Shown: positions 1 to 64,000 of the stretch, piece by piece
How the letters are laid out: each line of letters starts with the position of its first letter
Position numbering within the stretch: position 1 is the stretch's first letter
NCBI RefSeq assembly: GCF_002078605.1
Contig: NZ_MSJR01000003.1
Span: 248,001-312,000, forward strand
Source: Salegentibacter sediminis
Lineage (GTDB): Bacteria > Bacteroidota > Bacteroidia > Flavobacteriales > Flavobacteriaceae
Length of the DNA: 64,000 nucleotides
Reading direction: 5' to 3'
Notes under the pieces: generated by a model
What the model was told of the DNA's origin: nothing
Database searches by the model: none
What the model saw: only the letters and a program-made list of their open reading frames with translations
Position numbers and translations under genes: made by a program

Positions 1-542
1 TTAAAAATAAGGTGCACTACCTGAATAATATTTTGAATGATTTTCTTTCCCTGGAACGACTGGAATCGGGTAATGTGAACTATAAATACAGCAGTTTTAG
101 CCTGAATAAGGTTATTAATGATGTGGTTTATAATGCCAACGTGACCCTTAAATACGGCCAGGAGATCGAGTACCCCAGGGATCTGGATGAAGTAACCCTG
201 TATCAGGATGAAAAAATACTGGATCTTGTGTTATCCAACCTTATTGGAAACGCGATAAAATACTCTCCTGAGAATTCGACAATCCATTTTAGAATTGAGA
301 ATAATGATAATATGGTTATTTTTGAGGTTTCTGATGAAGGAATGGGAATCCCTGAGAAAGATCAAAAGCATATCTTTGAACGCTATTTCAGGGCCGAAAA
401 TGCCTTGCTTAATCAGGGAACGGGCATTGGGCTCAATATTGTGAAAGTTCATGTAGAGAATATGGGAGGAAAAATTTATTTTACCAGTGAAGAAAGCAAA
501 GGCTCAACCTTTACAGTCCAATTACCCAATTACGAACGTTAA
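1..542 (+). CDS. Sensor histidine kinase, C-terminal part (cut by window start)
   Basis: The reading frame is open to the first base, so this is the end of a larger membrane or PAS-type sensor kinase; the GTG at base 12 is an internal codon and not a start. What remains is the end of the dimerisation helix (LERLESG) and a full HATPase_c domain: N box NLIGNAIKYSP, G1 box DEGMGIP, F box FERYF and G2 box GTGIGLNIV. The phospho-accepting histidine would lie upstream of the window. The kinase would autophosphorylate and pass the phosphate to a response regulator, most simply the one starting 52 bp downstream on the same strand. The input signal cannot be read from this fragment. Confidence 0.93.
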   Translation, partial: KNKVHYLNNILNDFLSLERLESGNVNYKYSSFSLNKVINDVVYNANVTLKYGQEIEYPRDLDEVTLYQDEKILDLVLSNLIGNAIKYSPENSTIHFRIENNDNMVIFEVSDEGMGIPEKDQKHIFERYFRAENALLNQGTGIGLNIVKVHVENMGGKIYFTSEESKGSTFTVQLPNYER

Positions 543-594
543 ATAGTTTTGTGAAATTTAGGGCCATTTTATATGGTGCTGGAAATTTATATCG

Positions 595-1644
595 ATGAAG
601 AAAATATTGCTTATTGAAGACGATGTTACGGTGAGGGAAAATACCGCCGAGATCCTTGAATTATCAGATTATGAGGTGGTGACTGCTTCAGATGGTAAGC
701 AAGGTGTAGCCAGGGCTAAAAGCGAATTACCCGATATTATTGTTTGCGATATTATGATGCCCGAAATGGATGGCTATGATGTATTAACAGAACTCTCCAA
801 AACTACTGAAACCAGCGGTATTCCTTTTATATTTCTTTCAGCAAAAACAGAACATAAAGATGTGAGACGTGGGATGGACCTTGGTGCTGACGACTATCTC
901 ACCAAACCCTTCGAAGAGTCTGATCTCTTAAGTGCTATTGAAAGCCGTCTTGCAAAAATGGAGATCCTGAAAAAAGATAAAACTACTGGCCAGGAGCAGG
1001 AACCAAAGGAACAACAGCACATCCCAAACCTAACGGCTTTTAGAGAGTTAATGAAAACCGGGGAACGGCAAAATTATAAAGGAGGGGAGAGCGTTTATGA
1101 AGAAGGAAAAACTTCGGTGAATTTTTATATGGTAGACCGGGGGGTGGTTAAGGCTCATAAATTTGATTCCCGGGGCAAGGAAATTATTACACAATTATAT
1201 AAAGATGGAGATTTCTTCGGAAGCCTTAGTTTTAATTCTAATTCGGCATACCGCGAATTTGCTACGGCTATGGAAGATACCACTCTTTATATGCTTTCAC
1301 GTGACCAGTTGAAAGATATACTTCATGAGAACAGCCGGGTAAGTATGGAACTTCTCGAAGTGATGAATGAAAACCTCTTCGGAATAAAAGAACAACTTAT
1401 CGACATTGCTTACGCTTCAGTACGTAGAAAAACTGCGAAAACTATACTTATGTTCGCCAGGGAGATTAAAAAGAATCCTTTACATAGTATTAGGATTTCC
1501 CGTGCCGATCTTGCCGGTGTGGCTGGGATCGCTTCCGAAACTCTTATAAGAACACTTTCCGATTTTAAGAAGGAAGGCCTTATCGAAATTGAGGGTAGAA
1601 ATGTTAAGATTATCGATGCCGACAAGCTCGAAAAAATAGGCTAA
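595..1644 (+). CDS. Response regulator receiver fused to Crp/Fnr-type DNA-binding regulator
   Basis: Residues 1-120 form a CheY-like receiver: acidic pocket E8/D9/D10, phospho-acceptor D52 in VCDIMMPEMDG, and conserved K104 in LTKPF. Residues about 145-260 are a cyclic-nucleotide-binding-type beta barrel, and about 275-345 a Crp-type winged helix. The recognition helix reads SETLIRTL; E315 and R319 match the Glu/Arg pair that reads TGA in Crp and Fnr. No cysteine cluster for an Fe-S sensor is visible, so control probably comes through phosphorylation by the kinase just upstream. Palindromes of the type TGAC-N4-RTCA stand before three nearby operons (uspA-like, globin, yceI-porin), which makes this the leading candidate for their regulator. 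That link is inferred. Confidence 0.93.
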   Translation: MKKILLIEDDVTVRENTAEILELSDYEVVTASDGKQGVARAKSELPDIIVCDIMMPEMDGYDVLTELSKTTETSGIPFIFLSAKTEHKDVRRGMDLGADDYLTKPFEESDLLSAIESRLAKMEILKKDKTTGQEQEPKEQQHIPNLTAFRELMKTGERQNYKGGESVYEEGKTSVNFYMVDRGVVKAHKFDSRGKEIITQLYKDGDFFGSLSFNSNSAYREFATAMEDTTLYMLSRDQLKDILHENSRVSMELLEVMNENLFGIKEQLIDIAYASVRRKTAKTILMFAREIKKNPLHSIRISRADLAGVAGIASETLIRTLSDFKKEGLIEIEGRNVKIIDADKLEKIG

Positions 1645-1663
1645 TTAGCTTTTTTTGGTATAG

Positions 1664-1707
1664 CTGACTGCCGTCATATTTGGCTGCGGACTTTCTCTAT
1701 AATTTTA
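1664..1707 (+). promoter_or_regulatory. Fnr-like operator and -7 element before the universal stress gene
   Basis: TGAC-TGCC-GTCA occupies 1665-1676 (centre 1670.5) and a -7-like TAATTTTA lies at 1700-1707. The operator centre is 36.5 bp before the last base of the -7 element, close to the -41.5 position of class II Crp/Fnr activation. The same 15-mer (CTGACTGCCGTCATA) occurs on the opposite strand before the yceI gene near 7.3 kb. Confidence 0.7.
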
Positions 1708-1730
1708 CCACAAATTAGAAAAGGAAATCC

Positions 1731-2495
1731 ATGGCCATTAATATAGTAATCTTAACCGATTATTCTGCACATGCTTATAATGCAGCTAAATATGCCCTGA
1801 ATTTACCCGGTGTTGCCTCAAATTTTTACATTTTACACGCCGGCGATTCAAACAAAGAGGGCCTTGATGCTTGCATCGAAAAGCTTCGTAAAGAAGCTAC
1901 AGCTGACGGCCATAAATTTCATGCAATCCTGAAAAATGATAATTTGATTGATGCCACACGAAAAGTTGTGGCCGAAAAGGATATTGATCTTATAGTTATG
2001 GGCGCGTCGGGCAGAAGCTCCGATCAAATTAAAGGTATTGGGACTAACACTTATAATGTGTTGAGAAAGGTGAAATGTCCCGTACTTACCGTTACCGAGA
2101 ACCAGGAATTCAAAGCCTGGGAAAACCTGTTCTTCCCAATTGATTATTCAGTAATGTTGCACGGCGATATGCTGGATGTGTTTAAAAAGTTACCCTTGTT
2201 GGCAGCTTCAGTTTTCAATGTGTGGGAGATAAACGGCAATAATCAAAACGGAAATCAACTTGGTGTAATTCGTCAGGAATTAAATACCAGGTTGAGCCCC
2301 AGAGCTGTTAACTTTAATACCATCGATCCAAATACCCAACTTGGCGGGCAATTCTGGAAGGATGCTAAATCTTCTGCAAATCTTGTCGTGCTTATGGCGC
2401 GAAACCTGAAGATTTCAGATATATTGTTGTTGCATCCTCCCATACAAAATGGGGCGCAAGCCTCAAGACCGCCAATATTGATCCTTCACGGATAA
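1731..2495 (+). CDS. Universal stress protein, UspA-type, tandem-domain length
   Basis: The N-terminal half is a Usp alpha/beta fold: it starts with INIVILTDYSAHAYNAAKYA, has the ribose/ATP-loop-like segment LIVMGASGRSS at about residues 89-99, and continues with a VLRKVKCPVLTV strand. The C-terminal half (about 130-254) looks like a second, degenerate Usp domain ending in PPILILHG and lacking a clear glycine-rich loop. The 254-residue length fits the two-domain cytoplasmic Usp proteins of Bacteroidota. These bind nucleotides and help survival in energy or redox stress, but a precise reaction is unknown. An Fnr-like operator sits 60 bp before the start, suggesting activation by the adjacent receiver-Crp regulator. 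Confidence 0.85.
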   Translation: MAINIVILTDYSAHAYNAAKYALNLPGVASNFYILHAGDSNKEGLDACIEKLRKEATADGHKFHAILKNDNLIDATRKVVAEKDIDLIVMGASGRSSDQIKGIGTNTYNVLRKVKCPVLTVTENQEFKAWENLFFPIDYSVMLHGDMLDVFKKLPLLAASVFNVWEINGNNQNGNQLGVIRQELNTRLSPRAVNFNTIDPNTQLGGQFWKDAKSSANLVVLMARNLKISDILLLHPPIQNGAQASRPPILILHG

Positions 2496-2534
2496 AAAAG
2501 TTTCATTCATTTTAGAATAAAACGAAATTAGCCC

Positions 2535-2566
2535 CAAAAAACCTGTTCTATAGAGCAGGTTTTTTA
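2535..2566. terminator. Bidirectional intrinsic terminator
   Basis: AACCTGTTC-tata-GAGCAGGTT forms a nine-pair stem (one G-T) flanked by A6 on the left and T6 on the right. It serves both the plus-strand stress gene and the minus-strand globin gene, which converge here. Confidence 0.88.
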
Positions 2567-2587
2567 TTTTTTATGGAAGCGCTAATT

Positions 2588-2971
2588 TTAGTTTCTTGAC
2601 TGGAAGATTTTCAGGTACAGGTGGGTAGACATTTTCCTGGCGTTATTTTTTGCGCGATTAGCCAATTCTCCCTCAAAGAGTTCATCTATGGTTTCAAACC
2701 ATAGGTTAAGCCATACTCCAAAATGTTCAGAAGATATCTTGTGGTCATTTTTCTGATCTACTTTTACATGAGCCTTTTGTGGGTTTCCACGGTAGACACC
2801 TTTGAAGAAAAGATTACTCTCCCAGAAATCTGTAAGCTTGTCCAGGTGTTCATCCCAATCTTCTATAGATTCATTGAAAAAATATCCAATTTCAGGATTC
2901 TTGCGTACTTTGGAATAGAACCGGGAGATGAGGGTAAATACATCTTCCCGATTTTGAATGTCATTCCTCAT
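2588..2971 (-). CDS. Group III truncated hemoglobin
   Basis: The 127-residue protein has the compact alpha fold and sequence of group III (trHbP) globins: an N-terminal FYSKVRKNPEIGYFF segment, the distal region DKLTDFWESNLF, and the proximal-histidine stretch SEHFGVWLNLWFETID. Such globins bind O2 or NO under microaerobic or nitrosative conditions; the ligand here is not shown by sequence. The start codon lies 3 bp after the stop of the upstream 93-residue membrane gene, so both are probably translated from one mRNA driven by the Fnr-like promoter at 3282-3328. Low-oxygen or NO-responsive expression would fit. Confidence 0.9.
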   Translation of the reverse strand: MRNDIQNREDVFTLISRFYSKVRKNPEIGYFFNESIEDWDEHLDKLTDFWESNLFFKGVYRGNPQKAHVKVDQKNDHKISSEHFGVWLNLWFETIDELFEGELANRAKNNARKMSTHLYLKIFQSRN

Positions 2972-2974
2972 TGC

Positions 2975-3256
2975 TTAGATAATATTTATTAGGATAAAGA
3001 TTATGGAGACTGCTAAGCTAAGGATTAATGCATTAAGGATGATCTTTGGTTTAAATTGAGCGAGAATAACGGCGTTAAACCCCATACAAACGCTTACTAC
3101 GGCAAAGAGTTGCAACATATCCAGAAATCCGTGGCCCTGCATTAAAATAAGCATGGCAGCCACTGAGCCCAGACAACTGGAAGCGATAATTCCAATGGTA
3201 GAATAGCCCAGGGGCATTTCTTTAAAATCTGCAAGCAGGTTGTTGTAAAGTTTCAT
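2975..3256 (-). CDS. Small membrane protein, probably three transmembrane helices
   Basis: I do not recognise a named family with certainty. The 93 residues contain three hydrophobic stretches (about 19-41, 45-63 and 71-92) and few charges, so it is an inner-membrane protein. It is the first gene of a two-gene unit with the truncated globin (gap 3 bp), and the promoter carries an Fnr-like operator centred 62 bp before the ATG. The pairing suggests a role in respiration or oxygen/NO handling, but no catalytic or heme-binding motif is obvious. Function unknown. Confidence 0.75.
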   Translation of the reverse strand: MKLYNNLLADFKEMPLGYSTIGIIASSCLGSVAAMLILMQGHGFLDMLQLFAVVSVCMGFNAVILAQFKPKIILNALILSLAVSIIFILINII

Positions 3257-3281
3257 TTTAGTGATTTTTTAGATTAGGGCA

Positions 3282-3328
3282 TAAAATTAGCCTGCTTACT
3301 GCCGGATACTTATGACTTAAATCATAAG
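3282..3328 (-). promoter_or_regulatory. Fnr-like operator and -7 element before the globin operon
   Basis: The perfect inverted repeat CTTATGA-N6-TCATAAG covers 3309-3328 (centre 3318.5); its core is TGAC-TTAA-ATCA. On the minus strand a -7 element TAATTTTA lies at 3289-3282, identical to that of the universal stress promoter, and the spacing from centre to end is again 36.5 bp. Confidence 0.7.
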
Positions 3329-3339
3329 TAAGAAATAGA

Positions 3340-3370
3340 AAAGCCCGGAAACTACAGGTTCCCAGGCTTT
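3340..3370 (-). terminator. Terminator after the CoA-hydrolase gene
   Basis: AAAGCC(C)GGAAAC-tacag-GTTCC(CA)GGCTTT folds as a stem with a small bulge, 23 bp after the stop of the minus-strand acetyl-CoA hydrolase gene. It insulates that operon from the globin promoter immediately beyond. Confidence 0.7.
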
Positions 3371-3392
3371 AAGGCTAAAAATTACAAGGTTT

Positions 3393-4670
3393 TTATTTCC
3401 TGAATCTTAAAAAAGTTTCCTTTTCCAGGGCTTCCCGGTGATCGGGATGGGCGATGGAGATTAAGGCTTTTGCCCGTTGTTTTAAGTTTTTTCCGTAGAG
3501 ATCTACTACACCATATTCGGTGGCTATGTAATGCACGTGGGCCCGGGTAGTAGTTACGCCTGCTCCTTCTTTAAGATATGGTACAATCTTGGAAATTCCT
3601 TTTGCGGTCACCGAGGGCATGGCGATAATAGGTTTTCCGCCTTCTGAAAGTGAGGCCCCGCGAATAAAGTCCATTTGGCCGCCTACTCCCGAGTATTGAT
3701 ATTTGCCTATAGTATCGGCGCAAACCTGCCCGGTAAGATCTATTTCCAGAGCACTATTTATGGCTGTTACTTTTGGATTCTGGCGTATTATAGCAGTATC
3801 ATTGGTGTAGCCTGCTTCCTTAAAATGAACTATGGGGTTATCGTCAATAAAATCGTAAAGTTTTTGTGATCCCAGTGCAAAACAGGTCACTATTTTTCCC
3901 GTTTTAATCTCTTTCATTTCGCCGGTAATTACCCCCGACTCTACCAGTGGCAGGACTCCTTCTGAAAGCATTTCGGTGTGTATTCCCAGACGTTTGTGGT
4001 TTTTAAGATTGTTCAATACCACATTTGGGATTCCGCCAATCCCCATTTGTAGGGTGGCCCCATCTTCAATAAGCCCTGCAACGTGCTTTCCGATTTGGGT
4101 TTCAACTTCGGTGGGTTCAGGAATATTCAATGCAAATATTGGATGATCTACCTCGCAGGCAGCATCAATATTGCTGATGTGAATGTTTCCATCGCCGTGA
4201 CTCCTTGGTACCTGAGGATTGATTTGGGCAATTACTTTCTTTGCGGTTTGTATTGCCGGAAGTGTTATGTCTACAGAAACTCCCAGGGAGCAATAGCCGT
4301 GCTTATCTGGCGGAGAAACCTGTATGAAAGCCACATCCAGGGGTAAAATGTTTCTTCTGAAAAGCAAATGCATTTCACTTAAGAATATAGGGATATAGGC
4401 GCCAATAGAAGAATTAACCGCCTCTCGCACATTCCCGGCTACAAAACAGCTGTTGGTGACAAAAGAATCGCTAAAAGGTTTTTTAGTGTATTTAGCATTT
4501 CCTTCGGTATGAATTTGTATGATCTCAACCTCACTTAATTCCTTGTGTCTATCACTTAAAGCATCTATCAAAACGTTTGGTGTCATTGCAGCTCCCTGAA
4601 AAAATACACGGTCGCCCGATTTAACTACCGAAACGGCTTCAGTTGGAGAGACTATTTTGAGGTTGGTCAT
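3393..4670 (-). CDS. Acetyl-CoA hydrolase / class I CoA-transferase family protein
   Basis: The 425 residues match the acetyl-CoA hydrolase/4-hydroxybutyrate CoA-transferase family along their whole length. Visible signatures are the glycine loop MGIGGIPN in the middle, the catalytic glutamate E309 in NSALEIDLTGQV that forms the glutamyl-CoA intermediate, the loop YSGVGGQMDFIRGA, and the C-terminal ATEYGVVDLYGK. The enzyme moves CoA between acyl-CoA and acetate or another acid; the acceptor cannot be read off. The start lies 3 bp after the stop of a YceI-like gene, forming a two-gene operon. Acetate-CoA exchange next to a low-oxygen-type regulon suggests overflow or microaerobic carbon metabolism, which is inference. 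Confidence 0.9.
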   Translation of the reverse strand: MTNLKIVSPTEAVSVVKSGDRVFFQGAAMTPNVLIDALSDRHKELSEVEIIQIHTEGNAKYTKKPFSDSFVTNSCFVAGNVREAVNSSIGAYIPIFLSEMHLLFRRNILPLDVAFIQVSPPDKHGYCSLGVSVDITLPAIQTAKKVIAQINPQVPRSHGDGNIHISNIDAACEVDHPIFALNIPEPTEVETQIGKHVAGLIEDGATLQMGIGGIPNVVLNNLKNHKRLGIHTEMLSEGVLPLVESGVITGEMKEIKTGKIVTCFALGSQKLYDFIDDNPIVHFKEAGYTNDTAIIRQNPKVTAINSALEIDLTGQVCADTIGKYQYSGVGGQMDFIRGASLSEGGKPIIAMPSVTAKGISKIVPYLKEGAGVTTTRAHVHYIATEYGVVDLYGKNLKQRAKALISIAHPDHREALEKETFLRFRK

Positions 4671-4673
4671 ATT

Positions 4674-5252
4674 TTAGGCTTTTATATTAAGTTTGAAATT
4701 AATGTTTATTTCTTCTTCGATTACAATTAACCCAAACATTTTGCTTGGAGCTTCAAGATCGAAATCTTTGATGTTTAACGCCAGGTTTCCTTCAAAACAA
4801 AGTTGATCATCGCCGGTAAGTCTTACCGGGAAACGATAATTTTTATTCTTTCCTGCAATTTCAAAATTTAAAGTGACATGAGCATTCTGCTTGTCGTCCA
4901 TTTCTATTTGTTGGATTTTAAGAAGTATTTCCGGATGCTTTTCGGTTTTGAGGAGCTCTCGAAAGTCTTTGTTAATTCGTCTGTTTCCGCAGTCAAAATT
5001 GGTATTCTTTAAAGGAAGAATGCTATTTCTGAAATCAAGGATGTCGCCTTTAGAAGAAAAGTGAACGGTAATGCTTTGTTCTTTAAACCGAATAGTATTG
5101 AAGTCGCATTCAAATTCACTGATATTAGTATTTCCGGAAATACTTAAACTGCTCTCGGGCAGGATTTCTATTTCACGGGTTTCCACATTGGGTTGAGCAA
5201 AACCTGCCAAACTTGAGATCAGAAGACTAAAAAATAACAGGTAGGTTTTCAT
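4674..5252 (-). CDS. YceI-like periplasmic lipocalin-fold protein, divergent
   Basis: A signal peptide (MKTYLLFFSLLISSLAGFAQ) precedes a 170-residue domain with the YceI pattern: FECDFNTI, then a central ILLKIQQIEMD strand, FEIAGKNKNYRFPVRLTG, and a C-terminal EAPSKMFGLIVIEEEININF where conventional members read PPTAMFG...G. YceI proteins form a beta barrel binding isoprenoid-like lipids in the periplasm. This copy is more divergent than the one at 6704-7276. It is the first gene of the unit with the CoA-transferase. No TGAC-N4-RTCA operator was found in its upstream region, which also contains the terminator of the porin gene. Confidence 0.8.
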   Translation of the reverse strand: MKTYLLFFSLLISSLAGFAQPNVETREIEILPESSLSISGNTNISEFECDFNTIRFKEQSITVHFSSKGDILDFRNSILPLKNTNFDCGNRRINKDFRELLKTEKHPEILLKIQQIEMDDKQNAHVTLNFEIAGKNKNYRFPVRLTGDDQLCFEGNLALNIKDFDLEAPSKMFGLIVIEEEININFKLNIKA

Positions 5253-5331
5253 TTTTTCTTTTTTTGCAATTTTTATAAAAATAAAGTATCATTATAATAT
5301 AGCGAAATCCTTGCCAAAATGATATAAAAAA

Positions 5332-5368
5332 CCCCGGGATAACCTTTATTTAAGGTTAAATCCCGGGG
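5332..5368 (-). terminator. Terminator after the porin gene
   Basis: CCCCGGGAT-AACCTT pairs with AAGGTT-aa-ATCCCGGGG around a short AT loop. On the minus strand it is followed by a T5 tract. It closes the yceI-porin operon. Confidence 0.88.
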
Positions 5369-5379
5369 CCACTCTCAAC

Positions 5380-6678
5380 TTAGAAGCTTATTGCCGCCTC
5401 AAGCGTAATTCCATTGAATTGTCCTCCAGCGTGAATGTCTCCTACTGGGTAGTCGCTATATTCCTGATTAACATACTCTAATTTTGCCAGTATGTTTTTA
5501 GTCATAAACCAACCTGCACCTAATTGGAAACGGTTTACAGATACTTCTTGTGTATCGGTAAGTTCACCATTTACGTTACTGAAACGTCCACCAAGGTAGA
5601 AATCTTCTTTAGCACCAAATCTGTATAGAAGTTCACCTGCAAGATGAGTATAGTTTCTTGTGTCAGCTTCTCCTTTGTTTTTTCCACTAGTAGTTTCAAA
5701 GATTCCAAAGAACTCAAGTCCACCATACTTTAAGAATGGGTTGATCATAATAGAAGTCATCTCGTTCTTGAAAGAAGTAGCGATACGACCACCTTTATAA
5801 GTGTCTCCCTCTCCATCAACATCGGTCATTACGTTGTAGTAACGTGTACCTGCACGGTCACCGCTGTAAAGGTAGTTTCCACGAGCATAGTTATGTCCAC
5901 TGTGGAAGAGAGAACCTGTTAATCTGAATCTAAAATCTTCAGTGATTTGGTTGTCATATCCAAGTTTAGCAAGGAAAGATGGATCGGTTTCTCCGTCACC
6001 CTTTGTAGATTGGTTCAATTTACCGTTGGTAAATCCTAACATACCTAACCAGGGGCCGTTGAACATATAAACTTCAGCACCAACTTCTGTAGTAAAACTA
6101 TCCATTAGGTAGTTACCTACGAATGGGTTGTGAAGTGCGTGAGCGTTATCTGTTCTTCTGAAGTGAGCATCACCATAGTTGTTCTCCATGTGACCAATCT
6201 TGATTCTCATGTGATCCATAAGACCTTGTGCAAATCCTTCGCTAATGAAGTCTAATTTGTCAATCTGGATATAACCACCTTTTACGTAAGCCTCAGTGTG
6301 GTGTTGAGAAGAAAGATAAGTTCTTAAGTGCATTCTCACCCCGTCGTAAAGCAATACATCAAGGTCTAGGTTGGCAGTTGCCAGGTTAAAGTTTCCTTCT
6401 AGTTCTGGAAGGGTATTCAAGTCATTTTCATGTTCTAAAGACTGGAACTGGATGGTAGAAGCTCCACCAACTCTTACCTGTACACCATCAAAATAAGTTT
6501 CGGTGTCTTTAGGGGCTTCAAAATCATTGATGCCACGTAGGTCTGGATCTCTGAAGTTAGGAAGGTCTCTATCCCAAATAGTTTTGTTTTGTTCTTCTAC
6601 CTCAACTTCTTGTGCCTGAGCCTGAAAGCCCAGCGCCATTATAAGCGCGATTCCTGAATATTTAATTAAATTTTTCAT
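5380..6678 (-). CDS. Outer-membrane beta-barrel porin-like protein
   Basis: A typical signal peptide (MKNLIKYSGIALIMALGFQAQAQ) is followed by about 410 residues rich in alternating polar and aromatic strands, ending in LEAAISF, whose terminal phenylalanine is typical of Bam-inserted barrels. Repeated strand-turn units such as FRFRLTGSLFHSG and DFYLGGRFSNVNG support a 16-18 strand barrel. I cannot name its substrate. It follows a YceI-like gene by 25 bp and ends at a strong terminator, so the two form one operon under the Fnr-like operator near 7.34 kb. A general or small-anion channel used under redox stress is possible but unproven. Confidence 0.82.
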   Translation of the reverse strand: MKNLIKYSGIALIMALGFQAQAQEVEVEEQNKTIWDRDLPNFRDPDLRGINDFEAPKDTETYFDGVQVRVGGASTIQFQSLEHENDLNTLPELEGNFNLATANLDLDVLLYDGVRMHLRTYLSSQHHTEAYVKGGYIQIDKLDFISEGFAQGLMDHMRIKIGHMENNYGDAHFRRTDNAHALHNPFVGNYLMDSFTTEVGAEVYMFNGPWLGMLGFTNGKLNQSTKGDGETDPSFLAKLGYDNQITEDFRFRLTGSLFHSGHNYARGNYLYSGDRAGTRYYNVMTDVDGEGDTYKGGRIATSFKNEMTSIMINPFLKYGGLEFFGIFETTSGKNKGEADTRNYTHLAGELLYRFGAKEDFYLGGRFSNVNGELTDTQEVSVNRFQLGAGWFMTKNILAKLEYVNQEYSDYPVGDIHAGGQFNGITLEAAISF

Positions 6679-6703
6679 TTTTTTAATTGTTTAATTGGAT
6701 TGA

Positions 6704-7276
6704 TTATTTAGTAAAATTTGTAGTGAATTTAATAGTTACTTCCTCCCCAGTGGTAATGGTTCCGAACATAGCAGTAGGAGGGTCTACTTTGTAATCGGTC
6801 ATATTTAGCGTTTTTTCTCCAGAAATCTTGATCGTATTTCCGTTAACGCTCATCGTGAAATCAAGTGGGATTTGCTTAGTAGCCCCAGAGATCTTTAAGG
6901 TGCCAACACCTTTTACTTTATAAGTATTGTTTCCGGCATCCTGGAAATCTTTTACCTGGTCCAGTTTAAACTCTATGTTTTTGTACTTGTTTGTGTTTAA
7001 AGCCTTATAGGTGTTTTTGTCCATTCCACCTTTACCGCTTTTTAAACTTTCAGCCGGGATGGTTACCTGTAAACTTTGAAGGCCGGTAATTTTACCGTCT
7101 TCAGATTCCAAAACAGCACTACCGGATTTTTGTTCGGCATCTAATTCCCAATCGTGAATATTTGATGTTCCTTCAACTTTGATATCGGAAGAGGATTGCA
7201 ATTTAAAATTCTGACTTTGAGCTGTGCCTACTACAAAAAGAAATAGTACTAGTGCGATTGATATTGAACTTCTCAT
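6704..7276 (-). CDS. YceI family periplasmic protein
   Basis: A signal peptide (about 21 residues, ending GTAQSQ) precedes a full YceI domain. It has the characteristic GTSNIHDWELDAE near the start, LKSGKGGMDKNTYKALNTNK in the middle, VKGVGTLKISGATKQIPLD, and the signature DPPTAMFGTITTGEEVTIKF at the end. Length (190 aa) is normal. YceI proteins bind long isoprenoid chains in a lipocalin-like pocket and are induced by stress or alkaline pH in other bacteria. It starts an operon with the porin-like gene 25 bp downstream, and an Fnr-like operator lies 61 bp before the ATG. Confidence 0.92.
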   Translation of the reverse strand: MRSSISIALVLFLFVVGTAQSQNFKLQSSSDIKVEGTSNIHDWELDAEQKSGSAVLESEDGKITGLQSLQVTIPAESLKSGKGGMDKNTYKALNTNKYKNIEFKLDQVKDFQDAGNNTYKVKGVGTLKISGATKQIPLDFTMSVNGNTIKISGEKTLNMTDYKVDPPTAMFGTITTGEEVTIKFTTNFTK

Positions 7277-7300
7277 GACATTAGGTTTTTAAGTTTGGTA

Positions 7301-7344
7301 CAAAGTTGGGGCAGAATTCCTACAGAATTTATGACGGCAGTCAG
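7301..7344 (-). promoter_or_regulatory. Fnr-like operator and -7 element before yceI-porin
   Basis: TGAC-GGCA-GTCA lies at 7332-7343 (centre 7337.5), the exact reverse complement of the operator before the universal stress gene. On the minus strand a -7-like CAACTTTG covers 7308-7301. Centre-to-end spacing is 36.5 bp, as at the other two sites. The rest of the 286-bp gap up to ftsX shows nothing I can name. Confidence 0.68.
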
Positions 7345-7562
7345 ATTTTAGAAGATTTGAAGTCCCGATTGGAAGAAAATCAGGTCGTTTTGAAGGTTAA
7401 GCATGCAATCGAAAAAGACAGAAGGGAATTATTTTGCTGCATAAATATCTAAAAATCAAACTATTAATCTTATTTTTAACTGTTTCGTGAGTGTAACAAA
7501 AGTGTCATTCAGTTTGACCTTAAAATTGTATACGGTGAAATTTAAGCTTTTAGAATCCCTTT

Positions 7563-8441
7563 TTAATAATAAAGTTCGTCGGTCTTTAAATTCAGGAAAC
7601 GGGAAGTGGCAAAGAAAGTGCTAAGCCAGGTAATAAGAATCCCGGTTAAGAAAACCCCGATAAATAATGCGGCAAGTATTTTAATATCTCCCGCCAAATC
7701 GAGTTCAGGGAAACTGTTATCGAGATAATAGAGAAAGGCGGCCATACCAATTAAGGCCAAAATAGCCCCAATGATCCCTAGTTTTACGCTTTGCCATATG
7801 AAGGGGCGTCTAATAAAACCCTTGGTGGCACCAACCATTTGCATGGTTTTTATGATAAAGCGCTTGGAATAGACCGAAAGTCTAATGGAGCTGTTTATAA
7901 GTAAAACGGCTATAAAAGTGAATATCCCACTGGCAATAAGTACCCAGAAACTAATTTTCTTTACATTATCGTTTAATAAGGAAATAAGCGGTTTGTCATA
8001 AATCACTTCATCTACAAAGTTTTTTCCCGTGAGTTCTGCCGCGATCTCATCAACCTGTTCGGCCGAAACATAATCGGCGTTCATATATACATCTATGGAA
8101 TTTTGCAAGGGGTTATACCCCAGGAACTCCATGAAATCCTCGCCTATTTCTTTGCTATGGGCCTCGGCGGCATCTTCCTTGGAAACAAAAGTGGTGGATT
8201 TTGTGTAATCTGCCATGGCGAGGCTCTTTTTAAGCTCCTCCATCTCGACCTCCTTAGCCGAATCTTTGAAATATACAGTAAGCGCGATTTGTTCTTTAAA
8301 GTGATCAGCTACCTTTTTGGTGTTGAGCACCAATAAACCCAGCATCCCTAATAAAAATAGTACCAAAGCGATACTTATAACAACTGAAAAATAAGAAGAA
8401 ATCAACCTGCGTTTCTGGTACTTTTCAAAAGATGTGCTCAT
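7563..8441 (-). CDS. ftsX: Cell division protein FtsX
   Basis: The 292-residue protein has the FtsX layout: N-terminal cytoplasmic KYQKRRLISSYFSVVISIAL entering TM1 (about 17-38), an extracytoplasmic domain with AEAHSKEIGEDFMEFLGYNP, then three TM helices around 166-188, 215-238 and 255-280. The loop MVGATKGFIRRPFIWQS is the conserved coupling segment that contacts FtsE. FtsX with FtsE forms an ABC-type complex that controls peptidoglycan hydrolases at the septum. ftsE is not adjacent, which is usual in Bacteroidota. Nothing unusual in length or residues. Confidence 0.95.
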   Translation of the reverse strand: MSTSFEKYQKRRLISSYFSVVISIALVLFLLGMLGLLVLNTKKVADHFKEQIALTVYFKDSAKEVEMEELKKSLAMADYTKSTTFVSKEDAAEAHSKEIGEDFMEFLGYNPLQNSIDVYMNADYVSAEQVDEIAAELTGKNFVDEVIYDKPLISLLNDNVKKISFWVLIASGIFTFIAVLLINSSIRLSVYSKRFIIKTMQMVGATKGFIRRPFIWQSVKLGIIGAILALIGMAAFLYYLDNSFPELDLAGDIKILAALFIGVFLTGILITWLSTFFATSRFLNLKTDELYY

Positions 8442-8612
8442 AGGGCGACCTGGATATTTTTTGTAAAAATAAAAAAGTTAAGCGTTCAATTTCTCTAAAA
8501 CGTTTAAAGTTTGGAAAAATTAGCAGAGACCTGAAATATTTTAGCAACCAGTGCAGGAATAGTTGGTAGGTTGGAACAGTAATTTTACTTTTATATTGAA
8601 ATCACAAGTACT

Positions 8613-9539
8613 ATGAATATTTTAATCTTCGGAATTGGAGGTGTAGGCGGTTATTTTGGTGGAAAACTCGCCCAGGCAGGTTATGATGTGACTATGATTG
8701 CCCGTGGTAAACACATGGAAGCGATTAAAGAAAACGGACTTGAAGTTGAAAGTATCAATGGTGACTTTAGGGTGCAACCAAACCTCACAACTGATAATTT
8801 GGCTGAAGTTCCGACTCCAGATTTGGTAATTTTAGGGGTTAAATCCTGGCAAGTCCCTGAAGTTGCTGAGCAACTGAAACCGGTAATTTCAGCTGAAACC
8901 ATGGTTTTACCTTTACAAAACGGCGCCAATAATGTGGAAAAACTCATGGAAATCCTTCCGAAGAAAAACATTCTGACCGGGCTTTGCCATGTTATAAGTT
9001 ATGTTGAAAGACCCGGGAAGATAAAACACGTTTCCTTTGAGCCCAGAATCACTTTCGGGGAGATTGATAATTCTAATTCAGAAAGAATTCAGCGATTAAA
9101 AACGCTTTTTGAAAAAGCTAGGATCACTAATTTGAATCCAAAAAATATTCAACTGGAAATTTGGAAGAAGTTTCTGTTTATCGCCACCATTAGTGGTCTT
9201 GGTGGGCTAACCAGAGTTTCTATTGATAAAATAAGGGAAAGCGAATATTTGTATGACTTATTGCTAAAAACCGCTCAGGAAATTAAATTGGTGGCCAATG
9301 CTAAGGGAATTCCGTTAACAGAGGAGCATTTGGAAAAAGCTTTTGAAATTATTCAAAATCAAGCCCCGGGAACTACCGCTTCTACCCAACGCGATATTAT
9401 GGCCGGACGGCCTTCAGAATTAGAAAACTTCAACGGGTTCATTGTAAAGGAAGCTGAAAAATTAGGCGTAGCAACACCCGTAAATAAAATGATCTACGAG
9501 TGTTTGTTGCCTATGGAAAAAGAGGCGAGGAATTCTTAA
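8613..9539 (+). CDS. panE: 2-dehydropantoate 2-reductase family protein
   Basis: The 308-residue protein starts with the NADP-binding Rossmann motif FGIGGVGGYFGG, has LGVKSWQVPEV, the PLQNGANNVEKL loop of ketopantoate reductases, and a C-terminal helical domain with the catalytic-type lysine in IQLEIWKKFLF and STQRDIMAGRPSELENFNG. The family reduces ketopantoate to pantoate in pantothenate and CoA synthesis, but paralogues with other 2-keto substrates are common, so the symbol is provisional. The 3' end overlaps the convergent GH31 gene by 4 bp. Confidence 0.85.
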   Translation: MNILIFGIGGVGGYFGGKLAQAGYDVTMIARGKHMEAIKENGLEVESINGDFRVQPNLTTDNLAEVPTPDLVILGVKSWQVPEVAEQLKPVISAETMVLPLQNGANNVEKLMEILPKKNILTGLCHVISYVERPGKIKHVSFEPRITFGEIDNSNSERIQRLKTLFEKARITNLNPKNIQLEIWKKFLFIATISGLGGLTRVSIDKIRESEYLYDLLLKTAQEIKLVANAKGIPLTEEHLEKAFEIIQNQAPGTTASTQRDIMAGRPSELENFNGFIVKEAEKLGVATPVNKMIYECLLPMEKEARNS

Positions 9540-11950
9540 TTATTTCCGTTTTCCCCGCCCAGTTCTATCATGCTAAAATTTTCATCGATTTGCATAGTAA
9601 TACATCCATTATGATGCAAGTGCTCTAAAGATTTGGTTTCGTTATCCAGCTGTATGTTTTTGATCTCAAAGGGAAGTCCATGGATTTGCAATTTGAATTT
9701 TTTGCAATCACTTTCAAAAGTTCCGTCTTTATGCTGCTGAATTACCAGTTGGTTTTTCCTTCCGGTTAGTTTAAAACTTCTAAGACAGAAGCGCCCTTTG
9801 GCATAATCGTAACCATCCTGTGCATCTTCGAAAAACTGAGAATCTTCCTTGCCTTCTTTATAGTAAATGTCTAAAATCACTTCCTCGATCACTTTTTCAC
9901 CCACATATTGCTGCACCGGATATTTTGGAATGATGGCTCCTTCTTTAATGAATACCGGCATACTATCAATATCGGCATCAACCCACATTTCTTTTCCGCC
10001 TTTCACCACTTCATCGGTCCAGTGGTTGTACCAGTTTCCACGCGGAATATACATTCTTCTTCCTTTGGCGTTAGGCTCCTGAACCGGACAGGCAAGAATA
10101 CTATCACCAAAAATAAATTCATCTATTCGGTAATGGGTGTTCACATCTTCCTGGTCAAACATTACCAGCGATTTGATTAAAGGCACACCCTTCTCGGTAT
10201 AGTCCCAGAAAGCGGTATATAAATAGGGCAGCAATTGATAGCGTAATTCAATGAATTTCCGAACGATATCCGTAACTTCTTCTCCAAACGTCCAGGGTTC
10301 CTGTTCCCCGTGATCTCCCGAAGAATGCACTCTAAAGAAAGGGTGAAAAGTTGCCAGCTGAATCCAGCGTGTAAAAAGCTCGCCCTGGGGTTGCTCGGCA
10401 AAACCACCTACATCGCTGCCGGCAAACGAAAAGCCCGACATTGCAAGGCGCTGTACCTGCACATTGGCGATCCATAAATGTTCCCAGTTCGCGATGTTAT
10501 CGCCCGTCCAGGTTGAGGTATAGCGCTGTGTCCCCGAATAGGCCGCTCTGGTGATCACAAAAGGTCGTTTTGGATGTGAAAATTTCTTCACGCCCTGGTA
10601 GGTGGCCCTGGCCATCTGCATTCCATAGATGTTGTGGGCTTTTCTATGGCTGCAGGGATTCCCGTCGTAGTCGTGACGAACATCATGAGGAAAAGTTTTA
10701 TTCGGAACTTCCATCACCGCGGGCTCATTCATATCGTTCCAGATTCCTTTAACCCCAATCTCTTCGATTATTTCCTTGAATAATCCAGACCACCATTCCC
10801 TTACTTCAGGTTTGGTGAAATCGGGGAAGTAACATTCGCCCGGCCAAACTTTTCCTTTGATGTAAGGCCCGTCGGCGCGTTTGCAGAAATAATCATTTTC
10901 CAGGCCTTCCATAAAAACCCAATAATCTTTATCGATTTTAATCCCGGGATCTATGATCGCCACGGTTTTAAAACCATCTGCTTCCAGTTCTTTTACCATT
11001 CGTTTTGGATCGGGGAAATACTCTTTGTTCCAGGTAAAACACCTGAACCCTTCCATATAATCAATGTCCAGGTAAATGGCATCACAAGGAATTTGCAATT
11101 CTCTGAATTTAGAAGTGATTGCTTTTACTTTGCTTTCAGGGTAATAACTCCATTTACACTGGTGAAATCCTAAGGCCCAAAGTGGCGGTAGATCTGGTTT
11201 TCCGGTTAGATCAGTGTAATATTCAACCACATCGGTCATTTTAGGGCCGTAGATGAAATAATAATTCATCTCGCCGCCTTGCGCCCAAAAACTAGTAACA
11301 AATCGCCGTTCCTGCCCGAAATCAAAAAAGGATCTAAAGGTGTTATCAAAGAAAATCCCGTAGGCCTTATTATTGTGAAGCCCGGAGTAAAACGGAATGG
11401 TTTTATAAATTGGGTCGGTATCTTTTCCGTAGGCATAAGAATCGGTCACCCAATTCTCGAAGCGTTTGCCTTTTAAATTTAGATGTCCCGGTTTGTCGCC
11501 CAGCCCAAAATAACTCTCCCCATCGTGTGAGACCTTGCTCATTTTCACGATGTCTCCACCAAATTCATAACTTTCTTCCCAATGAAAACCAAGTTCATCT
11601 TCGTTGATCAATGTCCCGTCTGCACGATCATAAATTTTTATTTTCAGATCTTTTTTAGAGACTTCACTTATAATCTTGGAAGTGGTAATGCTATAATACT
11701 CCTCCTCTTCTTCAATATCTAACTGATTGTAGCCAATGCTGGCGAATTTCGTTATGGCATAAGAGAAATCGTTAGCAAATCTACCGGTGGTGGAATATCG
11801 AAATCGCAACAAACCATCCCTAAGAACTGTGATTTGTAAGGCAACATCATTTTCTGTTGTAAAATAAAGCCTGTCAACATCTTTGTGAAAAGAAATTATT
11901 CCAGAAGGAAAGACATTTCCTTTTTGTTCTAACTCGGTATTGGTGATCAT
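9536..11950 (-). CDS. Glycoside hydrolase family 31 alpha-glucosidase
   Basis: The 804 residues show the GH31 order: an N-terminal beta-sandwich with ESYFGLGDKPGHLNLKGKRF, then a catalytic barrel with PPLWALGFHQCKWSYYPE, the nucleophile D406 in IWNDMNEPAV, and TWTGDNIANWEHLWIANVQV and AGSDVGGFAEQPQGELFTRW nearby, and C-terminal beta domains. No signal peptide is seen, so it should act in the cytoplasm on maltose-like oligosaccharides or glycogen-derived chains. It is the last gene after glgA-glgC-glgB on the same strand, 110 bp beyond glgB, suggesting a role in glycogen turnover. The ATG at 11950 gives a normal N-terminus. Confidence 0.93.
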   Translation of the reverse strand: MITNTELEQKGNVFPSGIISFHKDVDRLYFTTENDVALQITVLRDGLLRFRYSTTGRFANDFSYAITKFASIGYNQLDIEEEEEYYSITTSKIISEVSKKDLKIKIYDRADGTLINEDELGFHWEESYEFGGDIVKMSKVSHDGESYFGLGDKPGHLNLKGKRFENWVTDSYAYGKDTDPIYKTIPFYSGLHNNKAYGIFFDNTFRSFFDFGQERRFVTSFWAQGGEMNYYFIYGPKMTDVVEYYTDLTGKPDLPPLWALGFHQCKWSYYPESKVKAITSKFRELQIPCDAIYLDIDYMEGFRCFTWNKEYFPDPKRMVKELEADGFKTVAIIDPGIKIDKDYWVFMEGLENDYFCKRADGPYIKGKVWPGECYFPDFTKPEVREWWSGLFKEIIEEIGVKGIWNDMNEPAVMEVPNKTFPHDVRHDYDGNPCSHRKAHNIYGMQMARATYQGVKKFSHPKRPFVITRAAYSGTQRYTSTWTGDNIANWEHLWIANVQVQRLAMSGFSFAGSDVGGFAEQPQGELFTRWIQLATFHPFFRVHSSGDHGEQEPWTFGEEVTDIVRKFIELRYQLLPYLYTAFWDYTEKGVPLIKSLVMFDQEDVNTHYRIDEFIFGDSILACPVQEPNAKGRRMYIPRGNWYNHWTDEVVKGGKEMWVDADIDSMPVFIKEGAIIPKYPVQQYVGEKVIEEVILDIYYKEGKEDSQFFEDAQDGYDYAKGRFCLRSFKLTGRKNQLVIQQHKDGTFESDCKKFKLQIHGLPFEIKNIQLDNETKSLEHLHHNGCITMQIDENFSMIELGGENGNN

Positions 11951-12060
11951 ATTTTATCAAATTACTGGGCGGTAAAAGAACTGAATAGTTTTCATATATA
12001 AACCGCTATTCACAAATTATTTATAAGCGTTTATTAACTTTATCGATGTTATATGTTCCG

Positions 12061-13971
12061 CTAAGAAGAATACTTAAAAGCTAGTATAGCTAGAGGAGGA
12101 AGATCTATTTCTACTGAATATTCCCGGGAATGCCAGGGCTTTTTCGTGGTCTTTTTTGCGGAATTCTCGTAATTTCCTGTACCGAAGAATTTTTTATGAT
12201 CGCTATTGAAAACCTCCTGGAGCTCCCCCGAACTATTCAAACCGATCCGGTAGTTTTCCCTCGGTGTAGGAGTGAGATTACAAACAACGATCAAATCATC
12301 TTTCGGCTCATTTCCTTTTCTGATAAAACTCATCACCGAATTTTCGGCATCGCTGTAATCAATCCATTCAAAACCATCGGGCACGAACTGTTTTTCATAT
12401 AAAGCGGGCTCAGATCTATAGAATTTATTTAAAGCTTTAATTACCTCCTGAATTCCTTTGTGAGAATCATACTCCAATAAATGCCAGTCTAAACTCTTCT
12501 GAAAATCCCATTCTTCACTTTGCCCAAATTCACACCCCTGAAACAATAATTTTGTTCCCGGGTGCATAAACATATATCCATACAGCAAACGCAAATTGGC
12601 AAAACGCTGCCATTCGTCTCCCGGCATTCTTCCTAAAATAGAGTGCTTACCGTAAACCACTTCGTCATGGGATAATGGCAGCATAAAATTTTCCGTAAAC
12701 GTATAAGTAAGAGAAAAAGTAATATTGTTTTGGTGATGTTTGCGGTATATGGGTTCTTTAGAAAAATACTGAAGCGTATCGTGCATCCAGCCCATCATCC
12801 ATTTCATTCCAAAACCGAGTCCGCCTAAAAATACCGGTTTGGAAACCCCGCTGTAGGCGGTAGATTCTTCGGCAATGGTTTGTACATCGGGGAAGGAAGC
12901 GTAAACTTCTTTGTTTAATTCTTTTAAAAACGAGATTGCTTCCAGATTTTTATTTTCGCCATATTCATTGGGTTCCCATTCGCCTTCTTCCCGCGAATAA
13001 TCCAGGTAAAGAATAGAAGCTACGGCATCTACGCGCAAGCCATCGATGTGGAATTGTTCTAACCAGTATAAAGCGTTACTAATCAAGAAAGCTCTTACTT
13101 CGTTTCGGCTGTAATTGAAGATCAAACTTTTCCAATCGGGATGGTAACCTCTTTTAGGATCTGGGTGTTCATAAAGATGTGTTCCGTCAAAATAACCGAG
13201 TCCGTGGGCATCCTCCGGAAAATGCGAAGGTACCCAGTCAAGGATAACCCCAATTTCATTTTCGTGAAGTTTATCTACTAAAAATTTAAATTCATCGGGA
13301 TATCCGAATCTTGAGGTTGGCGCGAAATATCCCGTGATTTGATAACCCCAGCTCGGGTCGTAAGGATATTCCATAATAGGCATAAACTCTACGTGAGTAA
13401 AGCCCATTTCTTTAACGTAGGAAACCAGATCGGTTGCAAGTTCCCAATAAGAAAGAGACCTGTTTTCTTCGGTTTTCTTCTTCCAGGAAGATAAATGCAC
13501 CTCGTAAACCGAATAAGGAGCTTGTAAAGAATTATTCTTTTTGCGTTTTTGCAGCCAGGATTTATCTTTCCATTTATAATCATCTTTCCAAACCACCGAA
13601 GCTGTATTTGGTGGATGTTCACAGCGCCTCGCATAAGGATCGGCTTTCTCGGTAATAATTTCGTTATGGTTGCTATGAATCTTATACTTATATAAATTCC
13701 CTTTTTCAACATTTGGAATAAAACCTTCCCAAATTCCGCTGCCATCCCAACGCACATTTAATTGGTGTTCGCCATCCTGCCAGAAATTAAAGTCTCCAAT
13801 TACCGAAACCTGTTGGGCGCCGGGAGCCCAAACCGCAAAATAAGTTCCTTGAACTTTATTTACAGTTAGTGGGTGAGAGCCAAACTTCTCGTACAGCCGA
13901 TAATGTTTTCCCGACTTAAATAAATTAATATCAAATTCTGAAAATAAACTGTGCGTTATAACTTCTGCCAT
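12061..13971 (-). CDS. glgB: 1,4-alpha-glucan branching enzyme
   Basis: The 636-residue protein has an N-terminal CBM48 domain (GTYFAVWAPGAQQVSVIGDF), a GH13 barrel with nucleophile D315 in GLRVDAVASILYLDY, acid/base E368 in TIAEESTAYSG, and LPLSHDEVVYGKHS containing the third carboxylate, followed by the usual C-terminal beta domain. It makes alpha-1,6 branches in glycogen. The length is that of branching enzymes lacking the extra N1 domain. The start lies 1 bp after the glgC stop, so it is translated from the glgACB mRNA. Confidence 0.96.
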   Translation of the reverse strand: MAEVITHSLFSEFDINLFKSGKHYRLYEKFGSHPLTVNKVQGTYFAVWAPGAQQVSVIGDFNFWQDGEHQLNVRWDGSGIWEGFIPNVEKGNLYKYKIHSNHNEIITEKADPYARRCEHPPNTASVVWKDDYKWKDKSWLQKRKKNNSLQAPYSVYEVHLSSWKKKTEENRSLSYWELATDLVSYVKEMGFTHVEFMPIMEYPYDPSWGYQITGYFAPTSRFGYPDEFKFLVDKLHENEIGVILDWVPSHFPEDAHGLGYFDGTHLYEHPDPKRGYHPDWKSLIFNYSRNEVRAFLISNALYWLEQFHIDGLRVDAVASILYLDYSREEGEWEPNEYGENKNLEAISFLKELNKEVYASFPDVQTIAEESTAYSGVSKPVFLGGLGFGMKWMMGWMHDTLQYFSKEPIYRKHHQNNITFSLTYTFTENFMLPLSHDEVVYGKHSILGRMPGDEWQRFANLRLLYGYMFMHPGTKLLFQGCEFGQSEEWDFQKSLDWHLLEYDSHKGIQEVIKALNKFYRSEPALYEKQFVPDGFEWIDYSDAENSVMSFIRKGNEPKDDLIVVCNLTPTPRENYRIGLNSSGELQEVFNSDHKKFFGTGNYENSAKKTTKKPWHSREYSVEIDLPPLAILAFKYSS

Positions 13972-13972
13972 A

Positions 13973-15241
13973 TTATCCTATTGTTGTTCCGGGTGGAATT
14001 ACCGCCTCTTTCTTAAGCACTACAATTCCTTCCTTTATTACATATGCATCGGTTTCTGTATCTTCCAGATGTGAGCCTCCCTTAATGCTGGTATTGTCTC
14101 CAATCCTGCAGTTTTTGTCGATAATGGCATTTTCGATATGACAGTTTTCTCCAATTCCTGCGAGGATTTCTATGTTATTTTTTTCAATTTCCTCTAAAGA
14201 TTCATAAAAATCGGTTCCCATCATATAACAGTTTTTTATAACCGAAGCTTTTCCAATTCGAGACCGAACGCCAATTACGGAAGATTCAATTTTATCGGCG
14301 TGAATAATGCAACCTTCAGCAATTACAGCTTTTTTGAGTTTGGTATTAGTATATTTTGAGGTGGGAAGAATCCGAGCGTGGGTATATACCCTGTTTTCCA
14401 TATCGTAAAGGTTGAACTTCGGAATGTCTTCAGTAAGGCCAATATTTGCTTCGAAAAAGGATTCAATATTTCCAATATCGGTCCAGTAGCCTTCAAACTG
14501 GTAACTGCAAACTTTTTTATTTCCTATGGCCTGTGGGATGATCTCTTTCCCAAAATCTACGGTGTTGGGATCGTCCATAAGTTTAAATAATAAATCACGA
14601 TTAAAAACATAAATTCCCATAGAACCCAGGTAATTTCTGCCTTCTGCTTCCATTTCAGGGCCGGTAGGGGAGGTCCAATCCGGTAAAAGTTCAGACTTTG
14701 GTTTTTCAATAAATGACGTGATATTGTTCTCTTTATCGGTTTTCAATATTCCGAAACCAGGAGCATCTTTCGCATTAACAGGGACGGTGCCAATGGTAAT
14801 ATCGGCGCCGGTGTCTATATGCTGCTGCACCATTAGGTTATAGTCCATATGATACAACTGGTCCCCCGAAAGAATAAGAAAATAATCAAATTTATGTTTC
14901 TTGAAATGATGCATTCCCTGCCTAACGGCATCGGCGGTGCCCTGGTACCAGGTCTTGTTATGCGGGGTTTGCTCTGCCGCCAAAACATCTACAAAAGCCG
15001 AACTAAAAAAGCTAAAATGGTAAGTATTTTTAATGTGCTGGTTCAATGAAGCAGAATTAAACTGCGTTAACACGAACATCCTCTTCAAATCAGAATTAAT
15101 ACAATTTGAAATTGGAATATCTACCAACCTGTATTTGCCCGCAATGGGAACTGCCGGTTTGGATCTGCTTTCTGTTAAAGGGTGAAGCCGGGTACCCTGC
15201 CCCCCTCCAAGGATAACTGATAATACTTTGTCATTATTCAT
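13973..15241 (-). CDS. glgC: Glucose-1-phosphate adenylyltransferase
   Basis: ADP-glucose pyrophosphorylase of 422 residues. The N-terminal nucleotidyltransferase domain begins with LGGGQGTRLHPLTESRSKPA and VDIPISNCINSD; FLILSGDQLYHMDY carries the metal-binding aspartate, and FIEKPKSE binds sugar phosphate. The C-terminal left-handed beta-helix (about 300-422) has hexapeptide-like repeats and is the allosteric part. It makes ADP-glucose from ATP and glucose-1-phosphate, the committed step of glycogen synthesis. It overlaps glgA by 8 bp and is followed after 1 bp by glgB. Confidence 0.97.
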   Translation of the reverse strand: MNNDKVLSVILGGGQGTRLHPLTESRSKPAVPIAGKYRLVDIPISNCINSDLKRMFVLTQFNSASLNQHIKNTYHFSFFSSAFVDVLAAEQTPHNKTWYQGTADAVRQGMHHFKKHKFDYFLILSGDQLYHMDYNLMVQQHIDTGADITIGTVPVNAKDAPGFGILKTDKENNITSFIEKPKSELLPDWTSPTGPEMEAEGRNYLGSMGIYVFNRDLLFKLMDDPNTVDFGKEIIPQAIGNKKVCSYQFEGYWTDIGNIESFFEANIGLTEDIPKFNLYDMENRVYTHARILPTSKYTNTKLKKAVIAEGCIIHADKIESSVIGVRSRIGKASVIKNCYMMGTDFYESLEEIEKNNIEILAGIGENCHIENAIIDKNCRIGDNTSIKGGSHLEDTETDAYVIKEGIVVLKKEAVIPPGTTIG

Positions 15242-16652
15242 TTTTAGCCGGTTTTATAGAGTTATACAAATCGATATATTTTTGAGCTGAAACATTCCAG
15301 GAATGGTCAATGCCCATAATATGTTTTCTGGTTTTTTTAAATGCAGGTTGATCCTTATAAAATGCTATGGCTCTGTTTAGAGTTTGAAGAATGTCCTCTG
15401 CCGAAGATTCCTGATGCGAAAACCCAAAACCACCATCTTCAACATCCATAACGGTATCTTTTAAACCGCCAATACTTCGCACCAGGGGAATAGTTCCGTA
15501 GCGAAGAGAGTATAGTTGGTTGAGTCCGCAGGGTTCCACACGGGATGGCATCAAAAGAAAATCTGCCCCTGCGTAGATGAGGTGGGAAAGCTTTTCATCG
15601 TAACCGATAAAAGTATTGTAAACGCCTATGTGTTTTTTCTGCAGGTTTTTTAAATCTTTTTCTACTTCAGGGTTTCCCGAACCTAAGATCAAGACACTGC
15701 ATTTTTTTTCTGAAAGTACCTTATCTAAAACTTCCGGCAGAAGATCGGCGCCTTTTTCGTAGACCAGTCGTCCAATAAAGGCGAACAAAGGTTTTGAAGC
15801 TGAAAAGCCAAACTCTTTACACAGCCATTTTTTGTTAGCTGTTTTCCCGGTCTGGATATTTTTTGTGGAATAATTTTTAGCGATAAACTCATCGGTTTCG
15901 GGATTCCATACTTCGGCGTCAATCCCGTTTAAAATTCCAATACATTTTTGATTTTCGTGGCTTAGTAAACTTTCTAAACCATTTGCAACCTGTTGTAATT
16001 CCTTCATATAACTTGGGGAAACCGTAGTTACCCGCCAGGCACATTTTATTCCCGCGGCTAAAGGATTTATCACCCCATCCCAATCCAGCAAACCGATATG
16101 ATTAATATCAAAAGCGGGTAAATAATGTACTTTATCGTGTGAAAACCAGCCCTGGTATTGAGCGTTGTGAATAGTTAAAATAACCGGAATTTGATTCAGC
16201 GCTTGGTATTTAAAACATTCCTGTGCCATGAAAGGAATTAATCCGGTATGATGATCGTGACAGTGAATTATAGAAGGTTTGGTTTTTAGGGTCAACATCC
16301 AATCCATCACCGCAATTTGAAATGCCGTAAATCGCGCGGTGTCATCTTCTGAATAAACATAATCTTTAAATAAAAGTCCAGGAATATCTACGAATAGGAC
16401 TTCAATTTCTAAAATATTCTTTTTTAATTTGAGAATCCTGAAGGAGAAAGTATCTTTCCCTAAAACCAATTCCGATTCGTAAACACTTTCAAACTTGTGG
16501 GCAGCGGTAAATTTATTATCATAAAACGGCATCACTACCTTAGCACTAACTCCCGCTTGTTGTTGATATTTTGGTAAAGAACCTACAACATCTCCCAGGC
16601 CTCCAACCTTTGCAACAGGATAACATTCAGCGCTTACGTGTATCACGTTCAT
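15234..16652 (-). CDS. glgA: Glycogen synthase, GT5
   Basis: The 472 residues start MNVIHVSAECYPVAKVGGLG, the ADP-glucose-binding KxGGLGDV motif of GT5 synthases. HCHDHHTGLIPF and LTIHNAQYQGWF are conserved in the N-terminal domain, and FIGRLVYEKGADLL and LLMPSRVEPCGLNQLYSLRYG form the C-terminal nucleotide-sugar site. It elongates alpha-1,4-glucan from ADP-glucose. It is the first gene of the operon glgA-glgC-glgB. Confidence 0.97.
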   Translation of the reverse strand: MNVIHVSAECYPVAKVGGLGDVVGSLPKYQQQAGVSAKVVMPFYDNKFTAAHKFESVYESELVLGKDTFSFRILKLKKNILEIEVLFVDIPGLLFKDYVYSEDDTARFTAFQIAVMDWMLTLKTKPSIIHCHDHHTGLIPFMAQECFKYQALNQIPVILTIHNAQYQGWFSHDKVHYLPAFDINHIGLLDWDGVINPLAAGIKCAWRVTTVSPSYMKELQQVANGLESLLSHENQKCIGILNGIDAEVWNPETDEFIAKNYSTKNIQTGKTANKKWLCKEFGFSASKPLFAFIGRLVYEKGADLLPEVLDKVLSEKKCSVLILGSGNPEVEKDLKNLQKKHIGVYNTFIGYDEKLSHLIYAGADFLLMPSRVEPCGLNQLYSLRYGTIPLVRSIGGLKDTVMDVEDGGFGFSHQESSAEDILQTLNRAIAFYKDQPAFKKTRKHIMGIDHSWNVSAQKYIDLYNSIKPAKNE

Positions 16653-16973
16653 ATTAGATCTTTGAAAGATTATTGAGTTAGTTAGGTTTTTTATGTCGTG
16701 ATTTTAGCTTGTCATTTTGAAAAAAAATCAAAATATTTAGCCTTGTCATCAGACATTTCCCTATAAATCTACTGAATTAATAGGATAAGCTACATTAAGG
16801 AAGTCTTAAATCTCGTTTGATTTATTAAGAATAGAACCTGAATGGGGAAAGAGGGTGTCAGATAGAGAAACTAATCTTCTAATCCCTTCTCCCTAAATTC
16901 CCATAAGTGGTTTAAAATTGTAAATTTGCACGCATTAATGTGGTGTCGCCTCTAAGGGCAGAAAAACAAAATA
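16653..16973. other. Intergenic region between divergent glgA and leuS
   Basis: 321 bp, AT-rich, containing the start regions of two divergent operons. A -7 element TAAATTTG (16921-16928) faces leuS. A long A-tract with inverted flanks (TTTTGA-A6-TCAAAA type, near 16733-16755) could be a weak hairpin. I see no open frame or RNA gene that I can support. Confidence 0.5.
16898..16928 (+). promoter_or_regulatory. Promoter of leuS
   Basis: The perfect -7 consensus TAAATTTG (16921-16928) lies 46 bp before the ATG. The -33 position holds TTC (16898-16900) with a 20-bp spacer, one base from TTG. Confidence 0.6.
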
Positions 16974-19790
16974 ATGAGTTACAACTTCAACGATATTGAA
17001 GCCAAATGGCAAAAATACTGGGCCGAAAATCAAACTTTTCGCGCCAGCAATTCATCAGATAAACCAAAGTATTACGTGCTGGATATGTTTCCTTATCCTT
17101 CAGGGGCCGGGCTTCATGTTGGGCACCCGCTTGGTTATATTGCCAGCGATATTTATGCGCGCTACAAACGGCATACAGGTTTTAATGTATTGCACCCGCA
17201 AGGTTACGATAGTTTTGGACTACCGGCTGAGCAATATGCGATTCAAACCGGCCAACATCCCGCGCTTACCACAGCTAAGAATATTAAAAGGTATCGGGAA
17301 CAGCTCGATAAAATAGGCTTTTCCTTTGATTGGAGTAGGGAAGTGCGTACCAGCGATCCTGAATATTATAAATGGACGCAATGGATATTTATTCAGCTTT
17401 TTGAATCCTGGTATGATATGGAAGCTGAAAAGTCCAGGGCAATTTCTGAATTAGAGGAAATTTTTGCCTCGGAAGGAAATTCCCGGATAACAGCCTCTTG
17501 TGATGATGAGGTTGAGGAATTTTCGGCTGAAACCTGGAATAATTTCACTTCAGAAGAAAAACAGGGGATTCTATTAAAATATCGACTTACCTATTTGGCT
17601 GAAACCGAAGTAAACTGGTGCCCACAACTGGGAACCGTTTTGGCGAATGATGAGATTGTAAATGGCGTTTCCGAACGTGGTGGTTATCCCGTAGTTCGCA
17701 AAAAAATGACGCAATGGAGTATGCGAATTTCGGCATTCTCAGAGCGATTATTACAAGGTTTAGATCAACTGGACTGGACCGAGAGTTTAAAGGAAAGTCA
17801 GCGTAATTGGATCGGGAAATCGGTTGGAGCACACGTAGATTTTAATGTTCAGGACTCTGACGATAAAATTGGTGTTTTCACCACCAGGCCAGATACTATT
17901 TTTGGAGTGACTTTTATGACTTTGGCTCCGGAACACGAATTGGTAAAAAAGATAACCACACCGCAACAAAAAGAAGAAATTGAAGCCTATATCGCTGCCA
18001 GTGCAAAACGCAGCGAGCGCGAACGTATGGCCGATGTGAAAAGTATTACCGGGGTGTTTACCGGGGCTTATGCCGAGCATCCTTTTACCGGCGAGTCAAT
18101 ACCTATCTGGATTGGTGATTATGTGCTTGCAGGTTATGGAACCGGCGCCGTAATGGCCGTGCCTTGTGGCGACCAGCGGGATTATGATTTTGCCAGACAT
18201 TTTGATATTCCGATTAAAAATATTTTTGAAAATGTTGATATTTCTGAGGCTGCTTTCTCCGGAAAAGAGGGCACGGTCATAGCGAATTCCGATTTCCTTA
18301 GCGGACTCGAATATAAGGAAGCACTTCAAAAAGTGATTTTAGAATTGGAAAAAACCGGTCACGGTTACGGGAAAACAAATTATAGATTACGCGATGCTGT
18401 TTTTAGCCGCCAGCGTTACTGGGGTGAACCTTTCCCTGTTTATTACGTAAAGGGAATGCCGCAAATGATAGATGTGCAACATTTACCTTTGCATCTTCCT
18501 GAAGTAGAAAAATACCTTCCTACAGAAACAGGTGAACCACCATTAGGAAATGCTACCGATTGGGCCTGGGATACAAAATCTAACGAGGTAGTGAGTAATG
18601 AGAAGATTGACGATGAAACGGTATTTCCACTAGAGCTGAATACCATGCCGGGTTGGGCAGGAAGTAGTTGGTATCTTTTTCGTTATATGGACTCAGGGAA
18701 TGATGAAAATTTTGTTTCGAAAGAGGCGCAAAACTACTGGGAAAATGTAGATCTGTACATAGGCGGAAGCGAACACGCTACCGGCCATCTATTATATTCC
18801 CGTTTCTGGACAAAGTTCCTACACGATCGAGGATACCTTTCAGTTGAAGAACCTTTTAAAAAGCTCATCAACCAGGGGATGATTTTAGGACAGAGTGCTT
18901 TTGTGTACAGGTTGGAAGGAGAAAATGTTCTGGTTTCAAAGAATCTGGTAGGAAAGAATGAAGTGCAACCTATCCACGTAGATGTTTCATTGGTTAATCA
19001 TTCCGATGAATTGGATATTGAAGCTTTCAAAGAATGGCGCCCTGAATTTAAGGATGCGAAGTTTTTAACCGAAAAAGATGGCTCTTATATTGTTGGCCGT
19101 GAAGTTGAAAAAATGTCTAAATCTAAATACAACGTGGTGAATCCCGATGATATTTGTGAAGACTACGGCGCCGATACTTTAAGAATGTATGAGATGTTTC
19201 TTGGACCTTTAGAACAGGCAAAACCCTGGAACACCGCAGGAATTACCGGAGTGCATAATTTTCTTAAAAAGCTTTGGAAGTTATATCACAACGGCGAGCA
19301 ATTTGAAGTTTCGGAAGAAAAAGCCTCAGCCGAATCTTTGAAGACTTTGCACAAAACCATTAAAAAAGTGACTGAAGATATCGAGGAATTCAGTTTTAAT
19401 ACTTCGGTTTCTACTTTTATGATCTGTGTAAATGAGCTTTCAGCGCAAAAATGTAACAGCAGGGAAGTGCTTGAACCTCTTGTAGTTTTAATAGCGCCTT
19501 ACGCACCACACATAGCCGAGGAGCTTTGGAGTAAGTTAGGGCATTCAGAATCAGTGGTGACAGAAGAATATCCTATATATGAAGAAAAATACCTTGTAGA
19601 AAGCACCAAAAACTACCCGATTTCCTTCAACGGAAAAATGCGTTTTACGATGGAATTACCGCTGGATATGCCAAAAGATGAAATCGAAAAAACCATCTTA
19701 GCCGATGAGCGTACTCAAAAACAACTCGATGGCCGCACCCCTAAAAAGGTGATCGTGGTGCCCGGGAAGATTGTGAATATAGTGGGATAA
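16974..19790 (+). CDS. leuS: Leucyl-tRNA synthetase
   Basis: A class I synthetase of 938 residues. The HIGH signature is HVGH at 48-51 and the KMSKS loop is at 713-717. The CP1 editing domain shows TTRPDTIFGVTF and YGTGAVMAVPCGDQRDYDF, which clears mischarged tRNA-Leu. It is about 75 residues longer than E. coli LeuRS. An acidic insertion at about 148-200 (rich in E/S) and another before KMSKS account for this; insertions in these places are, to my knowledge, common in Bacteroidota. It is followed by a terminator and the palindromic repeat array. Confidence 0.97.
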   Translation: MSYNFNDIEAKWQKYWAENQTFRASNSSDKPKYYVLDMFPYPSGAGLHVGHPLGYIASDIYARYKRHTGFNVLHPQGYDSFGLPAEQYAIQTGQHPALTTAKNIKRYREQLDKIGFSFDWSREVRTSDPEYYKWTQWIFIQLFESWYDMEAEKSRAISELEEIFASEGNSRITASCDDEVEEFSAETWNNFTSEEKQGILLKYRLTYLAETEVNWCPQLGTVLANDEIVNGVSERGGYPVVRKKMTQWSMRISAFSERLLQGLDQLDWTESLKESQRNWIGKSVGAHVDFNVQDSDDKIGVFTTRPDTIFGVTFMTLAPEHELVKKITTPQQKEEIEAYIAASAKRSERERMADVKSITGVFTGAYAEHPFTGESIPIWIGDYVLAGYGTGAVMAVPCGDQRDYDFARHFDIPIKNIFENVDISEAAFSGKEGTVIANSDFLSGLEYKEALQKVILELEKTGHGYGKTNYRLRDAVFSRQRYWGEPFPVYYVKGMPQMIDVQHLPLHLPEVEKYLPTETGEPPLGNATDWAWDTKSNEVVSNEKIDDETVFPLELNTMPGWAGSSWYLFRYMDSGNDENFVSKEAQNYWENVDLYIGGSEHATGHLLYSRFWTKFLHDRGYLSVEEPFKKLINQGMILGQSAFVYRLEGENVLVSKNLVGKNEVQPIHVDVSLVNHSDELDIEAFKEWRPEFKDAKFLTEKDGSYIVGREVEKMSKSKYNVVNPDDICEDYGADTLRMYEMFLGPLEQAKPWNTAGITGVHNFLKKLWKLYHNGEQFEVSEEKASAESLKTLHKTIKKVTEDIEEFSFNTSVSTFMICVNELSAQKCNSREVLEPLVVLIAPYAPHIAEELWSKLGHSESVVTEEYPIYEEKYLVESTKNYPISFNGKMRFTMELPLDMPKDEIEKTILADERTQKQLDGRTPKKVIVVPGKIVNIVG

Positions 19791-19816
19791 AAGATTAAAT
19801 AATATATAAGTTGAAG

Positions 19817-19851
19817 AAATCCGTTTCCAGGTTGGGGGAGCGGATTTTTTT
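19817..19851 (+). terminator. Terminator after leuS
   Basis: AAATCCG and CGGATTT form a stem around a 17-nt loop, followed by a T7 tract, 27 bp after the leuS stop. Confidence 0.75.
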
Positions 19852-19856
19852 ATTGC

Positions 19857-19969
19857 CGTCATTGCGAAGGAGGCACGACTGAAGCAATCTGTTGAGCTGA
19901 AGAAAGAGTGATTTTAGAAAAAGGTTAATAAGAACAGATTGTCACGCTCCTACGTCGCTCGCAATGACG
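19857..19969. repeat. Palindromic repeat, copy 1
   Basis: The left arm starts CGTCATTGCGA and carries GCAATCTGTT; the right arm is its imperfect reverse complement, with AACAGATTG and ending TCGCAATGACG. Total 113 bp with a non-palindromic middle of about 40 bp. It is the first of four related elements between leuS and rimM. Confidence 0.85.
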
Positions 19970-19986
19970 AAAACAATTCTTCAAAG

Positions 19987-20025
19987 CGTCATTGCGAAGC
20001 TGCCTTTTCGCAGCTGAAGCAATCT
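19987..20025 (+). repeat. Palindromic repeat, copy 2, left arm
   Basis: CGTCATTGCGAAG opens the arm; an internal hairpin AGCTGC-cttttc-GCAGCT follows, then TGAAGCAATCTC. The matching right arm is 360 bp away at 20389-20423, with a GIY-YIG gene between them. Confidence 0.85.
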
Positions 20026-20087
20026 CATCCATATATTCAGTAAATTCCCTTATTTCTCTAATTTGAGTAGGTCCATATTTTTATAAT

Positions 20088-20381
20088 ATGCAAAAATCCT
20101 GGGTGTATATACTAACCAATAAAAATAATACAGTTTTCTATACCGGAGATACCTCCAATATTCAGAAAAGAATGTATCAGCATAACCATAAAATATATGA
20201 AGGATTTGCCGCGAAGTATAATTGTGAAAAACTTGTTTTTGTTCAGGAATTCAGCGAAATAAATCAGGCGATTGAATATGAAAAGAAAATTAAATCTGGA
20301 AACCGATCCCGAAAAGAAAAACTTATAAACGGCCAGAATCCAGATTGGATTGATCTTTCTAAAGATATGATTTTAGGATAA
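20088..20381 (+). CDS. Small GIY-YIG nuclease-domain protein (UPF0213/YhbQ-like)
   Basis: A single-domain protein of 97 residues. WVYILTN and VFYTGDTSNIQKRMYQH correspond to the GIY and YIG halves, with the catalytic-type tyrosine, R28 and H32; IEYEKKIKSGNRSRKEKLI contributes the conserved glutamate and the basic helix. Such stand-alone domains cut or nick DNA; the biological target is usually unknown. The gene sits between the two arms of a palindromic repeat, with two more copies right after it and one before. That arrangement is what one would expect of a small mobile unit, like transposases that live inside REP palindromes, but no transfer is shown here. Confidence 0.85.
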   Translation: MQKSWVYILTNKNNTVFYTGDTSNIQKRMYQHNHKIYEGFAAKYNCEKLVFVQEFSEINQAIEYEKKIKSGNRSRKEKLINGQNPDWIDLSKDMILG

Positions 20382-20388
20382 ATTACAT

Positions 20389-20423
20389 AAGGTTGCCGCG
20401 CTCCTTCGTCGCTCGCAATGACG
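20389..20423 (+). repeat. Palindromic repeat, copy 2, right arm
   Basis: GGTTGCCGCGCTCCTTCGTC followed by GCTCGCAATGACG, the reverse complement of the repeat's left terminus. It starts 8 bp after the stop of the GIY-YIG gene. Confidence 0.82.
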
Positions 20424-20437
20424 AATGTACCTTGAAG

Positions 20438-20556
20438 CGTCATTGCGAAGCTGCTTTTTGGCAGCTGAAGTAATCTTTTGTTGAAAAATTCCACTTTCTT
20501 TTGACAGATTGCCACGTCACAATTCTCCTCCAGTCGAATTGTTCCTCGCAATGACG
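20438..20556. repeat. Palindromic repeat, copy 3
   Basis: Left arm CGTCATTGCGAAGCTGC...GCAGCTGAAG with its own inner hairpin; right arm CAGATTGCCACGTC...CTCGCAATGACG. 119 bp, separated from copy 2 by 14 bp. Confidence 0.85.
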
Positions 20557-20573
20557 GAAAAAACCAAGCTATG

Positions 20574-20702
20574 CGTCATTGCAAAGTTGCTTTTTTGCAA
20601 CTGAAACAATCTTTTGAATTGAAAAATAGAGTGACTTTGAGTATGTTTTATTTCACAAAGGATTGATTGCAACGTCAGGCTATCGCCTGCCTCGCAATAA
20701 CG
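20574..20702. repeat. Palindromic repeat, copy 4 (diverged)
   Basis: Left end CGTCATTGCAAAGTTGC with inner hairpin AGTTGC/GCAACT; right end GATTGCAACGTC...CTCGCAATAACG. 129 bp. It ends 1 bp before the rimM stop codon. Compensatory changes (GC to AT in both halves of the inner stem) keep the hairpin. Confidence 0.8.
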
Positions 20703-20703
20703 A

Positions 20704-21231
20704 TCACCCAAGATACATCTCCACCAATCCTTCAGGAGTAGTTAGGTATATAGTTTTATTGGATTTGTCTATCTTTTCGATAAACTCGTCGTTCATTGGG
20801 ATAAGAAGATCTTTATCTCCTTTTTTGATCTCGAAAAGTGCTTGCGCGGTAGAATCGTTGATGCCGGTGATTACACCAATATTACCGTGCTCGGCATCGA
20901 TAACCTCAAAACCTATGATCTCGTGGTAATAGAACTGGTCTTCTTCCAGTTCGGGAAGCATAGATAGTGGAAGATAAGTATGGGCGCCAATAAGGTCTTC
21001 GGCGTCTTCTTCGGTGTCAATATCTTCAAATTTAACGCGGAGCAGGGTGCTTTTTTGTAGTGAACTTCTTTCAATAAAAAATGGAACCAGATTCTCATTG
21101 TATTCAATGAGAACCGATTCCATTTCTGTGTAAGCTTCAGGTTCATCGGTGTCCAGTTTGATGAGCACCTCCCCTTTAAAACTAAATTTAGCAACGATCT
21201 TTCCTAAATAGAAACATTCATCTTTAGTCAT
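20704..21231 (-). CDS. rimM: Ribosome maturation factor RimM
   Basis: 175 residues from the ATG at 21231, which gives the family N-terminus MTKDECFYLGKIVAKFSFKG. A longer in-frame start at 21291 would overlap rpsP and add a basic tail with no family match. The N-terminal beta-barrel RimM domain is followed by a PRC-barrel with YYHEIIGFEVIDAEHGNIG. RimM helps assemble the 30S head, binding uS19. It follows rpsP by 13 bp, the usual rpsP-rimM pair. The stop codon nearly touches the palindromic repeat array. Confidence 0.95.
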   Translation of the reverse strand: MTKDECFYLGKIVAKFSFKGEVLIKLDTDEPEAYTEMESVLIEYNENLVPFFIERSSLQKSTLLRVKFEDIDTEEDAEDLIGAHTYLPLSMLPELEEDQFYYHEIIGFEVIDAEHGNIGVITGINDSTAQALFEIKKGDKDLLIPMNDEFIEKIDKSNKTIYLTTPEGLVEMYLG

Positions 21232-21244
21232 CGTCGCCTGAGAA

Positions 21245-21817
21245 TTAGTCTTTTTTCTCTTCTGTTTTTGCTTCTTCGGCAGTTTGTGCATCGGCAGCGT
21301 CTTCAGCCTGGGCTTCTGCAGTATCTGCAGCAGCTTCAGCTTCTTGTTCAGCTTCCTCGGCAGCTAGAGCTTCTTTAGCTTCAGCTTCACGCTTTGCATT
21401 GGCTTCCTTTTCAGCTTCAAGAGCTTTAGCTTTTTCAGCTTGCTGCTCTTTGGAAAGATTTTCTTTCTTGGCGTTGATCTTGGCTTCTTTTTCTTCCAAC
21501 CAGGCCTGGAATTTCTTCTCAGCCTCTTCTTCAGTTAAAGCACCTTTTTTCACTCCGCCGGCAAGGTGTCTTTTTAGCATAACACCTTTGTAAGAAAGGA
21601 TAGCACGAGCCGTATCTGTTGGTTGCGCCCCGTTTTCTAACCATTTTACCGCTCCGTCAATATCAAGTTCGATAGTTGCAGGATTGGTGTTTGGATTGTA
21701 AATTCCTAATTTGTCAAGAAATTTACCATCTCTTTTAGCACGCGCATCGGCGGCTACGATCCAGAAAAAAGGTTTTCCTTTTTTACCGTGTCTCTGTAAT
21801 CTTAATTTTACTGGCAT
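21245..21817 (-). CDS. rpsP: 30S ribosomal protein bS16 with long acidic/alanine-rich tail
   Basis: Residues 1-80 are standard bS16: [40 protein letters not shown] and the [16 protein letters not shown] segment. About 110 extra residues follow, rich in A, E, K and Q and strongly predicted to be helical or coiled-coil by composition. Family members elsewhere are near 80-90 residues; extended tails are known in Bacteroidota. The tail's function is unknown and it probably reaches off the 30S surface. It is first in the rpsP-rimM mRNA. Confidence 0.95.
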
Positions 21818-21863
21818 AAAAATTAATTTGTGGGGTTCCCGACCCCGATTATTAATAAGGCTG

Positions 21864-21892
21864 CAAAGATACTACAATTTTCTAATTTACAA
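21864..21892 (-). promoter_or_regulatory. Promoter of rpsP-rimM
   Basis: On the minus strand TTG (21892-21890), an 18-bp spacer and TATCTTTG (21871-21864), a near-perfect match to the Bacteroidota consensus. The 5' leader contains a small hairpin GGGGT-cggga-ACCCC (21832-21846) just before the start codon region, possibly affecting translation. Confidence 0.75.
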
Positions 21893-22010
21893 GTCTTTGC
21901 AAATACAATTGTGGTATAAGCTAAAAATCATAATTATTCTGAAGGTTTTTTAGCTTTCTATCCTCCCGTTGTTAAAAGCAGTTAATTAGTGCTAAAGCCT
22001 GTTAAACAGC

Positions 22011-22041
22011 TTGTTGAATAAGCTTTGTGGCTCTATATTTA
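22011..22041 (+). promoter_or_regulatory. Probable promoter of the tandem four-helix genes
   Basis: A -7-like TATATTTA (22034-22041), with TTG triplets at 22011-22013 and 22014-22016 giving spacers of 20 or 17 bp. A small palindrome CTGTTAAACAG (21999-22009) lies just upstream, where an activator could bind; its owner is unknown. Confidence 0.5.
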
Positions 22042-22068
22042 TAACTGAAAAATTAATAAATAGCCACT

Positions 22069-22518
22069 ATGAAATACCCCGAAAAAATTGCCGAAAAACT
22101 CAACCGGCTCCTGGAAAAGAATATTGATGCAGAAAAGGGGTATCGTTTTGCTTCCGAAAATGTAAAAGACCCTCAGTTAAAAGCTTTTTTTACTGAAAGG
22201 GCAGAAGAGCGCTACGATTTTATTCACCGGCTTAAATCTGAGATCAGGAATTTTGGGGAAATGCCTAAGGAAAAGTCCAGCCTTACCGGGGATATGCACC
22301 GTACCTGGATGAATTTAAAAACCACGCTTTCTACCAATAAAGCTGAACCGGCTTTAGAGGAAGCTGTGAGAGGTGAAAAAATAGCCATAGAAGAATATAA
22401 AGAGATACTGGATGATCCCGAGGTGCCTGCCAGCACAGCTAATATTCTGCTAAAGCAGAAAAACGATATTGTCGCTGCTTTAAATAAAGTGAAGAGCCTG
22501 AGAATTCAGGCCGACTAA
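22069..22518 (+). CDS. PA2169-type four-helix-bundle protein (DUF2383), copy 1
   Basis: 149 residues, almost entirely alpha-helical, with the ferritin-like pattern of the family: LLEKNIDAEKGYRFASENV in helix 1, FFTERAEERYDFIHRLKSEI in helix 2, GDMHRTWMNLKTTLS in the loop and helix 3, and VRGEKIAIEEYKEIL in helix 4. The carboxylates and histidines could bind metal, but this is not shown. Family function is unknown; genes of this type are often stress or stationary-phase genes. The next gene, 10 bp downstream, is a paralogue with the same layout. Confidence 0.85.
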   Translation: MKYPEKIAEKLNRLLEKNIDAEKGYRFASENVKDPQLKAFFTERAEERYDFIHRLKSEIRNFGEMPKEKSSLTGDMHRTWMNLKTTLSTNKAEPALEEAVRGEKIAIEEYKEILDDPEVPASTANILLKQKNDIVAALNKVKSLRIQAD

Positions 22519-22528
22519 AAAAACAGAT

Positions 22529-22981
22529 ATGAAAAGAACGAAAGAAGAAATGGGTGAGAAGCTCAACGAGTTGCTCGAGAAAAGTTATGATGCCGAAAAA
22601 GGCTTTCAGAAGGCTGCAGAGAAAGTGAAAAATGATAGGTTGAGCGACTTTTTCCGCCAGAAATCTCAGGAACGAAAAATGTTTATTAAGGAATTGCGTG
22701 ACGAAATTGCCGGATATGGACAGGTGCCCGAAAATGGAGGAAGTAGCACTGGTAGTATGCACCGCACCTGGATGGATTTGAAAACTGCACTTTCAGGTGA
22801 TGATGAAGAAGTCATCCTGCAAGAAACACTTAAGGGTGAACAAGCTGCACTGGAAGATTATAAAGATATAACTACCGAAACCGATCTTCCCCCAAGCCTT
22901 AATTCGAAGCTAAATCGCCAGCAAAGACATATACAAACTAGTATTAATAATGTTAAGATGTACGAGCAGATGTTTGATTGA
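22529..22981 (+). CDS. PA2169-type four-helix-bundle protein (DUF2383), copy 2
   Basis: 150 residues with the same order of motifs as the gene 10 bp upstream: LLEKSYDAEKGFQKAAEKV, FFRQKSQERKMFIKELRDEI, GSMHRTWMDLKTALS and LKGEQAALEDYKDI. The two are clearly a tandem duplication that has diverged to roughly half identity by eye. They may form a hetero-oligomer. Followed by a strong terminator. Confidence 0.85.
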   Translation: MKRTKEEMGEKLNELLEKSYDAEKGFQKAAEKVKNDRLSDFFRQKSQERKMFIKELRDEIAGYGQVPENGGSSTGSMHRTWMDLKTALSGDDEEVILQETLKGEQAALEDYKDITTETDLPPSLNSKLNRQQRHIQTSINNVKMYEQMFD

Positions 22982-23010
22982 TGTAGTAGTAGTTTTTAGT
23001 GTTCGTACAG

Positions 23011-23051
23011 ACCTCACAGATTGCTCAATGCGCCTTCTGTGAGGTTTTTTT
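23011..23051 (+). terminator. Terminator after the tandem four-helix genes
   Basis: ACCTCACAGA and TCTGTGAGGT make a perfect 10-bp stem with a 15-nt loop, followed by a T7 tract. Confidence 0.92.
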
Positions 23052-23221
23052 ATTCAATAGTGCAGGAGCGTTTTTTCAGGCTTTCCAAAACAGTTAATAA
23101 ATCCTAAAAAGTTTCTTTTTAGTCGACATTAAAATTCCATATTTTTAGCCTCCTGTTTTTTATTTAAAACTCTTGTGCTGAAGGCTGGTAATCAGCTGGA
23201 TGCCTTAACTACTTACAGCCC

Positions 23222-26200
23222 ATGTACCTGATATTTGATACCGAAACCACCGGATTACCTAAACGCTGGAATGCTCCTCTTACCGATACCGATAATTGGC
23301 CCAGGTGTATACAGATTGCCTGGCAGTTGCATGACGAAATGGGTAACCTGTTGGAAAGTCAGGATTACCTGGTAAAACCTGAAGGCTTTAATATTCCGTT
23401 TGATGCTGAAAAGATTCATGGGATCTCTACAGAGCTGGCCGAACAGGAAGGAATAAGCCTGATGGAAGTCCTTGAGAAATTTCAGGCGGCACTGGATAAA
23501 ACCAAATTTGTAGTTGGTCAGAATGTTGGTTTTGACCTGAACATCATGGGCGCCGAATTCTACAGAAAGAATGTAGAAAACAGCTTGCAGGAATTACCTG
23601 TTCTGGATACCTGTACCGAAATCACTGCCGATTTATGTAAAATTCCCGGAGGCCGGGGAGGAAGGTTTAAGCTTCCTACCCTAACTGAGCTTCATGAATA
23701 TCTGTTTGATGAGCCTTTTGGAGAAGCCCACAACGCTACTGCCGATGTTGAGGCAACCACCCGTTGTTTCCTGGAACTTATCCGAAGAAGGGCCTTTAGT
23801 ACCAACAAATTGGAAATGCCAGCCGGGTATTTAGAGCGCTTTGAGGAACATAACCCGGAACCCTTTCAGCTTATTGGGTTAAAGCATATCAATTTAAAGA
23901 AGGCTTCAGAAAGAATAAGGAAAGAGCTTCAAAAACAACAGGCTTCTGAAGAAATTACCACAGAGGAGATCGAGGAGAACCTGCAAAAACTCGATGAGAT
24001 CCCCTTTGCACATTTACATAATCATTCGCAGTTTTCCATTCTTCAATCCACCATCAGTATAAAAGACCTGGTGGAGGTCGCTGCTAAAGAGAATATGCCT
24101 GCCGTAGCCCTTACCGATCATGGAAATATGATGGGAGCCTTCCATTTTGTAAAGGAGGTTGGGGACTACAATAAATCTGTAAAAACAAAAAATGAAGAGG
24201 CACTGGCTAATAATGAACCGCCGGTGGCTAAGGAATTAAAGGCCGTTCTAGGCTGTGAATTCTTTGTTTGTGAAAATCACGCCGATAAATCCCGTAAAGA
24301 CAACGGGTATCAAATCGTGATGCTCGCCAAGAATAAAAAAGGTTATCATAACCTCGCAAAAATGTCTTCAAAAGCCTATACCGATGGGTTCTATTATGTT
24401 CCGCGAATAGATAAGGAAATCATTAAGGAGTACAAGGAAGATATCATTGTGCTCACAGGAAACCTATACGGGGAAGTGCCTGGCAAGGTGCTTAATGTTG
24501 GCGAAAATCAGGCAGAAGAGGCCTTGCTATGGTGGAAAGAACAATTTGGGGACGATCTTTATATTGAGTTAATGCGCCACGGCCAGGAAGAGGAAAACCG
24601 TGTGAATGAAGTGCTGGTGCAGTTTTCAAAAAAACACGATGTAAAGCTGGTTGCTTCAAATAATACGTATTACTGCGCTAAAGAAGACGCCAATGCTCAC
24701 GATATTCTCCTGTGTGTAAAGGATGGTGAAAAGCAGGCTACCCCAATAGGCCGGGGTCGTGGTTACCGTTACGGTTTGCCTAATCAGGAATATTATTTCA
24801 AAAGTTCAGAAGAGATGAAGAATCTCTTTAAGGATCTGCCCGAAGCTATTTCGAATATTAAGGAGATTATCGATAAGATTGAACCTTTTGAACTGGCGCG
24901 GGACGTACTGTTACCTGCATTTACTATTCCCGATGAATTTCTTCATCCCGAGGATAATCTGGATGGAGGGAAACGCGGGGAGAATGCCTACCTCAAACAT
25001 ATCACTTACGAAGGCGCTAAAGACCGTTATGGCGAGATCACTCCTGATATTAAAGAAAGGTTGGATTTTGAACTCTCGGTAATTGAGAATACCGGTTATC
25101 CGGGGTATTTTCTCATCGTAGAAGATTTTATTCGCGAAGCCAGGAATATGGATGTGTCAGTCGGGCCGGGAAGGGGATCGGCTGCGGGTAGTGCCGTGGC
25201 TTATTGTCTTGGGATTACCAATATTGATCCGATAAAGTATGACTTACTTTTTGAGCGTTTTCTTAATCCGGATCGTGTGAGCATGCCCGATATTGATATT
25301 GATTTTGATGATGAGGGCCGAAGCCGGGTGATGGATTATGTGATTCAGAAATATGGCGCCAATCAGGTAGCACAAATTATTACCTACGGAACTATGGCCG
25401 CTAAATCCTCAATAAGGGATACTGCCAGGGTGCTGGACCTTCCCTTAATGGATGCCGACAGAATTTCTAAGCTTATTCCGAATATGGCTAAACTCAGCAA
25501 GATCTTCGGAATGGAGGAGAAAGACCTGAAGAAGAAATTCAGAAGTGAAGAGCTCGACAAGGTAAATGAACTTTTAAATATTTCGGAAGGGGATGACCTG
25601 GAAGCACAAACGGTTAACCAGGCCAGAATCCTGGAGGGCTCTGTTAGAAACACCGGAATTCACGCCTGCGGGGTAATTATTACTCCAAGTGATATCACCA
25701 ATTATGTGCCGGTTTCAGTAGCAAAGGATTCTGAGCTTTATGTTACCCAGTTCGATAACTCGGTGGTAGAAAATGCCGGATTGCTGAAAATGGACTTCCT
25801 GGGGCTTAAGACCCTTACCTTAATAAAAGATACGGTGAAGATCGTTAAAGGACGACACGATATTGATCTTGATCCTGACAGCTTTCCGCTGGACGATGAG
25901 GAAACCTACAAGCTGTTCCAGCGCGGGGAAACGGTTGGGATTTTTCAATATGAATCGCCGGGGATGCAGAAACATATGAAAGATCTCAAACCCACGGTTT
26001 TTGATGATCTTATCGCGATGAACGCCCTGTACCGCCCCGGTCCGATGGAATATATTCCCAGCTTTATCGCCCGAAAACATGGCCAGGAAGAGATTGCCTA
26101 CGATTTGCCCGATATGGAGGAATACCTCCAGGAAACCTATGGGATTACGGTTTACCAGGAGCAGGTGATGTTGCTATCACAAAAGCTTGCAGGATTTACC

Positions 26201-27613
26201 AAAGGTGAAGCCGATGTTCTTCGGAAAGCGATGGGGAAAAAGATCTTTGCCTTACTGGAACAACTCAAACCAAAATTCCTGGACGGAGGAGAAGCAAAAG
26301 GGCATCCGCGGGATGTTTTGGAGAAAATCTGGAAAGATTGGGAAGCCTTTGCTGCGTATGCTTTTAACAAATCGCATTCTACCTGTTATGCCTGGATTGC
26401 ATACCAAACCGCCTACTTAAAAGCCCATTATCCGGCCGAATATATGGCAGCGGTGCTTTCCAATAATATGAATGACATCAAGCAGGTGACCTTCTTTATG
26501 GAGGAATGTAAGCGAATGAAGCTTAATGTGCTTGGGCCCGATGTAAATGAATCTTACTACAAGTTTTCGGTAAATAAGGAAAATGCGGTACGCTTTGGAA
26601 TGGGGGCCATTAAAGGTGTTGGAGCCGGAGCGGTAGCCACTATAGTAGAAAACCGTAAAACCGAGGAAGGGCCGTACAAATCTATCTTTGATATGGCTAA
26701 GCGCATAGATTTGCGTGCCGCCAATAAAAAAGCTTTTGAGAATCTGGCCCTGGCAGGAGGCTTTGATGGGTTTGGCGATACCCACCGCGCTCAATACTTT
26801 CATGATGAGGGAGATGGGATAAGCTTTCTTGAGAAAGTGGTGAAATATGCCGCTAAATTTCAGGAAAATCAGAATTCCTCCCAGGTAAGCTTGTTTGGGG
26901 AAGCCAGCGAAGTGCAAATCCCAGAACCTGAAGTGCCTCCGTGTGAAGAATGGGGTACCATGGAAAAACTGCGTCGGGAAAAAGAAGTGGTAGGAATTTA
27001 TATTTCAGGACACCCTCTGGATGATTTCAGGCTGGAGATGAAGTATTTCTGCAATGCCGTACTCGCCGATCTGGAGGATCTGGAACGTTGTGTTAATCGT
27101 TCTCTAACTTTGGGAGGGGTGATAAGTGATGTGCAGCACCGAACCACCAAACAGGGACAGGGCTGGGCAATCTTTACGGTAGAAGATTACAATTCTTCTT
27201 ATGAGTTTAAGTTGTTTAAAGAGGAGTACCTTAAATTCAGACATTTTTTGGTGCCTAATTCCTTTGTTCATATAAAGATCAATATAAAAGAGGGCTGGCA
27301 TAATAAAGAAACCGGAAAAAAATTCGATCCTAAAATTCAATTTACAGATTTTATGCTGTTACACGAAGTGATGGATACCTTTGCAAAAAAGCTCACTATT
27401 CAACTTAATATTGACGACCTGAAAGAGGATAATATTCAGTGGATGAAGGAGACCTTTAGAAATCATCGCGGAAATCACATTCTGAATTTTGTGGTTTATG
27501 AGATGAAAGAACAGGTGAAACTGCATATGCCCAGCAGGAAACAGAAGGTGCAAATCTCGCAGGAATTGCTTACTGCTCTGGAAGAACAACAGGTTTTATA
27601 TAAGCTGAATTAG
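23222..27613 (+). CDS. dnaE: DNA polymerase III alpha subunit with N-terminal DEDDh exonuclease
   Basis: 1463 residues, about 300 more than E. coli DnaE. Residues 1-200 are an epsilon-like 3'-5' exonuclease: FDTETTG (D6, E8), VGQNVGFDLNIM, and the HxxxxD box HNATAD. From about 262 comes the PHP domain (AHLHNHSQFSIL, LTDHGNMMGAF), then the C-family polymerase with GPGRGSAAGSAVAYCLGIT and catalytic PDIDIDFDDE (D690, D692 and D694 region), the beta-clamp region and a C-terminal OB fold (LGGVISDVQHRTTKQGQGWA). It thus carries synthesis and proofreading on one chain. The start ATG at 23222 gives the exonuclease motif immediately. Confidence 0.96.
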   Translation: MYLIFDTETTGLPKRWNAPLTDTDNWPRCIQIAWQLHDEMGNLLESQDYLVKPEGFNIPFDAEKIHGISTELAEQEGISLMEVLEKFQAALDKTKFVVGQNVGFDLNIMGAEFYRKNVENSLQELPVLDTCTEITADLCKIPGGRGGRFKLPTLTELHEYLFDEPFGEAHNATADVEATTRCFLELIRRRAFSTNKLEMPAGYLERFEEHNPEPFQLIGLKHINLKKASERIRKELQKQQASEEITTEEIEENLQKLDEIPFAHLHNHSQFSILQSTISIKDLVEVAAKENMPAVALTDHGNMMGAFHFVKEVGDYNKSVKTKNEEALANNEPPVAKELKAVLGCEFFVCENHADKSRKDNGYQIVMLAKNKKGYHNLAKMSSKAYTDGFYYVPRIDKEIIKEYKEDIIVLTGNLYGEVPGKVLNVGENQAEEALLWWKEQFGDDLYIELMRHGQEEENRVNEVLVQFSKKHDVKLVASNNTYYCAKEDANAHDILLCVKDGEKQATPIGRGRGYRYGLPNQEYYFKSSEEMKNLFKDLPEAISNIKEIIDKIEPFELARDVLLPAFTIPDEFLHPEDNLDGGKRGENAYLKHITYEGAKDRYGEITPDIKERLDFELSVIENTGYPGYFLIVEDFIREARNMDVSVGPGRGSAAGSAVAYCLGITNIDPIKYDLLFERFLNPDRVSMPDIDIDFDDEGRSRVMDYVIQKYGANQVAQIITYGTMAAKSSIRDTARVLDLPLMDADRISKLIPNMAKLSKIFGMEEKDLKKKFRSEELDKVNELLNISEGDDLEAQTVNQARILEGSVRNTGIHACGVIITPSDITNYVPVSVAKDSELYVTQFDNSVVENAGLLKMDFLGLKTLTLIKDTVKIVKGRHDIDLDPDSFPLDDEETYKLFQRGETVGIFQYESPGMQKHMKDLKPTVFDDLIAMNALYRPGPMEYIPSFIARKHGQEEIAYDLPDMEEYLQETYGITVYQEQVMLLSQKLAGFTKGEADVLRKAMGKKIFALLEQLKPKFLDGGEAKGHPRDVLEKIWKDWEAFAAYAFNKSHSTCYAWIAYQTAYLKAHYPAEYMAAVLSNNMNDIKQVTFFMEECKRMKLNVLGPDVNESYYKFSVNKENAVRFGMGAIKGVGAGAVATIVENRKTEEGPYKSIFDMAKRIDLRAANKKAFENLALAGGFDGFGDTHRAQYFHDEGDGISFLEKVVKYAAKFQENQNSSQVSLFGEASEVQIPEPEVPPCEEWGTMEKLRREKEVVGIYISGHPLDDFRLEMKYFCNAVLADLEDLERCVNRSLTLGGVISDVQHRTTKQGQGWAIFTVEDYNSSYEFKLFKEEYLKFRHFLVPNSFVHIKINIKEGWHNKETGKKFDPKIQFTDFMLLHEVMDTFAKKLTIQLNIDDLKEDNIQWMKETFRNHRGNHILNFVVYEMKEQVKLHMPSRKQKVQISQELLTALEEQQVLYKLN

Positions 27614-27748
27614 CCGAATTTACTGGAATAAAGACACCTAATGTTCTCATAATGAAATACAATATTGAGTTTGTAAGGAAACCGAAAATATTTGACTAAT
27701 TTTACAATTGATTTAAACGAAACACAAAACGTTATAAAAACAAATATT

Positions 27749-28066
27749 ATGGCAATTGAAATAACCGATGCTACTTTTGAAGAAAAAGTATTAAAAAGTG
27801 ATAAACCAGTTTTAGTAGATTTTTGGGCTGCATGGTGCGGACCTTGTAGAATGGTGGGACCTATCATTGAGGAAATTAGTGAAGAATATGATGGGAAAGC
27901 CGTGGTTGCAAAACTTGATGTAGATGCCAACCAGGAATTTGCCGCAAAGTACGGGGTACGTAACATCCCAACGGTTCTTATTTTCCAAAACGGAGAGGTT
28001 GTAGGCCGTCAGGTTGGAGTAGCTCCAAAAAATACTTATGCTGAGGCTTTAGATCAACTTATGTAG
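27749..28066 (+). CDS. trxA: Thioredoxin
   Basis: 105 residues from the ATG at 27749 (MAIEITDATFEEKVL); an upstream TTG in the same frame would add 19 residues unlike any thioredoxin. The active site is WCGPC with C30 and C33, preceded by VDFWAAW, and the cis-proline segment is GVRNIPTVLIF. It reduces protein disulfides in the cytoplasm. It follows dnaE by 135 bp and ends at its own terminator. Confidence 0.96.
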   Translation: MAIEITDATFEEKVLKSDKPVLVDFWAAWCGPCRMVGPIIEEISEEYDGKAVVAKLDVDANQEFAAKYGVRNIPTVLIFQNGEVVGRQVGVAPKNTYAEALDQLM

Positions 28067-28090
28067 TTGTTTGCAAGCATATATAACTTT

Positions 28091-28118
28091 AAAAATCCCG
28101 GTCTATCCGGGATTTTTT
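28091..28118 (+). terminator. Terminator after trxA
   Basis: AAAATCCCGG-tctat-CCGGGATTTT with T7, 25 bp after the trxA stop. It also argues against the first ATG (28120) of the next frame being a real start. Confidence 0.92.
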
Positions 28119-28143
28119 TATGTCTAATCGCTATCTTAGAGCA

Positions 28144-29073
28144 ATGGACTTAAAACGGGAAATACATAAACTATCAGGATTTTCTAATCTCGACCTGTTA
28201 GCCCGGCAGGTGGTAGAAGGTTATATCTCTGGAATACATAAAAGTCCGTTTCATGGTTTTTCTGCAGAGTTTGCTGAACATAAGATCTACAATGCTGGAG
28301 AAAGCACCAAGCATATTGACTGGAAGCTCTACGCCAGGACCGATAAGCTTTATACCCGGCGATATGAAGAGGAAACCAACCTTAGGTGTCATTTTATCAT
28401 AGATAATTCGGCTTCCATGCATTACCCAAAACTGGAGCAATTCAGTATAGATTCTTTAAATAAGATTGGATTTTCGGCTTTAGCAACGGCCAGTATAATG
28501 CAAATTTTAAAGCGGCAGCGGGATGCTATGGGTTTAAGTATTTATAGTGATAAATTTGAGTTTTACGCTCCGGAAATGGGCAGTGAAAGGCACTATTTTA
28601 TGTTGCTGAATGCCCTGGAACAAATGCTCCTTAAAGGAGGACAAAAAAAAGCGACAGATACTTATACCTATCTTCATCAGATCGCCGAGAAATTAAAGCG
28701 GCGTTCCCTGGTTTTGTTGTTTACAGATATGTTTCAGGCCGATGCTGAAGAAGGTGAACTCTTTGAAGCTCTAAGACATTTGAAATATAACAGGCACGAG
28801 GTGGTTCTCTTTCACGTTCTGGATAAAAAAAAAGAGCTAAACTTTGACTTTGATAACAGCCCCAGACGATTTACCGATGTGGAAACCGGTGCAGAGATAG
28901 ATCTTTATTCGGAAAATATTCAGGAAAGCTACAGAAAAGCGGTAGAGCAATACGTAAACGATCTGAAAATGGAGTGTGCAAAATATAAGATAAGCTATGT
29001 ACAAGCCGATATCAATAAAAATTTTGATAATATTCTCACTGCTTATATGCTTGAAAGACAAAAGCTTGTCTAG
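28144..29073 (+). CDS. DUF58 domain protein with VWA-like fold
   Basis: 309 residues from the ATG at 28144 (MDLKREIHKL), chosen because the ATG 24 bp earlier abuts the trxA terminator. The DUF58 signature EHKIYNAGESTKHIDWKLYARTDKLYTRRYEEE is present in parts, followed by a von Willebrand A-like core with the metal site CHFIIDNSASM and later LVLLFTDMF. Such proteins normally work with a MoxR AAA+ ATPase in protein maturation or stress (Bat-type systems). No moxR or bat genes are adjacent here, so it is a solitary copy. It lies just before tRNA-Asp. Confidence 0.88.
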   Translation: MDLKREIHKLSGFSNLDLLARQVVEGYISGIHKSPFHGFSAEFAEHKIYNAGESTKHIDWKLYARTDKLYTRRYEEETNLRCHFIIDNSASMHYPKLEQFSIDSLNKIGFSALATASIMQILKRQRDAMGLSIYSDKFEFYAPEMGSERHYFMLLNALEQMLLKGGQKKATDTYTYLHQIAEKLKRRSLVLLFTDMFQADAEEGELFEALRHLKYNRHEVVLFHVLDKKKELNFDFDNSPRRFTDVETGAEIDLYSENIQESYRKAVEQYVNDLKMECAKYKISYVQADINKNFDNILTAYMLERQKLV

Positions 29074-29111
29074 GGTGTAAAAAATAAGCTTGAAAAAAGT
29101 AAAAAAAAGGT

Positions 29112-29141
29112 TTGTGTAATCTAAAATCGGTAGTATATTTG
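29112..29141 (+). promoter_or_regulatory. Promoter of tRNA-Asp
   Basis: TTG (29112-29114), a 19-bp spacer, then TATATTTG (29134-29141): an exact match to the Bacteroidota housekeeping consensus, ending 18 bp before the tRNA. Confidence 0.85.
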
Positions 29142-29159
29142 CCCTCGCAATAACGCAAC

Positions 29160-29233
29160 GGTCTGGTAGTTCAGTTGGTTAGAATACCTGCCTGTCACGC
29201 AGGGGGTCGCGAGTTCGAGTCTCGTCCAGACCG
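29160..29233 (+). tRNA. tRNA-Asp (anticodon GTC)
   Basis: A 74-base cloverleaf: acceptor stem GGTCTGG/CCAGACC with discriminator G, D arm with AGTTGGTTA, anticodon stem CCTGC/GCAGG with loop CTGTCAC (anticodon GTC at 29194-29196), and T arm GAGTTCGAGTCTC. CCA is not encoded. A terminator follows. Confidence 0.97.
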
Positions 29234-29246
29234 CAAAGTTGCAAAG

Positions 29247-29274
29247 AAGCTCCTCAAAATGGGGGGCTTTTTTT
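29247..29274 (+). terminator. Terminator after tRNA-Asp
   Basis: AAGCTCC and GGGGGCTT form a short stem with an A-rich loop, followed by T7. Confidence 0.7.
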
Positions 29275-29301
29275 GGCGCTAAAGATTAGTTGTGTTGTTT
29301 G

Positions 29302-29427
29302 TCCCGATTATTCGGGATTGTGTAGTTAACCATTGAAATTCCTGGACTTCCAGGATTTCATGGTCGACTGATGAGAAGCTTTTTTCCGCTTTGCGGGAAG
29401 AGGCTTTTTTGTTTTTGGAAGGTTTTT
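29302..29427. repeat. Hairpin-rich intergenic segment, copy A of the PUL1-flanking repeat
   Basis: The 355-bp gap between tRNA-Asp and the sigma gene holds three hairpins in a row: TCCCGA-ttat-TCGGGA (29302-29317), CCTGGA-ct-TCCAGG (29341-29354), and a terminator-like stem CCCGC/GCGGG region within 29377-29413 followed by T6. The last part, up to about 29427, recurs almost unchanged near 39.21-39.26 kb. No gene directly upstream needs this terminator. The rest, 29428-29588, is AT-rich leader of the sigma gene. Confidence 0.65.
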
Positions 29428-29588
29428 GAAAATCCCTCTTTCTCCCGGGAATCTTGAGGCTATTTACCTTGCTTTGAGGTGGGGTTTCCTGATTTTAATT
29501 AACATTAATTTCAAGAAATAATATTCTTTTCTTCTTTTATTTTGATTAACAAAATTTTAAGTTTACCCGTGATAAAATTTAATTACGA

Positions 29589-30125
29589 TTGGAAAGGGTA
29601 GATACATATTTTTTAGTGGAAGCACTCAAGGCTGGGAGCTTGCCTGCACTGGAAAAAGTGTATAAAGACTATTATTCCAAATTATATGAATTTGCCATTA
29701 AATTTGGTAATTCTAAAACTGAAGCTAATGATTTTGTTCAACAAAGCTTTCTTAAATTATGGGAGAATAGAGAACTTCTCAAGGAAGATGTATTGTTTGA
29801 CAAGCAAATTTTTGTGATATGCAAAAACATCATTATTAATCAGCAAAAAAGAGATCTGAAATTCACCCGAATTTCCGGTAATCCAGATTCATATATACCA
29901 GATTCTTCTTCTCCTGAAGAAAATGAGGATGAGCGGTATCAACAAAATAAAAACCGATTTGATAAGATAATAGCTGAGATGCCTGAGAAAAGGAAAGAAA
30001 TTTTTCTTATGCACAAGATCAATAACCTTAGCTATGAGGAGATCTCTGAAAATCTGGGCATTTCAAAGAAAACCATCGCAAATCAAATTTACCTGGCTAC
30101 TTTATTTTTAAAAGGAAAAATTTAA
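29589..30125 (+). CDS. ECF-type RNA polymerase sigma-70 factor
   Basis: 178 residues. Region 2 (about 20-90) has ALEKVYKDYYSKLYEFA and NDFVQQSFLKLWENRELL; region 4 (about 115-178) has MPEKRKEIFLMHKINNLSYE and EISENLGISKKTIANQI, a clear HTH. The only available start is TTG at 29589: there is an in-frame stop 9 bp before and no internal ATG before region 2. The gene precedes a FecR anti-sigma gene and a SusC with an STN domain, the standard trans-envelope signalling set, so it should transcribe the PUL1 susC operon when the outer-membrane receptor binds its glycan. Confidence 0.9.
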   Translation: MERVDTYFLVEALKAGSLPALEKVYKDYYSKLYEFAIKFGNSKTEANDFVQQSFLKLWENRELLKEDVLFDKQIFVICKNIIINQQKRDLKFTRISGNPDSYIPDSSSPEENEDERYQQNKNRFDKIIAEMPEKRKEIFLMHKINNLSYEEISENLGISKKTIANQIYLATLFLKGKI

Positions 30126-30203
30126 ATTCTGAATTTTTTCTCTTTTCCTTAGGAACTTTCCATTACTCAATTGTTATAGTAGTATAATCCTATATTTAAA
30201 AAG

Positions 30204-31067
30204 GTGAAAAATTACGATTCCGATATTAATCAAGAGATGGAAAGAGCCTGGAAGGGCAGTTATGAAAACCTGTCGGAAGACGTTATAGAGGATTCCTGGA
30301 ATGATTTTTCGAAAACGATTTCTAAGAAAAAAAATCACAAAAAGTCACATTTAATCAAAATATATTCAGCAGCGGCAATTTTTGTTGCCCTTTTAGCGGG
30401 ATATGCTTACCTCTCTCTTTCGGAAAGTTCCATGCATATAGTTAATAACTCAATTGCTAATAAAGAAGTTAATCTGCCTGATGGGAGTTTGGTGATCTTG
30501 CAGCCGGGGTCGGAGATTGAATATGCAAAGGAATTTGAAAAAAGAAATGTTTCTTTGAAAGGAAATGCTTTTTTCGATGTTGTACGGGATACTTTAAAAA
30601 GATTTGAAGTTAAAACCCAGGCAACAACTACTACCGTTCTAGGGACTTCTTTCTTAATCGAAGAAGAGGATGAAAATGCAAGTAATACACGGGTAACTCT
30701 TTTCTCGGGTCGAGTCCTGGTTTCCATTAAGGATAAAGCTGAATCTTTTGCTATTATCCCTGGAGAATCATTGGTTTATAAAAACGGTCGTACTTCAATA
30801 GAAAAATTTGAGACGATTTTGTCTTTTGAGGCAGGAAATAAATTCATCGATGTCAATTATCTGGAGATAGAAAAACTGTTTGATTTTCTAAGCGACCGGT
30901 TTGGATATGAATTCCATACTGATTCAATAATGGAAAACAAAAGAGTGACCTTAAGAATCAATAAATCTGATTCCCTCGAACAAGTTTTAAATATCCTATC
31001 AATAATAAATAAAACCAATTATGAAGTGAACAAGGAACAAAAGAAAGTGACAATATTTAAAAAATAA
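30204..31067 (+). CDS. FecR-type anti-sigma factor
   Basis: 287 residues from a GTG start. A short cytoplasmic N-terminus (about 1-50) that would hold the sigma factor is followed by one transmembrane helix (about 52-72, IYSAAAIFVALLAGYAYLSL), then a periplasmic FecR domain with KEVNLPDGSLVILQPGSEIE, FDVVRDTLKRFEVKT and TTTVLGTSFLI, and a C-terminal STN-like domain (YLEIEKLFDFLSDRFGYEFH ... VLNILSIINKTNYEV). It should pass the signal from the SusC STN domain to the sigma factor encoded 78 bp upstream. A terminator follows. Confidence 0.9.
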   Translation: MKNYDSDINQEMERAWKGSYENLSEDVIEDSWNDFSKTISKKKNHKKSHLIKIYSAAAIFVALLAGYAYLSLSESSMHIVNNSIANKEVNLPDGSLVILQPGSEIEYAKEFEKRNVSLKGNAFFDVVRDTLKRFEVKTQATTTTVLGTSFLIEEEDENASNTRVTLFSGRVLVSIKDKAESFAIIPGESLVYKNGRTSIEKFETILSFEAGNKFIDVNYLEIEKLFDFLSDRFGYEFHTDSIMENKRVTLRINKSDSLEQVLNILSIINKTNYEVNKEQKKVTIFKK

Positions 31068-31102
31068 AAAGAGTCCGCCACGATCAAATAGAGGACTCTT
31101 TT
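31067..31102 (+). terminator. Terminator between fecR and susC of PUL1
   Basis: AAAAGAGTCC and GGACTCTTTT form a perfect 10-bp stem over a 16-nt loop. It overlaps the end of fecR and separates the regulator genes from susC, which must then have its own promoter in 31103-31180. Confidence 0.88.
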
Positions 31103-31180
31103 ATAAAAATTCAAAATAAAGCACAAACGACTTTAGCGGGTCGAGAGGCTTTCTATTTCCCAAATTTAACTAAATTCAAT

Positions 31181-34100
31181 ATGAAGAAACTAATTTTTAC
31201 ACTGTTTTTTTGTTGGTCTTTAACCGGTTTTTCTCAGGAAATTTCCGTTTCGTTCGAAAATCCCAGTTTAAATCAAATTATCGCTGAGATTGAAGGTAAG
31301 ACCGATTACAAATTTGCATTCGCAAGCAATATAAACCCAAAAGCCCAGGTAGCTGGAGCCTTTAATTTTACGAACCAGGAACTATCTGTGGTACTGGCTG
31401 AGCTTTCTCAGGCTACGAGGTATAATTTTAAAATAGTAGGAAATAATATCACCCTTACTTTAGATGCTGCCGCTTCTCAGGATGATACAGTAGAAGGACA
31501 GGTGCAGGATGAAAATGGCATGCCTTTACCCGGGGCTACCGTCATTGAAAAAGGAACTTCAAATGGGGTAAACACCGATTTTGATGGTAATTTCAGCTTG
31601 AATGTTTCAGAGCCTAATGTCACTCTGCTTATTTCCTTTATAGGATATGAAACAAAGGAAGTAAATTTTAATACCAGTACTTTCCAGGTTATCACTATGG
31701 AAGAGAGTGCTAGTGCTCTTGATGAAGTTATAGTCACAGCCCTTGGTATAAAACGACAGGAAAAGGCCTTAGGGTATGCCACCCAAAAAGTACAGGGGGA
31801 AGAGCTAACCACTGTAAAAGGGGTAGATGTAGGAACTTCTTTAACAGGGAAGGTTGCCGGATTATTAGTGAAAAACAGTACCGAGTTCACCGCTGCTCCT
31901 GAAATTGAATTACGTGGTGAGAATCCCTTAATTGTTATTGATGGAGTGCCTTATGGGAATATGAGCTTAAGAGATATTCCCTCTGATGATATCGAAACTA
32001 TTGATGTCTTAAAAGGAGCTACAGCCTCGGCACTGTACGGATTTAGAGGTGATAGTGGTGCAATTATGATTACCACTAAGAAAGGTGCTAAGAACCAGGG
32101 CTTAAGTGTTTCCTTAAATAGTAGTACTATGTTTACTGCGGGATACCTTGCCATCCCTGAAACACAATCTACTTACGGAAGGAAGGTGAATACCAATACC
32201 AACGAATATGTGAGATCTGGTAATGGTTCCTGGGGACCTCCATTAGAAGGCCAGGAAGTAATTCAGTGGGATCCGGTTTCAAAATCTATGCAACCCATGC
32301 CGTTTACTGCAAGAGGGAAGGATAATTTCGCCAACTTCCTTGAGCAGGGCCATATTCTGAATAATAATATTAGCGTTGTTCAACAGGGGGAAAACGGGAG
32401 CCTTCGTTCTTCGGCATCCTGGGTTAATAATAAGGGACAATACCCTAATTCAGACTTTGATAAATTAACTTATAGTTTATCAGGAGATATGACAGCCGGA
32501 AGGTTTAATTTATCTTCTTCTATCTCCTACAATAAACAAGATTCTCCAAATATTGGATTTAGTGGTTATACCGGTTATGATCCTATGTATAATATTCTGG
32601 TTTGGGCCTCTCCAGACTATGATATAAGAGATTATAAGGACTACTGGTTAGTAGAAAATGAGGTACAGAATAGTAGTTATACTTCCATTAATAATAACCC
32701 GTATTTCGATAGGAATGAGAGAATTCATGAATTAAATAAAGATATCTTTAATGGATTTTTCTCTGCAGGTTATGAGTTGACTCCCTGGTTGAATGCAACT
32801 TTTCGTACAGGATACGACTCCTATACCAACAGGCAGGTAGTACGCATTTCAAAAGGGTCTTTCCAGGGAGGGGGTACCTCCACCGTTATTGAGGGAGGCT
32901 CTCAGATATGGGGAGAATCTCAAAAAGGATCTTTTAATATAGGTATTGGCCGTGGGTATAGTATAAACAGTGATTTCCTATTATCAGCCGATCATGAATT
33001 TGGAGATTTTAATTTAGAAGGTTTAGCCGGTGGTACTATTTTTTATACGCAAGACGAAGGTATAGAATCAAGAACACAAGCCGGTCTTTCGGTTCCGGGG
33101 TTTTATTCCCTTAAAGGATCGGTTAACCCTCCAGCGGTTAATTCCCGCTTATATAAAAGACAGGTTAACAGTTTGTACGGTAGACTTTCGGCATCATGGA
33201 ACGATATCGCCTTTTTAGAAGGAACTTTAAGAAATGACTGGAGTTCAACATTACCTGAATCTACCAGATCTTATCTATATCCTTCGGTAGCCACAAGTTT
33301 TGTGGTTTCAGAAGTACTTCCGGAGATCGATTGGCTTTCCTTTTGGAAGCTTCGGGGTTCCTGGACCTCATCCAAGACTCCGGCGGGTATTTATGCAACC
33401 AATAATATTTACAATATCACCAATAACGCCTGGGATAATTTAAGCGCTGCTACATTTCCTAACGTTATTAGAGGAACTGATGTTCGACCCGAATCTTCTT
33501 CCACATTTGAAGTTGGTACTGTTTTGAATGTACTCAACAACAGAGCTAAATTCGATGTTACTTATTATGCAAAGAGAATGTACGATTTCCTAAGATCTAC
33601 CAGCATTAGTCCGGCTTCCGGATATACCTCCAATTACGTGAACACAGATGAGGAAATTACCAGAAGAGGTGTTGAGATCGCTGCAAATATTAATCCGGTA
33701 AGAACAGAGGACTGGAGATGGGATATTTCATTTAACTGGTCTAAATATGCCAGATATTACACGCAATTGGATGATGAGTTCTCTCCAGATCAGATCTGGG
33801 TGAAGGAAGGAGAGCGTGTAGACCATTTTACACTAAACGAATTTCAGAGAGACGCCCAGGGAAATATTATTCACCTTAACGGGCTTCCACAGTATAATCC
33901 ATTTCACTCCCTATACGGATATTCGGACCCCGATTGGATTTGGGGATTGGGGACCGCATTAAAATATAAGGACTTTAGCCTAAGCATTTCCATGGATGGA
34001 CGCGTGGGCGGTTTAGCTCAAACCACAACAGAAATGTATATGTGGCAATCTGGTAACCACCCCGATTCGGTAACCGAAGAGCGTTATCTGGATGCTACTA

Positions 34101-34516
34101 CCGGGACAGCTAATTATATAGCCGAAGGGGTAAAGGTTGTTTCAGGAGAAGTTGCCTATGATACGTATGGTAATATTACCAGTGATACAAGGGAATTTGC
34201 TCCAAATGATGTCGCAGTAACCTATGAGAATTGGGTTAAAAGAGCTCATAAAGGCAATGCATGGTGGGGACCACCATCTCCATTGGAAACTTATAGTACA
34301 ACTTTTCTAAAGTTGAGAGAAATAAGTCTGTCTTATAATCTCCCACAAACTTTCAATGATCTTATTGGAGCTTCTTCAGGCTCTGTGTCGGCTATCGGGC
34401 AAAACCTTGCGCTATGGGCAAAGGATTTTAAATATTCTGATCCTGATGGGGGTTCTGATAATTTTAGTGATCCCTCGCAACGCTATTTAGGTTTGAACAT
34501 TAACCTAACATTTTAA
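31181..34516 (+). CDS. SusC-type TonB-dependent transporter with STN signalling domain (PUL1)
   Basis: 1111 residues. Signal peptide (1-18), then an STN domain (about 20-95; NQIIAEIEGKTDYKFAFASN, LSVVLAELSQATRYNFKIVG) that contacts FecR, a carboxypeptidase-like beta-sandwich (VEGQVQDENGMPLPGATVIE ... LLISFIGYETKEV), a plug starting DEVIVTALGIKRQEKALGYA, and a 22-strand barrel with PSQRYLGLNINLTF at the end. It imports oligosaccharides across the outer membrane using TonB energy and reports binding to the sigma/FecR pair. Next to susD and a GH16 gene, so the cargo is probably a beta-glucan. Confidence 0.94.
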   Translation: MKKLIFTLFFCWSLTGFSQEISVSFENPSLNQIIAEIEGKTDYKFAFASNINPKAQVAGAFNFTNQELSVVLAELSQATRYNFKIVGNNITLTLDAAASQDDTVEGQVQDENGMPLPGATVIEKGTSNGVNTDFDGNFSLNVSEPNVTLLISFIGYETKEVNFNTSTFQVITMEESASALDEVIVTALGIKRQEKALGYATQKVQGEELTTVKGVDVGTSLTGKVAGLLVKNSTEFTAAPEIELRGENPLIVIDGVPYGNMSLRDIPSDDIETIDVLKGATASALYGFRGDSGAIMITTKKGAKNQGLSVSLNSSTMFTAGYLAIPETQSTYGRKVNTNTNEYVRSGNGSWGPPLEGQEVIQWDPVSKSMQPMPFTARGKDNFANFLEQGHILNNNISVVQQGENGSLRSSASWVNNKGQYPNSDFDKLTYSLSGDMTAGRFNLSSSISYNKQDSPNIGFSGYTGYDPMYNILVWASPDYDIRDYKDYWLVENEVQNSSYTSINNNPYFDRNERIHELNKDIFNGFFSAGYELTPWLNATFRTGYDSYTNRQVVRISKGSFQGGGTSTVIEGGSQIWGESQKGSFNIGIGRGYSINSDFLLSADHEFGDFNLEGLAGGTIFYTQDEGIESRTQAGLSVPGFYSLKGSVNPPAVNSRLYKRQVNSLYGRLSASWNDIAFLEGTLRNDWSSTLPESTRSYLYPSVATSFVVSEVLPEIDWLSFWKLRGSWTSSKTPAGIYATNNIYNITNNAWDNLSAATFPNVIRGTDVRPESSSTFEVGTVLNVLNNRAKFDVTYYAKRMYDFLRSTSISPASGYTSNYVNTDEEITRRGVEIAANINPVRTEDWRWDISFNWSKYARYYTQLDDEFSPDQIWVKEGERVDHFTLNEFQRDAQGNIIHLNGLPQYNPFHSLYGYSDPDWIWGLGTALKYKDFSLSISMDGRVGGLAQTTTEMYMWQSGNHPDSVTEERYLDATTGTANYIAEGVKVVSGEVAYDTYGNITSDTREFAPNDVAVTYENWVKRAHKGNAWWGPPSPLETYSTTFLKLREISLSYNLPQTFNDLIGASSGSVSAIGQNLALWAKDFKYSDPDGGSDNFSDPSQRYLGLNINLTF

Positions 34517-34544
34517 TGAAGATTGAAATATAAATTTTAAGAAG

Positions 34545-36068
34545 ATGAAAAAAATAAAAAAAATAATCAGTGGCCTGGCAGTATTTAGCTTACTGTTTGC
34601 TATAGGATGTAATGCTGATTTCGATGAAATAAATACAAATCCTGATACCACCACAGAAGCCAGTGCTTCCTTGCTTTCAACTCAGGTAATCTTAAGCATG
34701 ACCCGCTTTGGAGGGGATGCAAAAGCTTTTATCTCAAATTCGGCATTGCCAAAATATGTGGGGTATGCTAATGAAGGTCAGATGGGCGCTCAATATAATT
34801 CTATTGGAAGTTCCAGTTTTGGAGGAATGACGATACTTCCTGACCTGGACAAAATGATCGAGTATGCCGAAGGAGGACAAGCCGAGAACTCTTATAGAGG
34901 GCTTGCCAAATTTGCCCGGGCTTATCTTTTCTATAACCTAACTATGGAAATGGGTGATATTCCATATAGTGAAACTGGTTTAGGGGCTAAGGGGGAATAT
35001 AAGCCTGCTTATGATACTCAAAAAGAAGTTTTTATAGGAATACTTCAGGAATTGAAAGAGGCCGACCAGTATTTTGCGGAAGGCGAAAATTTTACTGGTG
35101 ATCCCACTCCTTTTAATGGAGATGCCGATCTATGGAGAAGAGCAACAAATGCTTGTAGATTAAAAGTTTTAATGAGTTTAAGTCCTAAGGCTGAAGAATT
35201 AAATGTGGCTGCACAGTTTCAGGAAATAGTAAGTCAGGGGAATTTGTTCCAGAATCCCGGCGTTTTCTGGGGTTTACGCTACTCAACTCAAAACCCCCAT
35301 CCACTCTTCAGTACCAATGACCTTTTTACAAGTAAAACTATTCTTAGTTCACATCTCGTAGAAACTTTGAAGGAGCTCGAAGATCGTCGTCTTTATTATT
35401 TCGCTGAACCTGCTGGAATCAAAATAATGGAGGGTCTGGATGAATCCAATAAAGATGCTTATGTAGGAGTAGATGTTTCTATGGAGTATGCGCAAATGAA
35501 TGCCATGCATAGTAATGATGAATTTTCCCTTATCAATCTGCGATACCTTACCCAGGAGAGCAGTGAACCAAGAAGATTGTTGAGTTATGCCGAGCAGCAA
35601 CTTATTCTTGCGGAAGCACATGTTCGAGGTTGGATTACCCAGGGGACTGCCAAAGATTATTATGAGGATGGTGTTAAAGCCGCTCTTTCTCAGATGTTGG
35701 AGATCTCAACCGATTTTGCTCATGGAAATCCAATAGATGAGGCTTATATCGATAATTATTTTACCGAAGAAGCTGCTTTTGCTGAAAATACAAAAGATCA
35801 ACTAGAGCAGATCTGGATGCAGCGTTATATTTTAAATTTCCTGATGGATGGAGACACCAGTTTTTTTGAATACCGTAGAAATCAATTTCCTGAATTTCCT
35901 GTTGATCCCACTACCAGTCTAAACGAGAATAACAAAGATGGTTTACCGTTAAGATGGCTTTATCCTGGTTCGGAGGCTACATATAACAGGGAGAATCTGG
36001 AAGCTGCACTTGAACGTCAATTTGATGGGTTTGATGAAATCAATAAAAAAATATGGTTATTAAAGTAA
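34545..36068 (+). CDS. SusD-like outer-membrane lipoprotein (PUL1)
   Basis: 507 residues. A lipoprotein signal ends FSLLFAIGC, so the mature protein is tethered by the cysteine. The SusD/RagB pattern of TPR-like helices is visible in SYRGLAKFARAYLFYNLTME, GDIPYSETGLG, YAEQQLILAEAHVRGWI and a C-terminal RWLYPGSEATYNRENLE. It is of the SusD-2/SusD_like subtype by these segments. It caps the SusC barrel encoded 28 bp upstream and captures the glycan. Confidence 0.93.
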   Translation: MKKIKKIISGLAVFSLLFAIGCNADFDEINTNPDTTTEASASLLSTQVILSMTRFGGDAKAFISNSALPKYVGYANEGQMGAQYNSIGSSSFGGMTILPDLDKMIEYAEGGQAENSYRGLAKFARAYLFYNLTMEMGDIPYSETGLGAKGEYKPAYDTQKEVFIGILQELKEADQYFAEGENFTGDPTPFNGDADLWRRATNACRLKVLMSLSPKAEELNVAAQFQEIVSQGNLFQNPGVFWGLRYSTQNPHPLFSTNDLFTSKTILSSHLVETLKELEDRRLYYFAEPAGIKIMEGLDESNKDAYVGVDVSMEYAQMNAMHSNDEFSLINLRYLTQESSEPRRLLSYAEQQLILAEAHVRGWITQGTAKDYYEDGVKAALSQMLEISTDFAHGNPIDEAYIDNYFTEEAAFAENTKDQLEQIWMQRYILNFLMDGDTSFFEYRRNQFPEFPVDPTTSLNENNKDGLPLRWLYPGSEATYNRENLEAALERQFDGFDEINKKIWLLK

Positions 36069-36070
36069 CT

Positions 36071-36898
36071 ATGAAATTGACAAGATATTCAGTGATCTTT
36101 ACTCTGTTTATGAGCTTTGTAGCTTGTAAACAGAGTAAAGACTTTAAGGAAGGACAAAATTTGGATGCCACCTGGGAACTGGTTTGGAATGATGAATTTG
36201 ACTATACAGGATTACCTGATTCCTCTAAATGGACCCATGATACTGCAGGGAATGATTGGGGTTGGGGGAATAATGAAGCGCAATTCCATACTGACAGAGA
36301 CAGCCTGAATAGTTATGTTAGCGATGGGACTCTTAAAATCAATGCGATTATAAAAGATAAAGAAGGAAAAAAATATACCTCGGCGCGTCTTATTACCAAA
36401 GGTAAAGGGGACTGGAAATATGGCAAAGTTGAGGTAAAGGCCAAATTGCCGGAAGGTAGAGGAACATGGCCGGCAATATGGATGCTCTCTTCCGATGATT
36501 CAGTAAAATGGCCCGATATGGGGGAAATCGATATAATGGAACATGTTGGCCACGATCCTGATACCGTTTTTTCAACCGTACATACCAAAGATTACAATCA
36601 CTTGATTGGCACGCAAGTAGGGGAAAAGATGTATCTGCCTACTGCTACAGAAGAATTCCATGTTTATAGCCTGGAATGGGATAAGAACGAATTACGTTCT
36701 TATGTTGACGGGGAAGAATATTTCATTTACAAAAATGATGGAACCGGAGAAGGTGCCTGGCCATTTGATAAACCCTTTTTCCTTATCCTCAACCTGGCTA
36801 TTGGAGGCGGACTTGGAGGTCAGCAAGGGATAGATGATGCCGCCTTCCCTCATACCTTTGAAATAGACTATGTAAGGGTGTATCAGCAAGCTGAGTAA
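36071..36898 (+). CDS. GH16 beta-glucanase lipoprotein (laminarinase-like)
   Basis: 275 residues from the ATG at 36071, 2 bp after the susD stop; an earlier ATG (36053) lies inside susD and would spoil the signal sequence MKLTRYSVIFTLFMSFVAC, whose cysteine is the lipobox. The GH16 jelly roll shows LVWNDEFDYTGLPDSSKWTH, GRGTWPAIWML, and the catalytic GEIDIMEHVG (nucleophile E, D, acid/base E). The residues fit endo-beta-1,3- or 1,3-1,4-glucanases. It should cut the polymer at the cell surface for SusC/SusD uptake. Confidence 0.92.
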   Translation: MKLTRYSVIFTLFMSFVACKQSKDFKEGQNLDATWELVWNDEFDYTGLPDSSKWTHDTAGNDWGWGNNEAQFHTDRDSLNSYVSDGTLKINAIIKDKEGKKYTSARLITKGKGDWKYGKVEVKAKLPEGRGTWPAIWMLSSDDSVKWPDMGEIDIMEHVGHDPDTVFSTVHTKDYNHLIGTQVGEKMYLPTATEEFHVYSLEWDKNELRSYVDGEEYFIYKNDGTGEGAWPFDKPFFLILNLAIGGGLGGQQGIDDAAFPHTFEIDYVRVYQQAE

Positions 36899-36908
36899 GA
36901 CGAAGGAG

Positions 36909-37994
36909 ATGAAGAAATATGTTTTTATATTAATTCTGCTTGTATCAGTTTCCCTAACTGCTCAACGGGAAAATAAGGTGATTTGGATTACCATTGATGG
37001 TCTTAGATGGCAGGAATTATATAAGGGAGCAGACAGCTTGTTGATTAACGAAGCTAAATTTGTATATAGCAAGGAAGAACTAAAACAAAAGTTCTGGAAA
37101 CCTGAGGAGAAAAAAAGAAGGGAAGCCTTGTTTCCCTTCTTCTGGAATGAGGCGGTAGACAAAGGAGTATTTCTGGGAAATCGCCAATTAGGCAATAAAT
37201 TCAGCCTAAAGAATAAAGTTTTGCTTTCTTATGCGGGATACAACGAGATCCTTACTGGAAACCCCGACGACGAGAATATAAAAGACAACAGCAAGCTCAA
37301 TAACCCGAATAAAACTCTGCTGGAAATCCTGAATGAAAGTCAGGAGTATCAGGGTAGAATCAGGGCTTTTGGTAGCTGGGATGTCTTTCCCTATATTTTG
37401 AATGAGGAGCGAAGCAAGCTGTCTGTAAATGCCGGGTATCGTCATAGTTTAAGGGAAAACCCAAGTCCAAATGAGCTCCTGCTTAACAAAATTCAGGATG
37501 AGTTTCCCAAAAGGTGGGGCACGGTAAGGTTCGATACTTTCACTCATAATTATGCTCTTGAAAGTTTGAAGTATGACAAACCTCTGGTTACCTATATAGC
37601 CTATGGTGAAACCGATGACTTTGCCCATGAAGGCAACTACCAAAAGTATCTTGAATCTGCTCACAAAACCGATAAGATGATAAGAGAGCTTTGGGAATTT
37701 GTCCAGTCTGATCCCTTTTATAAAGATCAAACCACCTTTGTAATCACCACAGACCATGGGAGAGGAGAAGAAGCAACGGAGGAAAATACCTGGAAACATC
37801 ATGGCAGGTCAATAAGGAACTCCGAGCAAAGCTGGTTTATAGCATTCGGAAATAATGTGAAAGAGTTGGGCGAAGCAAAATCCCGGGATCAGTACTTCGC
37901 CACTCAGGTAGCAGCTACCGTTGCCAAACTCCTGAATTTCAATTATAAAGAGATGGCTGAGGTAGGTCCTTCACTCCCTGTTTTAATAGATTAA
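36909..37994 (+). CDS. Alkaline-phosphatase-superfamily phosphatase or phosphodiesterase
   Basis: 361 residues with a signal peptide (about 1-18, ending LTAQ). The alkaline phosphatase superfamily metal-site segments are visible: VIWITIDGLRWQEL (first aspartate), SYAGYNEILTGNP (likely nucleophilic threonine), YIAYGETDDFAHEG, and VITTDHGRGE followed by WKHHGRS (metal-binding D/H pairs). It is closest in pattern to nucleotide pyrophosphatase/phosphodiesterase or type I phosphodiesterase-like members, not to sulfatases (no C/S-x-P-x-R). In the periplasm it may remove phosphate or phosphoglycerol groups from the imported glycan. Exact substrate unknown. Confidence 0.8.
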   Translation: MKKYVFILILLVSVSLTAQRENKVIWITIDGLRWQELYKGADSLLINEAKFVYSKEELKQKFWKPEEKKRREALFPFFWNEAVDKGVFLGNRQLGNKFSLKNKVLLSYAGYNEILTGNPDDENIKDNSKLNNPNKTLLEILNESQEYQGRIRAFGSWDVFPYILNEERSKLSVNAGYRHSLRENPSPNELLLNKIQDEFPKRWGTVRFDTFTHNYALESLKYDKPLVTYIAYGETDDFAHEGNYQKYLESAHKTDKMIRELWEFVQSDPFYKDQTTFVITTDHGRGEEATEENTWKHHGRSIRNSEQSWFIAFGNNVKELGEAKSRDQYFATQVAATVAKLLNFNYKEMAEVGPSLPVLID

Positions 37995-38003
37995 TATTTT
38001 GAG

Positions 38004-38078
38004 ATGAGAAGATTAAAATATTTGATGCTCCTATTGGTACTAGTCCTATTTATGGTTTTCTTAAACACTTATTTTTAA
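38004..38078 (+). CDS. Possible 24-residue single-span membrane peptide
   Basis: ATG to TAA on the same strand, between the phosphatase and glycerophosphodiesterase genes with gaps of 9 and 12 bp. The peptide starts MRRLKY and continues with 15 hydrophobic residues (LMLLLVLVLFMVFLN), a typical single membrane helix with positive-inside charge. The tight spacing favours a real small gene, but coding is unproven. Confidence 0.4.
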   Translation: MRRLKYLMLLLVLVLFMVFLNTYF

Positions 38079-38090
38079 ACATATTGTACA

Positions 38091-39020
38091 ATGAAATTAT
38101 TATCTTTTTTAAATCTTCTTGTTGCAGTTTTGATTATCTCTTCCTGTAAAAGCACTCAGGAAAGGGAAAGTGAATCCACCGGCGATAATATTCAACAAAA
38201 TAACATTCAGGTGCAGGGACACCGGGGAGATAGGGGTAGTTATCCTGAAAATACAATTCGATCTTTTTATAGTGCCATTGAAAAGGGAGCCAATGTTATT
38301 GAATTGGATGTAGTGATCTCTGGAGACAACAAAGTAGTGGTATCTCATGAACCATATATGCATTCGCTATACATGTTGGATCCGTCGGGAGACTCTATAC
38401 CTGAAGCCGATCAAAAGAAATATAATTTTTATACCATGGCCTATGATAGTATTCGGAAATTTGATGCCGGTTCAAAAGGGAATAAATTGTTTCCAGATCA
38501 AAAAGCAATGGCTTCATATAAACCCTTATTAAGCGAGCTAATTGACAGTGTGGAGACTTTCATTCAAAAACACAACTATCAACCTATAAAATATAATATT
38601 GAACTAAAATCAGGAGAGAAACATTATGGAAAGTTTCAACCTTTTCCCGAAGAGTTTGTGAACTTAGTTATGGCTGTGGTTTCAGAAAAGAAGATCAATG
38701 ATTTCAGTAATATTCAGTCTTTTGATACAAGGATATTAAATTACCTTAATAAAGCTTATCCAGAAATGGAAGTAGGATATTTAATAAGTGGTGTCGGTAT
38801 CCCAAGGCAACTTGCTAAGTTGGATTTTAAACCCGACAATTATAATCCATATTTTGGATTGGTGGAATCCCGGGAATTTGTGGATTCGGTAAAAGCATTA
38901 GATATGAAGTTGATTCCATGGACAGTGAACACTCAGGAGGATATTTCCCGAATGATAGAATTGGAAGTAGATGGAATCATTACCGATTATCCGGAGCGGG
39001 TGATTGAGAAATTACATTAA
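38091..39020 (+). CDS. Glycerophosphodiester phosphodiesterase lipoprotein
   Basis: 309 residues. The signal LLVAVLIISSC ends in a lipobox cysteine, so the enzyme is membrane-anchored in the periplasm or on the surface. GDPD catalytic motifs: QGHRGDRGSYPENT (first His and Glu), VIELDVVISGDNKVVVSHEP (Glu-Asp metal pair and second His), and the C-terminal LIPWTVNTQEDISRMIELEV and GIITDYPERV. It releases an alcohol and glycerol-3-phosphate from glycerophosphodiesters. With the GH16 and phosphatase genes this points to a glycan bearing glycerophosphate groups. Last gene of PUL1. Confidence 0.9.
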   Translation: MKLLSFLNLLVAVLIISSCKSTQERESESTGDNIQQNNIQVQGHRGDRGSYPENTIRSFYSAIEKGANVIELDVVISGDNKVVVSHEPYMHSLYMLDPSGDSIPEADQKKYNFYTMAYDSIRKFDAGSKGNKLFPDQKAMASYKPLLSELIDSVETFIQKHNYQPIKYNIELKSGEKHYGKFQPFPEEFVNLVMAVVSEKKINDFSNIQSFDTRILNYLNKAYPEMEVGYLISGVGIPRQLAKLDFKPDNYNPYFGLVESREFVDSVKALDMKLIPWTVNTQEDISRMIELEVDGIITDYPERVIEKLH

Positions 39021-39212
39021 AAAGGAGGTATTATAAAAATTTGGAAGAACATATACCTAGGGGATTCATTTTATTTTTCTCAGGTTTCCAGAGAAATAAC
39101 TAAACTCTCTAACTATTAGATAGTTTTAAAGTGAAATACAGTGAATTCCCTGGCCATTCGAAATTAAGGAAGCCATCTTGTTTTGGGATTAGCCATTAAA
39201 ATTCGGTTTGCT

Positions 39213-39260
39213 AAAGCTTTTTCCCGCTTTGTGGGAAGAGGCTTTTTTGTTTTGGAAGGT
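39213..39260. repeat. Copy B of the PUL1-flanking hairpin repeat
   Basis: AAAGCTTTTTCCCGCTTTG followed by TGGGAAGAGGC, a T6 run and GTTTTGGAAGG, almost the same as 29377-29427. It can act as terminator for PUL1 (and, on the other strand, for lacI). The 39021-39200 stretch before it holds no gene; it contains the imperfect upstream part of the repeat (GGGATTAGCCATTAAAATTC). Confidence 0.7.
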
Positions 39261-39307
39261 TTAATTAACTGATGAAATTTAGAATTGTTTTCAAACCTAG
39301 GATGGTC

Positions 39308-40342
39308 TTAAACAGCTCTCTTTTTCATAGAAGATTCCCTTATTATTAATTCTGTTTTGATGCTTTGTGTTTCTGAATCAATAAGGACTTCTTCATCTTC
39401 GATTTGACGAATTATCAATTTGGCGGCAGCCTGTCCCATCTCGAAAGCCCTATCATTAATAGTAGTTAAATTAGGTTCGATAATCCTTGAGATGGGATAA
39501 TTACTAAAACCGATAATAGATAAGTCATCGGGAATTTTATAGTCAGCTTTTTGAAATACCTGAATCACACTTATAGCCGTGTAATCATTGGCACAGAAAA
39601 TACCGTCTAAAGGTTCTTTATATTTAAGAAAATCTTTAGCGCAAGAGACTCCTTCTTCATAACTTAAATTATTTGCATACTTGATCAGACCGGAATGGAA
39701 AGGCAAACCATTTTTCTTTAGTGCGGCCTTATAGCCTTCCAACCGAGCCTTAAAAATCCCCGTGGTTTGAGGCCCTGCGATATGCCCAATATTTTTGCAT
39801 CCAATATTTATTAGATGTTCGGTTGCCTGGAAAGCAGCTCCAAAATCATTGATAACAATCTTGTTGGATTCGAAATCTGATGGAACTCTATCATAGAATA
39901 CCAGGGGTATCCCTATTTTTTTTAAATTTTTAAAGTGATCACTTCTTTTGGTTTCGATGGCAAGACACGCAATTACTCCTTCCACCATATTGTTTTGAAG
40001 GATTTTTGTAATTTCTTTTTCTCTGGTTAAAGAATCCTTTGATTGAAAGATGGTTACATTATATCCTTTCTTATATGCATATTCTTCAATTCCACTAATG
40101 ACCAATGAGTGAAAGTGTACATCTATTCGAGGTACAACCACACCAATTGATCGCGTTTTTTTCCTTCTAAAGCTGGAAGCTATTGAATTTGGTATAAAGG
40201 CTAATTCCTCTGCCTTTTCCTTCACTCTTGTTTTGGTGGCTTCACTTATTGCGGGGTGATCTCCCAGGGCTCTTGAAATTGTGGATGGTGCTAAATTTAA
40301 TTCTTTTGCTAAATCCTTGAGTGTAATCCGAGACTTTTTCAT
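39308..40342 (-). CDS. LacI-family transcriptional repressor of PUL2
   Basis: 344 residues. N-terminal HTH (ITLKDLAKELNLAPSTISRA, then LGDHPAIS), hinge helix IPNSIASSFRRKKTRSIGVV, and a periplasmic-binding-like effector domain with CANDYTAISVIQVF and PDDLSIIGFSNYPIS. It is divergent from the PUL2 susC gene. Two near-identical palindromes (CAAACGTTTG core) lie in the 253-bp gap, one 14 bp before its own ATG and one on the susC promoter, so it most likely represses both itself and PUL2 until an inducer, perhaps a uronate or amino-sugar intermediate, binds. Confidence 0.93.
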   Translation of the reverse strand: MKKSRITLKDLAKELNLAPSTISRALGDHPAISEATKTRVKEKAEELAFIPNSIASSFRRKKTRSIGVVVPRIDVHFHSLVISGIEEYAYKKGYNVTIFQSKDSLTREKEITKILQNNMVEGVIACLAIETKRSDHFKNLKKIGIPLVFYDRVPSDFESNKIVINDFGAAFQATEHLINIGCKNIGHIAGPQTTGIFKARLEGYKAALKKNGLPFHSGLIKYANNLSYEEGVSCAKDFLKYKEPLDGIFCANDYTAISVIQVFQKADYKIPDDLSIIGFSNYPISRIIEPNLTTINDRAFEMGQAAAKLIIRQIEDEEVLIDSETQSIKTELIIRESSMKKRAV

Positions 40343-40355
40343 TTTGCAATTATAA

Positions 40356-40365
40356 CAAACGTTTG
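40356..40365. promoter_or_regulatory. LacI-type operator O1 (autoregulatory)
   Basis: Perfect palindrome CAAACGTTTG, 14 bp before the lacI start codon on the minus strand, where a bound repressor would block its own transcript. Confidence 0.75.
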
Positions 40366-40505
40366 CTTTATAAGCGTTAAAATAAATTTAATACGTAATT
40401 TTCAAATTATTTTCTTCGTATAATTTTTAACTAAACATTAATAAAATTAGGTAATGAGAGAGCAATAAGCAAATTATTGTTAAAAATTTTAATGGAAAAT
40501 TTAAC

Positions 40506-40543
40506 GCAAACGTTTGCATTATGAATTAAAAATAATATATTTG
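40506..40543 (+). promoter_or_regulatory. PUL2 susC promoter with overlapping LacI operator O2
   Basis: O2 is the 12-bp perfect palindrome GCAAACGTTTGC (40506-40517). The -33 TTG (40514-40516) lies inside it, followed by a 19-bp spacer and -7 TATATTTG (40536-40543), an exact consensus. The promoter is 52 bp before the susC ATG. Repressor and sigma factor would compete for the same bases. Confidence 0.85.
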
Positions 40544-40595
40544 GCTTATTAGGTGATCAGAAAACCGTTTTTAAAAACTATTTAACAATTAAATT

Positions 40596-43500
40596 ATGAA
40601 GAGAAAAGATGACCATAACTTTTCCAGAACTACAAGGAAAGTGAGTGTTTTTGTCTTGTTACCGATCCTTTTACTTTTTATAAGTAACTCAGTGTATTCT
40701 CAAGAAAGAACAATCACAGGGGTGGTGATGGATGCCAGTAATAACGAACCTATGTTGGGTGTCAATGTATTACTAAAAGGATCTTCTAGAGGAGTCTCTA
40801 CGGATATTAATGGGAGTTATTCCATTAATATAGAATCGCCTTCAGATGTTCTTCAGTTTTCGTTCATGGGCTACGAACCTCAGGAAATAGTGGTAGGGAA
40901 TCAAGATCAAATTAATGTTGACCTTGTTCCTTCCGCAGACGAATTGGAAGAATTGGTAATTGTAGGATATGGTGTTCAGAAAAAGAGAAATCTGACCGGA
41001 TCAGTGGTCTCTGTGGGTTCCGAGGAGATAGAGCAAACGAACTTGCAGGATCCAATTTCGATAATGCAGGGCCGGGCTCCTGGAGTTCAGGTAACTTCTA
41101 ATTCCGGAGCGCCGGGAGGAGGAATGTCTATTCGGGTGAGAGGGGCCTCTTCCCTGAATGCGGGGAATTCACCTTTGTATGTTATCGATGGAGTGCCTAT
41201 CGAATCAAACAGTCTTTCTTCCTTAAATGGAACGGAAAATTTTGGTCTTAACCCATTGGCTGATATTAATCCCAGGGATATAGAATCTATAGAGGTTTTA
41301 AAAGATGCTGCCTCCACTGCCATATACGGTTCTAGGGCTGCAAATGGAGTGGTGATGATTACTACAAAGAGAGGGAGTGAAGGAAAAGCTGAAATTTCAC
41401 TAGAAGTTAGTGCAGGAGTAAGTGAAATAACCAGGAAGTTAAGTGTGCTGAATGCTAGTCAGTATAGAGAAGTGATAATTGATTCATATCAGAATATGGA
41501 TAATCCAGTGGAGCCCACCACGGCTGTACTCGATTCGCTGAATCCAAAGAATAATGGGGATGTGGACTGGCAAGAAGAAGTCCTTAGAGTCGCTCCTCAG
41601 TATAAGGTGGATCTTGCCGTTAGAGGAGGATCTGAAAAAGTGAAATATTCCTGGGCCTCATCATTTTTGGATCAGGATGGAATTATTCTAAACTCCAATT
41701 TTCGGAGGGTTACCTCTAGATTGAATGTGGATTTTGAAGTTTCAGATAGAATAAGGGTCGGTCAAAGTATTTCTTATTCCAATTCACACAATAACAGGAT
41801 CAATGCTGCTGGTCGGGGGAATTTAAGTGTTGTTAGAGAATTGTTGATTCGTCCACCTTCTTATTCTATGTATTTGCCAGATGGTTCGCTCAATGGATAT
41901 CAATGGGGTAAAAGAAATCCTGTAGGATTAGCTGAATTAGCAACTCACACCAATAAAAGCAACAGGATAATCGGAAATGAATATGTTGAAATTGATATAA
42001 TCGAAGGACTTACTTTTAGGAGTAATTTGAATCTTGACCTTGTAACAATGAAAGAGGATGAATTCATGCCGTCTTCGCTGGACTATCGTCCAGGCTATAA
42101 CTCTGGAGCAGTTAGGGCAATTCATAATCTTACCTGGGGAACAGAAAATTATTTTAGCTTTCAAAGACAGTTCGGTAATGACCATAATCTTGGCGCAGTT
42201 GCAGGGATAAGTTATCAGGATTGGATATATGAACGAACTGGACTTGACGGGATGTTTTTTCCAAGTGATGATATAAGAACCTTAAATGCTGCAGGAACTA
42301 TTTCCAACCAAGAGGTTAACATAGCTGGAGAACATTCAATGTTATCTTATTTTGGTCGTGTTTCTTATGATTATATGGGTAAATATCTCGCTGAAGTTAA
42401 TGTTCGCGCAGATGGTTCTTCCAGATTTGGTAAAGATCAAAGGTTCGGGTACTTCCCATCTGCCTCTGTAGGATGGCGGTTTTCTGAAGAAGCTTTTTTA
42501 AGTGAATTTAGAGGCTTAAGCGATGGAAAACTTCGTTTTAGTGCAGGTCAGACAGGAAATGAAGCCATAGGTAATTATACTTCGCAGGGGGAATTTGCCG
42601 TAGGTACAAATTACCTTGATTATTCAGGGGCTGCCCCAACAGTAATGCCTAATTCCGGATTGACCTGGGAGACCACAACTCAATATAATGCGGGTATGGA
42701 TCTCTCTTTCTTCAACAACAGGATACTATTTACTGCTGATGCCTATTTAAAAAGAACCGAAGATCTTTTGTATAATGTTCCAATTCCTAGAACCACTGGG
42801 TTTGGCTATATAACTCAGAATATCGGGACCATCGAAAATAAAGGTGTGGAATTTCTTTTGTCTACAAGGAACCTTACCGGTGACTTTAAGTGGAGCACCG
42901 ATTTCAACATAAGTTCTAATCGAAATGTCGTTAAAAGCCTGCCTGAAGAATTGTTAACTAATGGTTACATCCAAAATGGGCGCTACCATATTCTTAAAGA
43001 AGGATTACCAATTGGTACTTTTTATGGATGGAAATTTGAAGGAGTGTATGCCAGTGATGAAGATAATGTTAATGGTATAACCAATGGAGCCTTAGGTAAA
43101 GAATTCAAAGGTGGGGATCCCATTTGGGATGATCTAAATGGAGATAATATCATTGATGAGGATGACCGACAAATAATTGGAGATGCACAACCCGACTTTT
43201 TTGGAGGGATAGCTAACAATTTCTCTTATAAGAATTTCTCGTTGAATGTTTTCTTTCAGTTTTCTTATGGAAATGATATTTATAGTGAGATTAATCATCA
43301 AAGAAACTCTGTAGTTCGCTATAATAACCTTTCTACTAATGCATTAGACAGGTGGAGAGAACAAGGAGATATTACTGATTTTCCTAAACCTGTCAGGGAT
43401 GATCCTATGCAATCTGATAGTAGGATTCAAAGCAGATGGGTGGAAGATGGCTCTTACCTAAAACTTAAAAATGTAAATCTAAGGTATAGTGTCCCTCGTA

Positions 43501-43688
43501 CTGTGATCGAAAAGATTGGTATGAACTCTTTAGACGCGTACTTAACGGCATCAAATTTAATAACCTGGACAAAATATACTGGTTTTGACCCTGATGTAAA
43601 CTCATACAGTGGATTACGAGCAGGTATTGATGAAGGATCGTACCCTCAAAGCCGGACTATTATATTAGGATTGAAATTTGGATTTTAA
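40596..43688 (+). CDS. SusC-type TonB-dependent transporter (PUL2)
   Basis: 1030 residues. Signal peptide (cleavage near YSQ36), carboxypeptidase-like domain (ITGVVMDASNNEPMLGVNVL ... FSFMGYEPQEIVV), then the plug with LVIVGYGVQKKRNLTGSV and VIDGVPIESNS, and a barrel ending RTIILGLKFGF. Unlike the PUL1 SusC it has no STN domain, consistent with control by LacI and not by a sigma/FecR pair. It should import uronate-containing oligosaccharides with the SusD encoded 11 bp downstream. Confidence 0.95.
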   Translation: MKRKDDHNFSRTTRKVSVFVLLPILLLFISNSVYSQERTITGVVMDASNNEPMLGVNVLLKGSSRGVSTDINGSYSINIESPSDVLQFSFMGYEPQEIVVGNQDQINVDLVPSADELEELVIVGYGVQKKRNLTGSVVSVGSEEIEQTNLQDPISIMQGRAPGVQVTSNSGAPGGGMSIRVRGASSLNAGNSPLYVIDGVPIESNSLSSLNGTENFGLNPLADINPRDIESIEVLKDAASTAIYGSRAANGVVMITTKRGSEGKAEISLEVSAGVSEITRKLSVLNASQYREVIIDSYQNMDNPVEPTTAVLDSLNPKNNGDVDWQEEVLRVAPQYKVDLAVRGGSEKVKYSWASSFLDQDGIILNSNFRRVTSRLNVDFEVSDRIRVGQSISYSNSHNNRINAAGRGNLSVVRELLIRPPSYSMYLPDGSLNGYQWGKRNPVGLAELATHTNKSNRIIGNEYVEIDIIEGLTFRSNLNLDLVTMKEDEFMPSSLDYRPGYNSGAVRAIHNLTWGTENYFSFQRQFGNDHNLGAVAGISYQDWIYERTGLDGMFFPSDDIRTLNAAGTISNQEVNIAGEHSMLSYFGRVSYDYMGKYLAEVNVRADGSSRFGKDQRFGYFPSASVGWRFSEEAFLSEFRGLSDGKLRFSAGQTGNEAIGNYTSQGEFAVGTNYLDYSGAAPTVMPNSGLTWETTTQYNAGMDLSFFNNRILFTADAYLKRTEDLLYNVPIPRTTGFGYITQNIGTIENKGVEFLLSTRNLTGDFKWSTDFNISSNRNVVKSLPEELLTNGYIQNGRYHILKEGLPIGTFYGWKFEGVYASDEDNVNGITNGALGKEFKGGDPIWDDLNGDNIIDEDDRQIIGDAQPDFFGGIANNFSYKNFSLNVFFQFSYGNDIYSEINHQRNSVVRYNNLSTNALDRWREQGDITDFPKPVRDDPMQSDSRIQSRWVEDGSYLKLKNVNLRYSVPRTVIEKIGMNSLDAYLTASNLITWTKYTGFDPDVNSYSGLRAGIDEGSYPQSRTIILGLKFGF

Positions 43689-43699
43689 ACAAAATAACT

Positions 43700-45067
43700 A
43701 TGAAAACGATATATAAACTATTCGCACTATTTTTCTTGATAGGAAGCACTTCCTGCTCTGAAGATGTCCTTGAGAAGGACCCTATTAGCAGCTTTCCTGC
43801 TCAAGGCTTTTATAAAACTGCCAGTGATGCTCAGGCAGGTGTGTACGGTATTTATGATGCCATGCAATCAACTTTTTCCAGAAACTTCGCTTTTTGGGGT
43901 GAAGGCAGGGCAGATGCAGTACAAACCAACCACTCTGGAGAACCTTTGTTGTTAAAACAAAACAATCTAAATCCAACTCTTAATTCTGCAAGTTGGAATT
44001 CGCTTTATCAAACCATTAGCAGAGCTAATTATGCTATAAAATATATTCCTGATGTTTTTGAAGGTGAGAGTGAACTTGGAACCCAATTAGTTGGACAGGC
44101 AAGAGCATTACGCGCTCTATCTTATTTCTATGCCGTAAGGATATGGGGGGATGTTCCCTTAATAACCGAACCTTATGAAAGTATAAACCAGGAGATTTTC
44201 ATTGGAAGGACGGACCAGGAACTTGTTTTGGATCAAATTGAAGCTGATTTATTGTTTGCCAGCCAGAATTGCAGGGAGCAGTTTGGAGGGGAGAGAGACC
44301 GTCTTTTAATTACAAAAGGAGGAGCAGATGCTATGTTGACACATTTTTATATGTGGAAAAAAGAGTACTCCAAAGCCATAGAATCGGCCCAACGGGTAAT
44401 GGACAACGGGATGTATTCCCTGGTAAATATTAGTGATTGGTCTAAGATCTTTACCACTGGATTTTCAAATGAGAGTATTTTTGAGATAGGGTTTAATGAA
44501 ACTCAAACTAATATGATGCGGGTGTTATATGCCCTGGGTTCTGATAGTGATTATTTCCCTAGTGAGAAATTCAGAAATTCCTTTGAGGAAGGTGATCTTA
44601 GGCAGGAATTAATATATGATGTCACCCAGGAAGAGCCCACTAAAGTTTGGAAATTTTTTGGAGAAGGCTTTAACGATGAAAGCCCTGACCCTTCTGCTAA
44701 TAATATCGTTTTATTCCGATTGGCGGATATCATCCTTCTCAAAGCCGAAGCTCATAATCAGTTAGGAGAAGTAGAAGAAGCTTTAGACTTATTAAATAAA
44801 ATAAGAGTAAGGGCCGGCTTGTCCGAATTGGATCAGGCTGAAGCATCGGCTTTATACGGTGATGTTCAGTCAGCTATTTTACAGGAACGTCTTATTGAAC
44901 TTTCCTTCGAAGGCCATCGTTGGTTTGACCTGGTGAGGACCGGCAAGGCAATTGAAGTTATGAATCCCATAAATGGACTTAGTGCTGAAGGAAATTTGGT
45001 TTGGCCTATCCATGAAAATGCGATTAACCGTAATCCAAACCTTCAACAAAATTCGTTTTACGATTAA
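43700..45067 (+). CDS. SusD/RagB-family lipoprotein (PUL2)
   Basis: 455 residues. The lipoprotein signal ends LFFLIGSTSC. SusD features: DAQAGVYGIYDAMQ, the TPR segment ARALRALSYFYAVRIWGDVP followed by LITEPY, LADIILLKAEAHNQLGEVEE, and a C-terminal RLIELSFEGHRWFDLVRTGK, the classic RagB/SusD end. It sits on the SusC barrel and binds the incoming glycan. Confidence 0.95.
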   Translation: MKTIYKLFALFFLIGSTSCSEDVLEKDPISSFPAQGFYKTASDAQAGVYGIYDAMQSTFSRNFAFWGEGRADAVQTNHSGEPLLLKQNNLNPTLNSASWNSLYQTISRANYAIKYIPDVFEGESELGTQLVGQARALRALSYFYAVRIWGDVPLITEPYESINQEIFIGRTDQELVLDQIEADLLFASQNCREQFGGERDRLLITKGGADAMLTHFYMWKKEYSKAIESAQRVMDNGMYSLVNISDWSKIFTTGFSNESIFEIGFNETQTNMMRVLYALGSDSDYFPSEKFRNSFEEGDLRQELIYDVTQEEPTKVWKFFGEGFNDESPDPSANNIVLFRLADIILLKAEAHNQLGEVEEALDLLNKIRVRAGLSELDQAEASALYGDVQSAILQERLIELSFEGHRWFDLVRTGKAIEVMNPINGLSAEGNLVWPIHENAINRNPNLQQNSFYD

Positions 45068-45096
45068 AAACTTATTGACTCTTAATAATTAGAACG

Positions 45097-46539
45097 ATGA
45101 ATAAAAATATAATAAAAACAATCGGAATCGGTATTTTGACAACGATGGCAATCTTTGCTTTTAATAGTTGTGAAATACAGGAAGATTTCAACTACAAGAA
45201 AAGCAATACTTCTGGACCACTTGGTATTTCTGCCTGGGAATACATTCAATCTCACGATTCTTTGACTTTATTGAGTGAAGCCATCATAATTGCTGATTTG
45301 AAAACCTATTATGAGCAGCAAGATGAGCGTACTTTTATTGCGCCTACCAATGCTGCTTTTAAAACCTATTTAGAGGAAAATGCTTATGCATCTTTAGATC
45401 AAATTCCTGTACCAATTTTGAGGAATATGCTACGCTACCATATTGTTAATACTCCTGTTAACTTTAATAATCCTGACCTAATGGAGAGCAATAAGCCTAT
45501 TGCTTATGAAACAGTTAATGGTCAGGTGATATATTTGTCTCATAATACGAACTATACGGGACTGGTTAATCAAGGTACCAACAGGCAGTGGGAAATCACT
45601 ACTTCGAATTTAGAGGCTACCAATGGCGTTATTCATGTAGTGCCTTCTATTGTTTATTTTTCTGCATTAACTGGAGATATTAATGCTCCAGACCCTTCAA
45701 TTGTAAGAGATACTATTTTTCCGTTACATGATGCTTATGTAAATGGAGGGTCGCAAAAGGATGCTAATTTCGGGAATGATCCTTTATTAAAAGTGAAAAA
45801 TGTTACGGGAGACGGACTTTATGATCGTAAAGCTTTTTTAATGTTTGACCTTAATGATTTTGACAAAGAAGGGGTTATAACAGATCTACAATTCGAAATA
45901 GCCGTAAGGTTTACTCATGCGAAAGGAGTGAATTTAGACCTCTATTCGGTTCAGGATACTTTATGGACTGAAAATGAATTAACCTGGAACAATGCCACCT
46001 TCCCGGAGGCAGATCCCATTGCGAGTATAATTACGACAAAAGTAGCAGCCTTTAACTATAATATTACCGACTACTTTCTCGAACAGGAAGATTTAGGAAA
46101 AATATCCTTTATGTTGGATGGTGCTGCTGGAAGTGACGAAACCGATGATTTGGCTTCAAAAGAGAATACCGATTATAATATGCCAATGCTCATTGCTACA
46201 CTTGCTTCAGGGGATTCAGTGCTTACCATAGAAAATAATAACGGCTTTACTGTAGAAAGAGAAGGAACGGTAGTTCTCAAAACTGATAATCTATTAATAG
46301 AAGGAGCTGGACCGCAGGATGTGATATACACCATAGAAGAAGCACCTCAACATGGTTGGTTAATTAAAGGAGCCAATGTATTAAAAGAAGGAGATCAGTT
46401 TACCCAGTTGGATATCGACGTTATGAACCTCCTATATATTAATGATGGAAGTGGTGATCAAGATATGATCAAGGTGTCGGCTAAAGACAGAGCAGGAGCC
46501 CGCTTAGATGCATTTGACGTGGAAATCTTAATTCAGTAA
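45097..46539 (+). CDS. Surface lipoprotein with FAS1, DNRLRE (CBM96-like) and cadherin-like domains
   Basis: 480 residues. A signal ends IFAFNSC (lipobox). Residues about 40-190 form a fasciclin (FAS1) domain (FIAPTNAAFKTYLEEN, LRNMLRYHIVNTPV, ATNGVIHVV). Residues about 205-375 match the DNRLRE/CBM96 jelly roll (DAYVNGGSQKDANFGNDPLL, KAFLMFDLNDF, LTWNNATFPEADP). Residues about 380-480 resemble a CSPG-type cadherin-like repeat (GTVVLKTDNLLIEG ... LLYINDGSGDQDMIKVSAKD). It has no enzyme motif and is probably the surface glycan-binding protein of PUL2, 29 bp after susD. The CBM96 assignment is by pattern only. Confidence 0.78.
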   Translation: MNKNIIKTIGIGILTTMAIFAFNSCEIQEDFNYKKSNTSGPLGISAWEYIQSHDSLTLLSEAIIIADLKTYYEQQDERTFIAPTNAAFKTYLEENAYASLDQIPVPILRNMLRYHIVNTPVNFNNPDLMESNKPIAYETVNGQVIYLSHNTNYTGLVNQGTNRQWEITTSNLEATNGVIHVVPSIVYFSALTGDINAPDPSIVRDTIFPLHDAYVNGGSQKDANFGNDPLLKVKNVTGDGLYDRKAFLMFDLNDFDKEGVITDLQFEIAVRFTHAKGVNLDLYSVQDTLWTENELTWNNATFPEADPIASIITTKVAAFNYNITDYFLEQEDLGKISFMLDGAAGSDETDDLASKENTDYNMPMLIATLASGDSVLTIENNNGFTVEREGTVVLKTDNLLIEGAGPQDVIYTIEEAPQHGWLIKGANVLKEGDQFTQLDIDVMNLLYINDGSGDQDMIKVSAKDRAGARLDAFDVEILIQ

Positions 46540-46542
46540 AAA

Positions 46543-47313
46543 ATGTTAAAACAAGAAATTAAATACTTTAATAAATCCCGTTTAATTGGGTTATTAATGA
46601 TCTTAATAACTTTTTCATCTTGCAGCCAGACCAATGATGATGAGGTAGTTGATCCAATTAAGACCAATCGTATAATTGAATTTTCGGGATATGAATGGAT
46701 AGTAAGAGATACCGAAGCCACCAAAAAAGGTCCTGGGCCTAACTACTTTTCTTCTTCAGAAGAAAATGTATGGGTGGATGAGCAAGGTAGATTACACCTG
46801 AAAGTTGTTCAACGTCAGGGGATTTGGTACTGTTCAGGCGTAGACCTAAGAAGATCTTATGGTCATAATAAGTATGTTTTTTATGTAAGCAGTGATGTCA
46901 ATAATTTGGATGAGAATGTTGTTGCCGGTCTCTTTACCTATATGAATGATGAAGAGGAAATAGATATTGAGTTCACCAGATGGGCTGATCCAGATAATGA
47001 AAATGCGCAATTTGCAGTACAACCCTCCTATTTAGCCGGGAATAAAGTACGATTTGATATTACTCCAAGAGAAAACCATTTAACCACCCATTTTTTTGAC
47101 TGGAAACCTACTAGTATCGACTTTAGAAGTAGTTATGGCCATAGTCTGGAACCAAAAGCTGAGGATATAATTCATTCGTGGACCTATACTGGAGAGAATA
47201 TTCCTCCGGATAGCAATGAACGTTTGAAGATCAATTTATGGCTTTTTCGAGGTAACCCACCAGTCAATATGGAAGAAGCAGAGATCATAATAGACAAGGT
47301 TGAAATTCTATAA
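46543..47313 (+). CDS. GH16-like lipoprotein
   Basis: 256 residues, start 3 bp after the previous stop; an N-terminal hydrophobic segment ends ITFSSC (lipobox). The jelly-roll core shows GIWYCSGVDLRRSYGHNKYV and the GH16-type catalytic string EEEIDIEFTRW (E-x-D-x-E). Flanking residues differ from laminarinases such as the one in PUL1, so a different polymer is likely. In some GH16-like proteins the site is inactive; here all three carboxylates are present. Together with the lyase it may make the first cuts at the surface. A strong terminator follows at 47477. Confidence 0.72.
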   Translation: MLKQEIKYFNKSRLIGLLMILITFSSCSQTNDDEVVDPIKTNRIIEFSGYEWIVRDTEATKKGPGPNYFSSSEENVWVDEQGRLHLKVVQRQGIWYCSGVDLRRSYGHNKYVFYVSSDVNNLDENVVAGLFTYMNDEEEIDIEFTRWADPDNENAQFAVQPSYLAGNKVRFDITPRENHLTTHFFDWKPTSIDFRSSYGHSLEPKAEDIIHSWTYTGENIPPDSNERLKINLWLFRGNPPVNMEEAEIIIDKVEIL

Positions 47314-47476
47314 TAAATACAGGTTTAAACCTTGCATGAATTAAGTGACAAATTATATCAATTTAACTAATTAACCAGTCTCAGAAGGTATTTTTTAATA
47401 GTTCAAGAGGGCAGGTCTGGAGGAACTGCTAGGGTTAGCTAATGTCCTTTAATTTAATATTATAGTAGTTCCTTAT

Positions 47477-47513
47477 GGGAATCCCGGAAGATTATGCTTC
47501 CGGTTCCCTTTTT
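47477..47513 (+). terminator. Intrinsic terminator inside PUL2
   Basis: GGGAA-tc-CCGGAAG pairs with CTTCCGG-TTCCC around a 6-nt loop, followed by T5. It lies in the 247-bp gap between the surface-protein genes and nagB. The remaining gap has a weak -7-like TAACTTTT just before nagB. Confidence 0.85.
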
Positions 47514-47560
47514 CACAAAGTAAGTGTTATTCTGGCACTTATAACTTTTAAAATTTAAAG

Positions 47561-48337
47561 ATGGATACCGATACTTTTTCAAAGTTAAATATTAATGTAT
47601 ACCCCACTAAAGAGTTAGTAGGAAAGGCAGCTGGTAAGGCTATTGAAGATGAAATAAACAGAATCCAGAAGGAGAAAAAGTTCATTAGAATAGTATTTGC
47701 CGCAGCACCCTCTCAGGATGAAACCTTAAAATATCTTGTTAATTCTAATAAAATCGATTGGCAGAGGGTAATAGCATTCAACATGGATGAATACCTTGGA
47801 TTACCTTCAGAGGCTCCACAACATTTTTCTGAATATTTGAAAGTACATCTATTCTCAAAAATTAATGTTGGAGAAGTACACCTTATCGATAGTCAGTCTA
47901 ATGCAAAAGAACTCTCGAAATTTGAAGAAAAAATTACAGAAGAACCTATTGATGTCGTGTGTTTAGGGATTGGTGAAAATGGCCATATTGCTTTTAATGA
48001 TCCCCCTGTCGCCGATTTTAATGATTCTAAGATAATAAAGATAGTAGAACTTGATGAGGTTTGCCGGCAACAACAGGTTAATGATGAGTGTTTTGACGAA
48101 TTAGAAGATGTTCCCAAAAATGCAATCACCTTAACAATTCCGTTCTTAATGAAAGGGAAAAAGTTATTCTGTATTGTAACCGGTGAGAATAAGGCTGATG
48201 CCGTTTACCACACCCTAACAGGAGAAATCGATGAAAGTTGTCCGGCATCTATTCTTCGGTTACATCATGGATGTTCCTTTTATTTTGATAGTTCAGCCAT
48301 TGAGAAAATCGAAAACAAGTTGAACTATGAGAACTAA
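47561..48337 (+). CDS. nagB: Glucosamine-6-phosphate deaminase
   Basis: 258 residues of the NagB/SugP isomerase fold. Family signatures: the catalytic-base segment FNMDEYLGL, GIGENGHIAFNDPP with the ring-opening histidine, and KNAITLTIPFLM. It turns glucosamine-6-phosphate into fructose-6-phosphate and ammonia. The product feeds glycolysis; the substrate would come from NagA, encoded further down the same locus. Its last 11 bp overlap the lyase gene. Slightly shorter than E. coli NagB, consistent with lacking the allosteric tail. Confidence 0.92.
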   Translation: MDTDTFSKLNINVYPTKELVGKAAGKAIEDEINRIQKEKKFIRIVFAAAPSQDETLKYLVNSNKIDWQRVIAFNMDEYLGLPSEAPQHFSEYLKVHLFSKINVGEVHLIDSQSNAKELSKFEEKITEEPIDVVCLGIGENGHIAFNDPPVADFNDSKIIKIVELDEVCRQQQVNDECFDELEDVPKNAITLTIPFLMKGKKLFCIVTGENKADAVYHTLTGEIDESCPASILRLHHGCSFYFDSSAIEKIENKLNYEN

Positions 48338-50249
48338 TAGAGGAGAGTTCTTAAAATTAGCTGTTACTGGTGGGCTTGGGATTTGCTGTATTAATCCATT
48401 CCTGGCAAGTAATTCTTATATAAATATAGGGCTGCTTGCAGAAGATCTTAAGAAAAGCAACTTCCCTTTTTTTAAATATATAGAGAAATATCAGATCGGA
48501 GAAATAATTCCAAAAGATCAAGGGGGGAAATTAGTTCATATGGAATTATTGGGAACTGAAAATGATAAGGAGATTACTGATCTGGTTAAGAATGGAATAA
48601 TTGAAAAAGAATTTGGGGTTAACATTGGGTGGGATATTTATGAGGATACTCAAGTTGAAAAAAGTGTTTGGTTAAACCGTTTTTATTTTCTTCCATCCTT
48701 TGCCAGAATGTATTTCCTCACTAAGGAGGTATCCTATACGGAAACGATGATGCATTATATTTCAATGTGGATCCGGGAAAACCCACTTTCAGAAGATGGC
48801 CTCAAAAAAAATTATAATTGGAGAGATATGCAGGCCGCCTGGAGAGCTATCCATTGGACCTGGTGTCTTTTTCTAACAGAGGAACAATTAAAGAAAGAAG
48901 ATAAGGAAGTTATAGAAAAATCTTTGCAAGAACATGGAGAAGTATTAGTTAACTGGTTTGGAAGACAGGAATTAAATGAATTCAATCATCAGGTTCATGG
49001 AGGCTTGGCCATGCTATATTTGGGAGTGTTTTTCCCCCATTTTAAAAACGCAGGGGAATTAAAAAATACGGGAATTACCATTCTTAAGCACCATCTTAAC
49101 AATGCTTTTTATACCGATGGAGGTAATGTAGAACAGATGTTTGGCTATTATCCTTTTGAGACACATATTTTTAGGGATTTTTTATTAATAGGTGAAAGTA
49201 ATAATATCCCGGTACCTAGAAATCTAAAATCTTTTTTAATAAAAATGGGGGATTTTATGAAAACAGTTGCTCAGCCTAATCAAACCATGCCCCCAATAAA
49301 TGATTCCTATGAAATGCCTATAGGGCCGAGCATAGATATTCTTGAGGATATTTTAGAGACTTCTATTAAGGGAAGAAATTCAGCTTTGTTTGAGGAAACC
49401 CAATTTGCCGTTTTCCGGACATTAGGTAAGGAGAATGCCTGGTATGCTACCTGTAATCCTGCAAAAACCATTGGCGCTCATTCTCATGCCGGCAGATTAG
49501 GCTTTACCTTGTGGTATAGTAACAGTCCCATTATCGTTGAAAGTGGAGTTAGTAATTATGATGACCCTAAACTAGTATCGTGGTATAGAACCTCCAGAGC
49601 TCATAATACGGTATTAATTGATGGGCAAAGTGATTTTGAAACATCTACCGACGTTTTATGGGCATCAAAAAGAGAAACTGAAAATAAAGTATTGGAACTG
49701 GAAGAAAATGAGATTTTTTCTTCGTGTAGCATGCTTTCTCCCAAATCAAAGAAAGTGAATTCAGGGGTAAGCTGGACTCGCACTTTAGCAATTGTTAAAT
49801 CGAAGTTTGTCATTCTTCACGATTGTTTTAATACCGATCTTGAACATGATTATGAATTACTTTTACATTTCCCTGATGGGGAGTTCTCTAACCAGGGAAA
49901 AAACCTTTTGTGGAAGTCAGGGAGCAATGCCTTTAAGATACTAACTCCTAACCCAGATTTATATCAAAGTGTAGCTATAGAAAATGGTCTGATTAATAAA
50001 AATGCAACGCATATTGCGGCTCCTATAGTTTCTTATAAATTCAAAGAAAAGGGAGTAACACACTCAATACTTGTCATTGCTCCGAATCAAATTGAGCTGG
50101 ATATGGAGTTGGAATCAAATAAGGATGGGATAGGAGTGAAATTTTCTGAAAATATGGAGGAGGAAGTATTTCTCCTGGTAAAAAATCCGGATGCAAAACA
50201 GTTGAGTGCCTTTGGACAAATTTCAAAAAAAGAATTTAATGTATTATAA
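48327..50249 (+). CDS. Heparinase II/III-family polysaccharide lyase
   Basis: 640 residues. The N-terminus (NRGEFLKLAVTGGLGICC) looks like a Tat-like or lipoprotein export signal with only one of the twin arginines. The alpha/alpha toroid (about 60-370) includes NYNWRDMQAAWRAIHWTWCL and NEFNHQVHGGLAMLYLG (likely Asn/His of the site); the heparinase II/III beta-sandwich (about 385-600) has GAHSHAGRLGFTLWY, ESGVSNYDDP and WYRTSRAHNTVLIDG. These lyases cleave uronate-containing chains by beta-elimination. The exact PL family (12, 15, 17, 21 or 33) cannot be fixed by eye. Neighbouring nag and uxu genes suggest a hyaluronan-, chondroitin- or heparosan-like chain. Confidence 0.85.
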   Translation: MRTNRGEFLKLAVTGGLGICCINPFLASNSYINIGLLAEDLKKSNFPFFKYIEKYQIGEIIPKDQGGKLVHMELLGTENDKEITDLVKNGIIEKEFGVNIGWDIYEDTQVEKSVWLNRFYFLPSFARMYFLTKEVSYTETMMHYISMWIRENPLSEDGLKKNYNWRDMQAAWRAIHWTWCLFLTEEQLKKEDKEVIEKSLQEHGEVLVNWFGRQELNEFNHQVHGGLAMLYLGVFFPHFKNAGELKNTGITILKHHLNNAFYTDGGNVEQMFGYYPFETHIFRDFLLIGESNNIPVPRNLKSFLIKMGDFMKTVAQPNQTMPPINDSYEMPIGPSIDILEDILETSIKGRNSALFEETQFAVFRTLGKENAWYATCNPAKTIGAHSHAGRLGFTLWYSNSPIIVESGVSNYDDPKLVSWYRTSRAHNTVLIDGQSDFETSTDVLWASKRETENKVLELEENEIFSSCSMLSPKSKKVNSGVSWTRTLAIVKSKFVILHDCFNTDLEHDYELLLHFPDGEFSNQGKNLLWKSGSNAFKILTPNPDLYQSVAIENGLINKNATHIAAPIVSYKFKEKGVTHSILVIAPNQIELDMELESNKDGIGVKFSENMEEEVFLLVKNPDAKQLSAFGQISKKEFNVL

Positions 50250-50259
50250 ATTATCGACA

Positions 50260-51822
50260 ATGCGGAGTTTTAAAGACCTATCAAAGTTAATAGTGATTGT
50301 TTCACTCTTATTCGTTCCATTTTTAGGAAGTACCCAGGAAAAGTCTAAGCCTAATGATGAAGATTTTGAAGTTAAGGGTTTTCATTTGGATTTACGTATT
50401 CAAATTATGACTCCAGAAGCTTTAAAGGAATTTGCTGATGAAATTGCTGAGCTTGGTTTAAATACCCTGGTCATGGAATGGGAGGGCACTTATCCGTATA
50501 AAAAACATGCCACAATATCCAATGAATATTCTTATACAAGAAAGGAAATTGAGGATTTTATTGCCTATTGTGAAGAGATAGGAATCCAGGTAATTCCACT
50601 TCAACAAAGTTTAGGACATGTGGAATATATTCTAAGAAACCCTCGCTATAGTTATCTTAAAGAGGACAGAAAAGATATATCGCAACTTTGCCCGATAAAA
50701 ATTGAAGAAAGTGCAGGATTGTTCAGAGACCTCTTCACTGATTTAGCGCAAATGCATAATTCAGATTATATACATATTGGAGGGGATGAAACCTATCTTT
50801 TGGGGCATTGTGAAGATTGCCAGAAAAAGGTCCAGGAACAGGGGAAGTCTAAGCTTTTTGTAGATCATATGAAAGCCATAGCCGAAATAGTAATAGATCT
50901 GGGAAAAAAACCGGTTATGTGGGCTGATATTATTTTGAAATATCCGGAAGCTGCCGAGGAACTTCCCAAAGAAACCATTTTTGTGGATTGGAATTACGGA
51001 TGGAAGATTAACCACTTTGGAGATATCCCCAAGCTACAGGAAAAAGGATTTACATTCTGGGGAGCACCTTCGATCCGAAGCCATCCGGATAACTGGTATA
51101 TTACAGACTGGAAAACACACTTTGCTAACCAAAAGGATTTCATTCCATATGCACGGCAAGCAGGATATGAGGGGCTAATAATGACCTCATGGTCAACCAC
51201 TGGCCTATATGGTTTTACCTGGGATGTGGGATATGAAGTGGTCGATATGGTTCAGATTAGAAATACTTATCCCATGTCTGGATTTAGGATTCTTATAGCA
51301 AGCTATGCCCAGGCCCTTAAGTCTGAAGATGCAATTGATCCAAAGGAATTTGTACTTAATTATTCTGAAGAACGTTTTGGAATTAGTAGACAGGAGGGAG
51401 AGACACTTTGGGATTATTTTTCCAGACCTGCTGAATTGATCCAAAATGCCAAGCCTGCAAAAAGTGAAAGTATAGCGCAGATGTATAATGATTTCAGTCA
51501 ATTAAATTCACGTCTGCATGGGATTAACCCTAAAAGGAATAAAGAGGAATTCGAGCATTTTAAATTAATGGCTGATTTAAGAATGCATTATTTAGATTTC
51601 AAAATGGTTGAGGCCAAATATAATTCACCTGATTTCTCAACAAACCAGGTTCCCCAACTTGTCGATGAACTGGACCAGATCTTTGCAGAGGCAAAAGAAT
51701 TGAATAAGCGTTTTTCCTCCTTGCAGAAAGGGTTTTTGTATGATGCTGAAATCAAGGAACAAAATGAGATTAGGCTTGAACCTGTAAAGGTTTTATATAA
51801 TCGTCTTGTCAAATTGAAATAA
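50260..51822 (+). CDS. GH20-like glycosidase lacking the usual N-terminal GH20b domain
   Basis: 520 residues from the ATG at 50260, which gives the signal peptide RSFKDLSKLIVIVSLLFVPF and starts 10 bp after the lyase stop; an earlier frame start lies inside the lyase gene. A TIM-barrel shows FHLDLRIQIMTPEALKEFAD, EIGIQVIPLQQSLGHVEYIL and the GH20 catalytic pair in YIHIGGDETYLLGHC (D176-E177). The GH20b preceding domain of normal hexosaminidases is missing, and a helical C-terminus (about 390-520) follows. It is probably a retaining exo-glycosidase for N-acetylhexosamine or a related sugar, different from the canonical GH20 at 55444. Confidence 0.75.
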   Translation: MRSFKDLSKLIVIVSLLFVPFLGSTQEKSKPNDEDFEVKGFHLDLRIQIMTPEALKEFADEIAELGLNTLVMEWEGTYPYKKHATISNEYSYTRKEIEDFIAYCEEIGIQVIPLQQSLGHVEYILRNPRYSYLKEDRKDISQLCPIKIEESAGLFRDLFTDLAQMHNSDYIHIGGDETYLLGHCEDCQKKVQEQGKSKLFVDHMKAIAEIVIDLGKKPVMWADIILKYPEAAEELPKETIFVDWNYGWKINHFGDIPKLQEKGFTFWGAPSIRSHPDNWYITDWKTHFANQKDFIPYARQAGYEGLIMTSWSTTGLYGFTWDVGYEVVDMVQIRNTYPMSGFRILIASYAQALKSEDAIDPKEFVLNYSEERFGISRQEGETLWDYFSRPAELIQNAKPAKSESIAQMYNDFSQLNSRLHGINPKRNKEEFEHFKLMADLRMHYLDFKMVEAKYNSPDFSTNQVPQLVDELDQIFAEAKELNKRFSSLQKGFLYDAEIKEQNEIRLEPVKVLYNRLVKLK

Positions 51823-51827
51823 TTAAG

Positions 51828-52685
51828 ATGAAAGTGAGTCTCATACCCTTATATGCATTTATAATTGCCGTCTTTTTTCTGGTAGAAGGGGTGCATAGTC
51901 AGGTCCGGGATAATGAAAGGATGAGGAATTTCCCAACAATTATAAAGGAAATTGATTCTTTTCCGAAGAAAGAAGATGTATGGGTTTTTTTATTGGCTGG
52001 ACAGTCTAATATGGCCGGTAGAGGATTGGTAGAAGCAACTGATACTATTGCACATCCAAAAATATTTGCATTAGATATCAATGATAACTGGATTCAAGCC
52101 AAGGCTCCTCTTCATCGGTATCAACCTGCTCTCACCGGACTTGGTTCGGGAATATTCTTTGCCAGGGAACTCATTAAAAATGTAGATAGGGATGTAAGTA
52201 TTGCATTGGTCCCCTTAGCAGTAGGGGGCACTTCAATTGATTATTGGCTAAATGATGAGCAGATACAAGGAATAAAATTAAGGAGTAATTTCAACAGGAT
52301 GCTTCAGCTAGCTATGGAGAAAGGAAGCCTTAAAGGAATCTTATGGCATCAAGGGGAAAGCGATGCCTTTTTAGATAAGATTCCAGAATATCAACAGAAA
52401 TTGGAAACCCTCTTTCAATATTTTCGGTTGTATAGTGGAGAAATGGAACTGCCCATAATAACGGCTGAATTAGGAGCTTTCGCTTCTACCGGTGAAACGA
52501 GATTTTTATGGCAAATGATCAATAAGAAGATTGAGAGTATTGCATTCAAAGATCCAAATATTATCCTTGTTAGAACTGATGATTTAAAGGCACGACATGA
52601 TAATGTTCATTTCGATGGTGCTTCTCAGAGGCTCCTTGGTTTCCGATATGCACGTGCTTATCAACATCTAGCATTAACACAATAA
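51828..52685 (+). CDS. SGNH-type carbohydrate acetylesterase (SASA/CE6-like)
   Basis: 285 residues with a signal peptide (cleavage near VHSQ). The SASA-domain pattern is clear: nucleophile S60 in LAGQSNMAGRG, PLAVGGTSIDYWL, ILWHQGESDAF, and the catalytic D-x-x-H in HDNVHFDGASQR. These enzymes remove O-acetyl groups from sugars such as sialic acid or xylan. No sialic-acid genes are nearby, so here it probably deacetylates the PUL2 polymer before the lyase or glycosidases can work. It starts 5 bp after the GH20-like gene. Confidence 0.88.
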   Translation: MKVSLIPLYAFIIAVFFLVEGVHSQVRDNERMRNFPTIIKEIDSFPKKEDVWVFLLAGQSNMAGRGLVEATDTIAHPKIFALDINDNWIQAKAPLHRYQPALTGLGSGIFFARELIKNVDRDVSIALVPLAVGGTSIDYWLNDEQIQGIKLRSNFNRMLQLAMEKGSLKGILWHQGESDAFLDKIPEYQQKLETLFQYFRLYSGEMELPIITAELGAFASTGETRFLWQMINKKIESIAFKDPNIILVRTDDLKARHDNVHFDGASQRLLGFRYARAYQHLALTQ

Positions 52686-52713
52686 AACACTAAGTATTTA
52701 ATTTTCTCTAACT

Positions 52714-54186
52714 ATGCTACTACTGGACTGGATTGTTCTTTCCATTTATTTCCTAATGCTAATAAGCATTGGTGTTTGGGCTTATTCTCGCGTTAAAAAT
52801 TCAGCAGATTTTTATACCGCAGGGGGAAACCTGCCGTGGTGGTTATCTGGGGTGTCGCATCATGTTTCTGGATATAGCGGGGCGGTCTTCGTTGCCTATG
52901 CCGGGATTGCATACACTCATGGCTTTACTTTATATGTTTGGTGGGCCTTTACCGTAGGCTTAGCCACCCTGGTTGCAGCTTTTTATATTGCGCCCCGATG
53001 GTCTAGATTAAGAATTTTTGCATCGATCCAATCTCCAACAGAATATTTGTTAGTTCGTTATAATCTCTCGACGCAACAGCTTATAGCCTGGGCAGGAGCT
53101 ATAATCAAAATATTTGATACAGGTGGAAAATTAGCGGCTATTGCTGTCTTGTTGAATGTCTTTAGCGGGGCTCCAATCAGCCTGGGAATATTTTTAGTAG
53201 GTGGTGTTTCTTTAATATATATTACTATTGGTGGATTATGGGCGGATGTATGGAATGATTTTGGGCAATTTATTGTTCAATTGTTAGCAGGGCTAACTAT
53301 GTTTGTTATGATTATCCTTAAGTTAGATGATGGACTGAGTGGGATATTCAGTATGTGGGAGGAATTACCGGATTCTCATTCTGATTTTTTCCATGATCCG
53401 TTTACTTTCAGCTTTATGCTGGTGATGTTAGTGATCAATTTTTTTAGCTATAGTGGGGGAACCTGGAACCTTGCTACCAGGTTTATTTCTTCCACTTCGG
53501 GTAGCACTGCCCGAAAGGCGGCAATTACTTCCTCTATTCTTTATTTCATATGGCCTTTGATTTTACTTTATCCGATGTTTGCCTCACCTATATTTTTTGA
53601 AAATATGGAAGACCCTACCTTATCTTATGGGAAAATGGTATTGGAGTTTCTACCTCAGGGTTTAGTTGGATTGGTTTTAGCTTCATTATTTGCCAATACC
53701 TTGTCTATGACTGCTTCAGATTCAAATACGGTATCTGCGGTAATTAGTAGGGATATACTCCCTGTAATATTTCCGAAGATCAGAAAATTTTCCCGAAAGA
53801 AAGCCTTAAAGTTAGCCAGGGTTACCACATTTAGCTTTACCCTATTAACTATAATCGTAGCCTTAAACGCAAGTTATTTTGGAGGCGTTTTTGGACTTAT
53901 TATCGCATGGTTTGCAGCCTTACTGGGGCCAATTTCAATCCCTATGATTTTAGGCCTTTTGCCCGTTTTCGCAAACAGTGATGGGCGTGCAGCAATAATT
54001 TCGATACTGGGAGGCCTCTGTACTTTTGTTGCTCTTAAAATTTTCCCGGTTGAAAGCCTGGCCATTGAAATTGGAGGTCCTACCCTTATTTCTTTTTTAT
54101 TATTTATCCTGTATGGAGCCCTTAATAAGAAAGAACCACCGGAGAAGGTAAAGGAACTACATTTAAATTTAGATAGGAATCATTAA
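52714..54186 (+). CDS. Sodium/solute symporter (SSS family)
   Basis: 490 residues with about 13 transmembrane helices. SSS signatures include DFYTAGGNLPWWLSGVSHHV with SGYSGAVFVAYAGIAY, WSRLRIFASIQSPTEYLLVR, GGLWADVWNDFGQFIVQL and the ASLFANTLSMTASDSNTVSA segment near the sodium site. It should carry mono- or disaccharides released in the periplasm across the inner membrane with Na+. Position between the esterase and nagA suggests glucuronate, an N-acetylhexosamine or a small oligosaccharide as cargo. Confidence 0.92.
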   Translation: MLLLDWIVLSIYFLMLISIGVWAYSRVKNSADFYTAGGNLPWWLSGVSHHVSGYSGAVFVAYAGIAYTHGFTLYVWWAFTVGLATLVAAFYIAPRWSRLRIFASIQSPTEYLLVRYNLSTQQLIAWAGAIIKIFDTGGKLAAIAVLLNVFSGAPISLGIFLVGGVSLIYITIGGLWADVWNDFGQFIVQLLAGLTMFVMIILKLDDGLSGIFSMWEELPDSHSDFFHDPFTFSFMLVMLVINFFSYSGGTWNLATRFISSTSGSTARKAAITSSILYFIWPLILLYPMFASPIFFENMEDPTLSYGKMVLEFLPQGLVGLVLASLFANTLSMTASDSNTVSAVISRDILPVIFPKIRKFSRKKALKLARVTTFSFTLLTIIVALNASYFGGVFGLIIAWFAALLGPISIPMILGLLPVFANSDGRAAIISILGGLCTFVALKIFPVESLAIEIGGPTLISFLLFILYGALNKKEPPEKVKELHLNLDRNH

Positions 54187-54197
54187 ATTGATTTAGT

Positions 54198-55352
54198 ATG
54201 GAAAGCGTGGTAGGTAAGCATTATAAAGATAAAAGCCCTATTCTTATTGAATTTATGGATGGATACATTCAAAAGATAAGTCCATTTTCTGGTAAGGCAA
54301 CATCAGGAATTCTTGGGCCTGGGTTTGTGGATCTGCAAGTAAATGGTTTTAATGGGTTTGATTTTAATGAGGAAGGCCTTTCTCCAGCTAAGGTAGTTAA
54401 ATTAACCAAAGATCTTTGGAAGGAAGGCGTTACTACTTATTTTCCAACTCTTATCACTAACGATAAAGAGAAAATCCATACTTCAATAAAATGCATTGTC
54501 AAAGCCTGTGAGGATTCTCTGATTGAAGATAGTATCGGCGGAATCCATTTGGAGGGGCCATTCCTTTCTAAAAAAGATGGGCCCAGAGGGGCACATCCCA
54601 AAAATTATATTCAAGCTCCGAACTGGGAATTATTTTGCCAGTGGCAGGACACTGCCCAGGGGAGAATAAAACTAATTACTATTTCCCCAGAGTGGTCAGA
54701 ATCCTCCAAATTTATTGAGAAATGTGTTGCATCGGGGGTTAAAGTTGCCATTGGGCATACAGCGGCAACAGGTGAACAAATAACTGAAGCAGTTAAAGCA
54801 GGTGCTAGTATGTCCACTCATCTGGGGAATGCGACCCATCTTAGCCTGCCCCGGCATTCTAATTATATCTGGGATCAATTAGCAAATGAGCGTTTATGGT
54901 GTAGTTTAATTGCTGACGGCTTTCATTTACCAGAATCCATCCTTAAGGTCTTTTTGAAGGTTAAAAAGGGGCAAAGCCTATTAGTTAGCGATTCCACAAA
55001 ATTTGCTGGGTTACCTCCAGGAGTCTATAATTCCCATATAGGAGGTGAGATTGAGTTGACAAAAGGCGGGCGCTTACAGATGAGAAATGCACCTAAAATG
55101 TTAGCAGGCTCCGCAAAAACCTTACGATGGTGTATCGAACATTTAGTCCGTAATGAGCTTACAAGTCTCGAAAATTCATTGGAAATGTGTACCCTAAAAC
55201 CGGCAGAAGTTATGGAGCTGGGAACTCTCGGTTTTGAGCGCAACAAGAAAGCAGACCTTATTCTTTTTGAATATTCTAATGGGAATTTGAAAATTTTAAA
55301 AACTATAAAATCTGGAAAGGTGGTCTATGAGGACCAACAATTAGATAATTAA
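54198..55352 (+). CDS. nagA: N-acetylglucosamine-6-phosphate deacetylase
   Basis: 384 residues of the amidohydrolase fold. LGPGFVDLQVNGFNGFDFNE carries the modified first metal motif (HxH replaced by Q-x-N, normal for NagA). IHLEGPFLSKKDGPRGAHPK holds the metal-binding glutamate; VAIGHTAATGEQI and MSTHLGNATHLSL the histidines; and LLVSDSTKFAGLPPG the catalytic aspartate. It makes glucosamine-6-phosphate and acetate, feeding NagB. No GlcNAc kinase is seen in the window, so phosphorylation must be done by an enzyme elsewhere. Confidence 0.92.
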   Translation: MESVVGKHYKDKSPILIEFMDGYIQKISPFSGKATSGILGPGFVDLQVNGFNGFDFNEEGLSPAKVVKLTKDLWKEGVTTYFPTLITNDKEKIHTSIKCIVKACEDSLIEDSIGGIHLEGPFLSKKDGPRGAHPKNYIQAPNWELFCQWQDTAQGRIKLITISPEWSESSKFIEKCVASGVKVAIGHTAATGEQITEAVKAGASMSTHLGNATHLSLPRHSNYIWDQLANERLWCSLIADGFHLPESILKVFLKVKKGQSLLVSDSTKFAGLPPGVYNSHIGGEIELTKGGRLQMRNAPKMLAGSAKTLRWCIEHLVRNELTSLENSLEMCTLKPAEVMELGTLGFERNKKADLILFEYSNGNLKILKTIKSGKVVYEDQQLDN

Positions 55353-55443
55353 CTATAATCAAGGGAGAATTTGCTATTAAGTAACCTTTCAAATTCGGCC
55401 AGTCTTAAATAAAAATGAAATTCTTATTTAAAATTTAAAATCA

Positions 55444-57045
55444 ATGAAAATCATAAAGCTTTTTTTACTAGTGGTCTTATTCTGGTCAGATCCGACAAGC
55501 GCTCAAAACGGGATAAATATTATACCTCAACCTAATTCCATAGAGTATAGCGAAGGTAAGCTGATTTTAGATAAAGACCTGGCAATCATTGCGGAGGATT
55601 CCCTCGGTAATGAAGCCCACTTTTTATCAGAAATTCTAAAAAAGGGTTTCGGTCAAAAACCCGGGATTAAATCTAAAGGGAAGGGATTCCATTTAGAAAT
55701 AGATAAAAGTTTACCGGAGGTAATAGGGGATGAAGGCTATATACTTGAAATAGGAGAGCAAGAAATTTCAATTAAAGCTCATACTGCCAGGGGTGTATTT
55801 TACGGTATACAATCCTTTAGACAGTTGCTCCCTGAAGAATTTGAATTTATGACCTATAAAAAAGATATTTCCTTACCCAAACTGAAGATAACCGACCATG
55901 CCAGATTTTCATGGAGATCTTTCATGTTGGATGAGTCCCGTCATTTTAAAGGGAAGGCTGTCGTAAAGGATTTACTTGATCAAATGGCTTTATTAAAGAT
56001 GAATACATTCCATTGGCACTTAACAGATGACCAGGGATGGAGAATTGAAATCAAGAAATATCCTAAATTAACCGAAATCGGTTCCAAAAGGAAGGATACT
56101 CAAAAGGCAAGAAAAAGCGATGAAAGAACCGGGGAACCACATGAAGGGTTTTACACGCAACAGGATATTAAAGAAGTGATTGAATATGCTAAAAAACTTC
56201 ATATTGAAATTGTTCCTGAAATTGAGATGCCCGGCCACGCCATGGCGGCAATAGCAGCTTATCCATGGTTAGGATCTTTAGGTACAACCAAAGAGGTTTC
56301 CGTTATTTTTGGTAAGATGGACGATTCATTTTTGATAAGTGATCCTAAGGTTGTTAAGTTTTTGGAAGATGTGTTAGACGAAGTAATGAATTTATTTCCT
56401 GGTAATGTAGTTCATATTGGAGGTGATGAGGTAAATTTTGACACGTGGCAAAACAATGCAGAAATTCAAAATTATATGGAGAAGAAAAACTTAAAGACGC
56501 CTGTGGATTTACAAATTTATTTTACCAACGGAATTTCCAATTATATCGATGAAGCAGGAAAAAGGATGATGGGATGGAATGAAATTATGGGTGATGATAT
56601 TCATGGGGAACGCAAAAGTGAGGATCTTGAGGTAGAACAAAAATTGGCTTCATCTGCAATCGTACATTTTTGGAAAGGAGATTTAAAATTAATTAATAGA
56701 GCTGTGGAAGAAGGTTATGATGTAGTGAACTCAAATCACTGGGATACTTATTTGGACTACACTTATGAACGACTACCATTAAAAAAATCTTATGCTTTTG
56801 ATCCTGTACCTAAAGGCCTTGAAGAAAGGTACCACGCCAAAATCCTTGGATTAGGCACTCAAATGTGGAGTGAGTGGATTCCTACTGTAGAAAAGATGGA
56901 GAAACAAATTTACCCAAGGTTGGCTGCCTATGCGGAGGTAGGTTGGACATCCCCAGATCAAAAAAGTTTTGAACGATTTCAACATAAACTTGAACTACTT
57001 AAGGAAAGATGGGAGTTGAAGGGTATAAATTATCATAGCGATTAA
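55444..57045 (+). CDS. Beta-N-acetylhexosaminidase, GH20
   Basis: 533 residues. Signal peptide (cleavage after TSAQ), GH20b domain (about 25-150; GYILEIGEQEISIKAHTARG then VFYGIQSFRQLLP), then the catalytic barrel with RFSWRSFMLDESRHF, MNTFHWHLTDDQGWRIEIKK, EIEMPGHAMAAIAAYPWLG and VVHIGGDEVNFDTW (D328-E329, substrate-assisted catalysis). The C-terminal TQMWSEWIPTVEKMEKQIYP is also typical. It removes terminal beta-GlcNAc or GalNAc in the periplasm. 91 bp separate it from nagA; no terminator or gene is seen there. Confidence 0.95.
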   Translation: MKIIKLFLLVVLFWSDPTSAQNGINIIPQPNSIEYSEGKLILDKDLAIIAEDSLGNEAHFLSEILKKGFGQKPGIKSKGKGFHLEIDKSLPEVIGDEGYILEIGEQEISIKAHTARGVFYGIQSFRQLLPEEFEFMTYKKDISLPKLKITDHARFSWRSFMLDESRHFKGKAVVKDLLDQMALLKMNTFHWHLTDDQGWRIEIKKYPKLTEIGSKRKDTQKARKSDERTGEPHEGFYTQQDIKEVIEYAKKLHIEIVPEIEMPGHAMAAIAAYPWLGSLGTTKEVSVIFGKMDDSFLISDPKVVKFLEDVLDEVMNLFPGNVVHIGGDEVNFDTWQNNAEIQNYMEKKNLKTPVDLQIYFTNGISNYIDEAGKRMMGWNEIMGDDIHGERKSEDLEVEQKLASSAIVHFWKGDLKLINRAVEEGYDVVNSNHWDTYLDYTYERLPLKKSYAFDPVPKGLEERYHAKILGLGTQMWSEWIPTVEKMEKQIYPRLAAYAEVGWTSPDQKSFERFQHKLELLKERWELKGINYHSD

Positions 57046-57053
57046 AATTATTG

Positions 57054-58460
57054 ATGATGAACCAACCTTCCTTCATAACAGAAGACTTTTTACTGGAAAA
57101 CCATTTTTCCAGAAGCCTTTATGAAAACTATTCTAAGGATTTGCCAATAATTGATTATCATAATCATTTGTCTCCAAAGGATATTGCTGAAGATAAACAA
57201 TATTCGAATGTTACAGAGCTCTGGTTGGCGGGCGATCATGCAAAATATCGGGCCATGAGGACCTATGGTGTAAAGGAAAGGTACATTACTGGTCAGGCAA
57301 GCAATAGGGAAAAATTTATGGCCTGGGCAAAGACGGTACCCTACACAATCAGAAACCCTATTTACCATTGGACCCATTTAGAACTGAAGCGTTATTTTGG
57401 CATAGACAAGCTGCTGAATGAAAAAACTGCCGAGGGAATTTATGAGGAAATAAATTCTCAATTGGAGAAACCTTCAAATTCCTGTCGAGGCTTTTTAAAT
57501 AAAATGAACGTTGAATCCCTATGCACTACCGAAGATCCAATAGATGACTTAAAACATCATAAGCAAATTAAAGAAAGTGATTATAAAGTTAAAGTTAGTA
57601 CCTCATTTCGTCCAGATAAGGTGATCCAAATCGAATCAGGAAATTATCTAGCCTATTTAGAAAAATTAGGAGAAATTTCCAATATAGAAATCACTTCTTA
57701 TAAGAATCTGAAAGACGCATTGTATAAGCGAATTGAATATTTTCATGCCAATGCTTGTCGATTATCTGACCATGGCTTGGGTAATCTACCTTTTGAGCAG
57801 TTTAAAGATTCAGAGATAAATAATCTTTTCAAAAAGAAGCTCCAGGGAGGAATGCTTTCCTATACAGAGGTAAATAAATTTAAAACAGCACTGCTGTTAT
57901 ATCTTGGTGAGATGTACCATGAATTTAGTTGGGTGCAACAATACCATCTCGGAGCGCTAAGGAATAACAATACCCGAATGTTCAAAAAATTAGGACCGGA
58001 TTCTGGTTGGGATTCCATAGGAAATTTTGATCACAGTAGAGGACTTTCCAGGTTCCTCGACGCTCTTGATGTCAAAAATAAACTTTCCAAAACCATACTT
58101 TATAATCTAAACCCTGCTGATAATGCCGTATTTGCTAGTATGATCGGGAATTTCAATGATGGCAGCATAAAAGGGAAGGTTCAATATGGAGCTGCATGGT
58201 GGTTTTTAGACCAGAAAGAGGGTATTATTAACCAGTTGAATACACTTTCCAATATGGGACTTCTTAGTTGTTTTGTAGGAATGCTCACCGATTCCCGTAG
58301 TTTTTTATCCCTAAACAGGCATGAATATTTCAGAAGAATTCTTTGTAACGTTTTTGGAAAGGAAATGGCCTCCGGGGAACTGCCCCGGGAAATCGATTTA
58401 ATTGGAAAGACTATCGCTGATATTAGTTATTTTAATGCTAATGAATATTTCGATTTCTAA
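57054..58460 (+). CDS. uxaC: Glucuronate isomerase
   Basis: 468 residues from the ATG at 57054 (the TTG just before is not needed). Family features: FITEDFLLENHFSRSLYENY, PIIDYHNHLSPKDIAEDKQY with the metal-binding HxH, WLAGDHAKYRAMRTYGV, VSTSFRPDKV and the C-terminal SFLSLNRHEYFRRILC. It converts D-glucuronate to D-fructuronate (or galacturonate to tagaturonate) in the cytoplasm. It begins the uronate catabolic block and overlaps kdgK by 1 bp (TAATG). Confidence 0.96.
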   Translation: MMNQPSFITEDFLLENHFSRSLYENYSKDLPIIDYHNHLSPKDIAEDKQYSNVTELWLAGDHAKYRAMRTYGVKERYITGQASNREKFMAWAKTVPYTIRNPIYHWTHLELKRYFGIDKLLNEKTAEGIYEEINSQLEKPSNSCRGFLNKMNVESLCTTEDPIDDLKHHKQIKESDYKVKVSTSFRPDKVIQIESGNYLAYLEKLGEISNIEITSYKNLKDALYKRIEYFHANACRLSDHGLGNLPFEQFKDSEINNLFKKKLQGGMLSYTEVNKFKTALLLYLGEMYHEFSWVQQYHLGALRNNNTRMFKKLGPDSGWDSIGNFDHSRGLSRFLDALDVKNKLSKTILYNLNPADNAVFASMIGNFNDGSIKGKVQYGAAWWFLDQKEGIINQLNTLSNMGLLSCFVGMLTDSRSFLSLNRHEYFRRILCNVFGKEMASGELPREIDLIGKTIADISYFNANEYFDF

Positions 58461-59482
58461 TGGAAACAAACGTTGAACAAAAGAAGGTAATAACATTTGG
58501 CGAAATTTTGATGAGACTTTCTCCTTCGGGGAAGCGTTTGTTATCTCAGAGTAATCAATTAAACTTTTTCTTTGGGGGTACCGAAGCAAATGTTGCTATG
58601 GCTTTGGCCAATTGGGATAATAAGGTTGAATTTGTTTCTGCAGTATCTGATGATTTTATAGGAAAAAGTAGCTTGGCCTTTCTTAGGCAATCTGGTGTAA
58701 GTACCCTTCATATCCAGAGGAATCCTCATCCGATGGGGCTGTATTTCATGGAAGAAGGCACCTCATTACGTTCGACTCAGGTTATTTATAACCGCCTTTC
58801 CAGTGCTTTTGCCAATATAGACTGGGAAGATGTAAAATGGGAGGATATTTTAAAAGAGGCAAAAATTTTTCATTGGACCGGTATCACTCCGGGAATCTCC
58901 GAGAAAACCTATCAAGGTCTAAAGCGGGCCCTGAGGTTAGCTGCAGAACTAGGGGTGGAGATTACGGTGGATCCGACTTATAGAAAAAATCTTTGGAATT
59001 ATGGGAGGGGGTCCCGGGAGGTGCTTCAGGAATTCATTTCAATTTCAAATGTCTTTTTCGGAGGAACTAATGAGATTAATGAGATTTTGAATACGAATTT
59101 TAGTAATGATAAAAACAATTTTATTAAGGCCGCTCAGGAGCTAATGAAAAGCTATCCTTCCATTAAAAAAGTGTTTGATAAGGTTCGGATTAGTCAGGGT
59201 GCTTCAAGCCATCGAATTTATGCCAGGTACTGGAACGGGCAGCAATACTTTTCCACTGATGAAATCGAGATAAATCCGGTTACAGACCGTATAGGCACAG
59301 GGGATGCTTTTGTTGCAGGTATTATATTTACTATGGATAAATATGATGAACAGTCGGTTCTGGATTTTGCCAATGCATCCTGTGCGATAAAACATACCAT
59401 TGTTGGTGATGTTAATTTAGCTTCAGAGGAAGAGATATGGAAAATAGCAAAAGGTAATATTGAAGGACGAATAAACAGATAA
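58460..59482 (+). CDS. kdgK: 2-keto-3-deoxygluconate kinase (PfkB family)
   Basis: 340 residues. PfkB features: ITFGEILMRLSPSGKRLLSQ at the start, FGGTEANVAMALANWDNKVE, and DRIGTGDAFVAGIIF with the catalytic aspartate. It phosphorylates KDG to KDPG. The assignment to KDG and not another sugar rests on context: it lies between uxaC and the KDPG aldolase. Translationally coupled to uxaC by the TAATG overlap. Confidence 0.92.
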   Translation: METNVEQKKVITFGEILMRLSPSGKRLLSQSNQLNFFFGGTEANVAMALANWDNKVEFVSAVSDDFIGKSSLAFLRQSGVSTLHIQRNPHPMGLYFMEEGTSLRSTQVIYNRLSSAFANIDWEDVKWEDILKEAKIFHWTGITPGISEKTYQGLKRALRLAAELGVEITVDPTYRKNLWNYGRGSREVLQEFISISNVFFGGTNEINEILNTNFSNDKNNFIKAAQELMKSYPSIKKVFDKVRISQGASSHRIYARYWNGQQYFSTDEIEINPVTDRIGTGDAFVAGIIFTMDKYDEQSVLDFANASCAIKHTIVGDVNLASEEEIWKIAKGNIEGRINR

Positions 59483-59486
59483 AATC

Positions 59487-60158
59487 ATGGCAGATTATAG
59501 TCGAATTGAAGTAGTGGTTGAAATGGAAAAATCGGGTCTTGTCCCAGTTTTCTATCATCCCGACATACAGGTATGTAAAGAAGTAATTAATGCTTGCTAT
59601 AAAGGTGGTGCACGTATTTTTGAATTTACAAATCGTGGCGATTTTGCTTTTGAAGTTTTTAGTGAGCTTATCAGATATTGTAAAGATAAATTGCCGGGAA
59701 TGATCCTTGGGGTGGGTTCGATTGGCGATGCATCCTCCGGTGCACTCTTCCTGGAAATGGGAGCCAATTTTATCGTTTCTCCAGTCCTTCGGGAAGATAT
59801 TGCAGTGCTATGTAACCGTAGAAAAATATTGTGGATTCCTGGTTGTGGTTCCCTAAACGAAATTGCACGGGCAGAAGAATTAGGTTGCGAACTGGTGAAA
59901 GTCTTTCCAGGAAGTGTTTATGGCCCAGAATTCGTGAAGGCTATTAAAGGACCGTGCCCATGGACAAGTATAATGGTTACAGGAGGAGTTTCTATTTCAA
60001 AAGGGAATTTAGAAAAATGGTTTGAAGCTGGCGTAAAATGCGTTGGAATTGGCTCAAAACTAATATCTGAAGATATTATTTCTAATAAGGATTATCAATT
60101 GTTAACCCAACGCGTTGACAAGACCCTTTCCCAAATATCTACCTTGAGAAATAAATAA
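59487..60158 (+). CDS. eda: KDPG/KHG aldolase
   Basis: 223 residues, class I aldolase barrel. GGARIFEFTNRGDFAFEVFS holds the conserved glutamate, LGVGSIGDASSGALFLEMGA and NFIVSPVL the phosphate-binding strands, and LVKVFPGSVYGPEFVKAIKG the Schiff-base lysine (K in LVKVFPG). It splits KDPG to pyruvate and glyceraldehyde-3-phosphate. 4 bp after kdgK. Confidence 0.95.
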   Translation: MADYSRIEVVVEMEKSGLVPVFYHPDIQVCKEVINACYKGGARIFEFTNRGDFAFEVFSELIRYCKDKLPGMILGVGSIGDASSGALFLEMGANFIVSPVLREDIAVLCNRRKILWIPGCGSLNEIARAEELGCELVKVFPGSVYGPEFVKAIKGPCPWTSIMVTGGVSISKGNLEKWFEAGVKCVGIGSKLISEDIISNKDYQLLTQRVDKTLSQISTLRNK

Positions 60159-60168
60159 AATAATTAGC

Positions 60169-60975
60169 ATGAATAAATTAAAGGGAAAAGTAGCAATAAT
60201 TACAGGAGGGAATGGCGTTCTTGGCGGCGCCATGGCTCACGGCCTTGCCGCTGAAGGGGTAAAGGTTGGTGTTTTGGGCCGTTCGCCTGAGACTGTTGAA
60301 AAACGTGTAAAGGAAATTCAGGAAGCTGATGGTACTGCCTTAAGCCTCATTGCAGATGTACTGGATAAACAAAGCCTCGAAGAAGCCAGAGATAAAGTTC
60401 TCAAACAATGGAAGAAAATCGATATCCTAATTAATGCTGCAGGCGGAAATCTAAAAGGCGCGACAATTGGTCCAGATCAGGACTTTTTTGACCTTTCTAT
60501 GGAAGATTTTAGCAGAGTGAATGACCTGAACCTCAAAGGGACGGTGCTTCCTACTTATGTTTTTGGGAAAGGTATGGCTAGCCTCAAAAAAGGGAGTATA
60601 ATCAATGTGTCCTCTATGGCTGCGCAATCGGCATTAACCAGGGTAGTAGGTTATAGTGCCGCCAAAGCTGCAGTAGATAATTTTACCAGATGGCTTGCTG
60701 TAGAAATGGCTCAGAAATATGGAGATGGTTTTCGCGTGAATGCCATTGCACCCGGGTTTTTTATCGGGGAACAGAACCGAAACCTGTTATTGGAGAAAGA
60801 TGGAAGTTTGACAGCACGAGGAGAGATTATTATTAACCAAACCCCCATGAAGCGCTTTGGAAAACCTGAAGAATTGCGAGGAGTCACGAATTGGCTGGCT
60901 GGGGAAGCCGCCTCTTTTGTAACCGGGATTGTAGTTCCTGTCGATGGTGGATTTGGAGCATTTAGTGGCGTATAA
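60169..60975 (+). CDS. uxuB: D-mannonate (fructuronate) oxidoreductase, SDR type
   Basis: 268 residues of the short-chain dehydrogenase fold: GGNGVLGGAMAHGLAAEGVK is the cofactor loop, NAAGG the NNAG-like motif, and the catalytic S-Y-K set is seen in INVSSMAAQ and VVGYSAAKAAV. E. coli UxuB belongs to a different, long-chain family, but SDR-type fructuronate reductases are common in Bacteroidota and Bacillus. The assignment rests on its place between eda and uxuA. Confidence 0.87.
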   Translation: MNKLKGKVAIITGGNGVLGGAMAHGLAAEGVKVGVLGRSPETVEKRVKEIQEADGTALSLIADVLDKQSLEEARDKVLKQWKKIDILINAAGGNLKGATIGPDQDFFDLSMEDFSRVNDLNLKGTVLPTYVFGKGMASLKKGSIINVSSMAAQSALTRVVGYSAAKAAVDNFTRWLAVEMAQKYGDGFRVNAIAPGFFIGEQNRNLLLEKDGSLTARGEIIINQTPMKRFGKPEELRGVTNWLAGEAASFVTGIVVPVDGGFGAFSGV

Positions 60976-60984
60976 TCTATAGAC

Positions 60985-62166
60985 ATGGCATTAGAACAGA
61001 CCTGGAGATGGTACGGACCCAGTGATCCGGTTAGTCTTCAAGATATAAAACAGGCAGGTGCAACAGGTGTTGTAACCGCGCTCCATCATATTCCTAATGG
61101 GAAAGTATGGAAAACGCAAGAGATAATTAAACGAAAAGAGGAGGTGGAAGCCTCTGGACTTACATGGTCAGTGGTAGAAAGTATACCGGTGCATGAAGAA
61201 ATAAAAAAGAGGAATGGCAATTTTGAGAAATATTTAAATAATTACAAGCAGAGCATCAGAAATCTGGGAAGTTGCGGAATTGATACGGTATGCTATAATT
61301 TCATGCCAGTCCTTGACTGGACCCGAACCGATTTGGCCTACGAAATGCCTGATGGGTCAAGAGCCCTTAGATTTGATGCAGCTCAATTTGCTGCTTTTGA
61401 ATTATATATTTTGAAAAGGCCAGGTGCAGAAAAGATATATTCTCAAAAACGAAAGCAGGCAGCCAAAATTGCTTTGGAAAAACTATCTGAAGAGGAAAGG
61501 AAGATTTTAGTGAATAACATTATTGCCGGTCTGCCTGGAGCTGAAGAGGGCTATACCCTGGATCAATTTCAGGCGGTTCTGGATGAATATCGGGATATTG
61601 GTGAAGAAGAGCTAAGAGAAAATCTTCATGAATTCCTCAGGGAAATAATTCCAGTTGCTGAAGAAGCTGGGGTTTTTATGGCCATTCACCCTGATGACCC
61701 TCCGTTTCCTATTTTAGGACTTCCAAGGGTGGTAAGTACAGAGAAAGATGCGAAAGCTTTATTGGAGGTTATAGACAGTCCTTATAACGGTTTGTGTTTT
61801 TGTACTGGTTCTTACGGAGTATTAAAAGAAAATGATCTGCCAGGAATGATCAATAGACTTGGTAGCCGTATCAATTTTGTTCATTTAAGAAGTACTCGTA
61901 GGGATGCTGAAGGCAATTTTTACGAGGCAGATCACTTGGATGGGGATGTAGATATGTATTCTGTGATGAAAGCTTTGATAAAGGAACAACAAAAAAGAAT
62001 TTCCGAAGAAAGGAAAGATTATAGATTACCTATGCGTCCGGACCATGGACACCAAATGCTTGATGATCTTCAGAAAAAAACCAATCCCGGCTATTCAGCA
62101 ATTGGGAGATTAAGGGGCCTTGCGGAACTTCGTGGACTGGAATTAGGGATTGAAAGGAGTCTTTAG
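60985..62166 (+). CDS. uxuA: Mannonate dehydratase
   Basis: 393 residues. UxuA family pattern from the first residues: [20 protein letters not shown] and [18 protein letters not shown], then [48 protein letters not shown] and [20 protein letters not shown] with metal-binding C/H residues, ending in [11 protein letters not shown]. It dehydrates D-mannonate to KDG. 9 bp after uxuB in the same operon. Confidence 0.97.
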
Positions 62167-62183
62167 AATATAACAGAAGATCA

Positions 62184-63149
62184 ATGAAAGAAGTAATTTG
62201 GGGAATCATAGGTTGTGGTGCTGTTGCTGAACAAAAAAGCGGTCCGGCATTTCAAAAGTCTGAAAATTCCAGGTTGCTGGCTGTGATGCGCAGGAATGCC
62301 GATAAAGCAAAAGATTTTGCTCATAGACATGCTGTACCTTTATGGTATAATGAGGTGGATGATTTGCTAAACAATTCTGAAATCAATGCCGTTTATATAG
62401 CCACACCCCCTGTTAGTCATCTTGAATTGACCCTGAAAGCGATAAAAGCAGGCAAAAATATATATCTTGAAAAACCTATGGCTCTTAACCGGGAGGAAGC
62501 TGATATTATTATAAAGGCCCTGAAGAAAAGTGATGTGAAACTCAGTCTGGCGCATTATAGAAGAAAATTACCGGTTTTTACTAAAGTAAGGGAATTGCTC
62601 GATCAGGAGGCCATTGGGAAGGTGGGATTTGTTGATATTCAGGTTTTACAATCTCAGGGACCTCAGGACTTTGAGTTAATGGAAAACTGGAGAGTGAATC
62701 CTCGTATTTCAGGGGGAGGTTATTTTCACGATTTAGCACCACATCATTTGGATTTAATGCTCCTATTTTTTGGTGATTTTGACCAAGTTCATGGGTTTTC
62801 TGAAAATCAGTCAGGCAGTTATAATGCTGCGGACATCGTTAACGGCATAGCTACTTTCGTAAATGGAGTTCACTTAAGAGGAATTTGGAATTTTAATGTT
62901 TCGGAAGGAGACCAGAAAGATCAATGCATAATTTATGGCAGTAAAGGTTCCATCAAATTTTCATTTTATGGAAGTGCGTTATTTATCCAGAGTGAACAAT
63001 CAACCAAAACCATTTCATTTGACCAAATCCCACACGTTCAACAACCCATGATAGAAACTGTCAACAGTTATTTTTTAGGAAAAGGGCCCAATCCTTGTTC
63101 TGCTGAAGAAGGATTAAAAACTTTACAAATAATGGATGTCTTGAGTTAA
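62184..63149 (+). CDS. Gfo/Idh/MocA family oxidoreductase
   Basis: 321 residues. The N-terminal Rossmann fold begins VIWGIIGCGAVAEQKSGPAF, with YIATPPVSHLELTLKAIKAG and the family EKP motif in YLEKPMALNREEAD (the lysine is catalytic). A C-terminal alpha/beta domain with GGGYFHDLAPHHLDLMLLFF follows, the His being conserved. These enzymes oxidise or reduce sugars or sugar acids with NAD(P). As last gene of the uronate operon it may handle an unusual uronate, a side sugar or a 4,5-unsaturated product; the substrate is not known. The 181-bp gap after it shows no clear gene. Confidence 0.88.
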   Translation: MKEVIWGIIGCGAVAEQKSGPAFQKSENSRLLAVMRRNADKAKDFAHRHAVPLWYNEVDDLLNNSEINAVYIATPPVSHLELTLKAIKAGKNIYLEKPMALNREEADIIIKALKKSDVKLSLAHYRRKLPVFTKVRELLDQEAIGKVGFVDIQVLQSQGPQDFELMENWRVNPRISGGGYFHDLAPHHLDLMLLFFGDFDQVHGFSENQSGSYNAADIVNGIATFVNGVHLRGIWNFNVSEGDQKDQCIIYGSKGSIKFSFYGSALFIQSEQSTKTISFDQIPHVQQPMIETVNSYFLGKGPNPCSAEEGLKTLQIMDVLS

Positions 63150-63330
63150 TTTAAAGTTCTGAGTTTCATTTTAGGGAGCCGTGGTATTGTTTATCTTAAT
63201 ACTAATAGTTCGCTAAGAAATTTATGAATTTAAAAAGTTATGTTGCTATAGCTTAACACTTCGCAATAATCTCGTTAAACAGATTACTTCAGAAATCTTT
63301 AGAAAAATGGAATCAAAAACAACTTTAATC

Positions 63331-64000
63331 CTATTTCACCAATTGCATTAATGAATCTTCAATATCTCCCGGAGTTGACATTATTTTGCTGAATGTTCCC
63401 ATGGTTAAATCGGGAAAAGCAATGGCAATTCTATATCTGCCGTGGAGCATGTGCACTTCATTTCCCATAACTAATACCTCGTAAGGAAGAAATGCTGTGT
63501 GCTTAGGACTACCTATATCGATTATTGGAAGAAATTTAGCCTCTCCTTTTTCGCCTTTAATTCCAAAGCCATACAGAGCCAGGTCTTTTCCTGGAATTTC
63601 AATTTTATAAAGCAATTCTAAATTGGAATTCTTTTCTTTCGCAGCTGTCTCAATGGTATTTATGGCCGTTTGGTAACTATTAAAACTTGCCAACTCAATG
63701 GTATCGTCAAAGTAAGGCATGGCAAACATATAATGATATTTCCTTAACTCCTTTTCCGATAAACCTTTTTCAGAACCGAAAGCTAAATTTTTAAAGGCTC
63801 CTGTAGCTTCCATTGCGTTTTCCAGTTTGCTGGAAAGTTTCGTGTAATTTGATGAAACCTTTGGGAAATCTTTTCTGAAATAAGCGTTCCCCCAATAAAC
63901 AGGGTTGGTATAAGAAACCAGTGTTTTTCCGTTTTCACTGGTGATTGCTAGCCGCAGGCTTGCAGCAAACCCGGTTAACTCTCCAACCTCTTTTACTGCA
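63331..64000 (-). CDS. Unidentified protein, C-terminal part (cut by window end)
   Basis: The frame stays open from the TGA-side end at 63331 to the last base of the window, so the methionine at 63813 is internal. About 223 residues are visible. Segments include TLVSYTNPVYWGNAYFRKDF, HYMFAMPYFDDTIELASFN and a C-terminal part with LALYGFGIKGEKGEAKFLPI and IAFPDLTMGTFSKIMSTPGD. There is no export signal in the visible part and no motif I recognise. It is convergent with the PUL2 operon and probably unrelated to it. Confidence 0.7.
   Translation of the reverse strand, partial: AVKEVGELTGFAASLRLAITSENGKTLVSYTNPVYWGNAYFRKDFPKVSSNYTKLSSKLENAMEATGAFKNLAFGSEKGLSEKELRKYHYMFAMPYFDDTIELASFNSYQTAINTIETAAKEKNSNLELLYKIEIPGKDLALYGFGIKGEKGEAKFLPIIDIGSPKHTAFLPYEVLVMGNEVHMLHGRYRIAIAFPDLTMGTFSKIMSTPGDIEDSLMQLVK

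Follow-up and report, generated by a model that had tools for sequence, protein, structure and literature searches.

Relation to described oxygen-sensing systems

The closest described counterpart of the locus analysed here is the FixL-FixJ-FixK cascade of the alphaproteobacteria, which, as outlined in PMC4999443 and PMC7888657, joins a haem-PAS kinase, a receiver protein and a FixK protein without Fe-S cysteines, and has cbb3 maturation and hemN genes among its targets and target genes near the regulator. PMC7888657 also describes the hFixL-FxkR-FixK system of Rhizobium, where the same logic of sensing is wired differently and the separate protein FxkR induces fixK, and states that FnrN shares anaeroboxes with FixK. 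A 64,000 bp stretch of the Salegentibacter sediminis genome (the window) resembles the FixL-FixJ-FixK cascade in its haem-PAS-like kinase, its receiver, its FixK-like protein and its predicted targets. It differs from it in a Bacteroidota-type -7 promoter, in having usp, globin and yceI genes among the targets, and in carrying the receiver and the FixK-like part in one protein instead of a separate FixK induced by FixJ or FxkR, so that transcription of fixK by FixJ drops out as a step. We consider it likely (probability about 0.7) that this is a collapsed FixL-FixJ-FixK cascade, in which an oxygen-sensing kinase would act through a receiver-FixK-like fusion on class-II-type promoters that a stand-alone FNR-like protein probably also reads, and that three operators in the window belong to a Flavobacteriaceae-wide, activator-dependent promoter class of the approximate form A-n-C-TGAY-N4-RTCAT-N22-TAnnTTTR. 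Among the open-access papers listed, no title or abstract describes the fusion or the operator class; a differing reading, in PMC8510549, places Flavobacteriales Crp/Fnr homologues near MalR.

Three operators and a family-wide promoter class

The first operator, TGACTGCCGTCA (1665..1676, + strand, centre 1670.5), precedes the gene for a universal stress protein (usp, 1731..2495, + strand), and the -7-like box of this promoter is TAATTTTA (1700..1707, + strand). The second, TGATTTAAGTCA (3313..3324, - strand; forward-strand reading TGACTTAAATCA), lies inside CTTATGA-N6-TCATAAG and is followed by the same box, TAATTTTA (3282..3289, - strand), and by the globin operon, whose first gene encodes a small membrane protein with no assigned family (2975..3256, - strand) and whose second encodes a group III truncated haemoglobin (2588..2971, - strand; phmmer match 2ig3). 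The third, again TGACTGCCGTCA (7332..7343, - strand, centre 7337.5), with the unusual box CAACTTTG (7301..7308, - strand), precedes the yceI-porin cluster. On the - strand this cluster encodes a first YceI-family protein (6704..7276), a porin-like protein (5380..6678), a second YceI-family protein (4674..5252) and, at its end and presumably cotranscribed, an acetyl-CoA hydrolase/transferase family protein (3393..4670). "Porin" is the name given by the first-pass annotation to the product of 5380..6678, which has a weak match to the LbtU siderophore-porin model (21.6 bits of 90). In all three promoters the TGAY-N4-RTCAT dyad lies exactly 23 bp before the -7 box, and its centre lies 60.5 (usp), 62.5 (globin operon) and 61.5 bp (yceI-porin) from the first ATG. 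That three dyads occupy one fixed promoter position had been proposed in the first-pass annotation, along with a 15-bp identity, CTGACTGCCGTCATA, between the usp and yceI-porin operators on opposite strands, and the coordinates bear out both points.

The dyad TGAC-N4-GTCA alone is weakly informative: the window has two copies where shuffles average 0.40 (4 of 100 shuffles reach two), and the whole genome has 14 places against 23 in the reversed control. Because the dyad by itself shows no genome-wide enrichment, the spacing was added to the search pattern. The composite of dyad, spacing and box is present three times in the window, where shuffles average 0.013 and none of 300 reaches three; two further TGAC-N4-RTCA matches in the window, at 10674 and 51489, fall outside it. 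Dyads with the fixed spacing are enriched in the whole genome (64 matches, 12 in the reversed control), and the description of these promoters as a local regulon therefore gives way to that of a class that is genome-wide and family-wide. The strict pattern gives 84 matches at a gap of 23 and 0-9 at other gaps in the range 0 to 44. The scan of related genomes suggested in the first-pass annotation found the spacing kept: in 80 named Flavobacteriaceae loci a looser pattern gives 329 matches at a gap of 23 and 7-36 at other gaps from 10 to 39. With the 12 of these 329 sites that have no downstream ORF left out, the first start codon lies 50-69 bp from the dyad centre in 276 of 317 sites. The TGAY-N4-RTCA core fits the FixK anaerobox, TTGAT-N4-ATCAA; the outer T of the latter is mostly C or A here (C 201, A 95, T 21 and G 12 of 329 sites).

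The palindromes are also conserved before orthologous genes, and on this point too the original proposal survived. The operator behind the regulator gene, before usp, is kept in 78 of 80 loci, which are related to one another (16 of the 80 are Aquimarina by title) and so are not independent events; that before the globin operon is kept in 23 of 23 relatives, and that before yceI-porin in 12 of 13, among which even the unusual box persists (10 carry CAACTTTG and 2 a close variant of it).

The kinase and its probable signal

Only the C-terminal part of the putative FixL-like histidine kinase (3..542, + strand) lies in the window; the whole gene occupies C16:247310-248542 (L155:7310-8542) and its PAS domain sits to the left of the window. 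The FixL-like PAS was missed in the first-pass annotation because most of the kinase lies outside the window on that side. The best PDB matches of this domain are FixL, first, and DosP, second. The haem-ligand His of FixL is aligned in 77 of 79 cases, and an Arg 20 residues on is present in 75 of 79; in the FixL haem-PAS these are the proximal His and the distal Arg. Of 22 other PAS_9 matches in the genome, 10 could be aligned with the kinase-PAS profile, and about four of these (L189, L190, L192 and L196) span most of the His-Arg stretch; read by eye, none of these four or so rows has the pair. The kinase resembles FixL in its haem-PAS-related domain with His and Arg; its score against the NCBIfam FixL model is 114.2 bits, far under the cut-off of 850. 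We infer from these likenesses that the kinase is a low-oxygen sensor acting through a haem-PAS.

By Pfam naming, sites in the S. sediminis genome precede ccoS, hemN, POR, cytochrome c, several usp, hpf and hsp20 genes; further predicted targets encode a ferredoxin-like protein, MlaE, a GH130-type protein and a TerB-like family, and for yceI, porin, MlaE and the GH130-type protein a link to low oxygen is not obvious. The best surviving alternative, which we regard as unlikely though worth keeping in view, accepts the operators and the fusion and has the kinase sense something else (redox state, NO or another PAS ligand), the targets then forming an energy-limitation or general stress regulon. 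The prominence of universal stress, Hsp20 and HPF genes among the targets suits this alternative, and the haem is predicted from sequence likeness; FixL and DosP nevertheless lead the PAS matches, His and Arg are kept, and HemN, CcoS/FixS, POR and cytochrome c as targets are consistent with low oxygen.

The fusion protein and its stand-alone relatives

The receiver-Crp fusion (P0001; 595..1644, + strand) is a response regulator by its receiver domain (PF00072, 106 bits) and a member of the Crp/Fnr superfamily by its cNMP-binding fold (PF00027, 60.3 bits) and Crp-type helix-turn-helix (PF13545, 49.5 bits), the last two over cut-off. All of 80 relatives keep the receiver residues D9, D10, D52, S82 and K104, and Asp52 is the predicted phospho-acceptor. 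Glu315, Ile318 and Arg319 of the recognition helix are likewise kept in 80 of 80, so that the Glu/Arg pair pointed out in the first-pass annotation is invariant. The only Cys is at position 51, within the receiver, and the N-terminal cysteine cluster of the Fe-S protein FNR is absent from P0001; the fusion is therefore not an FNR-type Fe-S sensor, and like FixK it has no Fe-S cysteines. Against the NCBIfam FixK model it scores 69.7 bits, far under the cut-off of 300; FixK is the top Crp/Fnr-type model among the best 25 NCBIfam rows, barely over CRP (68.5 bits). Control by cAMP was considered and rejected: at the positions of CRP Arg82, Ser83 and Glu72, the cAMP contact residues, the relatives have mostly Tyr (71 of 80), variable and variable residues, respectively. 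Autoregulation of the kinase-fusion operon by the promoter class was also rejected, since none of 80 loci has a site between about 300 bp before and 120 bp into the kinase frame.

Sites are densest around the fusion gene (0.376 per kb up to 2 kb away; 0.104 per kb in the 8 kb bin and 0.073 in the 10 kb bin), and the fusion, lying beside the sites, is the best candidate for the reader of these conserved operator-promoters, which are of the Crp/Fnr-superfamily activator type as judged from sequence. The S. sediminis genome also encodes a second fusion and a stand-alone homologue, either of which may read the same sites. The first-pass annotation had asked whether sites co-occur with the fused regulator, and across 299 genomes site counts track the fusion and its stand-alone relatives. 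With a criterion of 6 or more strict sites and over three times the control, 137 of 138 fusion genomes pass (range 6-67, median 20), while 4 of 49 genomes with neither regulator do so (median 2). The expectation held less well in two respects: 77 of 105 genomes with a stand-alone Crp/Fnr relative and no fusion also have the promoters, and presence of the fusion is no guide to site number beyond the family (140 sites, 18 in the control, in 22 genomes with it; 58, 7 in the control, in 9 without it).

Those 77 genomes are the main argument for a less probable alternative, in which only stand-alone Crp/Fnr proteins, either FNR-like with cysteines or of the L176 type, use the dyads as operators and the fusion has other targets. 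It is also favoured by genome G059, which lacks the fusion and in which genes near a Cys4/7/29 FNR-like gene (ccoS-, hemN-, usp- and TerB-like, names by reading) carry the class; the helix of this regulator has the same E-x-x-I-R pattern as the fusion. It is weakened by 40 fusion genomes that have no extra stand-alone match, as defined by match number with one probe at E 1e-10 (distant Crp/Fnr proteins may remain), and that still carry 6-37 sites (median 16, control 0.5). The density peak beside the fusion gene, with one site just behind the fusion in nearly every locus, also argues against it. We prefer the reading in which the fusion acts on these sites and is probably not their sole reader. 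Of the 80 named loci, 7 have a stand-alone relative close to the fusion, and all 7 of these proteins carry Cys 4, 7 and 29; by coordinates alone, whatever the cysteine content, at least 10 of the 138 fusion genomes have such a relative within about 1.2 kb of the fusion. Set against FnrN and FNR, Crp/Fnr proteins that sense oxygen directly, the TGA-type half-sites and these cysteine-bearing neighbours are alike, whereas the fusion itself has a single Cys. By analogy with FnrN and FixK, the stand-alone protein probably shares sites with the fusion, and where the fusion is absent an FNR-like protein with N-terminal cysteines probably reads them alone.

Proposed mode of action

In class II activated promoters the dyad is centred near -41.5 from the start site. 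The promoters described here are similar in having the dyad at one fixed upstream distance, in the -35/-33 region, with its centre 36.5 bp from the end of the -7 box, start sites being predicted from the box only. They differ in a strongly directional T after the downstream half-site: T occupies this position in 319 of 329 sites, while its mirror position has A in just 95, and the element is therefore directional. Crp/Fnr proteins are also able to repress, and the boxes could be repressor sites at which the regulator occludes the promoter; we think this improbable, since an upstream distance from the -7 box that is constant to 1 bp fits activation by contact, activation being itself a prediction here, and since the element is directional. 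Chance resemblance of the three promoters, to which the commonness of the dyad alone lends a little colour, is refuted by the shuffles of the composite and by conservation in relatives.

In the collapsed cascade that we favour, the soluble kinase just upstream would sense low oxygen by its FixL-like haem-PAS and phosphorylate Asp52 of the neighbouring fusion. The phosphorylated fusion would dimerise on the dyad by its Crp-type helix-turn-helix (Glu315, Ile318, Arg319) and contact RNA polymerase from a class II position, about -40 from the start if the -7 box is placed as named, a contact that would replace the -33 element. Its targets would comprise high-affinity respiration and haem genes (ccoS, hemN, cytochrome c), globin, low-redox enzymes (POR and the ferredoxin-like protein), universal stress proteins, ribosome hibernation and Hsp20, and the stand-alone FNR-like protein with three N-terminal cysteines would read the same sites, in parallel or alone.

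Implications for the Flavobacteriaceae

For the family as a whole we lean, with some reserve, toward the view that the rhizobial-type FixL-FixJ-FixK cascade has here collapsed to a two-protein circuit of FixL-like kinase and receiver-FixK fusion, and that a cysteine-bearing FNR-like regulator with the same helix pattern acts on the same rigidly spaced promoters; oxygen sensing relayed by the kinase and direct sensing would therefore feed into one promoter class. The pattern is simple to read and predicts a low-oxygen regulon in hundreds of genomes, with a candidate for the sensor and one for the regulator, and it links unknown families to that regulon, among them the small membrane protein before the globin, the TerB-like family and YceI-porin. 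If the fusion works as proposed, domain fusion would have shortened the cascade here, and no transcriptional step would stand between the kinase and its target genes.

Gene neighbourhood

The receiver-Crp fusion gene (595–1644, + strand) lies between a FixL-like kinase gene and a usp gene, both also on the + strand; the kinase gene starts to the left of the window, and its sequence was taken from the same genome. The globin operon, on the - strand, encodes a small membrane protein and a group III truncated haemoglobin, and is followed on that strand by yceI, porin-like, yceI and acetyl-CoA hydrolase genes. The closest named relative among the matches listed is Salegentibacter flavus, whose regulator is 94% identical.

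The composite promoter element

The first-pass annotation described three dyads at a fixed distance from -7-like boxes, before usp (1665–1676, + strand), the globin operon (3313–3324, - strand) and yceI-porin (7332–7343, - strand), and re-reading the window sequence bears out the dyads, the boxes and their spacing. TGAC-N4-GTCA is present twice in the window (0.40 expected; two or more in 4 of 100 shuffles) and 14 times genome-wide, against 23 in the reversed control, and the dyad by itself would not carry a claim. The dyad with a 23-bp gap and a -7 box occurs three times in the window; shuffled sequences average 0.013, and none of 300 reached three. Two more TGAC-N4-RTCA matches, at 10674 and 51489, are missed by this composite pattern and are probably due to chance.

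Conservation was followed in 80 Flavobacteriaceae loci (1.63 Mb in total) around the best 80 of at least 574 confirmed fusion relatives in named genomes; these loci are related (16 of the 80 are Aquimarina by title), so their counts are not independent events. TGAC-N4-RTCA followed by TAnnTT[TG] is found 84 times at a gap of 23 and 7 times at 24, and every other gap within 0–44 gives 0–9 cases; the looser TGA-N6-TCA form is found 329 times at gap 23, 36 times at gap 24 and 7–28 times at the remaining tested gaps (10–39). The 329 sites are spread over 79 of the 80 loci, and because a T directly follows the downstream half-site in 319 of them, the element is directional despite its dyad core. 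In 78 of the 80 loci (L107 and L094 are the exceptions) a site follows the fusion gene at a distance of at most ~420 bp. Sites also precede the membrane protein-globin operon in all 23 loci that possess it, and yceI-porin in 12 of the 13 loci that carry those genes, with L107 lacking the yceI site as well. The -7-like box of the last site, CAACTTTG, is retained in 10 of these 13 loci and present in a close form in 2.

Regulator presence and site number

We surveyed 299 family genomes, a pass being at least 6 sites of a narrower, strict form of the composite and three times the control. The 138 genomes with the fusion have a median of 20 strict sites (6–67; control median 1) and 137 pass; the 105 with a stand-alone Crp/Fnr relative (E <= 1e-20) and no fusion have a median of 10, and 77 pass. 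A weak relative only is present in 7 genomes (median 3, one passing) and neither regulator in 49 (median 2, four passing); two of these four, G147 and G238, are incomplete (73% and 82%). The median is 16 in 40 fusion genomes in which stand-alone-probe matches do not exceed the fusion number, a set judged by match numbers with one probe at E 1e-10, in which distant Crp/Fnr proteins could remain. Within 2 kb of the fusion gene there are 0.376 sites per kb, and this density declines, not quite steadily, through 0.122 (4 kb) and 0.149 (6 kb) to 0.104 (8 kb bin) and 0.073 (10 kb bin). Outside the family the fusion is present in 22 of 38 matching genomes, and site number there is independent of it (140 sites and 18 control matches in the 22 with it, 58 and 7 in 9 without, the latter being only the unmatched genomes given by name).

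The seven stand-alone relatives in the 80 loci (<300 residues, >70 bits) all have cysteines 4, 7 and 29. G059, a family genome with no fusion match, carries such a Cys 4/7/29 gene; close by are genes read as ccoS-, hemN-, usp- and TerB-like that bear the same composite, and the recognition helix of the Cys 4/7/29 protein is E-S-A-I-R, versus E-T-L-I-R in the window protein. The stand-alone gene of our own genome (contig C1, 762594–763292, - strand; stretch L176) encodes a protein with helix E-T-V-N-R and no N-terminal cysteines, and it thus belongs to a different branch; its own promoter bears the composite (TGACATTTGTCA), which recalls fnrN under FixK in rhizobia. A second receiver-Crp fusion (48% identical; contig C12, 387218–388249, - strand; L156, 13212–14252) sits within a dense cluster of composite promoters with several usp genes, hsp20 and a TerB-like gene, and reading of the stretch found no kinase gene adjoining it. 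Behind the usp run of this cluster (L156, 6276–8491) are putative metallo-beta-lactamase/beta-CASP-like and ATP-cone-like proteins, named by reading.

Comparison with oxygen-response systems

A kinase relative is present in all 80 loci. The best PDB match of the kinase PAS domain is FixL (2.6e-18), with DosP ranking after the FixL entries. In the 79 kinases above a 300-bit cut (L056, cut by a contig end, was left out), the FixL haem His is aligned in 77 and an Arg 20 residues on in 75; in FixL these residues are the haem ligand and the distal Arg. The tested receiver residues of the fusion, and E315, I318 and R319, are retained in 80 of 80 relatives, and CRP's cAMP contacts, looked for in the same set, are absent. 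These retained residues, the FixL-like PAS with its His and Arg, and the constant presence of the kinase suggest a scheme in which oxygen would be perceived by the kinase, the kinase would phosphorylate the fusion, and the phosphorylated fusion would activate the promoters in class-II fashion; of this scheme, the sequences establish the anatomy alone.

According to PMC4999443 and PMC7888657, FixJ induces fixK, and TTGAT-N4-ATCAA is common to FixK and FnrN. Receiver and FixK are separate in FixL-FixJ-FixK, whereas the window protein joins a receiver and a FixK-like part in one chain. The fusion and kinase score under the NCBIfam FixK and FixL cut-offs, and for the fusion the FixK model outscores CRP by only about one bit, so we do not file them as FixK and FixL; judged by sequence, they likely work like them. 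In another flavobacterium the cbb3 oxidase is induced by oxygen limitation, in a report that uses the term TAnnTTTG and whose main text has no word starting Fnr or Crp (PMC9723704).

Predicted target genes

TGA-N6-TCA-N23-TANNTT has 64 matches in our own genome versus 12 in the reversed control, so that 12 of the 64 are expected by chance, and the strict form has 26 versus 0. The genes behind these sites were named by reading, and 20 were also scanned against Pfam. Their products are HemN, FixS/CcoS, cytochrome c, POR-type oxidoreductases, NuoA (Oxidored_q4), NhaA, a 4Fe-4S protein, NadA, Hsp20, HPF (S30AE), hemerythrin, MlaE, a phosphoribosyltransferase, an AMP-binding ligase, the stand-alone Crp/Fnr protein and several universal stress proteins, of which one was scanned. 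When sites near the fusion are counted by family across the 80 loci, the order is Usp (129), TerB-like (37, putative), CcoS (27), globin-operon protein (23), HPF (15), HemN (6) and Hsp20 (6); these names come from reading, with Pfam backing for own-genome members only. The 93-residue membrane protein that is first in the globin operon (2975–3256) is paired with a site in 23 of the 23 loci having it, and has no match in a Pfam scan. Three families without a certain name (clusters c1, c4 and c6, with 37, 20 and 9 sites) recur behind this promoter class in the 80 loci, and are candidate sources of new low-oxygen functions.
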